Shown here one piece after another: positions 1 to 64,000 of a stretch of 64,000 nt of DNA. The DNA is taken from assembly GCA_027036015.1 (NCBI GenBank), contig JALVTH010000051.1, forward strand, positions 18,966 to 82,965. Reading direction: 5' to 3'. Each line of letters begins with the position of its first letter. Position 1 is the stretch's first letter. The DNA comes from Campylobacteraceae bacterium (GTDB lineage Bacteria; Campylobacterota; Campylobacteria; Campylobacterales; Sulfurovaceae). A program made the position numbers and the translations under genes. The notes beneath the pieces are model-generated. The model worked only from the letters and a program-made list of their open reading frames with translations. It made no database searches and was not told the origin of the DNA.

Positions 1-380
1 TCTTCTTTAATTTCTAAATCCCCCTCTATTTGTCCATTGACATAGCAATTGTTTGCTTCAATTTTTTTTGCTTTTATCAGTGCGCTTTTTCTCACTTCTA
101 AAAGTTCGCACTTAACATCTCCTTGCACTTGCCCCTCAATCCTTAGTGCTTTGGCGTTAATACTTCCTTCAATAATTGCATCTTTACCAACGATTACGGT
201 AGCTTTTGATTCTATGTTTCCTAATATTTGCCCTTTAATAATCATATTTGAACAGCTACTAATATCTCCATGTATTATGGTGCAACTATCAAAAAGATTT
301 TGCTCTCCAGGAGTTGGAATAAGATATTTATTTAAGGAGAGTGAAGCTAAATCTATCTCTTTTTCACTAAAAAAGCCCAT
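1..380 (-). CDS. Bactofilin-family (polymer-forming cytoskeletal) protein, 3' end outside the window
   Basis: Minus strand from ATG at 378-380 reads MGFFSEKEIDLASLSLNKYLIPTPGEQNLFDSCTIIHGDISSCSNMIIKGQILGNIESKATVIVGKDAIIEGSINAKALRIEGQVQGDVKCEVLRVRKSALIKAKKIEANNCYVNGQIEGDLEI, with the typical beta-helix G.I...I.G.I.G.V repeats. Not in the ORF track because it runs off the edge. Confidence 0.85.
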   Translation of the reverse strand, partial: MGFFSEKEIDLASLSLNKYLIPTPGEQNLFDSCTIIHGDISSCSNMIIKGQILGNIESKATVIVGKDAIIEGSINAKALRIEGQVQGDVKCELLEVRKSALIKAKKIEANNCYVNGQIEGDLEIKE

Positions 381-450
381 CTTCGCTCCTTTCTTCTTTT
401 TTATTCTACACGAAGATGAGCAGTAAAAAGATTTTTATTACAATTTGAAA

Positions 451-1422
451 TTATTTTTCTTTTTGCTCTTTGGCTAAGATATCTTTTACAATTTTATAGC
501 CATGATTCAAAGCTATAGCAATTGAACCGCCGCTTTTAAAAGCAATATCTCCAGCAATATAAATTCCAGGAACTGAAGTTTCAAGGTTTTCTTTAAAAAT
601 TGGCTCACCCCTGCTATCAAGCTCTAAATTGGCATTTTTCAAAAAGTCAACTGGAGTCGTTCCACCAATTGCATAAATGACTCTATCAAAAACCTCACTT
701 GTTCCATCTTTAAAATTAACTTTTACTTTACCCTCTTCATCTTCAAGTGATTCAATATCCACACCAAGTTTTGGCTTTACTTTTCCTTCATCAAATGCTT
801 TTTGAATCAACTTCTTATTGGTTGGATTTGGGCGTGTAAGAGCCTCTCTTCTATAATTTAGAGTTACATCATTATATTTTGCAAGCTCAACTGCATATTC
901 AGTTGCACTATCGCCCCCACCAACTACTAAAATTTTTTCACCTTCATTGCACTTATCCAAATTAAAATTAACTCTACTTCTAATTGAAGCTGGAATTTTA
1001 TAACTTGGCTTATTGGGTTTTCCCATTCTTCCAATTGCTATTACAACATATTTAGAAAAAAACTCTCCTTTGCTTGAGCGAACTTTAAAAGTGCCATCTT
1101 CTTGCTTTGTAATTTTGTCAACTTCACAATTAAAATAGGCATCAATTTTATGTTCGTCAATCAAATTGTCAAAAAAATCAAGAGTGCTTTCTTTTGTTCC
1201 ATCCATAAATGGGATATTTCCTTCAATTTCAACAATTTGCCCTTGCCAATCTTTGTCAACTCTTTTGTTATCTTTGTAAAATTTACGGATCGTATCTGAG
1301 TGGTTGTCACTTTTTTCCAAAAGTAAAATATTTTCTATTCCAAAAACTTTTGCTTCAACGGCAGTTCCTATTCCTCCAGGACCACCACCAACAATAATTA
1401 AATCATACACTTTCTCTTGCAT
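451..1422 (-). CDS. NAD(P)/FAD-dependent oxidoreductase (thioredoxin reductase-like / YpdA-like)
   Basis: GGGPGGIGTAVEAKVFG FAD motif, VVGGGDSATEYAVELA NAD(P) motif, C-terminal GIYIAGDIAFKSGGSIAIALNHG. Confidence 0.85.
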   Translation of the reverse strand: MQEKVYDLIIVGGGPGGIGTAVEAKVFGIENILLLEKSDNHSDTIRKFYKDNKRVDKDWQGQIVEIEGNIPFMDGTKESTLDFFDNLIDEHKIDAYFNCEVDKITKQEDGTFKVRSSKGEFFSKYVVIAIGRMGKPNKPSYKIPASIRSRVNFNLDKCNEGEKILVVGGGDSATEYAVELAKYNDVTLNYRREALTRPNPTNKKLIQKAFDEGKVKPKLGVDIESLEDEEGKVKVNFKDGTSEVFDRVIYAIGGTTPVDFLKNANLELDSRGEPIFKENLETSVPGIYIAGDIAFKSGGSIAIALNHGYKIVKDILAKEQKEK

Positions 1423-1532
1423 TATCGTTCCTTATAAAAAATTTTTATTATTGTAAAATAAAAAAGATATTTTATGCAAGCTTCATTTCAAAGTAGGATA
1501 AAAAGAATTTAAAATGTAGAAAAAATATACAA

Positions 1533-1566
1533 TTTTTAGCAAAAGCTCAAAGGCTTTTGCTAAAAA
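1533..1566. terminator. Intrinsic terminator (14-bp perfect stem) between purB and the oxidoreductase gene
   Basis: TTTTTAGCAAAAGC-tcaaag-GCTTTTGCTAAAAA. Confidence 0.75.
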
Positions 1567-1568
1567 AG

Positions 1569-2903
1569 TTATTCTTGTTCAAAAACGCGTTTAAATATAG
1601 CATCTATATTTTTTGTATAATAATCATAGTTAAAGCACTCTCTAATTTGCTCTTCGCTCAGTTTTTCACGTAACTCTTTATCTTCAAGCAGATATTGCAA
1701 AAAGAGACTATCGCCATTTTCATTAATTGCTGGCTTTCCTTTTTGTAAATCTTCCCATACTTTCATAGCATTTCGCTGCACAATTTTATAAGCATCTTCT
1801 CTACTTACTCCAGCTTTTGGAAGCTCTAAAAGCACTCTTTGGCTAAAAACAAGCCCACCAGTTAAATTAAGATTTTTCATCATATTCTCTGGCATTACAG
1901 TTAAATTTGAAATAACATTATTAAAGCGATGGAGCATAAAATCTGTTGTAATAAAGCTATCTGGAAGCCAAAAGCGCTCTGTAGAGCTATGGCTAATATC
2001 ACGTTCATGCCAAAGGGCTACATTTTCCATTGCAGGAATAACAAAAGCTCGAATAATTCTTGCAAGCCCTGTGAGATTTTCAGTTAAAATTGGATTTCTT
2101 TTATGCGGCATTGCGGAGCTTCCTTTTTGCCCTTTTGCAAAATATTCTTCTGCTTCATACACTTCAGTTCTTTGCCAATGTCTCACTTGTACAGCAAATT
2201 TTTCGATTGAGCTTGCTAAAAGTGCTAAAGCACTTGCTAATCTTGCATAGCGATCTCTTTGAATTACTTGATTGCTCACAGGAGCAGGTTTAAGATTAAG
2301 CTCTTTCATTGCAAGCTCTTCAAGTTCAAGTGGAGCATGCGCAAAATTCCCCATCGCACCACTAACTTGCCCAACACTAATGACTTCAAGAGTTTCTTGC
2401 AAATTTTTAAGATGTCTTCTCATCTCATCATACCATACAGCCAAAACTAAACCAAATGTAATTGGCTCTCCATGAATGCCGTGGCTTCTTCCAACCATTA
2501 AGGTATATTTATGCTCAAGTGCTCTTTTTTTGATGGATTCCATCACCATTTTTACATCTTCAATAATAAGCTTTAGACTATCTCTCATTTGAAGAGCCAT
2601 GGCAGTATCAATTGTATCTGAGCTTGTCATACCATAATGAAACCAACGGCTCTCTTTGCCTAAACTTTCAGCTACACTTGTTGTAAAAGCAATTAAATCG
2701 TGTTTGGTCTCTTTTTCTATCTCATCAATTCTTTTAATATCAAATTTAGCGTTTTTAATAATTTTTTTGGCATCTTCATCTGGAATTAGCCCCAATTTAT
2801 TCCAAGCTTTTACAACGGCAAGCTCCACATCAAGCCATGCTTGATATTTCGCTTGAAGTGTCCATTTTTCTTTCATCTCTTTGCGTGCATATCTCTCAAC
2901 CAT
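1569..2903 (-). CDS. purB: Adenylosuccinate lyase
   Basis: MVERYARKEMKEKW start; fumarase/ASL signature GSSAMPHKRNP; full length 444 aa. Confidence 0.95.
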   Translation of the reverse strand: MVERYARKEMKEKWTLQAKYQAWLDVELAVVKAWNKLGLIPDEDAKKIIKNAKFDIKRIDEIEKETKHDLIAFTTSVAESLGKESRWFHYGMTSSDTIDTAMALQMRDSLKLIIEDVKMVMESIKKRALEHKYTLMVGRSHGIHGEPITFGLVLAVWYDEMRRHLKNLQETLEVISVGQVSGAMGNFAHAPLELEELAMKELNLKPAPVSNQVIQRDRYARLASALALLASSIEKFAVQVRHWQRTEVYEAEEYFAKGQKGSSAMPHKRNPILTENLTGLARIIRAFVIPAMENVALWHERDISHSSTERFWLPDSFITTDFMLHRFNNVISNLTVMPENMMKNLNLTGGLVFSQRVLLELPKAGVSREDAYKIVQRNAMKVWEDLQKGKPAINENGDSLFLQYLLEDKELREKLSEEQIRECFNYDYYTKNIDAIFKRVFEQE

Positions 2904-2958
2904 ACTTTTCCTTTTTTTTGGGCTATTTTACACAAAAATTACTTGCAAGAAGAAGTGT

Positions 2959-3870
2959 TTACTTTTTTGGAGTTATTTCAAAATAAACAAGTGTGGTTTT
3001 TGCCAAAATATTATTATTGTCATCACTAATTAAAAGGTATCTTCCCTTCCCTACTCTTGTTAATCCTTCAAAATTTTCCATTCCAAAAAACTTATTAATT
3101 TTTAGCTTTGCCACCAACTCTTTTTGACAAAAAGTATTGAGACACTTTGTAGGATCAATTCGAACTAAATTGACTTCAAAATCTCCTATAAACCAATTAA
3201 ACGCCCGCTCCAAAATTAAAAAACTTCCATCATCCATCACTTCTATTTCAGCAATGCCGTTTCTGCTAATTGGCTCCATTAAAAAGTGCCAAAAACTGTT
3301 ACTGGTTGAATAGATTGTTTGATAAATTCTTTTTGTTCCTCTTTTGGGATATTCTAAAGCAGTAATAAGCCCATACTTTGGATGAAACGCCAAAGATTCT
3401 AACGATTTATTACTTGAGCTAACTTCTACATTTTGCAACTGCTTTGGCAGGGGAATTTCTTTTAATCTCACTCCTTTTTTGCTAAATTGAAAAATTTTTG
3501 TTATACGCTCAAAACTAATATATAAATTTCCTTTCTCATCAAGTGCCATTCCCTCGCTATCTCTTTGATTTCTTGGTAAAATTTTGCCATTTTTATCTTT
3601 GAGCGAGTATGCATGAAGTGGCTCAAGTAAAAAGCTATCTTTGCTAAAAACAGCAAAGAAACTAAAAAGTACTCCCTTATCGCTTATAAAAAAGAGCTTA
3701 GAAGTATTTTTATCATAAACGACATCGGATATTTCACAAAATTTTTTACCATCAACTCTGTAGTGCAACTCTTTTACTTTGAGCACTTTTACTTCGTATC
3801 GAGGGCTTAAAGGAAATAGTTCAAAGGCTTGTAAACTTGCAAAAAATAAAAAAATCCAAACTCTATACAT
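2959..3870 (-). CDS. Esterase-like activity of phytase family protein, exported
   Basis: Signal peptide-like N-terminus; SDKGVLFSF, DSEGMALDEKGNLYISFE, NFEGLTRVGKGRYLLISDDNNN motifs. Confidence 0.7.
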   Translation of the reverse strand: MYRVWIFLFFASLQAFELFPLSPRYEVKVLKVKELHYRVDGKKFCEISDVVYDKNTSKLFFISDKGVLFSFFAVFSKDSFLLEPLHAYSLKDKNGKILPRNQRDSEGMALDEKGNLYISFERITKIFQFSKKGVRLKEIPLPKQLQNVEVSSSNKSLESLAFHPKYGLITALEYPKRGTKRIYQTIYSTSNSFWHFLMEPISRNGIAEIEVMDDGSFLILERAFNWFIGDFEVNLVRIDPTKCLNTFCQKELVAKLKINKFFGMENFEGLTRVGKGRYLLISDDNNNILAKTTLVYFEITPKK

Positions 3871-3880
3871 AAACTTTCAC

Positions 3881-6148
3881 TTAATTATAATATCCATAGC
3901 CATAATAGCCATCTTTTGACTCTTTAGCATCGTTATATACAATACCAAGCCCTCTTACTTGCTCCTCTTTGAGTTTATCTACATTTTTTAAAAAGCTTTT
4001 TTTTGAATAGTTTTCTCTAACAATATATAAATTTACGTCACTTAATTCCATAATCACTCTTGCATCAGAAACGAGTCCAAGAGGCGGCGTATCTAAAACG
4101 ATAACATCATAGACTTCTCTTAGTCGCTCAATAAGCTCTTTAAAGACTCTTGAATTAATAAGCTCACTTGGATTTGGAGGAATTGGTCCAGAAGTAATAA
4201 CATCTAAATTTTCATAGTTGCTTTGTGCAATTATTTCATAAAGCAAGCTCTTACCCGAAAGATAGGTGCTAAGCCCTTTTTCATTACTTAAATTAAATTT
4301 TTCATGAAGTGTTGGCTTTCGCATATCACCATTGATGATGATGGTTTTAAGACCTGTCATGCTAATAATGGTAGCCAAATTAACCGAAATAAAGGTTTTT
4401 CCTTCGCCTGCAATCGTAGAGGTAATTGCAATGATTTTCTTTTCCTCTTTTACCATAAATTGTAAATTAGTTCTTAAAGAGCGAAAACTCTCTGCAATGG
4501 CTGACTTTGGCTCTTTTGAAACGATAATATTTTCAGCGTGCTTATTTACGTGAGGAATAACGCCAACAAGTGGAATTGAACTTAATTTTTCTACCTCATC
4601 TTTTGATTCTATTTTATCACTTAAGAGATATCGCATAAAGGCTAATATCATACCCAAAATAAAGCCAATAACGGCTCCTAAAATTAAAATAAGTTTCTTT
4701 TTAGGTTTAATTGGTTTATCGGGAAGTTCAGCCTTATCAATGACCCTATTACTGCTTATGGTTGAGGCTTTAATAATTGAACTTTCGTTTCTTTTTTCTA
4801 ACAAATAAGAGTAAATTTTTTCGTTAACTAAGAATTTTCGTTTTAAATTGGTTAATATCTTTTCGTTTTCTGGAAGACTTTCTATAATATTATTAGCTTT
4901 GGCTATCTCTTTTCTTAAATAGATCTCTTTTTGATGTAAAATTTCAAGCGTTGATTTGATATTTTTAAAAATAAGGCGTTTTAATTGTATGATTGATTTG
5001 GTCACTTTAATAACTTCTGGATGGGCACTGGTGTAATCTTGCAAAAGCATTCGTTTTTTAATGATTGCATTTTGCAATTGCTCCAATAAATAAGCAAGTG
5101 TTTGAGAATTTGCTCCTAAGCCAACGATTGAGAGATTCTCAATTCCATAGCCTTGTTGAATTTGCTTATATAAAAGTTGCACCGCTTTTTTTTGCAAAAG
5201 GAGTTGCTGAAGCTGAGTTTCAAGTTGTGAAACTCTTTGTAAAACAGCTTGTGCTTTAGAACTTAAACTAATTAAATTACTCTCTTTTTTAAATTCTGAA
5301 AGCTTATCTTCTGATGAACGAAGATTTTTAGTAATTTCTTTAAGTTGCTTATCAATAAATTGCAATTTTAGTGTTGCTTCTTTAGTTTTTCTCTCAATAC
5401 TTTGATCTAAGTAGGCTTTTGCAAGGGCGTTGACGTATTCTTTGGCTCTTAGGGCAACGTTGTCTTCAAATTCAATTAAAATAATTGCAGCTTTTGGCGT
5501 AATTGGTTTTACGGTTAATCGTTTTCTCAATTTATCGGCAATCTTTTTTGGATTACTTGCAACAAATAAATACTTTTTAAAAGTAGTTGGCGCTACTTTT
5601 TTTACCGTAATTTCAAAAAATCTATTTTTTATTGCTTCGTTATAGCGAAACTCTTTATCCAACGAAGAGCCATCTGGCAATTGTTTCACGACTAATCGAA
5701 ATTTTTGCTTATTAATTGGATAGATATAAAACTTTATTCCATACCCTTTCTTTATATCAATAAGAAAGGGTGATTCTTTATAGAGTTCTTGCTTTTTGTA
5801 ATTTTTAATTCCATAATAATGATGCACAAAATCAACGTGTTTTAACGCCATATTGGCAACAAAACGTGATTTAACAATTTCAATTTCTGTTTGTATATTG
5901 GTTGATTCTTTGCCAATGGCTGAACTTAATAAATCTTGGATATTGGCTGAGCCTGGCTCTTTTACACCAATTTCAATCGTGGTTGAGGCTTTATAGATGT
6001 TTGGATGAAAATAGATATAAACAAATGCAATAGCAGTTGTTAAAAGCATTAAAAAAATAATGGAGTATTTATACTTTAGAGGAATTTCAATCAGCTTTTG
6101 AAAACTTATCTCATCAACGTCATACTTTTCTCTCATTTTATGCCCCAT
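3881..6148 (-). CDS. Polysaccharide chain-length regulator / tyrosine autokinase (Wzc/ExoP type)
   Basis: Wzz N-terminus, coiled-coil, Walker A-like STIAGEGKTFISVNLA, Walker B-like VIVLDTPP, Tyr-rich C-terminus YYGYGYYN. Confidence 0.9.
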   Translation of the reverse strand: MGHKMREKYDVDEISFQKLIEIPLKYKYSIIFLMLLTTAIAFVYIYFHPNIYKASTTIEIGVKEPGSANIQDLLSSAIGKESTNIQTEIEIVKSRFVANMALKHVDFVHHYYGIKNYKKQELYKESPFLIDIKKGYGIKFYIYPINKQKFRLVVKQLPDGSSLDKEFRYNEAIKNRFFEITVKKVAPTTFKKYLFVASNPKKIADKLRKRLTVKPITPKAAIILIEFEDNVALRAKEYVNALAKAYLDQSIERKTKEATLKLQFIDKQLKEITKNLRSSEDKLSEFKKESNLISLSSKAQAVLQRVSQLETQLQQLLLQKKAVQLLYKQIQQGYGIENLSIVGLGANSQTLAYLLEQLQNAIIKKRMLLQDYTSAHPEVIKVTKSIIQLKRLIFKNIKSTLEILHQKEIYLRKEIAKANNIIESLPENEKILTNLKRKFLVNEKIYSYLLEKRNESSIIKASTISSNRVIDKAELPDKPIKPKKKLILILGAVIGFILGMILAFMRYLLSDKIESKDEVEKLSSIPLVGVIPHVNKHAENIIVSKEPKSAIAESFRSLRTNLQFMVKEEKKIIAITSTIAGEGKTFISVNLATIISMTGLKTIIINGDMRKPTLHEKFNLSNEKGLSTYLSGKSLLYEIIAQSNYENLDVITSGPIPPNPSELINSRVFKELIERLREVYDVIVLDTPPLGLVSDARVIMELSDVNLYIVRENYSKKSFLKNVDKLKEEQVRGLGIVYNDAKESKDGYYGYGYYN

Positions 6149-6214
6149 TTTTCTTTTAGATTAATTGTAGCACTAATTTTAATAAGGGCTTAGAAAATAT
6201 AAAAAAATGTCATA

Positions 6215-6979
6215 TTATCGATGCAAAATTACTCTTTTTATACTATTTTTAAGCGCTCTGACAAAAAATATTTTATACCACTGCTTTTCATCTTTTGCCC
6301 AGTGTTCTGGATGAATATTAAACATTACTTGTTGTGGTAAAAGATTATTTTTTATTGCTTCAATGATATCTTGCGTACTTTTAAAATGAAATTCAAATAC
6401 ACTTTCTACTTTATCCCTTCGATTAAAAGCCCCATTATTCCACGATCTACTTGCATCGGTAATATAAGCAACTTTGTTAAAATTTAAATCAAAATAGGGT
6501 TCACTCAAAATGCCATACTCTTTATAGTTATACTTTTCCCAAAGCAATCTACTATCCCATTTTGAAGCAGGTCTTCCATGCATTGCAATACTTTTAATAG
6601 GATAAAGAACTCTTAGGCGGTATAAATTATGCTCAAAATCTTTAATTGCAGCCTCAAAATCACCTTTTGCTATTGCTAAAGATTCGTAGTGATAACCAAT
6701 TTCGTGCCCTAAAAAGCTAATTTCTTTAATAGTTTTTGATTTAAAGGTTACTGGAATCGTTCGAAAATAATAGGTTGCTTGAATATTAAGTGAGCTCTCC
6801 AACCTTGCCATTGCCAAGGCGTTTAAAGGGCTTCTATCAACGTCATGTCGCATCAAAACATACTTTTTTTGGGGATTAAGAGGCATACTAAAGTAATCTT
6901 CCATTTTAACAAATTCATATTTTGCCTTTAATAGCTCTTGTAAAAGCGTTTGATAAATTTCTAAAGTAAAATCTTTCAT
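6215..6979 (-). CDS. Polysaccharide deacetylase-like protein
   Basis: LMRHDVDRSPLNAL, GHEIGYHYE, FNIHPEHW: NodB-like metal-site pattern. Confidence 0.65.
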   Translation of the reverse strand: MKDFTLEIYQTLLQELLKAKYEFVKMEDYFSMPLNPQKKYVLMRHDVDRSPLNALAMARLESSLNIQATYYFRTIPVTFKSKTIKEISFLGHEIGYHYESLAIAKGDFEAAIKDFEHNLYRLRVLYPIKSIAMHGRPASKWDSRLLWEKYNYKEYGILSEPYFDLNFNKVAYITDASRSWNNGAFNRRDKVESVFEFHFKSTQDIIEAIKNNLLPQQVMFNIHPEHWAKDEKQWYKIFFVRALKNSIKRVILHR

Positions 6980-7058
6980 TTTTTCTTCCTTTAAATCTTA
7001 GCTTAACAATTTTATATCCTTTTTTCCATATATTTTTAAACTTTTTGTCAACTGTTAA

Positions 7059-8081
7059 TCAATATTTTGCTTTTAGGTTTTGTTTGATAAAATCTATTAA
7101 AAATTTTGTTACATCAATTTTTTGTGCAAGCATTTTGTCTCTTCTTTTGATGAACTCCTCTTTTGGCAAGTTTAAAATTTCATTTGCTTTTTGAACAATA
7201 TTCTTTCCATCTTTTAAATGAAACACCAAGCCAAATTGCTCTTGTTCTTTAATGGTATAGGCTTCTAAAGAGTTAATATAAATTGCAGGAGTTCCAAGCA
7301 TTGCACACTCACTTGCCATTGTTGCCCCCTCACCTATAAAAAGCGAAGCATATGCCATTACATCATGTATTTTGTTTGGCGCTATTTTTAAGCGATATTG
7401 CTCTAAGAACTTTGGCAACTCTCCTTCAGAAGATATAAAAACTTTATAATTTTTAGATAGTTCCAAAACGATTTTTTCTTTCTCTTTTATGCCGCTTTGC
7501 CCTCTATCGTGCGTGGCATTCCATGAAACAAAGCGAACCAAAATAAACTTTTCATCTTTTCTTATGCCAAGTTCCTTTGAGATAGCTTCATTTGGTTGAA
7601 AGTAGTTTGGATGCAAATAAGCAAGTTCATGATAGCCATCATAAACTACAAGTTTTTCTTTTGGCAAGTTTTTTGGATAACCAGCACTTGAGACAAAAAT
7701 TTTTTGAGTAAATGGTAAATAGAGTTTTACTTGCTCCATATTAAAGGTATCTTCAAAACAAAAGTGAGGCTTTCTTAAAAGAGATGCCGTATGTGCCGCA
7801 TACATTGAACCAGCACTTAAAAACAAATCTGGCTTAAACTTTAATGCAGTAAGTGTCTCTAACAAATCAAATTTAACTAAACCAAATATTTTTCCAGCTA
7901 ATGTTTTATATTTTTTGCCAAAATTTACATAGGAAAAATGAAAACTTTTTAAAAGCTCTATTTCAAACTCTTTATCTCGACATGTAAAAAGCACTTTACC
8001 GCCATTTTCCTCTGCCCATTTGGCAAAATTTTTAAAAATATGCACATGAGCTGGATGGCCAATATCAATTAAAACTCTCAT
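7059..8081 (-). CDS. DUF354-family glycosyltransferase-like protein
   Basis: MRVLIDIGHPAHVHIFKNF N-terminus; GEGATMASECAMLGTPAIYIN GT-B-like C-terminal motif. Confidence 0.75.
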   Translation of the reverse strand: MRVLIDIGHPAHVHIFKNFAKWAEENGGKVLFTCRDKEFEIELLKSFHFSYVNFGKKYKTLAGKIFGLVKFDLLETLTALKFKPDLFLSAGSMYAAHTASLLRKPHFCFEDTFNMEQVKLYLPFTQKIFVSSAGYPKNLPKEKLVVYDGYHELAYLHPNYFQPNEAISKELGIRKDEKFILVRFVSWNATHDRGQSGIKEKEKIVLELSKNYKVFISSEGELPKFLEQYRLKIAPNKIHDVMAYASLFIGEGATMASECAMLGTPAIYINSLEAYTIKEQEQFGLVFHLKDGKNIVQKANEILNLPKEEFIKRRDKMLAQKIDVTKFLIDFIKQNLKAKY

Positions 8082-9052
8082 CTACCATACCTTAGCTTTT
8101 TGTAAAATTGCTTCGCTTTGAGTTTAAAAAAGTTAAAAAAAGTATCATTATAAATTTGATAATATGGGGTTCGCTCTCCTCCAAATTTGCGATAAAGTGG
8201 CTCTACACCTGGAAGCATTGAACCTTCAAAATCAAAATATTCACATTTTTTATGGAAATATTTTATTGCTTCATAAATCATGTATGTATTAGCTCCTCTT
8301 GGCATATTTTTTATATCAATCCCATTTAGCAAAAAATAGGCTGACTTTTTCTCAAAAACAATTCCTGCGGCTGCAACACACTCTCCTTTAAAACAGGCTC
8401 CAAAACTTTTAAAAACTCCTCTTTTTTTTAGCGTTTCAACATAGTGGTAGAGTCTTTCTTTACTAAATGGGGCTTTGCCACCTTGCCTTAAAAAAGTTTT
8501 ATTAACTAAGTCCCATAAAATCTCAAACTCAATATCTTCTCTTATCTCTACACCACTTTTTTGTCCTTTTTTAATGTTGTTTTTAACGATTCCATAATGA
8601 AAATTATTATAAATTGCTTCCAAAGAGTTTTTATTGTTAATTCGGTAGGTATAGCGCGTTTTTTGGCTAAATCCATACCAAGAAAGAGGAATCCAATTAG
8701 TAAAATTTGGATGAAAATAGTAATCAAAGCTTTTTATTTTTTGGCACTCTTTTGCAATAAGCTCCATTGCCTTATATTCGCTTGATTCTCTTTTGTGTTT
8801 ATTAGATGAGCCTTTTTCAAACAAAATACCTAAATATTTATCAAGCATTGGATTGGCATACGTTTTAAGTTCATTTTTTGCTAAAACAATTCCAGCAACA
8901 ATTTTGTTATTTTTTTGCACCGTTAAAATGTCGTAAGTTACATCTAACGCATCCAAATACCAAGTTTTTGCAAAGAGTGAGCCTTGCGGCGAATCTTCGA
9001 TAAACTCGTTCCATTTCTCAAAATCACTTTTTTTTAGATATCTTAATTCCAT
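8078..9052 (-). CDS. FemAB/GNAT-fold aminoacyl- or acyltransferase in polysaccharide cluster
   Basis: Length and motif pattern (FDFEGSMLPGVEPLYRKFGGERTPYYQI) typical of FemAB-like acyltransferases; overlaps the next gene by 4 bp. Confidence 0.7.
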   Translation of the reverse strand: MELRYLKKSDFEKWNEFIEDSPQGSLFAKTWYLDALDVTYDILTVQKNNKIVAGIVLAKNELKTYANPMLDKYLGILFEKGSSNKHKRESSEYKAMELIAKECQKIKSFDYYFHPNFTNWIPLSWYGFSQKTRYTYRINNKNSLEAIYNNFHYGIVKNNIKKGQKSGVEIREDIEFEILWDLVNKTFLRQGGKAPFSKERLYHYVETLKKRGVFKSFGACFKGECVAAAGIVFEKKSAYFLLNGIDIKNMPRGANTYMIYEAIKYFHKKCEYFDFEGSMLPGVEPLYRKFGGERTPYYQIYNDTFFNFFKLKAKQFYKKLRYGR

Positions 9053-10335
9053 CTTAAAGCCCTATTTTCTACATCAAACTCTATTTTTTGCGCTTCTTTC
9101 CCTTTTTTAAAGAAAGGAAAGAAATAAAGCATCTGATAGATTGGATAAAATAAAATAGCTGAAGCAAAGCTTGTTAATAAAATTCCTATTGGGATAAAAT
9201 ACCATCCCCTAAATTCATAAATAATGCTCCATTGCTTAAAGGTTAAAAAGAGTGTTGTAAATAAAAAAATCATTCCAACAATTCCATATTTAGCCATAAA
9301 GTCGGAAAATCCATTAACGTGAATCAAATGCACACCACTAACGCTATATTCAGTTCGCTCAAATTTTTGTTCGCCATATCCAAAAATTGGCTGCTTTTTC
9401 AAATCCATCCAATCAATTAAAAAACTTCCAAATCGACCAAGTGATCGACTCTCCATATCGGTTCTATCATCTTGCACAAAAGCTACGTATTTATTTCTTG
9501 TTTCATATTCGTGAATAATCTTTTTTTGTAAAAAATCGGCTTTAAAAAATACAACTGCAATAATTGGAATTAAAAGCGAAGCAGAAATTATCTTATAAGC
9601 TGATGGTTTATTAAAAATGTAAAAAGGCACAACAGCAAAGAAAAAAACTGAAAAAGTAGCAGTTGAAAAAGTTGTAATCATGGCAATAATGTATGTTATC
9701 ATATATTTGTCTAAAAGACGAAAACGATTTTCAATCAAGCGAAAAAACATTGCCAAAGTTAAAAATGTTCCAAAACCCTTTGGTTCCCAAGCAAAACCAG
9801 AGTTTCTATATATTCCATTATCATTAAGCGTAAAAATGAAAATATTTTCATACCAATCGCCTCTATAATCAAGAGCTGGAATATTGTGATCGATAACACC
9901 TATAATTGAACGCATCATATCATAATCATAAAGTTGTAGTAAATAAAGAGGCAATGAAATAAGCGCTAAAACATAGGTAGTTTTAGTAAAATAAGGAATG
10001 AACTTTTTCCACAACAATCTAATAAGTAAATATCCATGTAAAACTCGAAAAAGCTCTCTAATGCTTCTTAAATCCAAATAACCAAACTTAATAATATAAA
10101 TTACCCAAAGTCCAATATAAGCGGCTAAAAAATAAAGAAAGGCTTTATCAAATTCATATCCCCTCTCCCAAAAGATATACAAAGTAAAAAGTGCCGATAC
10201 TACGACGGTAATATTACTAACCGTTATCGTATTAGCCGTAGCCGTAATGAAAAATCCAACTAAAAAAAGAAAATAATCCATCTTCTCTTGCGCTATTTTC
10301 ATTACACTCGCCCCAAAGTTAAAAGTCGTCTCCAT
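9043..10335 (-). CDS. O-antigen/exopolysaccharide polymerase-like membrane protein (Wzy-like)
   Basis: Polytopic membrane protein of 430 aa within a Wzx/Wzc cluster; GFAWEPKGFGTFL segment. Confidence 0.65.
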   Translation of the reverse strand: METTFNFGASVMKIAQEKMDYFLFLVGFFITATANTITVSNITVVVSALFTLYIFWERGYEFDKAFLYFLAAYIGLWVIYIIKFGYLDLRSIRELFRVLHGYLLIRLLWKKFIPYFTKTTYVLALISLPLYLLQLYDYDMMRSIIGVIDHNIPALDYRGDWYENIFIFTLNDNGIYRNSGFAWEPKGFGTFLTLAMFFRLIENRFRLLDKYMITYIIAMITTFSTATFSVFFFAVVPFYIFNKPSAYKIISASLLIPIIAVVFFKADFLQKKIIHEYETRNKYVAFVQDDRTDMESRSLGRFGSFLIDWMDLKKQPIFGYGEQKFERTEYSVSGVHLIHVNGFSDFMAKYGIVGMIFLFTTLFLTFKQWSIIYEFRGWYFIPIGILLTSFASAILFYPIYQMLYFFPFFKKGKEAQKIEFDVENRALRWN

Positions 10336-11120
10336 TGTTTTTTAGCGTTATACTCACGCAATTTCTTCTCATATGGCGTAACCTCTGAAAAGAGATATCC
10401 TTGCAATAATCTCAAACCACCCTTAATATCTTTATCTTTTATTGCTCTTTTTATGGCTCTTAACATTACATAAGGCAAAATACTTCCATTTTCTCGCATT
10501 GCTATTCCATAACGTTTCCAATCCACTCTTGCTAAAGGCTCTCTTGGCGTATACATCTTTGCTTCATAAATCGTTCTTGTTTTAAAGCCGTGTGCCTGTG
10601 CAAAAACTATGGGATAACTCTCCCAACTATAATATTTTTGAGGAGAGCGTCTGCCAATTAAATCCCAAAAAGTATTTCGAATTAATCTTCCACTGCCTCT
10701 TACTGCATCATAATTACTTTTAATGCCATTTAAAACTCCCGCACACATAACCAATTTTTCATCTTTTTCCATTGCATCAATTAAAAGTTTTAAATAGTTT
10801 GGCTCAAACGTTGTATCGGCCCCTACAACCATTAAATATTTATAACTATTCTTATCTAAATGTCTATCGATATACTCATATCCAGCATTGTGTGTTTTGG
10901 CCAGTTCTGGCCTACCAAGAGCCGAATAACCTCTATCTGGTAAATTCACCAAATGACATCCCAGCTCTTTTGCAATTTGAGGAGTATTATCACTTGAGCC
11001 ATCATTAATTACAACAATAAAAAGCTCTTCGTTTGCAAATTTTGCCGTTTCTCTTAAAGAAGTTACTGTATCTTTTAGGTTATCCTCTTCATTTTTTGCT
11101 GGAATTATTACTGGAATCAT
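10302..11120 (-). CDS. Glycosyltransferase family 2
   Basis: MIPVIIPAKNEEDNLKDTVTSL, VVINDGSSDNTPQIAKELG. Confidence 0.88.
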   Translation of the reverse strand: MIPVIIPAKNEEDNLKDTVTSLRETAKFANEELFIVVINDGSSDNTPQIAKELGCHLVNLPDRGYSALGRPELAKTHNAGYEYIDRHLDKNSYKYLMVVGADTTFEPNYLKLLIDAMEKDEKLVMCAGVLNGIKSNYDAVRGSGRLIRNTFWDLIGRRSPQKYYSWESYPIVFAQAHGFKTRTIYEAKMYTPREPLARVDWKRYGIAMRENGSILPYVMLRAIKRAIKDKDIKGGLRLLQGYLFSEVTPYEKKLREYNAKKQWRRLLTLGRV

Positions 11121-12490
11121 TTTTGAAGCCTTTTTTTATGATAATTAATTGCCTTTTCATATACTTTTTTAAACTTCTTCCATTTAATGGTATTGTAACT
11201 GCTATTATGCCACAATAAAACAAACTCGCCTTGATATTTTTCAACTTGACATATTAAAGAAAAAATCTCATCTTCCATCTGATTTGGAGTATATTTATCC
11301 ACTACTGAAGCATCCATAAAAATAAGCGGTCGTTCTTTAAGGTTGAGTTTTTCTCTTGTTAAAATATTAAACACGCTAAAAGGATAGCAAACTCCACATC
11401 TAAACCCATTGCCATTCTCAAATCCGCAACTGCTATCCCAAGCCATTTTATTATCTTCCCATACCTGCCATGTTGTTGGCACTTCAAAGCGTAAATAGTG
11501 TTCTCTGCCAAATAAAATTGGAGTCTCAAAGGTTTTTTCTAATGTTTCTTTCTCTTTTTGAAATTGTTTTACATCATTATATGCATTATAACTTGGATGA
11601 ATTCCTATAAAATGACCTTTTTGAAGGATATTTTGTGCAATCTTTTTTGCTTGTTTTGCTTTATAGCTATTATCATATTTTGTTACTCCTCCACCCATAA
11701 AAAAAAAGTATGATTTAACTCCTATACTTTCACTCAAATTCATAATATAATCAAAGGTATCAAAGGGATCTTTTTTGATTTTTAATAAAACTTTTAAATA
11801 ATCAAATAAGATTTTAACAATATCAAACCCTTTTGCTCTTTTTTTTAATATATCTCCGCCAAGGCGCATAAAAAATCGTTTTGGATTACTCCATGCTTTT
11901 ATATGGTCAATATCATGAGTTAGTATAAGCTTATAGCTTCTTTGTTTAAAAGGTTTGCTATATCCTAAAGCAAGAAGCATATTTTTTAAAAACTCCAAAT
12001 ATTCATTAACAATAGGCCGATTATAAAAATTATTTCTATACGCTAAAGAGATTTTTGAAATAAAACGGTTATGATGATCTCTTTTTTTTATAACATACTC
12101 TTCCCAGCGCGTTAGCATAAAAAAAATAGCAGCAAAAATATCAATATCACAAATTAAATTATTATTTTGAAGTTGAACCTTATTACTGCCATAGAGTAAA
12201 GGCAAGTTGATGGTTGCTATAAACTTATTTTGAATATATAAAACTTTTTTAGGAATATTTCCTTCATCTAAATAGCTTTTTTCTTTTGGAAACTTATAAA
12301 AAAAGTGATCATTAATAATAAGTTTTTTACCATTTTCAAGCTCTAATATCCAGCTTTTTTGATTATGAAATGCAAGAGTATAAGCAATTCCCAAAAACTC
12401 ATTTAATACAACATCAATAATATATTCTCTTTCTTTTTGATTATCATAAGGAATATATACTTTCATTTCATTTCCTTTAGACACATCCAT
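11117..12490 (-). CDS. Polysaccharide deacetylase family protein
   Basis: LILTHDIDHIKAW, GHFIGIHPSYNAY, FVLLWHNSSYN; likely start at the internal M of MKVYIPYDNQ. Confidence 0.7.
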   Translation of the reverse strand: MDVSKGNEMKVYIPYDNQKEREYIIDVVLNEFLGIAYTLAFHNQKSWILELENGKKLIINDHFFYKFPKEKSYLDEGNIPKKVLYIQNKFIATINLPLLYGSNKVQLQNNNLICDIDIFAAIFFMLTRWEEYVIKKRDHHNRFISKISLAYRNNFYNRPIVNEYLEFLKNMLLALGYSKPFKQRSYKLILTHDIDHIKAWSNPKRFFMRLGGDILKKRAKGFDIVKILFDYLKVLLKIKKDPFDTFDYIMNLSESIGVKSYFFFMGGGVTKYDNSYKAKQAKKIAQNILQKGHFIGIHPSYNAYNDVKQFQKEKETLEKTFETPILFGREHYLRFEVPTTWQVWEDNKMAWDSSCGFENGNGFRCGVCYPFSVFNILTREKLNLKERPLIFMDASVVDKYTPNQMEDEIFSLICQVEKYQGEFVLLWHNSSYNTIKWKKFKKVYEKAINYHKKRLQK

Positions 12491-13413
12491 GCATTGAGCA
12501 ATAACGAATTGCTTTTTGTAATTAAAAAATAAGGCATTTGTTTAAACCCTAAACTTCTTGCGTGTGCTTCAATGTTTTCTCTCATGGAGCCTTCAAAATC
12601 TAAAATTTTTTGCTCTTTGTGGGCAAATTCAATTGCCTTCCACTCTAATAAACTCTCTGCTCCACTCCCTCTTAATATTGGGTCAGCCCCACTTGCTAAA
12701 AGGTAAATTGACTTTTTATCCCAAACTATATAAAGTGCTACGTGAATTTCTTTCGTTTTTTTATCAACGGCAAAGAAAATTTTTCTACTCTCATGCTCTT
12801 TGCAAGCCCTATCTAAACACAAAAAAAACTCTTTGCTATAAGGCACTTTAAGCCCTTGTCTTTGATAAGTTTTTTGAACCATTTCATAAAACTTGCTTGC
12901 ATCTTCACTCTCAATTACATCAACTAATTTTTGAGCTTTTTTAATGGCAACTCTTGCTTTTTTTTGAACTTTTTGGCTCCAAAACTCTTCTAAATCCTCA
13001 AAAGGTTCTATGATATAGGTATAAAAAGTAGTTTGCTTAAAACCTCTCCAATAAAAAGGAAGCCAATTTGTAATTTTATAAGAAAAATTTTGTTTAAAGT
13101 AATCAAATTTTGGTAATTGGTCAATAAGAGCATTCATTGCTTCTTTCTCCCAAGAGAGCTTTTTGTAATAACGAAAATTATCAGGATATTTAATATAAGG
13201 ACCAAGGATTTGTGTTTTTTGAGGCTGCCCAACAACTGTAAATGGACCTTTTTTTTTCTTCACGTATGGCATACTAGCCCAAATAATATTATTTTTTTCA
13301 AAAAGTGCTACATCCCAATTATTATTTGCCACAGCATCTAACCACCAATATTGACTAAATATAGGAATGTCCTCTTTTTGGCAAAATTTTTTATATTTTT
13401 CTTTATTATTCAT
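12463..13413 (-). CDS. FemAB/GNAT-like acyltransferase, second copy in cluster
   Basis: YWWLDAVANNNWDVALFEKNN..., LLASGADPILRGSGAESLLEWKAIEFAHKEQKILDFEGSM; same architecture as 8078-9052. Confidence 0.72.
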   Translation of the reverse strand: MNNKEKYKKFCQKEDIPIFSQYWWLDAVANNNWDVALFEKNNIIWASMPYVKKKKGPFTVVGQPQKTQILGPYIKYPDNFRYYKKLSWEKEAMNALIDQLPKFDYFKQNFSYKITNWLPFYWRGFKQTTFYTYIIEPFEDLEEFWSQKVQKKARVAIKKAQKLVDVIESEDASKFYEMVQKTYQRQGLKVPYSKEFFLCLDRACKEHESRKIFFAVDKKTKEIHVALYIVWDKKSIYLLASGADPILRGSGAESLLEWKAIEFAHKEQKILDFEGSMRENIEAHARSLGFKQMPYFLITKSNSLLLNAWMCLKEMK

Positions 13414-14668
13414 CTATCTTTCCTTTAGCCAAACGATAAGTAATAAAAAGTGATACTAAATAATTACAAACTCCATAGAAACTAAAAAGTTTCAAAAAGA
13501 AAAGAAAGTTTTTATCTTTGCAAAAATAAACAAGCACCATAAGCCCTAAAAAGTAACTCACTTGCCAAAAAAATTCAATTTTTAAAGCATCAAAAATATC
13601 ATAAATGGCACTGAGTGCAACATAAACAAATCGAATATAAAACAGTGGTATCACAATTTGTGCATACTCTCCAGCAATAGCCCAACTTTTCCCAAAAACG
13701 AAAATAAAAAGAGGCTTTACGCTAAAAAATAGCACTCCAAAAAAAAGGAATCCCAAAAGTGCCATCTTTTTAAAAGTTTTTTTATAAATAGCTAAAGCAT
13801 TACCTTTGTTATTTTTCTCAAATGAGGCTTCCTGAAAAAAGACTTGCCCAACAGATCCTCCAATTAAACTTGAAGGTAAGCCTAAAATCTTTTGCACCAA
13901 AGCATAAAAGCCAAGTGTTGTCACAGAAAAAAAGGAAGAGATTAAAATATTTAAAAAATGCGTCGATAATAAATTAGCCAATACGCCACCAAGAGAATAT
14001 TTTGGAAAATTGGCATATTTTTTTGTAACTTTTTTTATTTCACTAACGCTTATTTCTTTTAGCTTTTCTTTATTAATAAAAACATTTTTTAAAAGTTTAA
14101 TATTGGCAAAAATTTGCGCAATAATTTGCCCACTAACAAGTCCAGTAGCTCCTTGTTTAATAAAACCTACACTAAGTTGAATAACTGCTAAGCTAAATGC
14201 TTTTATAACTTTTGAACTTGCAATATCTTTATATTGCTTGATTCTTGTATTATAATAATTTAAATTATTAAAAAGACCTACAAAAAAAACAGTTAAAGGA
14301 ACAAAGTAGAGCCAAAATTTAATCTCTTTATTTCTTAGTAAATTGCTAATTTCATCAGAAAAAAAAAGAATAATAAAAAAAAGTATTATACTAAGCATTG
14401 AAGTTAGCAAAAATCCCAAAGCAAAAAGATTGAGTGCTTCTTTTTCATTCTCTGGCAACATAATGGCTAATTCATATCTTCCATTGGCAATCGTTCCAAA
14501 AATAGCTACAATTGCCATAAAAAGTGCCACAACGCCAAAATCTTGAGGTGTATAGAGTCTCGTTAAAATTGGGCTAATAGTAATTGGAATTGCTTGAGCA
14601 ATGGTCGTTCCAGTTATAAGCGTTAAAACATTTTTAGCAAATTGTGATTTTGTTTTTAAAAGCATCAT
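13406..14668 (-). CDS. Oligosaccharide flippase (Wzx, MOP superfamily)
   Basis: LTLITGTTIAQAIPITISPILTRLYTPQDFGVVALF N-terminus; polytopic 420 aa. Confidence 0.88.
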   Translation of the reverse strand: MMLLKTKSQFAKNVLTLITGTTIAQAIPITISPILTRLYTPQDFGVVALFMAIVAIFGTIANGRYELAIMLPENEKEALNLFALGFLLTSMLSIILFFIILFFSDEISNLLRNKEIKFWLYFVPLTVFFVGLFNNLNYYNTRIKQYKDIASSKVIKAFSLAVIQLSVGFIKQGATGLVSGQIIAQIFANIKLLKNVFINKEKLKEISVSEIKKVTKKYANFPKYSLGGVLANLLSTHFLNILISSFFSVTTLGFYALVQKILGLPSSLIGGSVGQVFFQEASFEKNNKGNALAIYKKTFKKMALLGFLFFGVLFFSVKPLFIFVFGKSWAIAGEYAQIVIPLFYIRFVYVALSAIYDIFDALKIEFFWQVSYFLGLMVLVYFCKDKNFLFFLKLFSFYGVCNYLVSLFITYRLAKGKIDE

Positions 14669-15480
14669 GAACTTCTTGCACCCCTTAAAAACGCTTTTAT
14701 AAACTTAATAAAATAGATAAAATCGGTTTTAAAACCATTTTTTTCATACTCTTGCAAATATCGTTTTTCAGATTCAATTAATGCTTCAAAACTTTTTGGT
14801 TGATCTATATAATATGGTGGAATAAGTCCAGGTTTAAATTTGCTTCTATAAGTTCTAAACTCTTTTGGATAGAGTTTAAGCATTGCATCTCCCAACGGGC
14901 GCACGCCAATGAGCTTTAAATCGCCTTTAAAAAAATTAATTAACATTGGAAGTTCATCTAACCAATATTTTCGCAAAAATTTTCCTATTTTTGTTATTCG
15001 AAAATCATTTTTGATCGTTCCATCATCATTGAGGCCATTTACCTTAATAACATAATCTTGCAAATATTCTGAATATGGCTGCATCGTTCTAACCTTATAA
15101 ACGTAAATTTTTTTGCCATTAAGCCCCGTTCTTGGCAATTTAATTAAAAAAGAATACTTTTTAGGTTTAATACTTTTTGAAAGCTCCCTGTTTTTATGAA
15201 TATATAAAATCATTTTTCGTCCCATATTAATTGCTCTATCAATTTCAAATCCATAATAAAAAATCATCCCCAAATACAAAGGGCAAAATCGTTTTATATG
15301 AACTTTTAATTCCAAGCTTTCACCAATTTTGCTTGTTTTATTTAAACTCAATAAAACAGAGTCGATGCCATCAGAGCTGCAAAATACTTTCCGTTCCATA
15401 GCTCTTGTCATCGCTTCTCCTTCTAAAAATATATTTAAATTTATAACATATCTTAAATTTTTGAAAAAAATATATTTCAT
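14665..15480 (-). CDS. Sugar transferase (bacterial sugar transferase family) with atypical N-terminus; true start may be at an internal M
   Basis: GLNGKKIYVYKVRTMQ, DFRITKIGKFLRKYWLDELPMLINFFKGDLKLIGVRPL. Confidence 0.78.
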   Translation of the reverse strand: MKYIFFKNLRYVINLNIFLEGEAMTRAMERKVFCSSDGIDSVLLSLNKTSKIGESLELKVHIKRFCPLYLGMIFYYGFEIDRAINMGRKMILYIHKNRELSKSIKPKKYSFLIKLPRTGLNGKKIYVYKVRTMQPYSEYLQDYVIKVNGLNDDGTIKNDFRITKIGKFLRKYWLDELPMLINFFKGDLKLIGVRPLGDAMLKLYPKEFRTYRSKFKPGLIPPYYIDQPKSFEALIESEKRYLQEYEKNGFKTDFIYFIKFIKAFLRGARSS

Positions 15481-15646
15481 TTTAGAATATTAATTTTTAT
15501 CAGTTTTTAAGGACTTTATAAAGAATTTATGTAAATATTTATCAAATAACTCTTCTTTTATAAAATCTTTTAATGATTAATTGGGATTAAATTGATTTCA
15601 AAAAATATAACATTTCGATATTTTTTTTTTGTAAAAAAAGAGATTG

Positions 15647-15655
15647 TGTTATAAT
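15647..15655 (+). promoter_or_regulatory. Probable sigma70-type -10 box for the gene at 15679
   Basis: gtgTTATAATca upstream of the GTG start. Confidence 0.5.
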
Positions 15656-15678
15656 CAAAAAAAACAAAGGCTAAAAAA

Positions 15679-17355
15679 GTGGCACAAAATATCTTATTAA
15701 ATGAAAAAAAAGAAAGAAGTGCACAAGTTACTAATTTAATTAATTATTTTTTACAAAATTTTGAGTTATCGCAGCAATTACAAAAACACTCTTTTTCTTT
15801 TTTTAAAAGTAAAAAAGAAGATGAAATACTCAAAACGCTTCAGCAAAATCTTTCTAAAATTACCGAGCTCATTCACTATTTAGACTCTTTTAATGAAGTA
15901 CCTCTTCAAATTAAAGATTTAAACAATAATTCTTTAAAAGATTTAAAAAATAAAATTATTTTTCAAAGTTCAATTCAAAATACCTTCTTTGCCAAAAAAG
16001 AGGTAATTGAATTAGTTCTTCTTCTTTTAACTTTGCACCAAATTGACGTAAAAAATAAAAAAAATGCCGTTATTTCTTTTTCTTTAAACGAAAATAAACT
16101 TACCCTAAAAACTCCTCCTCTTCCATTAAACAAAAGAGAAAAAGAGATTCTTTTTTCTTCCAAAAGCAATCTTTTTATTAAAGAAAAAAACAAAATTTAT
16201 GGACTCTATTTAAACTTTTTAAAAAAATTAAAGGAAAAAAAGCTTCTTGAGTATGAAGTAAAAATTGAAAATTTACACTATTATACTATCACAATATTTT
16301 TTGAAATAAAATCCGTAGAAGATAAAAAGAGTAATATAGAATCTGTTTTAAGTATTTTTTCAAAAAAAATTCTTCTTTTAAGCAATAGTAAATATCTCAA
16401 ATATAAATTACAAGATTTTCTTCAAACATACAATTTTTCTATTTATGCTAAAGAAAATTATGAAAAACTCCCTCCTTTAATGAATTATCATATCATTATG
16501 GTTGATGAAGAGTTATTAACCCCCTCTTTAGAAAAAGTTTTAATAAAAGCAAAAAGCTTTGATATTAAAGTTGTTCTCTTAAGTCAAGATAAAAATACAA
16601 ACTCTTTGCTTGCTGATTCCATACTTTTAAAATCTTTCAAAAAAGAGGAGTTAATAACAACACTCATAAGTCTTTATTCAACAAAAAAACTTACTTCTAC
16701 GAAACCAAAAATAATCATTGCCGATGATGACATCATTAATTTACGCCTTTTAGAGTATGAGTGCAAAAAGCTTGATTTAGAAGTGCTAACGGCATCTAAT
16801 GGCAAAGAAGTACTCAAACTTTTACAAACCTATGGGGCCAATTTAATTATTTTAGATAGTAAAATGCCCTATTTAGATGGCTATGAAACGGCAGCTTTAA
16901 TTAGAAAAGAGAAAAAATATCAATCTATCCCTTTAATTATTCATAGTGCTTTTACTCTTATGGATAAAAAAAGAGAAATTTTCCATTATGGTTTTGATGC
17001 AATTTTACCCAGACCTTTTAAAAAAGAAGAGTTAGAAAAAATTATAAAACGCTATATAAAAAATTCTCAAGAAGAAGTAGCTTTAAAAAAAAAGAGACAA
17101 TTTTTTGCACTCTACCAAGATATTGATAAAGTAATCGAAAAATATATCGAAAAAAACGAAAAAAATAAACTCTTATTACTTTTAACCCGCTTAAAAAACG
17201 ATCTTTACTCAATTGAAGAGTTTACTTTAATTAAAAACATTGAAATGATTGAATATTTCTTAAAAAATAGAGAGCAAATTCATAAAAGTATTTTTGGAAA
17301 GTTTTTACAAAAATTACATAATCTCCTTAAGCGTCTAAAGCCTCTAACGCTTTAA
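15679..17355 (+). CDS. Response-regulator protein with canonical C-terminal receiver and degenerate histidine-kinase-like/pseudo-receiver N-terminal half
   Basis: KPKIIIADDDIINLRLLEYE...LIILDSKMPYLDGYETA receiver; upstream KILLLSNSKYLKYKLQ...MVDEELL resembles a second, degenerate receiver. Confidence 0.75.
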   Translation: MAQNILLNEKKERSAQVTNLINYFLQNFELSQQLQKHSFSFFKSKKEDEILKTLQQNLSKITELIHYLDSFNEVPLQIKDLNNNSLKDLKNKIIFQSSIQNTFFAKKEVIELVLLLLTLHQIDVKNKKNAVISFSLNENKLTLKTPPLPLNKREKEILFSSKSNLFIKEKNKIYGLYLNFLKKLKEKKLLEYEVKIENLHYYTITIFFEIKSVEDKKSNIESVLSIFSKKILLLSNSKYLKYKLQDFLQTYNFSIYAKENYEKLPPLMNYHIIMVDEELLTPSLEKVLIKAKSFDIKVVLLSQDKNTNSLLADSILLKSFKKEELITTLISLYSTKKLTSTKPKIIIADDDIINLRLLEYECKKLDLEVLTASNGKEVLKLLQTYGANLIILDSKMPYLDGYETAALIRKEKKYQSIPLIIHSAFTLMDKKREIFHYGFDAILPRPFKKEELEKIIKRYIKNSQEEVALKKKRQFFALYQDIDKVIEKYIEKNEKNKLLLLLTRLKNDLYSIEEFTLIKNIEMIEYFLKNREQIHKSIFGKFLQKLHNLLKRLKPLTL

Positions 17356-17788
17356 TTTTTTGCATTGCATCATTATAAAAGGGCTCATTTTTAAAAAGTT
17401 CTAAAAGTTTTTTTGCAATTTGTATATTTTCTTTTGCTTCATTAAACCATTCCACACCCATTAATAAAGTATAAACATAATCTTTTGCAAACTGCTCTTC
17501 GTTTTTCATAAAAAGTTGAAATCGAAGTTCAAGAAGCTCTTTATAAAGTTTAAAAGAAGCATTATTTTTTTTATGTTCAATTGCAATAATGTTATTCAGC
17601 ACAATTGCTAATCGAACTTTATCCCCCTCTTTTTTAAATTTTTCATAAAGCATTTTATATTGAGTAAGGGCTATGTCAAGCTTATTTTGTAAATGTAAAT
17701 TAATTGCTTCTTCTAACTCTTTTTGTGCATCTTCTTTTTTAAAAAAAAATTTTTTTATCAGTTTCAACAATAAGCTCCCCTTCTTCAT
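17327..17788 (-). CDS. Hypothetical TPR-like helical protein
   Basis: 153 aa helical repeat pattern (LEEAINLHLQNKLDIALTQYKMLYEKFKKEGD); overlaps 3' end of 15679-17355. Confidence 0.55.
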   Translation of the reverse strand: MKKGSLLLKLIKKFFFKKEDAQKELEEAINLHLQNKLDIALTQYKMLYEKFKKEGDKVRLAIVLNNIIAIEHKKNNASFKLYKELLELRFQLFMKNEEQFAKDYVYTLLMGVEWFNEAKENIQIAKKLLELFKNEPFYNDAMQKIKALEALDA

Positions 17789-17935
17789 TCATCTATTGAT
17801 TATAACAAATCTTTTTTAAAGCTAAGCTCTTTGCAAATCGCCTTTTTAGTTGTTTTGCAGCTTTGTTTCAAATTGTGCTATGAAATTTGAAACTAATTTG
17901 TGTTACAATCACTAAGAATTTTTAAGGAGTTTGCA

Positions 17936-18883
17936 TTGCCTTTTGTAAAAGATAAATTTTTTCAAAAAGAGAAAAAAGCTGCCTTTGCTGTACTTATTCG
18001 ACGCTACAACATTACAATGGGTAGAGCACAAAAACTTATTGATACAAAAAGAGTCATTTGCAATGGCGAAATTGTAAATGCCAAAAATCAAATGCTCCAA
18101 GGAGAAATAGAAGTTCTTATCTTTAAACCTCAACCAAAGGGAATTAAACCAATTTTTAAATGCAAAGATTTTGCTCTTTTTGAAAAACCAAGTGGCGTTT
18201 TAGTGCATCCAAAAAAAATTTTGACGCATTATTCCATGCTTGATGAGATACGAACATATGCAGGAGCTTTTGCTAATGCAGCTCACAGGATTGATAAAGA
18301 AACTTCTGGCTTATTGCTAAGTAGTGTCAATCGAAAAAGTGAAGTTGCTTTAAAGCGACTCTTTCAAGAAAAAAAGATAAAAAAAAGCTATCTTGCTTGG
18401 GTAAGAGGCAATACAAAAGAAGAATTTTTAGTTCAAGAACCCATTTTAATTCGAAATGACTACTCTTTAAATAAACATAAAGTTGAAATAAATACTCAAG
18501 GAAAAGAAGCAGCAACGCTTTTTAAAAAAATAGCTTATAATCCTAAATATGATGCTTCACTTCTTCAAGCAATTCCTTTTACTGGACGCACTCATCAAAT
18601 AAGAATTCATTTGTTTCACGTGAAACATCCAATTTTAGGAGATCCCCTTTATGGCACTACTTTTGATATTGCTACTAAATATTTAGAAAAAACTCTAACG
18701 CCATTTGAGCGTTTAATATATACTGGAGCGAATCGTTTAATGCTTCATGCCTACTCTCTTGAATTTACATTAGAAAATCAATATTATCTCATTTCACAAG
18801 CAAAATTTGAAAAAGAAATAAAACATCTTGCACCAAAAACAATGCAAAAATTTGCCCCACTTGAAGATTATCTAAAAAAATAA
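17936..18883 (+). CDS. RluA-family pseudouridine synthase (TTG start)
   Basis: HRIDKETSGLLLSSVN catalytic motif; GRTHQIRIHL; the ORF-track start 17900 is upstream of AAGGAG; TTG at 17936 follows the ribosome-binding site. Confidence 0.9.
   Translation: MPFVKDKFFQKEKKAAFAVLIRRYNITMGRAQKLIDTKRVICNGEIVNAKNQMLQGEIEVLIFKPQPKGIKPIFKCKDFALFEKPSGVLVHPKKILTHYSMLDEIRTYAGAFANAAHRIDKETSGLLLSSVNRKSEVALKRLFQEKKIKKSYLAWVRGNTKEEFLVQEPILIRNDYSLNKHKVEINTQGKEAATLFKKIAYNPKYDASLLQAIPFTGRTHQIRIHLFHVKHPILGDPLYGTTFDIATKYLEKTLTPFERLIYTGANRLMLHAYSLEFTLENQYYLISQAKFEKEIKHLAPKTMQKFAPLEDYLKK
18612..18627. promoter_or_regulatory. parS-like ParB-binding site, perfect 16-bp palindrome
   Basis: TGTTTCACGTGAAACA, matches the consensus TGTTNCACGTGAAACA exactly. 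Confidence 0.85.
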
Positions 18884-19439
18884 TTTCTACTTTTTTATTA
18901 CTCAAATTACAAAAATTTGTAAATCACAGAATCTTTACTTTAAAAACAAAGTAAATGCTTTAATATAAATTTCAATCATTAAACTTTTTAAAATTTGTTT
19001 TTACACTATTTGTAAAAATTTAGTGAAAATGATTAATTAGAAACACTCTAATGTAATAAGTGCTTAATCTATACAAATAAAAAATAATTAATTGTTAAGC
19101 TTAAAAAGTATTTTGTCAATAATTTGTCAATTATTACTTTAAAGCAAAATTACAATTTAATAAGTTTTTTAAATTTTACAATTTTGTTAATAATTACAAT
19201 ATTTTACATTTTAGTAGCATATTCTAAATTCTATTTTTTTAATTTTTAATTTTTATGTAAATAAAATTTACTTGTCAAAAATTTAACTAAAAAAGTATTT
19301 TTACTACTTTTGTAAAAAATAGATTGACTAAATTATATCGATTTATTGATGCCATAAATCTATTTCTGTAAATTTTCGTAAAATAATGTAAATTGAAACT
19401 TTTTTGACAAAATGTTTCACGTGAAACTTTTTTGTCAAT
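18884..19439. other. Extremely AT-rich non-coding region with repeated TTGTCAA/TTGACAA and TTTGTAAA-type words; candidate origin/centromere-associated DNA
   Basis: ~550 bp without a credible ORF, flanked by parS-like sites; TTGTCAA-type words near 19113, 19126, 19272, 19404 and 19431. Confidence 0.4.
19413..19428. promoter_or_regulatory. parS-like site (15/16), inside a longer hyphenated palindrome
   Basis: TGTTTCACGTGAAACt, flanked as TTGACAAAA-T-GTTTCACGTGAAAC-TTTTTTGTCAA. Confidence 0.8.
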
Positions 19440-19541
19440 TTATTTCTCATCATCTTTTCGTGCAGCTATTACAAAACCAATGACACCAACAACAACTACA
19501 CCAATAATTATTAAATATAAAGCGATATCTAATTTTGTCAT
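19440..19541 (-). CDS. 33-aa single-pass membrane microprotein, translationally coupled to rlmN
   Basis: Minus strand: [36 protein letters not shown] overlaps the rlmN TGA stop (ATGA), preceded by GGAG. Confidence 0.65.
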
Positions 19542-20617
19542 CTCTGTTGCTCCTCTTGTAATTTTTGCTCTCTCAGTTGCCCACATGCTGCAGAAATATC
19601 AAGCCCTTTTGATTCTCTAATAGTGCAAATTATTCCTTTGCTTAAAAGATACTTTTGAAACTTTCTCATATCTTCATAACTTGGTCTCTGAAATTCGCTT
19701 TCTTCATATGGATTAAAATAAATTAAGTTAACTTTTGCTTTGATACCATTTAATAGTTTTACCAATTTTTTTGCAGCATCTAAACTATCGTTAACATTTT
19801 TAATCATAAGATATTCAAACAATACTTTTTTACGCAAATTTACAGGAAAGCGTCTAACAGCTTCCATAATTGAAGCTATGTTGTAAGCTTTGTTAATTGG
19901 CATAAGCTGTTCTCGTAATTTGTCATCAACTGCATGTAAAGAGATTGCTAAGTTTACACCAAGATTTAGCTTGGCAAGTTTATCAATTTTTGAGCTTAAT
20001 CCAGAGGTTGAAACTGTTTGACGATGTGGCGAAATGCTTAAGCCTTCAACATCACTAAAAATTTTGATGGCTTTTGCTAAATTCTCTAAATTATCAAGCG
20101 GTTCTCCCATTCCCATGTAAACTATGTTTACTTTACGATTACTTTCAATATTATTGTCAATGTAAATTTGTAAAATTTGTTCAACAATTTCTCCAGCACT
20201 TAAATCTCTTACAAAGCCTCCTTTAGCCGTTAAACAAAATGCACACCCTACTTTACAACCAACTTGACTCGATACACAAACCGTATATTTTGGCAAATGT
20301 TTAATTGAGCCATCTTCATTATAAACAGTTGGTTTCATTAAAAGTAATACAGCTTCAACTGTATGTCCATCATGCAGTTTAAAAAGATATTTAATTGACC
20401 CATCTTTGCTCACTTGTTTCGAGACAATTTGAGAGCTTAAAATCGTAAATTCATCATTTAATTTTTGTCGTAAATCTTTTGGTAGATTATTCATTTCTAA
20501 AAAGTTTGTTACTTTTTTATTATAAATCCAACTAAAAAGCTGTTTAACTCTAAACTTTGGAGAAATAAACTTGGCAAGTTCATCTTTTGTATAATTTAAA
20601 ATATGCTTTTTCATCAA
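19538..20617 (-). CDS. rlmN: 23S rRNA (adenine2503-C2)-methyltransferase (radical SAM)
   Basis: [59 protein letters not shown]. Confidence 0.95.
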
Positions 20618-21144
20618 ATTAATCCTTTGCTTGCTAAATACTCTTCTAAAAGCTCAACTGCCTTTTTTTGATTTTGTTTAAATTCTTCATGGGCATTTTC
20701 ATAGCAATAGTTTGTAATAACAAAAACACCACCACAAGGAATATTAAATTCTTTTGCAACATTTAAAACCGAAAAAAATTCCATATTCTCTGCTGCTAAG
20801 TTAAGTTTTAAAAATTGCTGAGCAATCTTTTTTGAAGCTGTAATATAATTGCTTGAATTAATAATTGTTTCATGTGAAACATCATTTGCAGTTGAGATGA
20901 GATTATCTAATGGAGTATAGCCACTTTTGAATAAAAAGGCTTGTTCAACATTTGCTGCACTTTTACTCTCAATAATATCAAAAATTTTTAATTTTCCATA
21001 GCTACCGGCACTTCCAACAAAAAGTAAAAACTCTGGTGGATTCATTAAACAAAGTTTTGTTAAATGAATACTACTTTCAATAAGCCCTACTCCAATTGGC
21101 AAAGCCCTTTTAATAAATTCATTATTCCCAGCACAAATAAGCAT
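20614..21144 (-). CDS. Purine-nucleoside phosphorylase / nucleosidase-like protein
   Basis: [52 protein letters not shown]. Confidence 0.75.
20866..20881. promoter_or_regulatory. parS-like site, one mismatch
   Basis: TGTTTCATGTGAAACA inside the nucleoside phosphorylase-like gene. Confidence 0.7.
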
Positions 21145-21153
21145 TCTCTCCCT

Positions 21154-21921
21154 TTAGATTCTAACGGCTATACCTTCGTTTTTTAAATAGCGTTTTAAAT
21201 CCATAATGTCAATTTCTCGAAAATGAAAAATCGAAGCAGCCAAAGCTGCATCAGCACAACCATTAATAAAAGCCTCTTTAATATGCTCCATGCTCCCAGC
21301 TCCACCACTTGCAATAATTGGAATAGGAGCAACTCTAGCAATTTCACAATTGAGCTCATTATCATATCCAGCTTTTGTTCCATCCGCATCCATACTGGTT
21401 ACCAAAAGCTCCCCTGCCCCTCTATTATATGCTTCTTTTGCCCACTCAATTGCATCAATTCCGGTATCTTTTCTTCCACCATGAGTAAAGACATGCCAAT
21501 TTTTAGGTCCAACTTTTTTCGCATCAATTGCTACAACAATGCATTGACTTCCAAATCGTTTTGCACTCTCATCAATAAAATCTGGTCTTTTAATGGCAGC
21601 TGAATTGATACTGACTTTATCGCAGCCTACTGCTAAAAGATTATAAATATCATCAAGTTCCCTAATACCTCCTCCAACAGTTAGAGGAATAAAAACCTCT
21701 TTTGCCACCTCTTTTACAATATCTACAATTGTTTTTCTCTCTTCATGCGTAGCTGTAATATCTAAAAAGGTTAACTCATCTGCTCCTTCTTCATTATAAC
21801 GCTTGGCAACTTCAACAGGATCGCCAGCATCTCTTAAACCAACAAAATTTACTCCCTTAACAACTCTTCCTTTATCAACGTCTAAGCAAGGAATAATTCT
21901 TTTTGCAAAATACTCCATCAT
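21154..21921 (-). CDS. hisF: Imidazole glycerol phosphate synthase subunit HisF
   Basis: [57 protein letters not shown] extends to 21960 but the likely start is MMEYFAKR at 21921/21918. Confidence 0.95.
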
Positions 21922-21992
21922 TAATCCTAAAAAAAGATTTTTATAAAAAGTATAACACAATTTTAATAAGCAAAGTGTGTAAAGAAGGAAAA

Positions 21993-22014
21993 GCTCTATG
22001 TAAAAACATAGAGC
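21993..22014 (-). terminator. Intrinsic terminator downstream of the DUF2059 gene
   Basis: Minus strand GCTCTATGT-tttt-ACATAGAGC followed by TTTTCC. Confidence 0.6.
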
Positions 22015-22022
22015 AAAAGGAG

Positions 22023-22595
22023 TTATTTATGAGTTTGTTCTTTTTTAGAAGAATTTGAAGCTACCGTTTTTTCTTCTTGTTTTTTTTGTGCTTTTTTCAT
22101 TGCACTATCTAAAAGTGCTTTAAGCTCGGCTAAATGTGGTCGTAATTTGCTTTGAGTTAGCATTTGCCCTTCAAGCGATAATTTTGGCATATTTTGTAAA
22201 ACTTTTTTCCCAGTTTCTGTCTTATAAAAAGCTGTAATATCAGCTAATTCTTTAGCATTAAAATATTTGGCATAGAGCTTGGCTAAATCATTTTTCATTG
22301 CATCCCAGCCAATATATTTATTATAAAATGCTTTAATTTTCCCTTCAATTGGTTTAAAAGCTGGATTTGCCATTACTAATCGTTGAGTTGAAGCATTAAC
22401 AGCATTTTTATAAAATTGTTCTAAATTCATTACTTCTAAAAGTTTATAAGCCGCTTTAATGGCTTCTTTATCTATCTTTTGTTCAGCTTTTTTTTGAGCT
22501 GTTGCATTATTCTCTTTTGTCGCATTACTTTGAGCCATTGCAAACGAAACCATTGCAATTGCTATTAAAAGCCCACCAAATAGTTTTTTAATCAT
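22023..22595 (-). CDS. DUF2059-like periplasmic protein
   Basis: Signal peptide ([22 protein letters not shown]), then [32 protein letters not shown]. Confidence 0.75.
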
Positions 22596-22678
22596 TTCTA
22601 CCCCTTTAAAAAAATTTGGTTTTATTATACTATATTTTTGTGCACTAAGCGTTGATGGGTGTCAAATTTTTATATTTT

Positions 22679-23392
22679 TTAATAATTTTTTGCAACCAAT
22701 AGCACAATATACTCATGAATTGCTTTGTAAGACTCATTAAAATAGCGCATTTGCGGTAAAAAATCTAAAAATGTATAACTTCTATCAACATAAAAATTTG
22801 AAGGCTTTGCATAAACTCTAAATCCAGCTTTACTAAAATAGTACCTTGCTCTTGGCATATGATAGGCTGAAGTGACTAAATAGATTATTTTAGAAAGTTT
22901 TTCTTTTTCAAAAAGTTTTTTACAAAAAAAAGCATTTTCTTTTGTATTTCGAGATTTTTTTTCATAATAAATTTTTATATTACTTTTATTCTCTTTTTGC
23001 AAAATGGCAAAATCTTGCTTAGCTCCAAGAGCTTCCTCTCCCCTTTTGCCTCCTCCACAAAAAACAAGAGGCAACTTCTTTTCTTTTGCTAAAAAAAAGG
23101 CAAAAACTTCTCTTTTAAAGGCTTCATTGGTGGCTTTAAAGTAATCACTCAAGTTTACCCCACCTCCAAGGACCACTACCACGCTTGCATTGCCATCTTT
23201 GTTTTTGATTTGTTCAAGAGGAGCAAGTAAAGCGTTTGCTATAAACTTTGTTGAGAGCAAATAAAAAAAAATAGCAATTGTGAAAAAAAATACTCTTGCT
23301 TTTTTTACTAAAAAAGCAGTAAGAAAAAGTGTTAAGATAAAAATCCCAGGCGGCAGAAAGAAATAGGTAAAAAGTTTTGAAATTACAAACAC
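22679..23392 (-). CDS. YdcF/ElyC-family (DUF218) membrane protein
   Basis: VVVVLGGGVN, KSRNTKENAFFCKKLF, VTSAYHMPRARYYFSKAGF. Confidence 0.85.
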   Translation of the reverse strand: MFVISKLFTYFFLPPGIFILTLFLTAFLVKKARVFFFTIAIFFYLLSTKFIANALLAPLEQIKNKDGNASVVVVLGGGVNLSDYFKATNEAFKREVFAFFLAKEKKLPLVFCGGGKRGEEALGAKQDFAILQKENKSNIKIYYEKKSRNTKENAFFCKKLFEKEKLSKIIYLVTSAYHMPRARYYFSKAGFRVYAKPSNFYVDRSYTFLDFLPQMRYFNESYKAIHEYIVLLVAKNY

Positions 23393-23434
23393 TCCCTCTC
23401 CTTGCGTTAAATAACTTATGCTATTATATCATTT

Positions 23435-23980
23435 ATGAAAAAAATAGTAGTTCTTTTTAGTGGTTATGGTTCAAATTTTGAATATTTAGCCAATCATCAA
23501 GAAAAATTTAACATTGTTGCAGCCTTTACAAACAATCCAAACGCAAGAGGCATAGAAGTAGCCAAAAAGCATCAAATTCCTTGCTTTATTATCGATTCAA
23601 GTAAATTTACAAACCATGAAACATTTGATAAAGCATTAGTTCAAAAATTAAAAACTATTGATTTTGATTTAGCTGTTCTTGCTGGATTTATGCGAATATT
23701 AACGCCAATTTTTACCAAAGAAATTAAAGCCATTAATTTACATCCTTCCCTCTTGCCACGTCACAAAGGCTTAAATGCCATTGAAAGAAGTTATGAAGAT
23801 GAATTTAATGAAGGTGGAGTAAGCGTTCATTGGGTAAACGAAGAGCTTGATGGCGGGGAAATTATTTTACAAAAAAAGATAAGCAAAAAAAACTTGAGTT
23901 TTGAAGAATATTACCAAAAAATTAGAAAAATCGAAAAAGAAGCGCTTCTTGAAGCTCTACTTCAAGTGTTATACCACTAA
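23435..23980 (+). CDS. purN: Phosphoribosylglycinamide formyltransferase
   Basis: VVLFSGYGSNFEYL, LAGFMRILTPIF, INLHPSLLPRHKGLNAIE. Confidence 0.93.
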   Translation: MKKIVVLFSGYGSNFEYLANHQEKFNIVAAFTNNPNARGIEVAKKHQIPCFIIDSSKFTNHETFDKALVQKLKTIDFDLAVLAGFMRILTPIFTKEIKAINLHPSLLPRHKGLNAIERSYEDEFNEGGVSVHWVNEELDGGEIILQKKISKKNLSFEEYYQKIRKIEKEALLEALLQVLYH

Positions 23981-24403
23981 TTTTATAATTTCTAAAGTTC
24001 CCTTTTCTATCATCTTCCACGCTTCCTCTTTTTTGTGTGGTTCATAATATAAATCTGCAACATCTTTTCCATCAAAGCCAAAATCTCCTAACTTCTTAAC
24101 ATTTTGCACTCCAAGAGCCAAAAGTTCTTGCTTATTATCTTCATCCATAGCAACAATTAAGTCATATTTACTTAAATCAAACTCACTAATATGCTGCGAA
24201 CGAATATAAGAAATATCAATGCCTTTACTTCTTGCTAATTTTTGAGAAACACTACATGGAGGCTCACCAATATGATAATGGCTAAGTGCAGCTGAATCTA
24301 CTTTGATTGGAAGCTTTAAATGCTTTATTCTATGCTCCATTAATCCATGAGCCAAAGGAGAGCGACAAATATTCCCTAAACAAACAAATAAAACTTGCTT
24401 CAT
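23969..24403 (-). CDS. Low-molecular-weight protein-tyrosine phosphatase
   Basis: VLFVCLGNICRSPLAHGLM (C-X5-R-S) motif; DLIVAMDEDN. Confidence 0.93.
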   Translation of the reverse strand: MKQVLFVCLGNICRSPLAHGLMEHRIKHLKLPIKVDSAALSHYHIGEPPCSVSQKLARSKGIDISYIRSQHISEFDLSKYDLIVAMDEDNKQELLALGVQNVKKLGDFGFDGKDVADLYYEPHKKEEAWKMIEKGTLEIIKLVV

Positions 24404-24930
24404 TGCTTAACTTTCTCAAAAAGATAAAAATCTTTAAATTCACCATTCATAAAAAGATGCGCCTCAAGCAAAGCAACCTTTTTAAAAGCTAAACGCTGTG
24501 CTAAATTTTGGCTTTTGATATTTTCTTTTTGAGCATAAATTGAGAGTTTTTTAAGACCTAGTTCCTTAAAAGCAATCTCAATAAGCGCTCCTACCGCTTT
24601 ACTTGCCAATCCTTGTCCTTCATAATCTTTATCAATCCAATAACCAATTGAGGCTTTTTTATTCTTTTGAGAAATTTTATGCAAATCGCAAACTCCTATA
24701 ATTTTTCTTTTATAACTTATTAAACAACTTAAAATTTCTCCTTTTGCCAAACCCTGAAGTTGCGAATAGATAAAAGTTTTTGTATCTTGCACACACTTAA
24801 GATCATTTGCCCAAGGAAACCAAGGCTTAAGATGCTCCTTATTTTTTATTGAAAGAGCAAAAAGTTCATCGGCAAAATGGGGCATATTTAAAACTAAAGC
24901 AAGATTTTCATCAATTACTTTTTGAAACAT
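24400..24930 (-). CDS. GNAT family N-acetyltransferase (RimJ/RimL-like)
   Basis: IGYWIDKDYEGQGLASKAVGALIEIAF; ORF opens at 24993 but MFQKVIDENLALVLNM at 24930 follows an AAAGG-type RBS. Confidence 0.82.
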   Translation of the reverse strand: MFQKVIDENLALVLNMPHFADELFALSIKNKEHLKPWFPWANDLKCVQDTKTFIYSQLQGLAKGEILSCLISYKRKIIGVCDLHKISQKNKKASIGYWIDKDYEGQGLASKAVGALIEIAFKELGLKKLSIYAQKENIKSQNLAQRLAFKKVALLEAHLFMNGEFKDFYLFEKVKQ

Positions 24931-25012
24931 TATAAAAACCTTTCGTTGTGTAATTTCTATACATTTTCTTAAAAAATTTTCTCTTTTCAACAAATATTAC
25001 ACGAAAATATAT

Positions 25013-25018
25013 TATAAT
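25013..25018 (+). promoter_or_regulatory. -10 box of candidate sRNA
   Basis: TATAAT, 6 nt before the 5' base of the first stem at 25025. Confidence 0.65.
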
Positions 25019-25024
25019 TGCAAT

Positions 25025-25148
25025 GTGTCAAATGCGAAACATTGTTTCCTCCTCCCCAAAACAAAAAGCATTTGACACCCTAAAATCATAATGTATTTCC
25101 TCCCCCTTACATTAAGATTTGGCCCCTTCAAAAGGAAGGGGCTTTTTA
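25025..25148 (+). ncRNA. Candidate small RNA with two C/U-rich (CCUCC) segments and an intrinsic terminator
   Basis: 11-bp perfect stem GTGTCAAATGC(25025-25035)/GCATTTGACAC(25068-25078) enclosing TTTCCTCCTCCCC; 7-bp stem TAATGTA/TACATTA (25089-25095/25108-25114) enclosing TTTCCTCCCCCT; terminator GCCCCTTC-aaaag-GAAGGGGC-TTTTT. Confidence 0.72.
25122..25147 (+). terminator. Strong intrinsic terminator of candidate sRNA
   Basis: GCCCCTTC-AAAAG-GAAGGGGC-TTTTT. Confidence 0.85.
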
Positions 25149-25207
25149 GTAAAAACCTTATTACAATAATCCTTTAGAGCAGAAGCAACTAAAAATCCTC
25201 CTTAAAA

Positions 25208-25230
25208 ACTCCTGCAAAGAGTGCAGGAGT
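25208..25230 (-). terminator. Intrinsic terminator downstream of eno/divIC-like operon
   Basis: Minus strand ACTCCTGCA-ctctt-TGCAGGAGT-TTTTAAG. Confidence 0.8.
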
Positions 25231-25231
25231 A

Positions 25232-26768
<1,537 letters not shown>

Positions 26769-26823
26769 TCACTCCTACGTTTATTTAGCAAAATTGTAGC
26801 ATAAGTTCAATTAGCCTAAAGCT

Positions 26824-27252
26824 CTATCCAATCACTTCAAGTTTTACTCTTGCAATTCCTTTACGCAAAATACCAAGTCTTGCTGCTGCACCTTTGCTTA
26901 AATCAATAATTCTTCCACCAATATACGGACCTCTATCATTAATTCTTACAATTACACTTCGTCCTGTATCTAAATCGGTTACTTTTACTAAAGAATTAAA
27001 TGGTAAATATTTATGTGCAGCTGTAATTGCGTAGCAATTATAACGTTCTCCATTAGCCGTTAATCTTCCATTCCACTTTTCGCCATAATAAGAAGCAATA
27101 CCATACTCTTTTAAACCAATTAGTTGTTTATGAGAGAGACTTTTATATCTTTTTTTATGAAAAGAAGGCGTGCTTTTATAATAAAGAGGCCCTGTTGAGA
27201 GTGCACAACCACTAAAGAGGATAGATGCTAATATAATAAGATATTTTGGCAT
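26824..27252 (-). CDS. rlpA: Septal ring lytic transglycosylase RlpA-like lipoprotein
   Basis: Lipobox [57 protein letters not shown]. Confidence 0.9.
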
Positions 27253-27400
27253 TATTCTCCTTTAAGACAACATTTTTTATCAATTTTATTGATTTAGCAT
27301 AAAATTACAAAGATTTTCGATAAAATCGAGAATTTGAAAAGCTTTTGTGTCACTTTTGGTAATCAATTTTTTTGATAAAAAGGGCTTTAATTAAGATTTT

Positions 27401-27408
27401 GTTACAAT
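27401..27408 (+). promoter_or_regulatory. Probable -10 element of the 27.4-31.6 kb operon
   Basis: GTTACAAT upstream of AAAAGGAG and a TTG start. Confidence 0.45.
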
Positions 27409-27428
27409 TGCAAGAAAAAGGAGCTTCT

Positions 27429-27695
27429 TTGCAAAAGCTATTAGAGCGCTTTATTCGAAAAGTCTCTTTTCCACTTAAAGAAGGCAAAGAGCTTGAATTG
27501 GCTTTAAAAGCCAAACTAACTAAAAAAGAATTTAAACTTTTTAAAGCCTTAAATCAAGCATTAACCAAAGAGCAAATTTGCAAAGAGTTAAAACTTAGCA
27601 CAAAAGAGTATGAGACAATTTATACAAAAATGCAAAAAAAACTCAATTTAGAACGCGTTAAACAAGCGCTGTATAAGAAGTCAAATGAAAAGTAA
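27429..27695 (+). CDS. Small helical (HTH-like) protein of unknown function
   Basis: ORF-track start 27372 overlaps a probable -10; TTG at 27429 after AAGGAG gives LQKLLERFIRKVSFPLKEGKELELALKAKL...LTKEQICKELKLSTKEYETIYTKMQKKL. Confidence 0.55.
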   Translation: MQKLLERFIRKVSFPLKEGKELELALKAKLTKKEFKLFKALNQALTKEQICKELKLSTKEYETIYTKMQKKLNLERVKQALYKKSNEK

Positions 27696-28272
27696 CATTC
27701 TTATTTTTTTCGCCGCTCTTTTTAGTTTCTTTGTTTTTGATAAGACGCTTGCACTCTTTTTTCATACCCACAAAAATTTTGCACCTTTTTTCCATTTTTT
27801 AACACAATTTGGCTATGCACTCTACCCTCTTAGCGCAACGCTTTTGCTTTTTTTTCTTTTTGTATTGCTTAAAAAAACATTTTATCAAAAGGCAATGCTT
27901 TATCTTTTTAGCTCTATAGTGCTTTCTGGCATAATTGTAGATATTTTAAAAGTCATTTTTGGACGCTTTCGCCCTGCTCTTTTTTTTAAAGAACATCTTT
28001 TTGGCTTTAGCCTCTTTCATTTTGGCTCGCTTTATAACTCATTCCCCTCAGGCCATAGTGCCACAGCTTTTAGCTTAGGTATTGGTTTGGCACTTTTATT
28101 TCCTAAATATCGCTACTTTTTTATTCTTTTTGCTATTTTAATAGCATTTTCTCGTGTTGTTTTAACAGCTCATTATTTAAGCGATGTTATCATTGGCTCT
28201 TTCATTGGAGCTCTAACTTCAGTCTATCTTTATCCAAAATTTATCAAGGAAGAAAATGCTAAAGTATCATAA
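27685..28272 (+). CDS. PAP2-family membrane phosphatase
   Basis: KVIFGRFRP, SFPSGHSATAF, SRVVLTAHYLSDVIIG phosphatase motifs. Confidence 0.92.
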   Translation: MKSNILIFFAALFSFFVFDKTLALFFHTHKNFAPFFHFLTQFGYALYPLSATLLLFFLFVLLKKTFYQKAMLYLFSSIVLSGIIVDILKVIFGRFRPALFFKEHLFGFSLFHFGSLYNSFPSGHSATAFSLGIGLALLFPKYRYFFILFAILIAFSRVVLTAHYLSDVIIGSFIGALTSVYLYPKFIKEENAKVS

Positions 28273-29773
28273 AATCATATTGCTTGCATTAATAATTGTT
28301 AGCTTTTATCTACCAGCACCTTTTTTACCACTTTTTGATTTAGATGAAGGCGCTTTTAGCGAAGCTACACGTGAAATGCTGCTAAATCACAACTACATTA
28401 CAACCTATCTCAATGGAGAGCTTCGATTTGACAAACCAATTTTAATCTATTGGCTTCAAGCTCTCAGTGTAAAGCATTTTGGACTCAATGAGTTTGCTTT
28501 GCGACTTCCTTCAATCTTAGCAGCTACCTTTTGGGCAATAATAACTTATCTCTTTGCAAAACGCTATTTTAATGAAAAAATTGCCTTTTTAAGTACTCTT
28601 TTTATGGTAAGCTCACTGCAAATTACTATCATTGCAAAAGCTGCAATTGCTGATTCGCTCCTTAATTTCTTTTTAGCTGCAACGCTTTTTTTCCTTTTTG
28701 AATATACAAAAACACAAGATAAAAAGCTCTTATATCTTGCAAGTGTGGCTGCAGCTTTTGGGGTTCTAACGAAAGGACCAATTGCACTTTTTATTCCATT
28801 TATGACACTTTTTTTCTATTGTTTAAGTAAAAAAAATCTCAAATTTTTTCTTAACACTATCTTTAACCCAATAGCGCTTTTACTCTTTTTTGCAATTGCC
28901 GCACCTTGGTATATTTTAGAGTATCTTGACCAAGGACAAAAATTTATTGATGGCTTTTTTTTAAAGCATAATATCTCTCGATTTCGCACTCCACTTGAGC
29001 ATCATAGTGGAAGCTTTTTTTATTATATTCCGGTGGTACTTCTTGGGTTAATGCCCTTTACTTCAGTTTTTTTAAAACTTTTAACGCAAATCAAAAAGCT
29101 TTTTAAGAGTGATTTTTTTCGCTATTTTTTTATTTTATTTGGCTTTGTCTTTTTCTTTTTTTCCCTCTCTGGCACGAAGTTGCCTCATTATGTTATTTAT
29201 GGCTATAGTGGGCTTTTTATTATGATGGCAGCTCTTTTTGAAAAAATAAAAAGTAGTTTTTGGCTACTTTTGCCTGTGCTTTTATTTTATTTCGTGCTTT
29301 TGTCGTTACCATTTCTTGCACCTTATATTCATACTCACGATCACTTTGCCAATATTTTATTAAGCAATGCTTCAAAAGAGTTTGGACTTTTTTATAAACT
29401 ATACTTCCTTTTTGCCGCTTTTCTTACCTTTTGGCTTATTTTTAATCGGCAATTAGATACAATTGCCAAAAGTATCATAACAGCTTTTGTTTTTATTATT
29501 GGGGTCAATTTTATCGCAGCAAAAGCCTATGCCAATTTGGCTCAAATGCCTATTAAAGAAGCAGCACTTATTGCAAAAAAAGAAGACTTAAACGTTGTGA
29601 TGTATAAAGTAAATACCCCAAGCTTTATTGTATATTCCCAACATTTAGTAAAAAAAGCAAAACCAAAAGCTGGAGATATTGTTTTTACTAAAGTAACAGC
29701 ATTAAAAAAGTTTGCAAAATATAAAATTTTGTATAAAAAATATGCTTATGCCCTTATAAAGGTTGAGAAATGA
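28256..29773 (+). CDS. GT39/ArnT-like polyprenyl-P-sugar glycosyltransferase
   Basis: FDLDEGAFSEATREML, LRFDKPILIYWLQALS, FALRLPSILAA. Confidence 0.85.
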   Translation: MLKYHKIILLALIIVSFYLPAPFLPLFDLDEGAFSEATREMLLNHNYITTYLNGELRFDKPILIYWLQALSVKHFGLNEFALRLPSILAATFWAIITYLFAKRYFNEKIAFLSTLFMVSSLQITIIAKAAIADSLLNFFLAATLFFLFEYTKTQDKKLLYLASVAAAFGVLTKGPIALFIPFMTLFFYCLSKKNLKFFLNTIFNPIALLLFFAIAAPWYILEYLDQGQKFIDGFFLKHNISRFRTPLEHHSGSFFYYIPVVLLGLMPFTSVFLKLLTQIKKLFKSDFFRYFFILFGFVFFFFSLSGTKLPHYVIYGYSGLFIMMAALFEKIKSSFWLLLPVLLFYFVLLSLPFLAPYIHTHDHFANILLSNASKEFGLFYKLYFLFAAFLTFWLIFNRQLDTIAKSIITAFVFIIGVNFIAAKAYANLAQMPIKEAALIAKKEDLNVVMYKVNTPSFIVYSQHLVKKAKPKAGDIVFTKVTALKKFAKYKILYKKYAYALIKVEK

Positions 29774-30702
29774 AACTATCAGTTGTTGTTCCTGTAATGA
29801 ATGAAGAGCAAAACATTAAGCCTTTAATTGAAGCAATAGAAGATGCTTTAAAAGGAATTGATTATGAAGTTATTTTTGTTGATGATGGCTCAAGCGATAA
29901 TACAGTAAATGAAATAAAAAAATGGGCAAATGAAAGAGTCAAACTACTTGTTTTAAATAGAAATTATAGCCAAACCATTGCAATGGCAGCTGGTTTTGAT
30001 GCAGCAAAAGGCGAACTCATTGCCCCAATTGATGGAGATTTGCAAAATGACCCAAGAGATATCCCAATTATGATGAAAAAGCTTGAGGATGAAGGCTGGG
30101 ATGTCGTTGCTGGAATTCGTGCAAATCGACAAGATGGAATGTTGCTTAGAAAAATTCCAAGTAAAATTGCAAACTATATTATTCGAAAAAGCACTGGTGT
30201 TTACTTAAACGATTATGGCTGCACTCTAAAAGTTTTTAGAAAAGAGGTGGCTAAAAATTTAGGGCTTTATGGAGAGTTGCATCGATTTATTCCAGTTTTA
30301 GCTGCTTTATATGGGGCAAAAATGACCCAAATGCCAGTTCGCCACCACCCGCGTCGTTTTGGCAAAAGTAAATATGGCATTGGAAGAACCTTTAAAGTTA
30401 TTAGCGATTTGCTTTTGATGCTCTTTTTTCAAAAATATGCCACAAAACCAATGCATCTTTTTGGCTCACTTGGCTTTGGCATGCTTTTAATTGGAAGTAT
30501 CATTGATTTTTATATGCTCATTTTAAAGCTTTTAGGGCATAGTATTGGTGGCAGACCACTTTTGATGCTTGGCATTTTATTAACGCTTGGAGGAATTCAA
30601 CTCATAACGACAGGATTTTTGGCTGAAATGATTATGCGAACCTATTATGAATCGCAAAATAAAAAGCCTTATGTTATAAAAGAAGTTTTTAGCAAAAAGT
30701 AA
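29770..30702 (+). CDS. GT2 polyprenyl-phosphate sugar synthase (GtrB/DPM-like)
   Basis: LSVVVPVMNEEQNIKPLIEAI, EVIFVDDGSSDNT, PIDGDLQNDPRDIP; two C-terminal TM segments. Confidence 0.9.
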   Translation: MKLSVVVPVMNEEQNIKPLIEAIEDALKGIDYEVIFVDDGSSDNTVNEIKKWANERVKLLVLNRNYSQTIAMAAGFDAAKGELIAPIDGDLQNDPRDIPIMMKKLEDEGWDVVAGIRANRQDGMLLRKIPSKIANYIIRKSTGVYLNDYGCTLKVFRKEVAKNLGLYGELHRFIPVLAALYGAKMTQMPVRHHPRRFGKSKYGIGRTFKVISDLLLMLFFQKYATKPMHLFGSLGFGMLLIGSIIDFYMLILKLLGHSIGGRPLLMLGILLTLGGIQLITTGFLAEMIMRTYYESQNKKPYVIKEVFSKK

Positions 30703-30706
30703 GCAC

Positions 30707-31564
30707 GTGGCTAAAACTTTTGTAAAACTTCTTATCTCTTTTGTGCTTGTTGCTTTTGTTTTATCAAAAGTTAATTTAGCAGAGTTAAAAAAACTTTTAC
30801 TCCATTGCAATTTCTTTTATCTTTTTTTAGCCTTTGTAGCCTTTAATCTCTCAAAAACTGTTAGCTCCATTCGCCTTAATTACTACTTTAATTCAAGCGG
30901 TGCAAAACTTACTCAAAGCCAAAATCTCAAGCTTTATTATCTTGGAATGTTTTATAATCTTTTTTTACCTGGAGGCATTGGAGGTGATGGCTATAAAGTC
31001 TATCTTTTGCATAAACTCTATCAAGCGCCCATTAAGCGCCTTATTGAAGCTTCTCTTTTAGATAGGGTGAGCGGGCTTATCGCTTTGCTTTTTTTAGGGG
31101 CTTCTTTTTTGCTTTTTTCACAATTTAGCTCTCTTTTTCCCTTTTTAAAATTTATTGCAATTTTAGGCTTGCTTACTCTCTATCCACTCTTTATCTTTTT
31201 GCATAAGCGCTTTTTTCCTTTCTTTTTTCCTTTACTCTCAAAAACCTTAATGTTAGGGCTTCTTGTGCAAATTTTACAAGTAATAAGTGCTTATTTTCTT
31301 TTTAAAGCGCTTTTTTTGCAAAATTTTTTGATAGAATTTTTATTTTTATTTTTACTCTCATCTGTTGTAGCAGTTTTACCACTTACCATTGGAGGGGTAG
31401 GAGCGAGGGAAGCTACCTTTTTATATGGGCTCAAATTTCTCGGATTAAACGTCGATATTGGAGTTGCTTTTAGTTTTTTATTTTTTTTAATAACTGCTCT
31501 TTCTTCATTAATTGGAATATTTTTTCTTAATTTTTCTCATAGCGTTCAAACAAATAATCACTAA
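30707..31564 (+). CDS. Lysylphosphatidylglycerol-synthase-TM-like / UPF0104 membrane protein (GTG start)
   Basis: LYYLGMFYNLFLPGGIGGDGYKVYLL, LLDRVSGLIALL, LPLTIGGVGAREATF. Confidence 0.82.
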   Translation: MAKTFVKLLISFVLVAFVLSKVNLAELKKLLLHCNFFYLFLAFVAFNLSKTVSSIRLNYYFNSSGAKLTQSQNLKLYYLGMFYNLFLPGGIGGDGYKVYLLHKLYQAPIKRLIEASLLDRVSGLIALLFLGASFLLFSQFSSLFPFLKFIAILGLLTLYPLFIFLHKRFFPFFFPLLSKTLMLGLLVQILQVISAYFLFKALFLQNFLIEFLFLFLLSSVVAVLPLTIGGVGAREATFLYGLKFLGLNVDIGVAFSFLFFLITALSSLIGIFFLNFSHSVQTNNH

Positions 31565-33452
31565 GACGCTTTAAAATCTCTTCTTCAAGCACTTTTGGAT
31601 AATTACCATCTAAAATTTCCATCACTTTTTCTTTAGGAATAGGATCTTTTGAACAAATTGCAATTGAGAAAATATCGTCATCTTGCTTATAAGCTTTTGA
31701 AAGAAGCGTTATAAGAAAAGCTTTACTCATTAAAAAGTTTTTATTCTCAAACATTAAGGTCGTAATTCTTTTTGATTCAAAATCTTCTAAAATTAAAATT
31801 GATTGAAAAGTTTTTTGAATTAACTCTCCTCTATCGCTTAATCGATTATTGTAAAAGGTTTCAACTTTGTTATCTTCATAAATTTTTAAAGTCAACTCCC
31901 AAAGCTGTTTCGTTCCAACGACATACAAATGCCAAGTTCCACTAAGAGGCGAAGCCTTCTTTCGTGGGCAATACTCTTCTAAAATAAAAGGCTCTTTATA
32001 TGGAGTTGATTTAAATTTAATGTAATTAAGCATTGTTTTAAATCGTTTCAAAGACTCTGGATTTTGTGAATAAACAAACATTTGACGATAATGATAAAAT
32101 GGTTTATAAGCAACATATTCTTCTTTTTTATTTTTTTTATTTTTAAATTGAGCCATCACAAAATCTATACTTGAGATACTTTCTTGTTTTAACAAAGGCT
32201 CTTTTGGACAAAAATAGATTGTAGCAATTTTTACAAGTTCTTGCAAATAAAAACGAAATTGTTCTGTAATATCTCCTTTACAATTATTAATTAAAAAAAT
32301 AAGTTCAATTTTAACCTTTTTTGCATAAAGGCGTTGAAAAATCTTTAAAACTTTTTGTGCTTCTTCTGAAAAGTGATTAAAAATAAAATATTTAGTATAA
32401 ATTGGCATTACAATAAAAAGCTTATCATATTTATGGTAGAGATGTTCATCAAATAACCCTAAAAAAAGCTGATATCTATCTTTTACAAAAAAAGCTCTAT
32501 TGTTGACTACTTTTTGAAAAATATTTGCTATTGCATGAAACTCTCTAAAAGCTAAATTAAAATAAGGAGAAGAGAAAAACTCTTGCTTTTTTAAATTATT
32601 AAAAAAATTATCAAAATTTTCAAGTTTTTTGGTATATTTGTTGAAATGATTTTTTAAATAATCAAAATTACTTACATTGTATTTATAAGAGTTCTCTTCT
32701 GCATACATAGATTCAGTTTCATTAAGTGTTAAATACAATCTATCGTAATTTGTTGCTTGCTTTCTTGTTAAAACAACCTTTTTAGAAGAAGGCACCTTTT
32801 GGTTAAATTGCGAAAAACCATTTACTATTCCAATTAAAAAAGCTGTTTTTGCATTTAAAAACTCTAAGTTTGCAATGATTGTAATATAGTTCCAATCATT
32901 TTCAAAATGCATAATAAGTTTATTTTTTTTATATATTGCCCTCCCCTCATATCGGTACTCTTTATTAATACTTGATATAACCTCTATTTCATACTCATTT
33001 GCTTTTATTAATTTTTTATAAATAATTTGATACTCTCCAATAGAGTTTTGGATTGTTTTAAATGCATCTTGCCGATACATATAAAAATAATGAAAGAGCT
33101 TATCTATGTTTTCTACAAAATTTTCTTCAAAAGAGTTAAGATAAGTATAAATTCTTTTACAAAAATCTTTAAAAGAGATCTCTAAAAATTCATTTGCATC
33201 ATTAAATAAAGGTTTATTATTGAGTAAAAATTCATTATAAAAAGGATATAAGGTAAACTCACTTTTAAATTTTCTTGGAATAAAATTCTCTTTCCCTTGG
33301 AGCCACTTCTTTTGAATATGTAAACGTCTATGCTCAAAACTGGTTTTTCCGTCTTTAATCCAAAAAAGTTTAGTAAGCTCAGTTAAACTCTTTTTAGCTA
33401 AATGTTCATAAATACACTTAATTTTTTGTGTAAAATTGTAACTTTGACTCAT
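31527..33452 (-). CDS. Large protein of unknown function with two apparent copies of a beta-rich domain
   Basis: 641 aa; IGEYQIIYKK...KKVVLTRK and SGTWHLYVVG...DPIPKEKVMEIL segments have parallel patterning. Confidence 0.7.
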   Translation of the reverse strand: MSQSYNFTQKIKCIYEHLAKKSLTELTKLFWIKDGKTSFEHRRLHIQKKWLQGKENFIPRKFKSEFTLYPFYNEFLLNNKPLFNDANEFLEISFKDFCKRIYTYLNSFEENFVENIDKLFHYFYMYRQDAFKTIQNSIGEYQIIYKKLIKANEYEIEVISSINKEYRYEGRAIYKKNKLIMHFENDWNYITIIANLEFLNAKTAFLIGIVNGFSQFNQKVPSSKKVVLTRKQATNYDRLYLTLNETESMYAEENSYKYNVSNFDYLKNHFNKYTKKLENFDNFFNNLKKQEFFSSPYFNLAFREFHAIANIFQKVVNNRAFFVKDRYQLFLGLFDEHLYHKYDKLFIVMPIYTKYFIFNHFSEEAQKVLKIFQRLYAKKVKIELIFLINNCKGDITEQFRFYLQELVKIATIYFCPKEPLLKQESISSIDFVMAQFKNKKNKKEEYVAYKPFYHYRQMFVYSQNPESLKRFKTMLNYIKFKSTPYKEPFILEEYCPRKKASPLSGTWHLYVVGTKQLWELTLKIYEDNKVETFYNNRLSDRGELIQKTFQSILILEDFESKRITTLMFENKNFLMSKAFLITLLSKAYKQDDDIFSIAICSKDPIPKEKVMEILDGNYPKVLEEEILKRLSDYLFERYEKN

Positions 33453-33597
33453 TTTTTAACTCTTTGATTTTTATAAATTTGTTATAAATATCAAAAATAA
33501 TCCCTTTAATTTGAGATAAAGTTATTTATAAATTCTTAATAGATTCTATAAGTATAACAAAAGATTTTAAAACTTTAACAGACATTTAAGAAAAAAT

Positions 33598-33706
33598 AAA
33601 TAAAATTATAAATGAGTCAAGAAAAAATCTTGACTCAGGGGGAGAGGAAATTGATTTTAGGGTGCTATTGGCATTCTAACCCGCAGATGCGGGTAATTTT
33701 TCGCTA
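33598..33706 (-). ncRNA. Candidate second member of the C/U-rich sRNA family (3' of the TPR/UT-M23 operon; could be 3'-UTR derived)
   Basis: Minus strand: ACCCGC-atct-GCGGGT ... CACCCTAAAATCA-A-TTTCCTCTCCCCC-TGAGTCAAGA-ttttt-TCTTGACTCA-TTTATAATTTT; shares CACCCTAAAATCA + TTTCCTC(T)CCCCC with the 25.0 kb sRNA. Confidence 0.5.
33613..33637 (-). terminator. Intrinsic terminator, 10-bp perfect stem
   Basis: Minus strand TGAGTCAAGA-ttttt-TCTTGACTCA followed by T-rich tail. Confidence 0.6.
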
Positions 33707-33769
33707 CATTAATAATAATAATTTATTTTTCCTTTAAGTTTAATAAAACAACCCTCCTTTGTTGCTTTT

Positions 33770-34366
33770 TCATCTTCTCTCCTGTAAAAATTCATTAGCT
33801 TCAACATTATTTGGATCTAAAATCAAAATATTTTCATAAATTTGTTTTGCTTTTAAAGGATTGTTTTTGGTAAAACTTTTTGCTAAAACACCCAAAAACA
33901 AGGTATTAGTTGGATAAAGTGCAAGCATTTTTTTTGCAATTTCTCTTGCCTCTTTTAAAGAGACTTTTTGTAAAAGCGCTAAAGCCAAATAGTAATTTCC
34001 ATAAAAATTATAAAAATCTTTTTTCACAATAATAGTGCCAACATCTATTGCTTTATCAAAATTATTTAATGCTAAATAGCTTCTTTCTAAACCAATAAAA
34101 GCCTCCATTGACAAAGGAGAAGCAACTAAAGCCTTTTTATAATGGATAATTGCATTTTGATATTTTTTGCTTAAGAAAAAGAGCCAAGCTAAGCGTAAAT
34201 TAATTGTATAACCATTTGGATATTTTTTATAAAGAGGTGTAAGCACTTTTATAGCATCAATAAAATCATTTGATTTTTCGTAGTTGTATGATTTTAGATA
34301 AATTTTTTTTATATCAAGCCCATATAAAAATGAAAAAAGTGCTATAAAAAACAAAAATTTTTTCAT
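33770..34366 (-). CDS. Exported tetratricopeptide-repeat protein
   Basis: Signal peptide; YKKALVASPLSMEAFIGLERSYLALNNFDKAI TPR patterns; 4-bp overlap with the upstream gene. Confidence 0.82.
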   Translation of the reverse strand: MKKFLFFIALFSFLYGLDIKKIYLKSYNYEKSNDFIDAIKVLTPLYKKYPNGYTINLRLAWLFFLSKKYQNAIIHYKKALVASPLSMEAFIGLERSYLALNNFDKAIDVGTIIVKKDFYNFYGNYYLALALLQKVSLKEAREIAKKMLALYPTNTLFLGVLAKSFTKNNPLKAKQIYENILILDPNNVEANEFLQERR

Positions 34367-36363
34367 GAAACTTTATCCTTTATCCTTTTTAATTGAAAAT
34401 TTTTTCCTTCAATATAACTAAAGCCTTTTTCATAAAAGCTAAAGCCAACTTTACCATTTTCTGAAGCTACTTCTAAACGCTTTTTATAAAGCACAATCTT
34501 TTTATTATAAAGCTTATAATAAAACGAGAGAAAAAACTCAATAAAAGCTGCTTTTATTTTGTTAAATCTAAGCTCCATTGGTAAAATATCTTCATAAGCT
34601 ACTTCTTGAATAATTAAAGGGATTTTAGGAGCTATCTTAAAGAGCTCTTGCAAATAACTTCTATTCCCTTCATAGCGGTAAAAATAGAATAATTTACTAT
34701 CTAAAGCAAAAAAGAGTCTATTTTTTCCATCGCTAAAATAAAATTCTCCCAAATCATTCATTTGAACTTTTATTTTATACTCATTGCTATCTTGATCTTT
34801 AAATTTCATACAATCATCTAATATAAAATTTAAATGAAGTCTCAAGCCCTTATCAAGCAAAGTTGCAGTAATTTTTTCATTTTTTTTGGGAGTTTGATAA
34901 TAAATAAGCTTATTTTCTTGAATGTAATCGACAAAACAAAAAGATAGTGTTTCGCTTCCTAAAGTAGCATATTTTTGCACTTGAATGTGAATATGAGGTT
35001 CGGGTGAATAGCCGCTATTGCCACACTTTCCAATTATATCTCCAATTTGGATAAAATCTCCAACTTTAACTTTGATTGAATTTTGCATCAAATGACTAAT
35101 TTCAACAAAATAACCAAAATTGCTTTTTATTATGATATAATTGCCCCAATTATTTACTCTATCGACAATTCCAATTGGATTATCTGGTAAATCATCTCTT
35201 AAATCTACCACAACTCCATCAATTGGAGCTACAATCTCTTTTCCAAAGGCATAATAATCTTGCAAAAAAAGTCCATCATTTTTATAGCTTTTGCCTTCTT
35301 TTTTGATAACAAAATCATAAGCCCATCTCCAAAGCCCCTTATGCGTCCAATCCCCATCAAAGCCTTGATAAACATCCCAAGTTCCTTGAAATGGGAGATG
35401 TATTTTAATTTTGTCGCTTAAAAAGCGATAATAATTTGCCAAAAAAGCACTCAAAGAGTGTTCGGGCGATTCTTTGGGATTTGCGTTATAATACTTATAA
35501 CCAATAGAAACAAGCAAAAAAAGCATTAAAATTGTTACAATATTAAAAGGCATTGTAAAAACTGGCAAAGCAAAAGTATTAAAAAATACTTCCATTGAAT
35601 CTATTAAGATAACTGAGAGTGCTACTGCTATAAGAGATAAAAGATAATTTTTAATATTTGCAATTAAAAAAAATCCCCCAAGTGCCATGGCAATTAAAAT
35701 AAAATTAAAATTATAAGGAGAATAAAGCGCCTCTTCAAATGGAACAAATATTGCATGCACCCAAACCCCCACCCAAAAACCAACAATTGCCATAAAAAGT
35801 AAAATTCTTGAATGAAAAAATAAAAATATTGCAATGAAAAGCCCAGCAAGATTAAAGGGTAAAAAAACAATTTCTCCAAGCGCTTTAAAAAAAGGGCTAA
35901 AAGGAAGCGATATATCAAAAAGCACAGTTCTGTGTAAAATATTACTTACTAAATTGGTATATTTTAAACTTGCCAAATAAAAAAGCATACTACTTAAGGC
36001 AAAAGGAAGCGAAAGAATGGGTAAATAATATTTTGCAAAAACTTTTGAAAGTGCAAAACTAAGTAAAAACGTTAAAATTGCCAAAAGTATTGTTACAAAA
36101 ATGGTAGATAGTGTGATTTGAAAATAAAACCCAACCCCCATTCCAACTAACAAAGAGTTATATAAATAAAACCCATGTTTTAAATAAATTTCTCTCATCT
36201 TAATTAATTCAACAAAAATAATCGTTGCCACAATGGCAACTAAACCCAAAAAACCAACACTTGGCAAAAGAAAAGATAAAAGAAGCAAAAAAAAGCCAAA
36301 AAGATTGCTTCGTAAAAATAAGATAGAGTAATATGCTTTAAAGATAAAATAAAGCCGGCTCAC
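34363..36363 (-). CDS. Urea-transporter-like membrane domain fused to M23 peptidase
   Basis: N-terminal polytopic domain with YNSLLVGMGVG and LPFNLAG; C-terminal M23 features THKGLWRWAYDF, IIIKSNFGYFVEISHL, SPEPHIHIQV. Confidence 0.8.
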   Translation of the reverse strand: MSRLYFIFKAYYSILFLRSNLFGFFLLLLSFLLPSVGFLGLVAIVATIIFVELIKMREIYLKHGFYLYNSLLVGMGVGFYFQITLSTIFVTILLAILTFLLSFALSKVFAKYYLPILSLPFALSSMLFYLASLKYTNLVSNILHRTVLFDISLPFSPFFKALGEIVFLPFNLAGLFIAIFLFFHSRILLFMAIVGFWVGVWVHAIFVPFEEALYSPYNFNFILIAMALGGFFLIANIKNYLLSLIAVALSVILIDSMEVFFNTFALPVFTMPFNIVTILMLFLLVSIGYKYYNANPKESPEHSLSAFLANYYRFLSDKIKIHLPFQGTWDVYQGFDGDWTHKGLWRWAYDFVIKKEGKSYKNDGLFLQDYYAFGKEIVAPIDGVVVDLRDDLPDNPIGIVDRVNNWGNYIIIKSNFGYFVEISHLMQNSIKVKVGDFIQIGDIIGKCGNSGYSPEPHIHIQVQKYATLGSETLSFCFVDYIQENKLIYYQTPKKNEKITATLLDKGLRLHLNFILDDCMKFKDQDSNEYKIKVQMNDLGEFYFSDGKNRLFFALDSKLFYFYRYEGNRSYLQELFKIAPKIPLIIQEVAYEDILPMELRFNKIKAAFIEFFLSFYYKLYNKKIVLYKKRLEVASENGKVGFSFYEKGFSYIEGKNFQLKRIKDKVS

Positions 36364-36375
36364 CTTTTGCCTTTG

Positions 36376-37710
36376 TTATTGCAAAAATTGCGGAATAAGC
36401 TCATTTTCTATAATAGTATCTAAATTTTCACTCTTTTTCATTAAATGAACATTTTTTTCTTTATCAATTAAAACAATATTTGGACGATACCGAATAAATT
36501 GCATTGATTGCGTAATATTATATGCTCCAACTGGCCAAATGGTTAATACACTGCCTCTCTCAAGTGCTGGGAGCATAATATTTGGTGCAATAATATCAAT
36601 ATTCATACAAAGTGGCCCATTAATTTGCGAAGGCTCACTTAAGCCATCATATCTTTTATCTAAAAATATTTCAAAGTTATACCAAAAATTGGTATAAAGT
36701 AAATTTACTCCCGCATCAATAATATAATTTTTTTTACCATCTGGCATTCTTTTTGAAGCAAAAACAGAACTTAACAAATATCCTGCTTCATCAATTAAAG
36801 CACGCCCTGTTTCAAGATAGAGCTCTGGCAAAGCACCTTTATTATTTTCATAAATTGCATTAACTATTGCCTCAGCATATTCATTTGCACTTGGAACAAC
36901 TACTTCTGGAGCTTGATAGACTCCTTTTAATCTATTTTTACTTGCAAAGCCTCCTCCAATATCAATATATTCAATCTCAAACCCAAAATCTTGTTCAACT
37001 TTGTTTTTGAGTTTAATTAACTTTTGCGTCTCTTTTGCATAAGCATTAGCTGTTAACATAAAGGTGCCAATATGGGCATGAAGCCCTGTTAATATAAGCT
37101 TTTTTCCCTCATAAATTCTTTTTATTGCATTGTAAGCTTCGTTATTATCAATATTAAAGCCAAAACGACTCCATTGTGGATAGATTCCTGTATCCATATT
37201 GCAGCGAATAGCTACTGGAATTTCAATATTAAGCTCACTTGCAATCTCTTCTAAATCATTTATTTCATAAAGATGGTCTATGTGAATTTTTGCCCCCTCT
37301 TTTACAGCTTGTAGGAGAGCTTTTTTGGGTTTATAAGGTCCATTAAAAATTATATCTTTGCCTTCAACTCCTAAGTGGCGTGCCTTTTGATATTCAAACT
37401 CACTTACAACCTCAGCTTTTGAGCCCAATTTATGAAATAATTTACAAATTGCATCTAAATAATTTGTTTTATAACTCCACCAAAATTGCACCTTTGGATA
37501 GCGGCTGCTAAAAGCTTCGAAAAATTCATTATACTTTTCTTCGATTGTTTTTTGTGAAAAAACAAATAAAGGTGAACCAAACTCTTTGACAAGCTCATTT
37601 ACACTCACTCCATCAATTGAGCTTTTTATTTTTTGGCTTCGAAGAGGACTTCCATATTTGCTTGCAAGTGCAAAATCGATTCTATTAATTGTAGGTTTTT
37701 GATATTTCAT
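36376..37710 (-). CDS. Type III-fold PLP-dependent decarboxylase (LysA/DapDC-like)
   Basis: FWWSYKTNYLDAI PLP-Lys motif, GLHAHIGTFM, YIDIGGGFAS, YLETGRALI, NGPLCMNIDII. Confidence 0.85.
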   Translation of the reverse strand: MKYQKPTINRIDFALASKYGSPLRSQKIKSSIDGVSVNELVKEFGSPLFVFSQKTIEEKYNEFFEAFSSRYPKVQFWWSYKTNYLDAICKLFHKLGSKAEVVSEFEYQKARHLGVEGKDIIFNGPYKPKKALLQAVKEGAKIHIDHLYEINDLEEIASELNIEIPVAIRCNMDTGIYPQWSRFGFNIDNNEAYNAIKRIYEGKKLILTGLHAHIGTFMLTANAYAKETQKLIKLKNKVEQDFGFEIEYIDIGGGFASKNRLKGVYQAPEVVVPSANEYAEAIVNAIYENNKGALPELYLETGRALIDEAGYLLSSVFASKRMPDGKKNYIIDAGVNLLYTNFWYNFEIFLDKRYDGLSEPSQINGPLCMNIDIIAPNIMLPALERGSVLTIWPVGAYNITQSMQFIRYRPNIVLIDKEKNVHLMKKSENLDTIIENELIPQFLQ

Positions 37711-37718
37711 TTTCTCTC

Positions 37719-38729
37719 CTATAACTCTTTCGTTTGTAAAAGTTTTGTAAAGTCACTAAAATCCACAACCTTCTCATCCACAAACCGCATATACATCTTT
37801 TCAAGAGGATACTCTAATTTCGTTTCAACTTTTTTATTTTGTGCTAAATCAAGTAAAATTTTTGGCAAATTCACTCCTAAAGAGGTGGCAAAATAGAGCC
37901 AAGCTGGAAAACGAGGATTAATCTCTATAAGATAAATATCATCTTGAGTAGCTATAGCTTCAAATTCAAAAGCCCCTTTCCATCCTACTTCTTCTACGAA
38001 TTTTTGACAAAGTTTCAAGAGCTTCTCATTTTTAATACTGATTGCACTCCACACTTTTCCAAGCTCAGTCGTGCTTAATTTCTTAATAGCAATTCCAGCT
38101 ACTAAGCTTTGAGCATTAGCAACACCAATAAAATTAATCTCTTCACCACTGACAATTTCTTGCACTAAAAGTGGAAAACCCCATTCATTTGAGATTTTAT
38201 AATAATACTCAATTGCTTCATCAAGTGTATTGGCTTTATAAGCTTTATAATAGTTTCCCTTAACCATCAATGGAAAGCCAAGCTCTTTAGTTGCATAAAT
38301 TAAATCATCAAGCGAAGCAACTTCAATCGTTTTTGGATGCTTTGCCCCAATTTTTTGAGCAAGGCTTGCTAATTTGCTTTTATTTCTTAATTCAAAGCAC
38401 TCTAAACTTGGCAAATAACTCTCAATGCCAAGCTCTTTAAATTCCTTTTGATACTTAATAAGCAAAGGCAATTCGGCATCTAAATTTGGAATTAAAAAGT
38501 CTATTTGAGATTTTTTCTTAATTTCAAGAAGACGCTTTTTAAACTCTTCATATCCCAAAGTTGGATAAGGCATAAGATAAACTTTTTCAAAAAGCCCTTG
38601 ATAGATACCTGGTTCATTTGGATCGTAACTTAGCCCTATCAGTGAATGCTCATCATGCAAGCTTTTTGCAACACCAATTCCTGGAGCTGGATTATCGTTA
38701 TTATTGAGTCCACTAATTGCAATTTTCAT
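37719..38729 (-). CDS. ATP-grasp domain ligase-like protein (CarB-like)
   Basis: LGFPLMVKGNYYKAYKA, LVQEIVSGEEINFIGV, IYLIEINPRFPAW. Confidence 0.85.
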   Translation of the reverse strand: MKIAISGLNNNDNPAPGIGVAKSLHDEHSLIGLSYDPNEPGIYQGLFEKVYLMPYPTLGYEEFKKRLLEIKKKSQIDFLIPNLDAELPLLIKYQKEFKELGIESYLPSLECFELRNKSKLASLAQKIGAKHPKTIEVASLDDLIYATKELGFPLMVKGNYYKAYKANTLDEAIEYYYKISNEWGFPLLVQEIVSGEEINFIGVANAQSLVAGIAIKKLSTTELGKVWSAISIKNEKLLKLCQKFVEEVGWKGAFEFEAIATQDDIYLIEINPRFPAWLYFATSLGVNLPKILLDLAQNKKVETKLEYPLEKMYMRFVDEKVVDFSDFTKLLQTKEL

Positions 38730-38962
38730 TGAATCAGTCCATAGATTTTAAGTTTTTGTAAAAAATCTTCAACATCTATATAAATATCTTCCCATCTTTT
38801 ATGATACTCTTTTGATAGAGTTTGCACTATTTCTTCTTTGCTTTGTCCCTCTTTTAAGAGTTCTATAACTCTTTTGGCACTCTCATTGAGTTCAAAAGAG
38901 CTCCCCAAAGAGGGAATAAAAGCAATATTATTCTCATCAATAATCATTTCATTTAAAAGCAT
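38726..38962 (-). CDS. PqqD-like (RRE-type) protein
   Basis: SFELNESAKRVIELLKEGQSKEEIVQTLSKEY...IDVEDFLQKLKIYGLIQ: typical PqqD winged-helix pattern. Confidence 0.78.
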   Translation of the reverse strand: MLLNEMIIDENNIAFIPSLGSSFELNESAKRVIELLKEGQSKEEIVQTLSKEYHKRWEDIYIDVEDFLQKLKIYGLIQ

Positions 38963-38971
38963 TTTTCATCC

Positions 38972-39814
38972 TTACCAACTATGAGATAGAAATGCTCCTA
39001 TGCTATTTGAATGCGCTTTTTTCCCATTTTCATCAAATTTAGCATAAGAGTATTGCACTTTTACATGTGTTTTTAAGTTAATTGCATAATCTACGCTTGC
39101 TTTAGCTTCTGCTTTGTAAGTCTCTCCCAAATTATAAACTGTAAAACCTCCGTTATCTATAGCAAATGCTTTCTTTCCTACCCAAGCACCAAGAGTTTGC
39201 GTCCACTTTCCTTTATAATGACTTAATTTTAAGCCAAAAGAGTTGTAGTTGCTTTTTAAATTAAGCTCTTTGTGATTATCTGGTTTGATGTAGTTATACT
39301 CAGCTTCTAAATAGAAAGAGCCTAATTTACTATAATAGTTTCCAAAATTAAATCCAATATAAGGTCTAACTTGAAGCACTTTTAACTCTTTTGGCTGATA
39401 GTGTTTATATCTTGAATAATAAAGATCAATTCCTGCATTATATTTTAAATATTGATAATAATTAAAGCCTAAAATCCCAATTAAACCATGATCGGTTGGT
39501 TTATCATCACTTTTAATATAATGCACACCACCTTTGAGGAAAAAATGCTTTTTAAAATAGCGCGTGTATAAAAGAGTAATATCGTTTTGATCTAAATCGG
39601 GTTGTCCTGTTTTATATTCAATGTTAATATTTTCTAAACCAAGTTCAATTTTGTTTGGATAATTATAATACGAAGAGTAAATTCCAACAACATTTGCTTT
39701 ATTCTTAACGGAGCTACTATAGTCAATATAGCTTGTATATGGCATGAGAGTAACCACGCTCTTTGCTAATGCAAGGCTTGAGAGTAAAATAAAAGATAAA
39801 CTTATCTTTTTCAT
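38972..39814 (-). CDS. Outer-membrane beta-barrel protein (function unknown)
   Basis: Signal peptide MKKISLSFILLSSLALAKS; alternating aromatic beta-strand pattern; C-terminal GAFLSHSW aromatic end. Confidence 0.7.
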   Translation of the reverse strand: MKKISLSFILLSSLALAKSVVTLMPYTSYIDYSSSVKNKANVVGIYSSYYNYPNKIELGLENINIEYKTGQPDLDQNDITLLYTRYFKKHFFLKGGVHYIKSDDKPTDHGLIGILGFNYYQYLKYNAGIDLYYSRYKHYQPKELKVLQVRPYIGFNFGNYYSKLGSFYLEAEYNYIKPDNHKELNLKSNYNSFGLKLSHYKGKWTQTLGAWVGKKAFAIDNGGFTVYNLGETYKAEAKASVDYAINLKTHVKVQYSYAKFDENGKKAHSNSIGAFLSHSW

Positions 39815-39949
39815 AATTTTTCCTTTTAATTTTTTTGAACATATTCTATCATAAAAATATTACTTTAAGATTACCTCTTTTTTTGGGAATAAAATTATTA
39901 ATAATTTTATTTACTTTTTACTGCTATAATAAAACAAAAAAGGCTCATT

Positions 39950-40435
39950 ATGAAAGCTTTGCCACTCGGGATTCAAACTTTTAGCGAAATTAGAAGTGGC
40001 AATTACCTTTATATTGATAAAACAAAAGAGGCGCTTGATTTAATTACAAATTATGAATATGTTTTTCTCTCCCGCCCAAGACGCTTTGGAAAGAGCCTTT
40101 TTTTAGAGACTCTAAAAAATATCTTTGAAGGAAACGGCGAATATGAAGGATATTATGCAAGCGTTCTTTATGCCTATTTAGTTTCTTTAGGAATTCAAAT
40201 AATAGCTGAAGATGTAAGCAATATAGGAAGAGTTGATTTAACGCTTTTTATTGCCGATAAAATTTATATTATTGAATTTAAGGTGGGTTCTAATGAAGCT
40301 CTAAATCAAATAAAAGAGAAAAAATATTACAAAAAGTATCTTAATGAAAATAAAGAGATTTATTTAGTTGGAATTGCTTTTAATTCAAACACAAAAAATA
40401 TTAAAAGTTTTGAGTGGGAAAAGATTGCATCATGA
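39950..40435 (+). pseudogene. Internally deleted AAA-ATPase-like/PD-(D/E)XK protein (frame retained)
   Basis: N-terminus [25 protein letters not shown]...[22 protein letters not shown] joined directly to nuclease-like C-terminus [49 protein letters not shown]. Confidence 0.75.
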
Positions 40436-41505
40436 AACCCTTTATTGTAATGGATATTGTAAAAAAAGCTCAAAGCCTTAAAGATGTTATTCATCTTGAA
40501 ATTGGAGAACCAGACCTTTTGCCCTCACCTAAAGTGCAAGAAGCACTAAAAGAAGCAATCAATCAAAAAAAATTTTTTTATACTGAGAGCAAAGGGCTTT
40601 TAAAGCTTCGCCAAAAAATTGCCCTGCACTATCAAAAAGTTTATAATCTTAGCATCAATCCTGATAATATCATAATAACAACTGGCACTTCCACTGCCTT
40701 TTTAATTGCCTTTTACTTTGCCAATACCATTGCAACACCAAGCCCAGGATATCCATGCTATAAAAATTTTGCTCTTTTAGAGCAAAAAAAGTTTCTTTTT
40801 GTTCCTACACAATTTCCAAATTACCAATTAAAAATAAACGATTTAAAAAAACTCTCTTTTGATGCTTTACTCATTTCTAACCCCAACAATCCAACTGGCA
40901 CAATCCATAGCAATTTAGAAGAGTTAGCCACCTATTGCAAAAAGAATAATAAACTTTTTATTAGCGATGAACTCTATCATGATCTTATTTATGATGCTTC
41001 GGCTCATTGTGCTTTAGAGTTTAATAAAGATGCCATTATAATTAGTGGCTTTAGCAAATATTTTGCTATGCCTGGGCTTCGAATTGGGTGGATGATTGTG
41101 CCAGATAAACTCAAGCGCCAAGCTGAAATTATTGCGCAAAATATTTTAATCTCTGCCCCTACCCTTTCACAATATGCCGCTATAAAAGCTTTTGATTATG
41201 ACTATTTGCAAAAAATATATGCCACCTTTAAAAAGCGAAAAGCCTTTGCTACTTCTCGCTTAATCCCCTACTTTCCAATAGCAAATTCCAAAGGAGCTTT
41301 TTATTTATGGCTTAATATTAGTCAATATTCAAACAATGCCCTAACGTTTTGCAATGAGTTGCTTGAGCAAAAAAGAGTTGCTCTTACACCTGGCATTGAT
41401 TTTGGAGTATATCCAAACTTTGTGCGCTTAGCCTATACCAAAGATATAAAAATCTTAGAAGAGGGAATTTCAAGAATTATTGAATTTATAAAGAAAAAGC
41501 AATGA
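40432..41505 (+). CDS. Class I/II PLP-dependent aminotransferase
   Basis: [46 protein letters not shown] at 40432 overlaps the preceding stop. Confidence 0.92.
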
Positions 41506-43238
41506 AAAAGTTATTTTTACTTTTATTTTTTACTTTTTTTCTTTTTGCAACTCCAATAAATCTTGCCAAAAATTGCCTCTATTCATTTGATTTAAATGGC
41601 ACTTTTAAAACAATTCCTTACAAGCATTTTCATCTTGGAATGCAAAAACACCCCCTCTTTTTACGATGTAAAATCACCAATCACTCCCCTACTTTACAAA
41701 AATTTGCCATCTATTCCACCTCGCCTTTAATTGAATCTTTTATTCTTTTGCACCCTTTGCAAAAAAGTGGAATGCGCTATCAAAACAAGTTGCTCTACCC
41801 TTTTGTAACACTCACATTGCCGCCAAATTCAAGCAAAACGATTACACTCAAAGTACAAACTCTCTATTCGCCTCTTGACTTTACCCTCTCTTTAGATAAT
41901 TTTAAAAATTTTGTAAACTTTAATCATAAAGAGCTTTACATAAATTTTTATCTTTATGGATTTATTAGTGCATTAGCAATTTTTTCTTTTTTAATAGCGC
42001 TTTATTTAAAAGATATTGCCTTTTTGTTTTATGGGCTCTATCTTTTTGCTGTGCTTTTGCAACAGAGCGACTATTTGGGGCTTTATCGATTTATTTTTCC
42101 AGATAGTTTAAAAGAGCTTTTTATTACAACAATTACAGCAAAAATTGCACTTTTAATTATTTTTGCTTCTTTTTTTGCTATCAATTTTTTACAACTTAAG
42201 CGTTTTAAAAAAATTTTTAGAACCTATCTTACTATTATTGCATTTGCACTTTTAGATATGCTTTTACCACAAAATAAGGCATTCACCTTTTATAGCACCA
42301 TTTTGCTTGGACTCTTTTTAATCTTTTTCAATCTTTTGAGTGCTTTGTATGTTTATAACAAAGGAGTCAAAGAGGCACGATTTTATCTTTTGGGCTTTTT
42401 TATCGCCTTTTTAGCCTACTTGGCAATGATTTTAGATGCTTTAGGAGTAGTGAGCATAATTTACCAACAACACAATCTTTTATTAATTGCATCAAGTTTT
42501 GAAGCTCTCTTTTTACTTTTAGCTTTTGCTGATAAATATGCAATTTTGAGAAGACAAAAAGATTATCTTGATGCTTTGCTTTTGCAAGAGCTTCATAACA
42601 AAAAAGAGCAAATTGAACAAGAAGTTCAAAGAAAAACGAAAGAGCTTCAAATTGCACTTAGTGAAAAAGAGCTTCTTTTGCAAGAGCTCAATCATCGCGT
42701 TAAAAACAACTTGCAAATTATTTTGTCTATGCTAAATTTACAAAAACAAAATATTCCTCCAACTTGCTGGGAATACTTTAACAAATTAGATCAAAGAATT
42801 AGTGCAATTGCTCATACATACAGCTTTTTAATTGAATCAAAAGAGTTAAAAGAAGTTGATATGAAAAAGTATCTTCATACAATCTTACAAGATTTAAGCA
42901 AGTTTTTTAACAAAAAAAATATCCAAATTGTTGAAGAGATTCGTTTAAAGCTCCCTTTAAAAGAGGCTGTTTATGTTGGAATTATTGTTAATGAACTTGT
43001 TACAAATGCTTTTAAACACGCTTTTGATTCCCAAGAAAAAGGCAATATTACTATTAAGCTTTTCCAAGAAAAAAAGAGAAAAATTTTAATTGTAAGTGAT
43101 AGCGGCAAAGGATTTGATAAAGAAAAAGCAACTTCTTCTTTAGGGCTTAAAATTGTTTATCTTTTAGCAACACGTCAATTAAACGGAACAATTACACTTC
43201 ATAGCAACAATCAAACCAAGTGTATTATAAAGTTTTAA
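41502..43238 (+). CDS. 7TMR-DISM-type membrane sensor histidine kinase (HisKA_2)
   Basis: Extracellular N-terminal domain, 7 TM helices, [25 protein letters not shown]-terminal ATPase [13 protein letters not shown]...SDSGKGFD. Confidence 0.88.
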
Positions 43239-43276
43239 GTAGTACAATTAAAAAAATTTACAATAAAGGTTACAAT

Positions 43277-44959
43277 ATGAGAAGTGATGAAATAAAAAAA
43301 GGATATCAAAGAGCACCGCATAGAAGCCTTCTTAGAGCAACAGGGCTAAAAGATGAAGATTTTGACAAACCATTTATTGGGGTTGCCAACTCTTTTAATG
43401 AGCTCATTCCTGGTCATTTTTATCTAAACAAAGTTGCTGAGATTATTAAAGATGAAATTAGAAAAAATGGCTGTGTGCCGTTTGAATTTAATGTCATTGG
43501 GGTTGATGATGGCATTGCAATGGGGCATGATGGAATGCTTTACTCTTTGCCAAGCCGCGAAATTATTGCAAATTCAATCGAAACAGTTATGAATGCACAT
43601 AAACTTGATGCAATGATTGGCATTCCTAATTGCGATAAGATTGTGCCTGGAATGATTATGGGGGCACTTAGAGTTAATGTGCCAACTCTTTTTGTTAGCG
43701 GCGGACCAATGGCGGCTGGACATTTAAGCGATGGAACACCAATTGATTTAGCAAGTGTCTTTGAAGGTGTTGGAGCTTTTGAAGCTGGCGAAATTGATGA
43801 GCAAAAACTCTATGAATTAGAGTGCAATGCATGTCCAAGTGGGGGAAGTTGCTCTGGAATGTTCACTGCAAATTCAATGAATACCCTAATGGAAGCTATG
43901 GGTATTGCCTTGCCTGGAAATGGAACAATCTTAGCACTTACTAAAGCAAGAGAAGAGCTTTTTAGAGCCGCTGCAAGAAGAATTTGCGAAATTGCAAAAA
44001 TGAACCAAGAAGAGCAAGAGCAATTTAAACTAAGAAATATCCTCAATGAAAATGCTGTGCATAATGCTTTTGTTGTTGATATGGCAATGGGCGGAAGTTC
44101 AAATACAGTACTTCATATGCTTGCAATTGCCAATGAAGCTGAGGTAGATTTTGATATTGCAAAAATTAATGAAATTAGCAAAGAGGTAGCTCATATTGCA
44201 AAAATCAGCCCATCTTTAACAACAGTGCATATGGAAGATATAAATCGCGCTGGTGGAGTAAGTGCGGTAATGAAAGAGATAAGCAAAAGAGGCAATATAC
44301 TCAAAAATAATCCTGTGATTGAAGGGGGAATGCTTTTTGATAGGATCAAAGATGCTCAAATTAAAGACTATAACATCATTCACTCAATTGATAATCCATA
44401 TAGCGAGGTTGGAGGCTTAGCAATCTTATTTGGTAATTTGGCCAAGCAAGGTTGCGTAATTAAAACTGCTGGAATTGTTGGAGAGCGCCGCTTTAAAGGC
44501 AAAGCCATATGTTTTGATAGCCAAGAAGAAGCAATTGAGGGTATTACAAGTGGAAAAGTAAAAGAGGGTCATGTCGTTGTGCTTCGCTATGAGGGACCAA
44601 AAGGAGGTCCTGGAATGCAAGAGATGCTTAGTCCTACAAGTTTAATTATGGGAATGGGGCTTGGCGATAAAGTTGCACTAATTACAGATGGACGCTTTAG
44701 TGGTGCTACAAGAGGATTAAGCGTTGGACATATAAGCCCAGAAGCAGCAGAAGGCGGCTTGATTGCTTTAGTGCAAGATGGAGATGAGATTTTAATTGAT
44801 GTAGATGAGTATAAAATTGAATTGCTTGTAAGTGATGAAGAGATAGCAAAAAGAAAAGAAAACTTTAAACCAATTGTTAAACCGCTTAAAAGCCGCTGGC
44901 TTCGCCAATATCGCAAACTTGTAACAAATGCAAGCAACGGCGCAATTTTGGATGCATAA
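43277..44959 (+). CDS. ilvD: Dihydroxy-acid dehydratase
   Basis: [80 protein letters not shown]; start corrected from 43220. Confidence 0.96.
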
Positions 44960-45017
44960 TTTCTTCCTTTATTGGGAGGATGTAGAGTTTAAATTACTTT
45001 TTTAACCTTCTTCCTCC

Positions 45018-45077
45018 CACTCACTACTCATCACTCAACTCTTTATTCTCAATTATCAATTATGCACTATCAATTAA
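45018..45077. repeat. Heptanucleotide short tandem repeat tract
   Basis: CACTCAC|TACTCAT|CACTCAA then CAATTAT|CAATTAT|GCACTAT|CAATTAA. Confidence 0.7.
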
Positions 45078-45080
45078 AAA

Positions 45081-45100
45081 GGGGCAAAGCCCCCTTTTTT
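45081..45100. terminator. Bidirectional intrinsic terminator between convergent ilvD and lipoprotein gene
   Basis: AAAAAGGGGC-aaa-GCCCCCTTTTTT. Confidence 0.85.
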
Positions 45101-48100
45101 AATGAAAGATTTTTGGAAGGCGAATGAGGAATGGATTAAAATGAGGTTTTTTGCGAACGCTGTTAGCTTTTTTCAAATCACTACTTGGTTTAAACATTGA
45201 AGCTGTTTTTATATCTTTAGTAATATAAAAATCTCTATATGGCCATGGTTGATAGAGTTCATACCAATCATACTCTTTTTGTTTATTATTTTGCCAATAT
45301 GCAATAGCTTCATTTTTGTTTTTACCTTTAAGCTCTTGTGCCCAAAACCAAATATCAGAGTATTTAAAACTTGAAGCCATTTGGCTAATATGAGATACTA
45401 TAGTGCTTGGATAAAATTTTGTGACATTAATATCATTAAAACCTACCTCTTGTTGTGTAAGTGAATCAAAACTTATAATAGAAAAATTCCATAACTCTTC
45501 TTCATCACTATTTTCAATCTCAAAGCCCCAAGCACTACTATTTACTTTAGCAACTTCACTACCATTAATATCAAAGGCTTTTTTACTTATATTAAAATCT
45601 GCATCAATATCTAACATCGGATAGTTATTGGTATCATAATAGCTTTGTAAAGAGCCATCACCATAATAACCTTCTTGTTCATACCATTTTTCAAAATGAG
45701 CCCCACTATCATAGTTTGTTAATTTAAGAGTATATGTTAATTTATTATTGTCAATTACTTGCATTGTTAAATTCATTTCATTTTCATTATTTGCAATTTC
45801 TGGCTCATTTTGTGGCACATCAAAAACTACTTCATTAATATTCAAACCATTACGATAAGCATAAATTTGAGCTATTGGAGTTTTAGGAGTTAAATGAATC
45901 GTTACTGTTTTATTATTTTCACTTTGCATTGTATTATAATCTAAGCTTAAGCCATCAATTAAATCATTTGGCGTTAAATCTAAGAAAAGTTTAGATTTAT
46001 CTATATTATTATTCAAGCCTTTATATATATTAACCAAAAAGTCATAATGTCCAGCTCTATCTGGATAGAGTGCTTTTATTTGTGTGTGATAAGAAGTTTG
46101 GTGATCTAAATAACTACTATTTTCATAATTACTACCTGTAATAGTAATTTCTGTTACATTTTCATCTAAATTATTGATATTAAGACTAAATTGCAATGTT
46201 TGAGTTTGCATACAAGATTGTAATTCTTCTGGCAATCCTTCTTCTTCATAATATGGACCAACTTCTACATCATATTCTCCAACTGGCATATTTTTATATA
46301 AAGTAGTCTCTAATGCATATTCTTCTTCTTTCAACTCATTCCAATTGAGTGCTCCATCCCCATTACTATCCATAAGGGCAATTATATGAGTATAAAGTTC
46401 ATCTTGTGTAATAATAGAGTCGTTATTATCATCAAATTCACTACCTGTTACTTTATGATCACCTATCCACAATTGTGCTGCATCTACTACCCATGTTGCA
46501 AGTGTATTTGAAGATACAATGTTGCACCAGTTGGCACTTTGACAATGAGTATTGTTGCTTTCTTCTTCATTATAATGGCAATTATAGTGAGCTTCTGAGA
46601 TAATGTTATTTTTGGCTTTTTCCAAAATAAAAGATTTTGGCAAAATAGTTTGAGGACTAAATGTCAAAGAGAAAGAAACATTATGTGTATTTGATGCTAA
46701 ATTTACAACAGCATTGCCAAATTCATCAGTTATAACATGTTTAGTCAAAGCATATTGATCATTTGGATTATGAATACCAACAATTACTCCTGGCAATGTT
46801 GTATGAATTATTAAAACTGATTGTTGGTTTGGATTAAATACATTAATTGTTGCATTTGATTGGCTCATGGCTCCTTGGCTATCTCTTGCTGAACAACTTA
46901 ATGTATGATTACCTTCACTCAAATTACTTAAAATCACACTATAACTATTTCCATTTTGAGTAAGGTTCAAAACACTATTATCAAGCTTACACTCAACATT
47001 TACTCTATCGCCTTCCATATCAATGACAGTAAAAGTATAAGTTGCATTTTGCTCTGTTGAAATTGTCTTATCCTCAAGTGGTGGCACAATAGATGGCGGA
47101 GTATTTTCATTAATTATTGAAATATTAACATCATAAGGTTCACTCAAAGAATTATTATTATCTTGAGCTAAAAATTGTAATTTATACACTCCTGGCGCAT
47201 AAGTGCTTATATTAAAGTCTCTACCCCAAAAACTTCCTTTATTATATAAAGGATATACATGGTTTGTATTATTTAAATCGGTTATTGTTAAAGAAACGCC
47301 TTTTATTCCATCGCCATCTGGATCTTTGACATAAGCAAAAAGATGCATAATTTCACTTTGTCGCTTATTAATAATACCTCTTAATGCTCCAGCTCTTACA
47401 ATGATTGGCTTTTGATTTTTAGCTTCAAAAGTATATGATTTTTCACTCGTATTGTTAAATTCATCTTTTGCTTGGATAGTGATAGTATGAGAACCTTTAT
47501 TAAGGGTAAATTTATTTCCTAAATTACCATAACTTCCATCAATTATTGCTTTTATACTAAAATCATCACCATCTTTATCATAAACATTAACATACACTAT
47601 CTCATAGCTACCTGGTTTTACAAAAGAACCACTCTCTTTAATGTAATAAAGCGTGTTATTTCTTTCTAAAACAAGTGGACCCTCAATAATTGGAGCTTGA
47701 TTTTGGCGAATTTGGAAAATATAATTTTTTGTGATTGATGCTCCATTATTATCACTTACTTTTACACTCAATGTATGATTGCCCTCATTTAATCCATTGA
47801 TATCATATCTTCCACTTTCATAAAAATAACCATTTTCACTTACTTTTTGAATATTAGAAAGAGTAATTGCATTACCATCTAATTTAATCCAATTAAGCAC
47901 TATTGTATCATCACTACTATCGCTTGCATAAATATATGGCATTATATATTGCGTTTTTCCTTTGACCACATTAGCATTAGCAAGCCCTATCTCAAGTAAT
48001 GGCGGATGATTTTGTTCATGTAATACTACATCCACATAGCTTCCAGTATCTATTGTTTCATTTCCTTCTTTTTGGCCATTAACATTTACTTTCGTTGATT

Positions 48101-49655
48101 CTTGTCTAAAAGTTAATAAATAAGGCGTATTTTTATCTACACTAAAATAAACTTCTCCTTTGTCATTGGTTTTTTTGCTTTGGAAATACTCATAATAAGA
48201 ATTTTCTCCCTCATACTCTAAACTTACATATCGATGTTTTGCAAGTTGACCATTTTTTAAATAAATTGTTGCTTTTATATCAGCTGGATAAGGGTTTGGA
48301 ACTGTTACATTTAGCTCATAATCACATCCTTGTATTGAACTTTGATAAATATTGTTTGAATTAATAGCAATTTCTTCCCAAGAGGTGTAGTCTCCTTTAT
48401 AACTAAATTGCCAAGAGTTTAAATTATTATCAGGAATTTGCAAAGTAGCTTTACCTTCACTATCGCTATATGCATCATAATAAGCTCCATTGCGGTGTGC
48501 AGTTATAATCAAGTTATCGACTGGATTTCCTCTATTATCAATTGCATTAACACAAATATTTTTAGGACGATTAATCATGAAAGGAGAATCGCAGTTTAAA
48601 TAACCAGTTCCCCAATCATCAGGAACGCATACTTGAAAATAAAGATCATCTGGATAGTAATTTGCAATTCCTACAAATTGCCAAGTATTTTGTGCATTAT
48701 CATTACTCCAAATTGGCACTTGATAACCTGGATCGCTTGAATTATAATCTCCCCAACTCATAATGGTATTATTCTCTTCTAAAGTAACATGACGCGTCCA
48801 AATATGAGCACAATTACTCAAATCTACATTTGCATTAAATTTACTTTTTTTGAGATGAATAATTTTTCCATTTTGATCGCGCAAGACAAAATAATCAAAT
48901 GCAGCCGATTTTAAACCAACTTCACCCTGATTTGTCTTTCCTTTAAACTCACCTGGAAAGTTTTGTAAATCCTCTTTTTTAGTAGAATCAAACGCTTGCA
49001 TAGATGCTTCTATAAGCTTTACATTATCTGGCACTTCACTAAGAGGGAATGTATAAGTAGAGATAGCTCCATTTTGAAATGAAGCATTATTTTCATTTGC
49101 TAATGCGCTTAGAGTTGTTAATTTTGCAAAGCTTTCTAAAGTGCTACCACTTTTTTTAATACCAAAAATCACTACTGAACTTAATTTGGCACTTTGAGAA
49201 AGATTATCAAGTTTTAATACTTGTTTTAAAATTGGTTTATTTATTGCTGCTGAAGCATCGATAGTATAAGATTTACCATTTTCTAAGCTTAAAACCTTTT
49301 GATAGGGTGCATAATTTGGCACTTGCACTATTAATTTTGCTTTAAGAGGTTTATTTTGAAATACTGGAATATCTTCAAATCGAAAAGCTCCATTTTGCAA
49401 TGGCACTTGATAACTTTTATCATTAACACCATTATAAATGCCATCATTATCTACATCCAACATCAATTTTGCAAAGCCTTCATTAACTTTTTTCTTCAAA
49501 AAACCACTAATAAAAGAGTTTCCACTCAATTTATAAGAAGGAGTTTGTCCTCCTCCCGGACTACTTGGTGGATTAGATGCTTGATGATGGTGCCCTCCTC
49601 CACCACATCCAATTACAATAAACCAAATAAATAACAATGTCATAAATTTTTTCAT
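45099..49655 (-). CDS. Giant (1518 aa) surface lipoprotein with Ig-like/cadherin-like modules and EF-hand loops
   Basis: Lipobox IVIGCGGGGHHH; repeated Ig-like modules (NEGNHTLSVKVSDNNGASI, SEGNHTLSCSARDSQGAM); DSNGDGALNWNE EF-hand loop. Confidence 0.85.
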   Translation of the reverse strand: MKKFMTLLFIWFIVIGCGGGGHHHQASNPPSSPGGGQTPSYKLSGNSFISGFLKKKVNEGFAKLMLDVDNDGIYNGVNDKSYQVPLQNGAFRFEDIPVFQNKPLKAKLIVQVPNYAPYQKVLSLENGKSYTIDASAAINKPILKQVLKLDNLSQSAKLSSVVIFGIKKSGSTLESFAKLTTLSALANENNASFQNGAISTYTFPLSEVPDNVKLIEASMQAFDSTKKEDLQNFPGEFKGKTNQGEVGLKSAAFDYFVLRDQNGKIIHLKKSKFNANVDLSNCAHIWTRHVTLEENNTIMSWGDYNSSDPGYQVPIWSNDNAQNTWQFVGIANYYPDDLYFQVCVPDDWGTGYLNCDSPFMINRPKNICVNAIDNRGNPVDNLIITAHRNGAYYDAYSDSEGKATLQIPDNNLNSWQFSYKGDYTSWEEIAINSNNIYQSSIQGCDYELNVTVPNPYPADIKATIYLKNGQLAKHRYVSLEYEGENSYYEYFQSKKTNDKGEVYFSVDKNTPYLLTFRQESTKVNVNGQKEGNETIDTGSYVDVVLHEQNHPPLLEIGLANANVVKGKTQYIMPYIYASDSSDDTIVLNWIKLDGNAITLSNIQKVSENGYFYESGRYDINGLNEGNHTLSVKVSDNNGASITKNYIFQIRQNQAPIIEGPLVLERNNTLYYIKESGSFVKPGSYEIVYVNVYDKDGDDFSIKAIIDGSYGNLGNKFTLNKGSHTITIQAKDEFNNTSEKSYTFEAKNQKPIIVRAGALRGIINKRQSEIMHLFAYVKDPDGDGIKGVSLTITDLNNTNHVYPLYNKGSFWGRDFNISTYAPGVYKLQFLAQDNNNSLSEPYDVNISIINENTPPSIVPPLEDKTISTEQNATYTFTVIDMEGDRVNVECKLDNSVLNLTQNGNSYSVILSNLSEGNHTLSCSARDSQGAMSQSNATINVFNPNQQSVLIIHTTLPGVIVGIHNPNDQYALTKHVITDEFGNAVVNLASNTHNVSFSLTFSPQTILPKSFILEKAKNNIISEAHYNCHYNEEESNNTHCQSANWCNIVSSNTLATWVVDAAQLWIGDHKVTGSEFDDNNDSIITQDELYTHIIALMDSNGDGALNWNELKEEEYALETTLYKNMPVGEYDVEVGPYYEEEGLPEELQSCMQTQTLQFSLNINNLDENVTEITITGSNYENSSYLDHQTSYHTQIKALYPDRAGHYDFLVNIYKGLNNNIDKSKLFLDLTPNDLIDGLSLDYNTMQSENNKTVTIHLTPKTPIAQIYAYRNGLNINEVVFDVPQNEPEIANNENEMNLTMQVIDNNKLTYTLKLTNYDSGAHFEKWYEQEGYYGDGSLQSYYDTNNYPMLDIDADFNISKKAFDINGSEVAKVNSSAWGFEIENSDEEELWNFSIISFDSLTQQEVGFNDINVTKFYPSTIVSHISQMASSFKYSDIWFWAQELKGKNKNEAIAYWQNNKQKEYDWYELYQPWPYRDFYITKDIKTASMFKPSSDLKKANSVRKKPHFNPFLIRLPKIFH

Positions 49656-49806
49656 AATACTCCTCCTACAATTTTTTATTTGATAAGTATAACAGCTAAT
49701 AGTGATATGAGAGTGACAAAAAAAGGTTAAAAAAATGTATGATTAATTTATTAAGATTTTTTGATAAAAATTGTTTTAAATCAATTCTTTAAATAAAAAT
49801 TTTAGA

Positions 49807-49813
49807 TATAATA
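49807..49813 (+). promoter_or_regulatory. Probable -10 box of lipoprotein gene 49842
   Basis: agaTATAATaaaa ~35 bp upstream of the ATG, with GGGGAG RBS. Confidence 0.5.
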
Positions 49814-49841
49814 AAAAGTAAAATTAAAAAAAGGGGAGTTT

Positions 49842-52800
49842 ATGAGAAAATCAATTTTAACTTTAACTGCAGTATTTATACTGCTTGGATGCGGTGGAGG
49901 AGGCTCACATTCAAACACATCAACTCAAAACCCACCAGCATCAAATCCACCAACTCAAAATCCACCTCAAGAAAAGCATCTTAGTGGTGGAAAGGTTAGC
50001 GATGGATATATTGCAGGAGCTGATGTTTTAGTAGATATTAATGCTTCAAAAGGCTTTCCTGCAGATAGTCAAGATTATCTTACCAAAACAGATACACAAG
50101 GAAACTTTTCAATTCCAAATAATGTGCAGGTACCAAAAGGCACTTTTATTTATGCAAGGGGAGGAGTTGTTATAGCAACTGGCGAAGATTTTAACGGAAC
50201 ACTTAAAGGTGTTTTTGATGGAAGTAAAAAAGAAATTGCCCTAACACCAGTTACAACTATGGTTGCTTCTTTAGTTGAAAATGGACATGATGTAAAAAAA
50301 GCTAAAGAAAAGGTAGCAAAAGCACTCAACATTCCACCTTCTAAAGTAGATGCTGACCCAGTAAAAGATAAAGATGCTCTAAAAGCCGTGCAAAAAGTTG
50401 TAACAATTGCCAAAGTAATGAGTGCAAAAACTGATAAAAATGTAACTGATGTAGTAGAAACAATTGCACAAAAACTTGCTGCTGATGATAATTTGACAAA
50501 AGCTGTTCAAGAAAGTGCAAAAGAAGTAACAAATGATGATAATGAAGCTCAAGCAATTGCGCAAGCTGCACTTACTACTGCACAAAAAGTAAAAGAGGTT
50601 ATTGAACATTATACGCAAGAAGAAAATACTTCAAATACAGCAATTGAAGCTGTTGTTCAAGAACATATCGTAAAAAGAGCCGAGGAAGTTATTCAAAAAG
50701 AAAATAATGTATCAGAAGTTGCAAATGCTGTAGAAGAAGCAGTACAAACTGTTACTAATAATGATTTTAAAGATGTAACAAAAGTTGCAAGTTGTTTAAG
50801 TTTTGAAAAAATTAAAGGGCAAAATCAAAATGAAAATGAAGTAACTACAAATCTTAACGTAAATGGAGCACAAACTTGCATTGAAAATAATGTTTCAATT
50901 GCTTGGATTAATGCTGGAGAAAATGTTGATATTAACGGCTCTATTATCCGCCCAAATTATGATGATACTTTGACTTATATTGAAGCAAATATTTCAAAAA
51001 ATGATAAATTCTTACTCAAACCAATCTACTTTACTATTAAAGCAAAAGGAAAAAGACCAATTGCTAAGCCAGATAATGTACAAGTAAATGAAGATAGCAA
51101 CATTACAATTGATGTATTAAATAATGATGAAGATGATAATAAAAGTGAACTAAATGTTAGCATTGCTGTAAATCCTCAACATGGAAATGCAGTAGTTGAT
51201 GGAAATAAAATCAAATATAGCCCAAATCCTAATTTTACTGGAGAAGATTTATTTGTTTATAAATTAAAAGATCCTTATGGAGCTGAGTCAAATGCAACTG
51301 TAACAATTGAAGTGCTTCCAGTAAACGATGCACCACATTTAGTCTTGCCTCAAGATGAATTTAATTTGTTAGAAGATTTCAATGCAACTGCAATTGAACT
51401 GAATGCAACTGATGCTGATATTAATGATACATTAACCTTTAATGTAAGTGGTGGTGATGGTCTTATTAATGCACATGTTCAAGGTAATGTCTTACATTTA
51501 GCACCTGTTGCTAATGCTAATGGTGATACGAACTTAACTATTACAGTTACTGACAGTCATGGTGCAAGTGATTCTAAAACTGTAACTCTTCATATTTTGC
51601 CTGTTAATGATGCGCCAGTGTTAGATGATATTGCTTTACCAGAAATTAATGAAGATAGTAATACTACACTAATTAATTTGAGTGCAACAGATGTTGATGC
51701 TAATGATTCATTAACTTTTAGTGCTCACTCTCTCAATGAAGCAATTGCCAAAGTTAATGTAATTAATAATAAGCTTCAAATTATTCCTATGCCAAATGCA
51801 TTTGGAGATGTTAATATTACTATTAGTGTAACTGATAGCCAAGGTGCAAGTGATTCTAAAACCTTTACATTACATATTAATCCAGTAAACGATGCACCAC
51901 ATTTAGTGTTGCCTCAAGATGAATTTAATTTGTTAGAAGATTTCAATGCAACTGCAATTGAACTGAATGCAACTGATGCTGATATTAATGATACATTAAC
52001 CTTTAATGTAAGTGGTGGTGATGGTCTTATTAATGCACATGTTCAAGGTAATGTCTTACATTTAGCACCTGTTGCTAATGCTAATGGTGATACTAACTTA
52101 ACTATTACAGTTACTGACAGTCATGGTGCAAGTGATTCTAAAACTGTAACTCTTCATATTTTGCCTGTTAATGATGCGCCAATTGCAAGAGATGATAATT
52201 TTAGTGTACAGTTGCCTCAAAGTGAGCAAGTTAGTCCATTACTTGATGTCTTAAAAAATGACAGCGATATTGATAATGACAAATTATCAATTATTAACGT
52301 AGATAACCCTTATGCTCAAATTGCTCCAATGCATGAAGCAATTATATTTAATCCGCCAAGAAACTTTGAAGGTGATAGTATTTCTTATACATTTCACTAT
52401 ACAATTAGTGATGGCAACACTACAACAATAGCTACTGTTCATGTAACAGTACATCGACAAATAACCACTCTTATGCAAGCAATTAATAAAGCAAAAGGCT
52501 TTGATAAAAATAATGAAAGTGTTGATACGCTTTTGAGTGATTTAAATGCTATTTTATCGCAAGCTGATATTAATGAAACAGATGCACAAATTGCTCTTGC
52601 TCTTGTTCATTTAGCTCAAACATTAAATGATGATTTAGGTAATTTACTCTTTGTTGGTCAAGAAGATGCTTCATTTGATAAACTCCTTCATAAAGATGGA
52701 GCTAAAATTCTATTAAAGGCTATTGATAACTTTGGAGATGCAAGTGAAGAGACATTAACAAATCTTAGCAACAATTTAATAACTGTTGCTAAAAAAATTG

Positions 52801-54926
52801 ATGTACTTTTAACACAAAATCCAAACTATCAATTTAGTTATAAAGGTGTACACTTTAATGCAAATGATTTAAAAGCATTGAGTGCTCTTTGCAAAGCCAA
52901 AGCTGCAACAATTGATTATATAAGAGCTTATAATATTATTGATGGTAATTTCATTGCTACAAAAACTAAAACAATTAATGGACAAGATATTGAATATCAA
53001 GAAATAAAAATTAATCCTGTTGCCGCATTAAATGACAATTCTACCCTTTCATTAAAAGATGATGCGCAAAGCAAGTTTGATAGTTCCAAAGCTAAGTTAC
53101 AAGCTGCTATTAATCAAATAGCTACTTTAAACATTGCTCAAACAAGTTTTGATGCAAAAATTAAAGATAAATTACAAAACTTTAAAACTAAACTCCTTGA
53201 TATCAATAACAGTTTAAATGGCATAGGCACTTACATGGTTCATAGCGAAAAAAGAGATGTTTATTTAAAAGTTAATGCTCTATTTAATGCAAACTCTGCT
53301 TTGACACTTGCTAATACATTTGGACACAACTTTGCTTATGAACCTCAAGAAGCTGAATTTAATAGAACTCTTTCAATTTATCATCATAAACCAATAGGTA
53401 TTATTAGTGATGGCAATAACACTTATATGACCAAACTTAAAGTAAAAATTTCAAGCTTACCAGAAATTAATGGTTTTGCAAATGTAATTAGCAAAGTTGT
53501 AATACATGATGAAAATGGTTCAAAAGAGGTTAATGGTTCTGATTTAAGAAAAGCTATTTTTGGCGGTTTTAGTTTAGAAGGACCACATAATTTAATGCAT
53601 TTTAACAGTGTGGATGATGTAAATATTACTTTTGTTATTCAAGCTGATCTAATTAATACAGCCCCTTATAGTTGTAATATACAAAATGCTTGGTTAGAAC
53701 CTTTCGCAGGACAAAACCAACAACAATTACCAATAGATGCATTTAATATTCAAGTTAATAATAATCAATGTATCGTTACTATAAATTCAAACTTCATTCC
53801 ATTCCAAGCAGGACATATTGGTTTTGTAATAGAAGCAAGAGATAATTTCGGACATAGCGATCGAGACGGAGTTTACTTTGGTTATGGAAATCCAGATAAT
53901 GGAGGTGAAGGAGGCAATGAAGGAGGTAACCAAAATGAAGAAGATTTAAATAACACTCACTTAACTCAAGAAGAATATAATAACTTTATGCCTTCTTCAC
54001 TTTTACCAAATGGAGAATATTATGAGATAAATATGGATATAAATTGTGCTCATATAGAACATATCCAAATCAATGACAACAATATAACACTTGAGGGTGA
54101 ATTTAATGCTACATTAATAAAAGAAATTAATAATGAAACAAAAGAAATTATTGCAAAAGATCAAAATGGCAATATAATTGGGAAAATAAAATATGTAAAA
54201 GAATTAAATGCATCCCAATTAAATCAACTCTTAAATACTACTATTTTTAATAACAATGATAAAGGCTATTTAGTTTACCAAGAAGATGATGATGAAAATC
54301 CTATTCAATATGAAAAATCAATTTGGTTTAACAGCTTTGCAAAAGACAAAATAGTTGCTCACAATACTATTTGCCAAGATCAAGGTAATGATAATACAAA
54401 TGAAAGTGAAGACAACAATAATGAACAAAATATAACAATCAACTTTTCTCAACAAATTGATGAACAAAAATACAATAATACAAATGCTATAATTCCTCCT
54501 ATGCAAGACTTCCCTCTTTATAGCATTAAATATCAAAGCAATCAATTACCACACACAAAAATGTCAAAATATAGTTTGATTGATGAAAATACAATCAATC
54601 GAAAAATATATGAAGATGGTAATTTAACAGAAGAAAACAATGTTACAATTTCTATTAATAATAATGAAATTGCGGGTGCCGAAAATAATCAAAGTGTTCC
54701 ATTTGTTTACATTAAATTTATGAGTGAATTAAATGCAGATGCCCTTAATGAAGAAATAGGACAAGAAATCTTCCAAAACAGCGACAATGGTTATGTAGTT
54801 TACATTAAATATATAAATAAAAAAGATAACTCCATCAACTACAAATCATATATTTGGTTAAATGAAAGTGCAAAAAATAGTTTTGAAAACTTTATCCAAA
54901 ACTTCCAAAACAATCAGCAACCTTAG
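49842..54926 (+). CDS. Giant (1694 aa) surface lipoprotein with tandem VNDAP/cadherin-like repeats
   Basis: Lipobox ILLGCGGGGSHS; repeated ...LTFNVSGGDGLI...TVTDSHGASDSKTVTLHILPVNDAP modules. Confidence 0.88.
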   Translation: MRKSILTLTAVFILLGCGGGGSHSNTSTQNPPASNPPTQNPPQEKHLSGGKVSDGYIAGADVLVDINASKGFPADSQDYLTKTDTQGNFSIPNNVQVPKGTFIYARGGVVIATGEDFNGTLKGVFDGSKKEIALTPVTTMVASLVENGHDVKKAKEKVAKALNIPPSKVDADPVKDKDALKAVQKVVTIAKVMSAKTDKNVTDVVETIAQKLAADDNLTKAVQESAKEVTNDDNEAQAIAQAALTTAQKVKEVIEHYTQEENTSNTAIEAVVQEHIVKRAEEVIQKENNVSEVANAVEEAVQTVTNNDFKDVTKVASCLSFEKIKGQNQNENEVTTNLNVNGAQTCIENNVSIAWINAGENVDINGSIIRPNYDDTLTYIEANISKNDKFLLKPIYFTIKAKGKRPIAKPDNVQVNEDSNITIDVLNNDEDDNKSELNVSIAVNPQHGNAVVDGNKIKYSPNPNFTGEDLFVYKLKDPYGAESNATVTIEVLPVNDAPHLVLPQDEFNLLEDFNATAIELNATDADINDTLTFNVSGGDGLINAHVQGNVLHLAPVANANGDTNLTITVTDSHGASDSKTVTLHILPVNDAPVLDDIALPEINEDSNTTLINLSATDVDANDSLTFSAHSLNEAIAKVNVINNKLQIIPMPNAFGDVNITISVTDSQGASDSKTFTLHINPVNDAPHLVLPQDEFNLLEDFNATAIELNATDADINDTLTFNVSGGDGLINAHVQGNVLHLAPVANANGDTNLTITVTDSHGASDSKTVTLHILPVNDAPIARDDNFSVQLPQSEQVSPLLDVLKNDSDIDNDKLSIINVDNPYAQIAPMHEAIIFNPPRNFEGDSISYTFHYTISDGNTTTIATVHVTVHRQITTLMQAINKAKGFDKNNESVDTLLSDLNAILSQADINETDAQIALALVHLAQTLNDDLGNLLFVGQEDASFDKLLHKDGAKILLKAIDNFGDASEETLTNLSNNLITVAKKIDVLLTQNPNYQFSYKGVHFNANDLKALSALCKAKAATIDYIRAYNIIDGNFIATKTKTINGQDIEYQEIKINPVAALNDNSTLSLKDDAQSKFDSSKAKLQAAINQIATLNIAQTSFDAKIKDKLQNFKTKLLDINNSLNGIGTYMVHSEKRDVYLKVNALFNANSALTLANTFGHNFAYEPQEAEFNRTLSIYHHKPIGIISDGNNTYMTKLKVKISSLPEINGFANVISKVVIHDENGSKEVNGSDLRKAIFGGFSLEGPHNLMHFNSVDDVNITFVIQADLINTAPYSCNIQNAWLEPFAGQNQQQLPIDAFNIQVNNNQCIVTINSNFIPFQAGHIGFVIEARDNFGHSDRDGVYFGYGNPDNGGEGGNEGGNQNEEDLNNTHLTQEEYNNFMPSSLLPNGEYYEINMDINCAHIEHIQINDNNITLEGEFNATLIKEINNETKEIIAKDQNGNIIGKIKYVKELNASQLNQLLNTTIFNNNDKGYLVYQEDDDENPIQYEKSIWFNSFAKDKIVAHNTICQDQGNDNTNESEDNNNEQNITINFSQQIDEQKYNNTNAIIPPMQDFPLYSIKYQSNQLPHTKMSKYSLIDENTINRKIYEDGNLTEENNVTISINNNEIAGAENNQSVPFVYIKFMSELNADALNEEIGQEIFQNSDNGYVVYIKYINKKDNSINYKSYIWLNESAKNSFENFIQNFQNNQQP
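51318..51617 (+). repeat. 300-bp direct repeat copy 1 (one ~100-aa module)
   Basis: Aligned by eye with 51882-52181: only two mismatches seen, both synonymous. Confidence 0.9.
51882..52181 (+). repeat. 300-bp direct repeat copy 2, offset 564 bp from copy 1
   Basis: See copy 1. Confidence 0.9.
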
Positions 54927-55347
54927 TTTTTTGTTTTTTTATCTTCTAACCCCACTTTTTGGGGTTAATATTGAAATTAAAAATCCTCAAGCTTTTGAGT
55001 TTAACAATAATCAAAAAGACTATACCATAAAAGCCAATTATTATATAAATAAACTCAAAGCAAAAGATATAGTTGGTGTTTTATTTTTTAAAGATGAATA
55101 TCTTTTAGCTAAAAACTACTATCAAGATGGAAACTTCACAAAAAAAAATCTCTTTTTACACTTTTATAAAGCTTATGAGTTTGAGAGAAAACTTTACTTA
55201 TTTAACATACAAGGCTTTATGCAAGATGCAAAAATTAAAGCAAAAAAAGCTATCTACTGGCAAAATTATTTAAAACTAATTGAATGTGAAGTCAAGATGC
55301 CCAAAAAAATTTTACGCCGCAAAGAGCTTTTATTAAAACTTCCTTAA
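54862..55347 (+). CDS. Hypothetical exported protein (true start probably downstream of the ORF start)
   Basis: Hydrophobic LSFLFFYLLTPLFGVNIEIKNPQAFEF signal-like segment; ORF start overlaps the lipoprotein 3' end. Confidence 0.6.
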   Translation: MKVQKIVLKTLSKTSKTISNLSFLFFYLLTPLFGVNIEIKNPQAFEFNNNQKDYTIKANYYINKLKAKDIVGVLFFKDEYLLAKNYYQDGNFTKKNLFLHFYKAYEFERKLYLFNIQGFMQDAKIKAKKAIYWQNYLKLIECEVKMPKKILRRKELLLKLP

Positions 55348-55377
55348 AATATTTTAGCCCCCTTTTTAGAAAAGATG

Positions 55378-55384
55378 CTATAAT
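55378..55384 (+). promoter_or_regulatory. Probable -10 box for phosphomannomutase/phosphoglucomutase gene
   Basis: gatgcTATAATtt upstream of GGGAGGAAAG-atATG. Confidence 0.5.
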
Positions 55385-55412
55385 TTTTTAATTTCTTTTT
55401 GGGAGGAAAGAT

Positions 55413-56798
55413 ATGCAAGCAATTTTTCGAGAATATGATATAAGGGGGGTTTATCCAAAAGAGCTTAATGAAAAAAGCGTTAAGCTTATTGGCTATTTAC
55501 TGGGAAAAGCCTTTTTACAAAAAAATGCATTAAATGTTGCAATTGGTTATGATGCAAGAGAACACTCACCTACTTTAAGAGACTATTTAATAAGCGGGCT
55601 TAATTTTGCTGGATGCAAGGTTTTTGATATGGGCTTAGTTCCAACACCGGTTAATTACTTTGCTAACTTTACGCCTCAAAAAACACAAGATGGCAAAGAA
55701 GTTAAGATAGATGCCTCTATTATGATTACAGGTTCACACAATCCAAAAGAGTATAACGGCTTTAAAATCACACTTAAAAAAGAGCCATTTTTTGGAGAGC
55801 AAATCTATGCTATTGGCAAAGAATTTGAAAAAAAACAAGATTTAACAATTCCTACTAATACACAAAAAGAAGAGATTTTTACAAAAAAAGATTATATTGC
55901 CTTTCTTATTAATGAATTTAAGCATTTAAAAGGTTTTGAAAAAAAGATTGTTTTAGATTGTGGCAATGGGGTAGGGGGTGTTGTTTTAGAAGATATTTTT
56001 CAAGCTTTAGATATTCCTTATAAGGGGCTTTATTGCGAAATAGATGGCACTTTTCCAAATCATCATCCAGACCCATCAGTTGAAGCAAATTTAAAAGATT
56101 TAAAAGATGCCTTGCAAAAAGATGGGGAACTTGGCTTTGCCTATGATGGAGATTGCGATAGAGTTGCAGTTTTAACGAAAAAGCATAATATCAAAGGTGA
56201 TGAATTGGCTCTTATTTTAGCAAAGCCAATGCAAAACCCAATTGTCATTGGCGAAGTAAAATGCTCTCAAATTATGTATGATGAGTTAGAAAAAATGGGA
56301 GCTACGCCAATAATGTATAAAACAGGGCATTCAAATATTAAAACAAAAATGAAAGAGTTAAATGCTCATTTAGCATGTGAAGTAAGTGGTCATATCTTTT
56401 TTAATGATAGATATTTTGGCTATGATGATGCAATTTATGCTACTTTACGGGTGCTTGAATTGGTAAAAGATGGGATTAATTTAGATAAAGAGCTTGAAGC
56501 ACTTCCTAAGCTTTTTTCAACAGATGAGCTGAAAGTAAAAACAAGCGAAGAAGCAAAATTTAGCATTATTGAAGAGATAAAAATGATGATTGAACAAGAA
56601 AGCCCCTTTGAAATTGAAAAAATTATTACAATTGATGGATTGAGAGTCCATTTTAAAAATGGCTGGGCACTTGTGAGAGCTAGCAATACAACGCCAATTT
56701 TAGTTACTCGCTTCGAAGCAAAAAGCAAAGAGGATTTGCAAAACTATCAAGCATTTATCAATAAACTTATCAAAAAAGCACAAGCTAAACTTGCCTAA
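55413..56798 (+). CDS. Phosphomannomutase/phosphoglucomutase
   Basis: FREYDIRGVYPKELNEKSVKLIG, MITGSHNPKEYNGFKIT, AYDGDCDRVAV. Confidence 0.93.
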   Translation: MQAIFREYDIRGVYPKELNEKSVKLIGYLLGKAFLQKNALNVAIGYDAREHSPTLRDYLISGLNFAGCKVFDMGLVPTPVNYFANFTPQKTQDGKEVKIDASIMITGSHNPKEYNGFKITLKKEPFFGEQIYAIGKEFEKKQDLTIPTNTQKEEIFTKKDYIAFLINEFKHLKGFEKKIVLDCGNGVGGVVLEDIFQALDIPYKGLYCEIDGTFPNHHPDPSVEANLKDLKDALQKDGELGFAYDGDCDRVAVLTKKHNIKGDELALILAKPMQNPIVIGEVKCSQIMYDELEKMGATPIMYKTGHSNIKTKMKELNAHLACEVSGHIFFNDRYFGYDDAIYATLRVLELVKDGINLDKELEALPKLFSTDELKVKTSEEAKFSIIEEIKMMIEQESPFEIEKIITIDGLRVHFKNGWALVRASNTTPILVTRFEAKSKEDLQNYQAFINKLIKKAQAKLA

Positions 56799-56809
56799 AA
56801 GGGGAGGAG

Positions 56810-58033
56810 ATGGAGAATATTTTATATTTTACTGTGCGCCAAAATCTCTTAAGAAAGAAAAATGAACTTTTTGAAGCAATCAAAGAAGAAGAAAAAAAAG
56901 TTGGCTACTACCATTTACCCTTTAGCAATACCCAAAAGATAAAGGTCCAACTTCAACACTTAAATAGCGAAATTCAAGATATTGTTGTTATTGGAATTGG
57001 AGGCAGCTCTCTTGGAGCCAAAGCTGTTTATAATTTTTTAAAACCGCAAAAAAGTTTTGCAAAAAGACTCTTTTTTTTAGAAAGCACAGATCCACTCAAT
57101 ATTCAAAATTTAATAAAGCAAATTAATTTAGAAAAAACACACTTTTTTATTATTAGCAAATCGGGCACTACTTTAGAGACAATTGCACTTTTTAAATACT
57201 TTTTTAATAAATGCAAAAAAGAGCAATTTAGCATTATTAGCGAGCTTAATTCGCCTTTGGCAAAAGTTGCAAAAGAGCTTAATGCATCTTTTTTTGAAAT
57301 TCCAAAAAATGTAGGGGGAAGATTTTCGGTTCTTAGCAATGTTGGCTTAGTGCCTTTGGCAATGGTTGGAGTTGATATTGATAAACTTTTACTTGGTGCA
57401 AGAAAAATTTATAAAAGCTTTTTTGAAGATGGCTATATCAAAGATACACTTTTAAAAAAAGCACTTTTTTATGCCAAAAAGCATCAACAATTTCATATTA
57501 ATGTATTGTTTGCTTATAGTGAGAGTTTTAAATATTTTGTGCAGTGGTATATTCAGCTTTGGGGTGAAAGTTTAGGCAAGCGCCAAAAGCACTCTATCTT
57601 TAATGTTGGGCTTACACCAATTGGGCTTATTGGTCCAGAAGATCAACACTCTTTCTTGCAACTTATTATGGAAGGAACACGCGATAAAACCATTACTTTT
57701 TTAACCATTAAAAATTTTATGCAAGATTTAAGTATACCAGATATTTCATTTGAACCTTTAAAAGAGTTAGATATGCTTAATAATTTAAGCTTTGATACGC
57801 TTATAAACTTACAAAGTCAATCTATTAAAGAAGCGCTTTTAATGCAAGAAGATATCCCAGTAGATGAAATTATCTTAGAAAATGTGGACGAAGAATCAAT
57901 TGGAAAGCTCATTTTTTATTATGAGTTGCTTACTTCACTTGTTGGATATTTAATTGATGTAAATACCTATAATCAGCCAGGGGTTGAACTTGGCAAAAAA
58001 ATCTTAAAAGAAAAACTAAAGGATTGCAAATGA
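56810..58033 (+). CDS. pgi: Glucose-6-phosphate isomerase
   Basis: VVIGIGGSSLGAKAVYNFL, ISKSGTTLETIA, NVGGRFSVLSNVGLVPLA, YNQPGVELGK. Confidence 0.95.
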   Translation: MENILYFTVRQNLLRKKNELFEAIKEEEKKVGYYHLPFSNTQKIKVQLQHLNSEIQDIVVIGIGGSSLGAKAVYNFLKPQKSFAKRLFFLESTDPLNIQNLIKQINLEKTHFFIISKSGTTLETIALFKYFFNKCKKEQFSIISELNSPLAKVAKELNASFFEIPKNVGGRFSVLSNVGLVPLAMVGVDIDKLLLGARKIYKSFFEDGYIKDTLLKKALFYAKKHQQFHINVLFAYSESFKYFVQWYIQLWGESLGKRQKHSIFNVGLTPIGLIGPEDQHSFLQLIMEGTRDKTITFLTIKNFMQDLSIPDISFEPLKELDMLNNLSFDTLINLQSQSIKEALLMQEDIPVDEIILENVDEESIGKLIFYYELLTSLVGYLIDVNTYNQPGVELGKKILKEKLKDCK

Positions 58034-58866
58034 TAAATAAATGTCTCTTTCCAGCAGCAGGATATGGAACAAGATTTTTACCAGCAACTAAAGCAACACC
58101 AAAAGAGATGCTTCCAATTTTAACAAAACCGCTTATTCAATATGGTGTCGAAGAGGCAATGGATGCAGCTATTTTTAGTATGGCAATAGTTACAGGACGC
58201 GGTAAAAGAGCAATTGAAGATCACTTTGATATTAGTTATGAATTGGAGCATCAGCTTGAGGGTAAACCAGACAAAGAAGCTTTGCTTCAAGATATTCGAA
58301 ACATTATTAATAAATGCACCTTCTCTTATACCAGACAAAAGCAAATGTTAGGACTTGGGCATGCTATTTTAACTGGAGAAACACTAATTGGCAATGAGCC
58401 TTTTGGAGTAATTTTGGCTGATGATTTATGTTTTTGTGAACAAAAAAGTGTCCTTGCTCAAATGGTAGAAGTCTATCGCAAATATCAATGCTGTGTTGTG
58501 GCAATTGAAGAGATAGATAAAAATCAAACCCATAAATATGGAATTATTGAAGGAAAATATATTGATGATACAAATGATATTTTACGTGTATCTTCAATGG
58601 TTGAAAAACCAGATCCAAAAGAGGCTCCAAGCAATTTAGCAATTATTGGGCGCTATATTTTAACTCCAGAAATTTTTGATATTTTGCGCAAAACTAAACC
58701 CGGAAGAGGCGGAGAGATTCAAATAACAGATGCACTCAATACTTTAGCAAAAGAGGGCAAAGTTGTTGCTTATAAATTTAAGGGAAAACGCTTTGATTGT
58801 GGAAGTGTTGATGGTTTTGTTGAAGCAACGAAGTTTTTTTATGATCTTTATAAAAATCGAGGATAA
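58030..58866 (+). CDS. galU: UTP--glucose-1-phosphate uridylyltransferase
   Basis: INKCLFPAAGYGTRFLPATKATPKEMLPI, GRYILTPEIFDIL, GRGGEIQITDAL; likely start at the second M (58030). Confidence 0.96.
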   Translation: MINKCLFPAAGYGTRFLPATKATPKEMLPILTKPLIQYGVEEAMDAAIFSMAIVTGRGKRAIEDHFDISYELEHQLEGKPDKEALLQDIRNIINKCTFSYTRQKQMLGLGHAILTGETLIGNEPFGVILADDLCFCEQKSVLAQMVEVYRKYQCCVVAIEEIDKNQTHKYGIIEGKYIDDTNDILRVSSMVEKPDPKEAPSNLAIIGRYILTPEIFDILRKTKPGRGGEIQITDALNTLAKEGKVVAYKFKGKRFDCGSVDGFVEATKFFYDLYKNRG

Positions 58867-58918
58867 AAAGAAAAAAGTTTTGCTATAATAATTTAAGTTT
58901 TGCATATAAAGGCATACA

Positions 58919-59260
58919 ATGCAAAAGCAAGTTGATATAGAAAAGTTAAAAAAAGAAATTATCAAGCGCCTTAAACCTCTTAATCCTCAAAAAATAATTC
59001 TCTTTGGCTCTTATGCTTATGGCAAGCCAAATGAAAATAGCGATATCGATTTATATATTGTAACAAATGATGATTTTATCCCTCAAAGCTGGAGGGAAAA
59101 AGCAAATATCTATTTAAAGTATTCTAAAGAATTAAGAGATTTGCAAAAAATAATCCCAATTGATTTAATTGTACATACTAAAAAAATGCATGAGAAATTT
59201 GTACAAATTAATAGCAGTTTTTATAAGCATACAATTTTGCGAGGGATAAAATTATGGTAA
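58919..59260 (+). CDS. Minimal nucleotidyltransferase (MNT/MntA-like)
   Basis: ILFGSYAYGKPNENSDIDLYIV: GS-X10-D-X-D signature; 113 aa, overlaps the HEPN gene. Confidence 0.85.
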   Translation: MQKQVDIEKLKKEIIKRLKPLNPQKIILFGSYAYGKPNENSDIDLYIVTNDDFIPQSWREKANIYLKYSKELRDLQKIIPIDLIVHTKKMHEKFVQINSSFYKHTILRGIKLW

Positions 59261-59661
59261 AAATTTGGAAAGAGTGGCTTAAAGCTGCTAAAGATGATTT
59301 AATTTTATTAGAAGAGATCAAAAATAATCCCTCTCTTACTCATCTAAGTGCTTTTCATTCTCAGCAAGCAATTGAAAAGAGTTTAAAAGCACTTTTAGAA
59401 TATAATAATCAAGAAGTACCAAAAATTCACAAAATTCAAACATTAGTTGATAAAACAAATTTAGACTTTTCTAAATATGATGAATTAATTCAGCTTTTAG
59501 ATGCCCTTTATATTGAAGCACGATATCCAGGAGAATTTGGTCTTTTACCTTCTGGCAAACCAAGCCTAAAAGAGGCTTATGAGTTTTTTAACTTTGCAAA
59601 AGAGGTTTTTGCAAAAGTTTGCTTTCTTTTAGATATTAAAGAAAATGAAATTATGCAATAA
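59254..59661 (+). CDS. HEPN-domain protein partner of the MNT
   Basis: WLKAAKDDLILLEEI...HLSAFHSQQAIEKSLKALLEYNNQEVPKIHKIQTL...IEARYPGE. Confidence 0.85.
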   Translation: MVKIWKEWLKAAKDDLILLEEIKNNPSLTHLSAFHSQQAIEKSLKALLEYNNQEVPKIHKIQTLVDKTNLDFSKYDELIQLLDALYIEARYPGEFGLLPSGKPSLKEAYEFFNFAKEVFAKVCFLLDIKENEIMQ

Positions 59662-59788
59662 TAATTTTATCTTCATTTTGTGATACTTTTTAACAAAGTT
59701 TCTTAAAAAATATAAAATTTTGCTATATAGATAAACCTTCATCAATTTTTATGTTATAATTCTAATTAGTTTTACGTGGGGAGAGAAT

Positions 59789-60004
59789 ATGAACAAAATC
59801 TTAGTAACAGGGGGAGCTGGCTATATAGGTAGCCATACTTTAATAGAACTTGCAAATGCAAAGTATGATTTTGTTGTTTTAGATAACTTCTCTAACTCTT
59901 CTAAAATAGCTCTTGAGAGAGTATCTCAAATTATTGGTAAAGAAATTGATTTTATTATAAATAATATAATTTTCCAAATAGTTGTTAGGGAGGAGGAGAA
60001 ATGA
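59789..60004 (+). pseudogene. Truncated UDP-glucose 4-epimerase N-terminus (galE remnant)
   Basis: MNKILVTGGAGYIGSHTLIELANAKYDFVVLDNFSNSSKIALERVSQIIGKEIDFI then unrelated [15 protein letters not shown] and stop. Confidence 0.82.
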
Positions 60005-61167
60005 AAATAGCAATAGCAGGAACTGGATATGTGGGGCTGAGTAATGCAGTATTACTTTCTCAAAATAATGAAGTAATGGCACTTGATATAGTCCCAGAAA
60101 AAGTAAAACTAATAAATCAAAGAATTAGCCCAATAGAAGATAAAGAAATTACAGAGTTTTTCCAAAACAAAGACCTTAATTTAAAAGCAACGCTTGATAA
60201 AAATGAAGCTTATGAAAGTGCTGAATATGTAGTTATTGCAACACCAACAGATTATGACCCAATTACAAACTATTTTAACACAAAATCAATTGAAAATGTA
60301 ATAAAAGATGTTATTGAAATTAATCCTAAAGCTACAATAGTAATTCGCTCAACTATTCCAATAGGATATACTGAAAAAATTAAAAAAGAGTTTAATTATA
60401 AAAATATCTTTTTTGTTCCAGAGTTTTTAAGAGAAGGAAAAGCACTTTATGATAGTTTATATCCAAGTAGAATAATTGTTGGAGAAAAATCTACTCGTGC
60501 TGAAATTTTTGCAAATTTATTAAGAGATGGTGCATTCAAAGAGACTATTCCAATTCTTTATACAAACAATACTGAAGCAGAAGCAATTAAGCTATTTGCT
60601 AATACCTATCTTGCAATGAGAGTAGCATTTTTTAATGAACTTGATACATTTGCTGAAAGTAAAAACCTTAATACAAAAGATATAGTTGAAGGAATTTGTT
60701 TAGATCCAAGAATTGGAATGCATTATAATAATCCAAGCTTTGGGTATGGTGGGTATTGTTTGCCAAAAGATACCAAACAGCTTTTAGCAAACTATACTAT
60801 AGATAATATTCCTCAAAAATTGATAGAAGCTATAGTTGAATCTAATGTTTTGAGAAAAGAATATATTGCAAAAAGAATACTTGATAAAAAACCAAAAAAA
60901 GTTGGAATCTATAGACTCATTATGAAGGCGGGAAGCGATAATTTTAGAAGTAGTGCTATATTTGATGTAATAAATATGCTAAAACCTTTTGTGGAGATAA
61001 TTATATATGAGCCTGTTGCAAAAGAAAAAGAGATAGATGGCATAGCTGTAACAAACGATTTAAAAGAACTTGAAAAATGTGATGTAATTTTGGCAAACAG
61101 AATAGAAGATGAGCTTGAAAAATTAAAAGATAAAGTCTATACAAGAGATATTTTTGGGAGGGATTAG
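60001..61167 (+). CDS. ugd: UDP-glucose 6-dehydrogenase / nucleotide-sugar dehydrogenase
   Basis: [58 protein letters not shown]. Confidence 0.95.
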
Positions 61168-62535
61168 ATGACAACTGTCATATTAAGCGGGGGAAGCGGT
61201 ACAAGGCTATGGCCGCTTAGCAGGAAGCTTATGCCAAAGCAATTTTTAAAGTTGTTTGATGGTAAGAGTTTATTTCAAAAGACAGTTGAAAGAAATGAAT
61301 TAATAAGTGATGATATTTTAGTTATCACAAATGAAGATCAATATTTTATAGCATTAGACCAATTAGAAGAGATAAAGAATAAATTAACTCCTCAAAATCC
61401 AAAATTTTTACTTGAAGAAATTGGAAGAAACACAGCTCCCGCAATAGCATTTGCTGCATTTGAAAGTGATGAAGAAGAGATACTTTTTATAACTCCAAGT
61501 GATCATCTTATAAAAAATCAAGAAGAATATAAAAAAGCAATAAGTAGAGCAAAAGAGCTTGCAGAAGAAGGATATTTAGTAACATTTGGTATTAAACCAA
61601 CAAAGCCTCATACAGGATATGGATACATAGAATCAAATGGCGAAGATGTAATAAGATTTCATGAGAAGCCTGATATAAAAACTGCAAAAGAGTATTTAAA
61701 AAGAGGCAATTTTTATTGGAATAGTGGGATGTTTATGTTTAAAGCTGGAGTTTATTTAGAAGAGCTTAAAAGATATTCTCCTGAAGTTTATGATAAATGC
61801 AAGGAAGTATATGAAAATCATATAAAACCAATTACAAACAATCAATTAAGAATAACTAATATGCAAGATATACCGGATATAAGCATTGATTATGCAGTAA
61901 TGGAGAAAAGTAATAAAATAAAAGTAGTTCCAAGTAATTTTGAATGGAATGATGTAGGGAGCTTTGATAGTTTGGTTTATGAAATAAAATCAAAAGAAGC
62001 GATAGAGATAAATAGTAAGAATAATTTTTATTACAGTGACAATGAAAAGAAAGTAATAGCTACCATAGGATTAGAAGACTATATAGTCATTGATACAAAA
62101 GATGCATTGCTCATTACAAAAAAAGGAGAATCTCAAAAGGTTAAAAATATAGTAAATCAACTTAAACCTACCCACTACCCACTACTTACTACTCACTCTA
62201 TCGTTCATAGACCATGGGGGACATTTGAAACGCTTATTGATGATCTAGGATATAAAATAAAAAGAATAGTGGTAAAACCGGGAAAAAGACTTTCACTTCA
62301 AAAGCATTTTCACAGAAATGAGCATTGGATCGTGGTAAGTGGAACCGCAAAAGTTCAAGTAGGAGAAAAAACTTATTTAGTAAGACCCAATGAATCAACC
62401 TATATAAAGATGGGAGAGATACATAGACTCTCTAATCCAGGGAAGATACCGGTGGTATTAATAGAAGCACAGGTGGGTGAGTATACAGGTGAAGATGATA
62501 TTGTTAGAATCGAAGATGATTTTAAAAGGAATTAA
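61168..62535 (+). CDS. manC: Mannose-1-phosphate guanylyltransferase / mannose-6-phosphate isomerase
   Basis: VILSGGSGTRLWPLSRKLMPKQFLKL, FHEKPDIKTAKEYL, IDYAVMEKS, VHRPWGTFE...RLSLQKHFHRNEHWIVVSGTA. Confidence 0.95.
   Translation: MTTVILSGGSGTRLWPLSRKLMPKQFLKLFDGKSLFQKTVERNELISDDILVITNEDQYFIALDQLEEIKNKLTPQNPKFLLEEIGRNTAPAIAFAAFESDEEEILFITPSDHLIKNQEEYKKAISRAKELAEEGYLVTFGIKPTKPHTGYGYIESNGEDVIRFHEKPDIKTAKEYLKRGNFYWNSGMFMFKAGVYLEELKRYSPEVYDKCKEVYENHIKPITNNQLRITNMQDIPDISIDYAVMEKSNKIKVVPSNFEWNDVGSFDSLVYEIKSKEAIEINSKNNFYYSDNEKKVIATIGLEDYIVIDTKDALLITKKGESQKVKNIVNQLKPTHYPLLTTHSIVHRPWGTFETLIDDLGYKIKRIVVKPGKRLSLQKHFHRNEHWIVVSGTAKVQVGEKTYLVRPNESTYIKMGEIHRLSNPGKIPVVLIEAQVGEYTGEDDIVRIEDDFKRN
61830..61864 (+). 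repeat. In-frame heptanucleotide repeat tract inside manC
   Basis: AATTACA|AACAATC|AATTAAG|AATAACT|AATATGC, encodes ITNNQLRITNM. Confidence 0.55.
62167..62201 (+). repeat. In-frame heptanucleotide repeat tract inside manC
   Basis: CCTACCC|ACTACCC|ACTACTT|ACTACTC|ACTCTAT, encodes PTHYPLLTTHS. Confidence 0.7.
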
Positions 62536-62997
62536 ATGTTAAGTCAAGATATTTTTAAATGTGTTGTTGAAAATACTCCATTGGTTTCAATTGATTTTTT
62601 GATTAAAAGAGATAATAAATATTTGCTTGGTAAAAGAAAAAATCCCCCTGCAAAAGGTTTTTATTTTACTATTGGCGGAAGGATATTTAAAAATGAAACT
62701 ATTAAAGATGCTCAGGAGAGAATCTTAAAAGAAGAACTTAATTTGATTTCTGATGCTATTAAAGACAAAAATTTTTTAGGAGTTTTTGAGCATTTTTATA
62801 AAGATTCAATTTTTGGAGATAATATTTCAACTCATTATATAAATTTAGTATTTGAAATTGAACTTAAGTATGACATAAAAAAATTACCTTATGATCAACA
62901 CAATGAATATAGATGGTTTAATGAAGAAGAAATTTTAGAATCAGATGAAGTACATAAATATGTAAAGAAATATTTTAAAGGAAGCCAATATGTCTAA
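62536..62997 (+). CDS. gmm: GDP-mannose mannosyl hydrolase-like NUDIX protein
   Basis: [55 protein letters not shown]. Confidence 0.85.
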
Positions 62998-64000
62998 AAA
63001 GAAAGCATTAATTACAGGTATCACAGGTCAAGATGGAAGCTATTTGGCAGAATTTTTACTTGAAAAAGGCTATGAAGTTCACGGCATAAAAAGAAGAACA
63101 AGCCTTTTTAATACAAAAAGAATAGACTATCTCTATAAAGACCCCCATGAAGAGGATGTAAATTTTTTTCTTCATTACGGAGATATGACAGATAGTATGA
63201 ATTTAACTCGTATTATCCAAGATGTACAGCCGGATGAAATATATAATCTTGCGGCTCAATCTCATGTAGCAGTTAGTTTTGAAGAGCCGGAATATACAGC
63301 AAATGCAGATGGGATAGGAACACTTAGAATTCTTGAAGCAGTAAGATTATTAGGTCTTACAGATAAAACAAAAATATATCAAGCAAGTACAAGTGAACTA
63401 TATGGACTTGTTCAAGAAGTTCCACAAAAAGAGACAACACCATTTTATCCAAGAAGTCCATATGCAGTTGCTAAACTTTATGCATATTGGATAACAGTAA
63501 ATTATAGAGAAGCATATAATATGTTTGCTTGTAATGGAATACTCTTTAATCACGAATCTCCAAGAAGAGGTGAGACATTTGTAACAAGAAAAATTACAAG
63601 AGGAATGGCGAGAATCCTTTTAGGACTTGATAAAAAACTTTATCTTGGGAATTTAAGTGCAAAACGAGATTGGGGACATGCAAAAGATTATGTTGAAATG
63701 CAGTGGATGATACTTCAATATGAAAAACCTCAAGATTGGGTAATAGCAACAGGAAGAACTACTGAGATTAGAGAATTTGTAAGACTTGCAGGCAAATTTT
63801 TAGGACTCAATATAAGATTTGAAGGTGAGGGAGTAGAAGAAAAAGGTATAGTTGATACTATTGATGAAGATAGATTAGCAGTTGCATTAAAAGAAGCTGA
63901 AATTCAAAATGCAGAGCATATAATAAATCATGCAAGAAATTTAATAGGAAAAGATATAATTAATGTTGACCCTAAATATTTTAGACCAACAGAAGTTGAT
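62990..64000 (+). CDS. gmd: GDP-mannose 4,6-dehydratase, 3' end outside the window
   Basis: ATG at 62990: [55 protein letters not shown]...; overlaps the gmm stop; absent from the ORF track because it is open at the edge. Confidence 0.95.

Follow-up and report, generated by a model that had tools for sequence, protein, structure and literature searches.

A giant sequon-rich lipoprotein with cadherin-like repeats as a probable extreme substrate of PglB-type N-glycosylation

Results

The window (the whole 64,000-nucleotide stretch of DNA that was analysed) holds two giant lipoprotein genes, P0001 and P0002, lying head-to-head about a common intergenic region. The P0001 open reading frame is real, with an ATG start 3' of a GGGGAG-type ribosome site. 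The features of the locus are:

45099..49655, minus strand: P0002, second giant lipoprotein, head-to-head with P0001 (1518 aa)
49656..49841, no strand: divergent intergenic region of 186 bp, common to the P0001 and P0002 genes
49842..54926, plus strand: P0001, giant lipoprotein gene (1694 aa, 41 acidic N-glycosylation sequons)
49842..49892, plus strand: type II (lipoprotein) signal peptide, lipobox ILLG/C17 (found by eye), then a Gly-rich stretch
49977..51026, plus strand: P0001 N-terminal region, aa 46-395 (9 sequons)
51027..52457, plus strand: five tandem-95/Big_9 cadherin-like repeats, aa 396-872 (17 sequons)
51333..51617, plus strand: 285-bp repeat, first copy, one cadherin-like module with four sequons
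51897..52181, plus strand: 285-bp repeat, second copy, 283 of 285 bases identical to the first
52458..53921, plus strand: P0001 middle domain, aa 873-1360 (7 sequons; 39-40% identity to the orthologue in genome G105)
53922..54923, plus strand: P0001 C-terminal region, aa 1361-1694 (8 sequons; two similar halves by eye; missing in the G105 orthologue)

Two further features of the window were noted by eye: a short open reading frame (39950-40435) in which an AAA-ATPase-like start is joined to a PD-(D/E)XK-type end, as if internally deleted, and a probable MNT nucleotidyltransferase/HEPN toxin-antitoxin pair (58919-59661) sitting between galU-like and UDP-glucose dehydrogenase-like genes.

The repeats place P0001 in a known family, with scores of 183.6 bits for NF012211 (tandem-95; cut-off 90) and 172.1 bits over five stretches for PF17963 (Big_9; cut-off 23.6). 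AlphaFold models residues 396-872 as an all-beta repeat rod (mean pLDDT 73, with the central repeats at 80-90), and Foldseek matches this model to cadherin ectodomains and to an Aeromonas RTX-adhesin repeat (6xi1). Other genomes of the family encode lipoproteins homologous to the N-terminal part over residues 2-247. The middle domain was without a match to a known family and without a confident fold (pLDDT 48), so that its model was set aside, and a sequence search of the PDB gave no match. Within the repeat model the sequon asparagines are not enriched in loops (9 of 17, vs 36 of 56 for all Asn), and hence no claim of exposure is drawn from it. Two other protein classes were considered and dropped. 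A type I-secreted RTX giant adhesin is at odds with the lipoprotein signal peptide and the lack of an RTX family match. An S-layer-like protein, as an earlier sequence-only reading of this DNA had it, is likewise not borne out: neither Pfam nor NCBIfam gives an SLH or other S-layer match, Pfam instead shows the Big_9/cadherin-like repeats, and the anchor is that of a lipoprotein.

P0001 contains 41 D/E-X-N-X-S/T sites without Pro at X by regular-expression count, with D at 26 and E at 15 of the -2 positions and T at 26 and S at 15 of the +2 positions. That reading had put the number at roughly 37 by eye, which is also the count when the second copy of the 285-bp repeat is left out, and all 22 of the pentapeptides it listed are present. 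Its expectation of only a few sites by chance was confirmed by shuffling over the whole protein (n=5000; mean 3.3, maximum 11), shuffling inside windows of 20-80 residues (mean 3.2-3.7, maximum 12), and first-order Markov sequences (mean 3.4, maximum 13); together these rule out an artefact of composition, dipeptides or local composition. The reversed motif [ST]xNx[DE] occurs once, and [KR]xNx[ST] twice (1.9 expected). The relaxed N-X-S/T motif, a comparison that the sequence-only reading had suggested, is found 57 times (25.5 expected), with D/E at -2 in 41 of the 57. All four regions of the protein are enriched, from N- to C-terminus with 9, 17, 7 and 8 sequons observed against 0.56, 1.03, 0.67 and 0.89 expected. 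Judging from its near-identity, the second 285-bp copy is a recent duplication or conversion event that copied four sequons. P0002 has 22 acidic sequons (2.5 expected) and no reversed motif, making it a second candidate hyper-glycosylated protein.

Two more proteins of the same genome drew our attention. One is a 983-aa lipoprotein on contig C46 (L073:4367-7318) with 32 acidic sequons (1.8 expected), which is sequon-denser than P0001 and has an Asn/Lys/Glu-rich, sequon-packed linker between two similar modules. The other is a 2214-aa protein with an export signal on contig C44 (L071:1-6643), with 24 sequons (4.8 expected).

The pattern extends to the exported proteome, as seen in a 1.13 Mb sample of the genome in which open reading frames were called mechanically and exported proteins were separated from cytosolic ones by a simple signal-peptide rule, a crude heuristic. 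P0001 counts as exported both by this rule and by inspection of its sequence (signal peptide with lipobox ILLGC). Exported proteins (n=199) hold 232 sequons where 56.7 are expected, a 4.1-fold excess (bootstrap CI 2.7-5.5) that is still 2.6-fold without the five sequon-richest proteins; cytosolic proteins (n=643) hold 131 where 125.5 are expected (1.0-fold). The reversed motif stands at 0.85-fold in exported proteins. In these same proteins, D and E are enriched over background at position -2 of N-x-S/T (3.5-fold and 2.7-fold), T and S follow [DE]xN at 4.3-fold and 2.3-fold, and Pro is found at +1 in 1 of 233 cases. This profile, with D/E at -2, T over S at +2 and Pro scarce at +1, matches the published PglB sequon, D/E-X-N-X-S/T (PMC9816155; PMC6025236). 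Only three relatives had enough sequence for such a comparison (G003, G045 and G086 were underpowered at 100 kb each): exported-protein sequons are at 3.8-fold in G025, a member of the same family with STT3, and at 1.0-fold (G008) and 0.44-fold (G070) in members of the order without it. From the exported-protein excess, together with the 41 sequons of P0001 where about 3 are expected, we predict that P0001 is very probably heavily sugar-coated.

The repeat fold is not in itself a source of sequons. As controls we used tandem-95 proteins encoded on plasmids of nine bacteria (Pseudomonas, Acaryochloris, Variovorax, Gloeothece, Priestia, Mesorhizobium, Pseudoalteromonas, Ponticoccus and Stutzerimonas), leaving out the best-scoring plasmid matches, which came from Vibrio parahaemolyticus (72 kb, from shrimp; a possible virulence plasmid). 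The control segments show no excess, with 8 sequons where 14.1 are expected, and this rules the fold out as an intrinsic source. Among control residues aligned to the 17 repeat sequons of P0001, only 9 of 151 cells have Asn and 3 complete a sequon, although D/E is often present at -2 and S/T at +2 (e.g. DTPLT, DTPVS, DGNGS). With the acidic and Ser/Thr frame common and Asn rare, the repeats appear to have supplied the frame, to which Asn was added. As a separate observation, tandem-95 proteins of two PglB-bearing genomes, L020 (G055) and L016 (G151), have 0 sequons where about 2 are expected, which are weak numbers; the start of L020 resembles that of an adhesin exported by type I secretion, a route that would avoid PglB, making it a possible natural control.

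The orthologue of P0001 in the congener G105, whose genome has PglB, is 956 aa long and 46% identical across the alignment, with one tandem-95 repeat (vs five in P0001) and without the C-terminal part. It has 17 sequons (2.0 expected), and 10 of 20 aligned sequons are kept; the rate at which D/E, N and S/T are conserved at non-sequon positions predicts 13.9% (P=1.3e-4). This supports, for one protein pair, the view that the sequons are maintained by selection, as the sequence-only reading had supposed in speaking of modules selected to retain them.

That reading had also assigned the acidic sequon to the PglB of Campylobacterota, as is established in Campylobacter and Helicobacter (PMC6025236), and STT3 is indeed encoded by 84 of the family's 95 near-complete genomes (by the same HMM, 80 of 100 genomes in the order and 8 of 12 in the genus). 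It had named the lack of pglB in the genome as grounds for giving the idea up, and on its face that lack is what five types of search returned. In the 79-contig assembly, whose estimated completeness is 100%, pglB/STT3 was not detected with the PF02516 (STT3) HMM, the PglB equivalog HMM, a three-PglB profile at E<=10 or the WWDYG DNA pattern, nor did tblastn of ten PglBs match in two thirds of the genome. Absence of STT3 goes with fragmentation in the family (Fisher P=0.006; rank test P=2e-4): all 37 genomes of at most 70 contigs have it, and all 11 negatives have at least 79 contigs. The ten other near-complete, fragmented genomes without STT3 are G112, G120, G123, G136, G159, G185, G192, G206, G214 and G219.

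Contig C43 (7.1 kb) carries genes for a WcaI-type glycosyltransferase, a sugar aminotransferase, a sugar phosphotransferase and a UDP-sugar 4,6-dehydratase. Its glycan proteins are 52-85% identical to proteins of the pglB loci of congeners, the contig is without pglB, and it breaks off at either end within a glycan gene, polymerase-like at one end and wzz-like at the other. In G104, G106 and G108, pglB lies between the C43-type glycosyltransferase and aminotransferase genes, which abut in C43; in G101 and G105 it lies beside an MsbA-like gene, and in our genome another gene occupies that slot. With one slot empty and the other occupied, pglB would have to lie elsewhere; its position varies among congeners, so that an empty slot says little. 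The ABC transporter beside the second slot (contig C49) was considered as PglK and dropped (MsbA 481 bits vs 242). The right end of the window is itself a contig end, within a GDP-mannose dehydratase gene. CRISPR-like repeated sequences were noticed in L035, L042 and L069 (contigs C8, C15 and C42), at the contig ends in C15 and C42, and assembly breaks seem to be located at repeats.

Since all STT3-negative genomes of the family are fragmented drafts, we infer that an assembly gap is the likeliest reason for the absence of pglB, with a recent loss possible and a different enzyme unlikely. The absence is thus unusual but probably technical.

Discussion

Here, we propose that P0001, a lipoprotein of cadherin-like repeats, is probably a substrate, if an extreme one, of ordinary PglB N-glycosylation, and that the pglB gene of its genome falls into an assembly gap. 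Sec export and lipidation at Cys17 would turn P0001 into a rod of cadherin-like repeats held by a lipid anchor. Many of the 41 sequons may then be N-glycosylated by a PglB/STT3-type oligosaccharyltransferase, an enzyme found almost throughout the family, which would transfer a lipid-linked oligosaccharide to the Asn of D/E-X-N-X-S/T in the periplasm as the chain emerges from Sec, either before or after the repeats fold. The product would be a sugar-coated stalk of the cell envelope. The sequons themselves may have arisen mainly through placement of Asn in repeat positions already flanked by the acidic (-2) and Ser/Thr (+2) residues of a sequon, to be kept afterwards by selection, and the pglB gene would be missing from the assembly through a gap in a glycan locus.

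In this proposal we infer that the organism has pglB, that the sites are occupied, that the stalk lies on the outer surface and that its function is protective or adhesive. As to its role, protease protection, stiffening or adhesion are guesses, and that P0001 is an adhesin is a plausible guess from its fold. Hyper-glycosylation, the core of the sequence-only reading, draws support from the sequon excess, the PglB-shaped profile of exported proteins, the PglB-bearing relatives and conservation in the orthologue; the undetected pglB counts against it, and the S-layer part is without support.

Could the enzyme be gone? A recent loss of PglB from the lineage would leave the sequons as relics that are no longer glycosylated, and would account for a gene missing from a genome scored as complete and for the way in which the two genes that enclose pglB in three congeners meet exactly in C43. 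We consider such a loss unlikely: every well-assembled member of the family has STT3 and every negative is a draft, the site profile of the exported proteins is sharp and includes the recent 285-bp duplication, and the variable position of pglB gives the empty slot little weight. An N-oligosaccharyltransferase that is unrelated to PglB, or has diverged far from it, yet recognises this acidic sequon would reconcile the strong PglB-like profile with an undetected PglB, but there is no positive evidence for another enzyme and the congeners examined use a recognisable PglB with WWDYG, which makes this idea highly improbable.

Other readings concern the sites and not the enzyme. The sequons could be exposed to PglB with a minority occupied, selection acting on a few and the rest being tolerated; most known campylobacter glycoproteins do have one site, with two or more in 9 of 33 from C. 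hepaticus (PMC9816155), and occupancy can be hierarchical (PMC6025236). Set against the excess in all four regions of P0001 and the conservation of half of the aligned positions, this is very unlikely. The idea that calcium-binding, Asn/Asp-rich cadherin-like repeats give rise to the motif incidentally fits the repeat consensus, where D/E and S/T already stand four apart at many sequon sites, and the share of the P0001 sequons held by the repeats (17 of 41). It is hardly credible in light of the control repeats of nine other bacteria, the enrichment of non-repeat regions and of unrelated exported proteins, and the near absence of the reversed motif from P0001. Glycosylation by an ordinary PglB hidden in an assembly gap thus remains our preferred explanation.

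If glycosylated, the 41-, 22- and 32-site lipoproteins of this genome would be unusually dense compared to the bacterial N-glycoproteins described in the literature examined, with their one to few sites, and would serve as natural test objects for the roles of dense N-glycans in the bacterial envelope. The genome-wide excess in exported proteins suggests selection on bacterial sequons, and an excess confined to exported proteins makes it simple to test, from sequence, whether PglB glycosylation is or recently was active, even where a draft lacks pglB. In the literature searched, we came across no study of whether sequons are over-represented in the exported proteomes of bacteria, though such work may still exist.

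How does P0001 compare to known systems? Archaeal S-layer proteins are large, N-glycosylated at multiple sites and located at the surface. If our prediction holds, P0001 resembles them in being large and multi-site, and differs in its bacterial acidic sequon, its lipoprotein anchor and its lack of an S-layer family match. With tandem-95/Big_9 proteins (NF012211, PF17963) it has in common its five repeats and the Foldseek matches to cadherins and 6xi1. Unlike a type I-secreted RTX adhesin, it is a lipid-anchored Sec substrate, and its repeats carry acidic sequons that the tandem-95 repeats of other bacteria are without.

The remaining comparison is with the PglB-dependent N-glycoproteins of Campylobacter and Helicobacter (CmeABC, JlpA, HgpA, AMIN and the OmpA family), which have the same sequon and are likewise exported or membrane-anchored. 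Glycosylation at the PglB sequon is established in both genera; C. jejuni has over 60 extracytoplasmic glycoproteins, and vent organisms, among them Nitratiruptor and Sulfurovum, also have described PglBs (PMC6025236). PglB is near-universal in the family to which the P0001 genome belongs; pglB was not found in its own assembly. One to few sites are described for the known proteins in the literature examined, compared to the 41 of P0001 and 22 of P0002, both predicted from sequence. P0001 would thus be an extreme case of a known process, PglB-type N-glycosylation.
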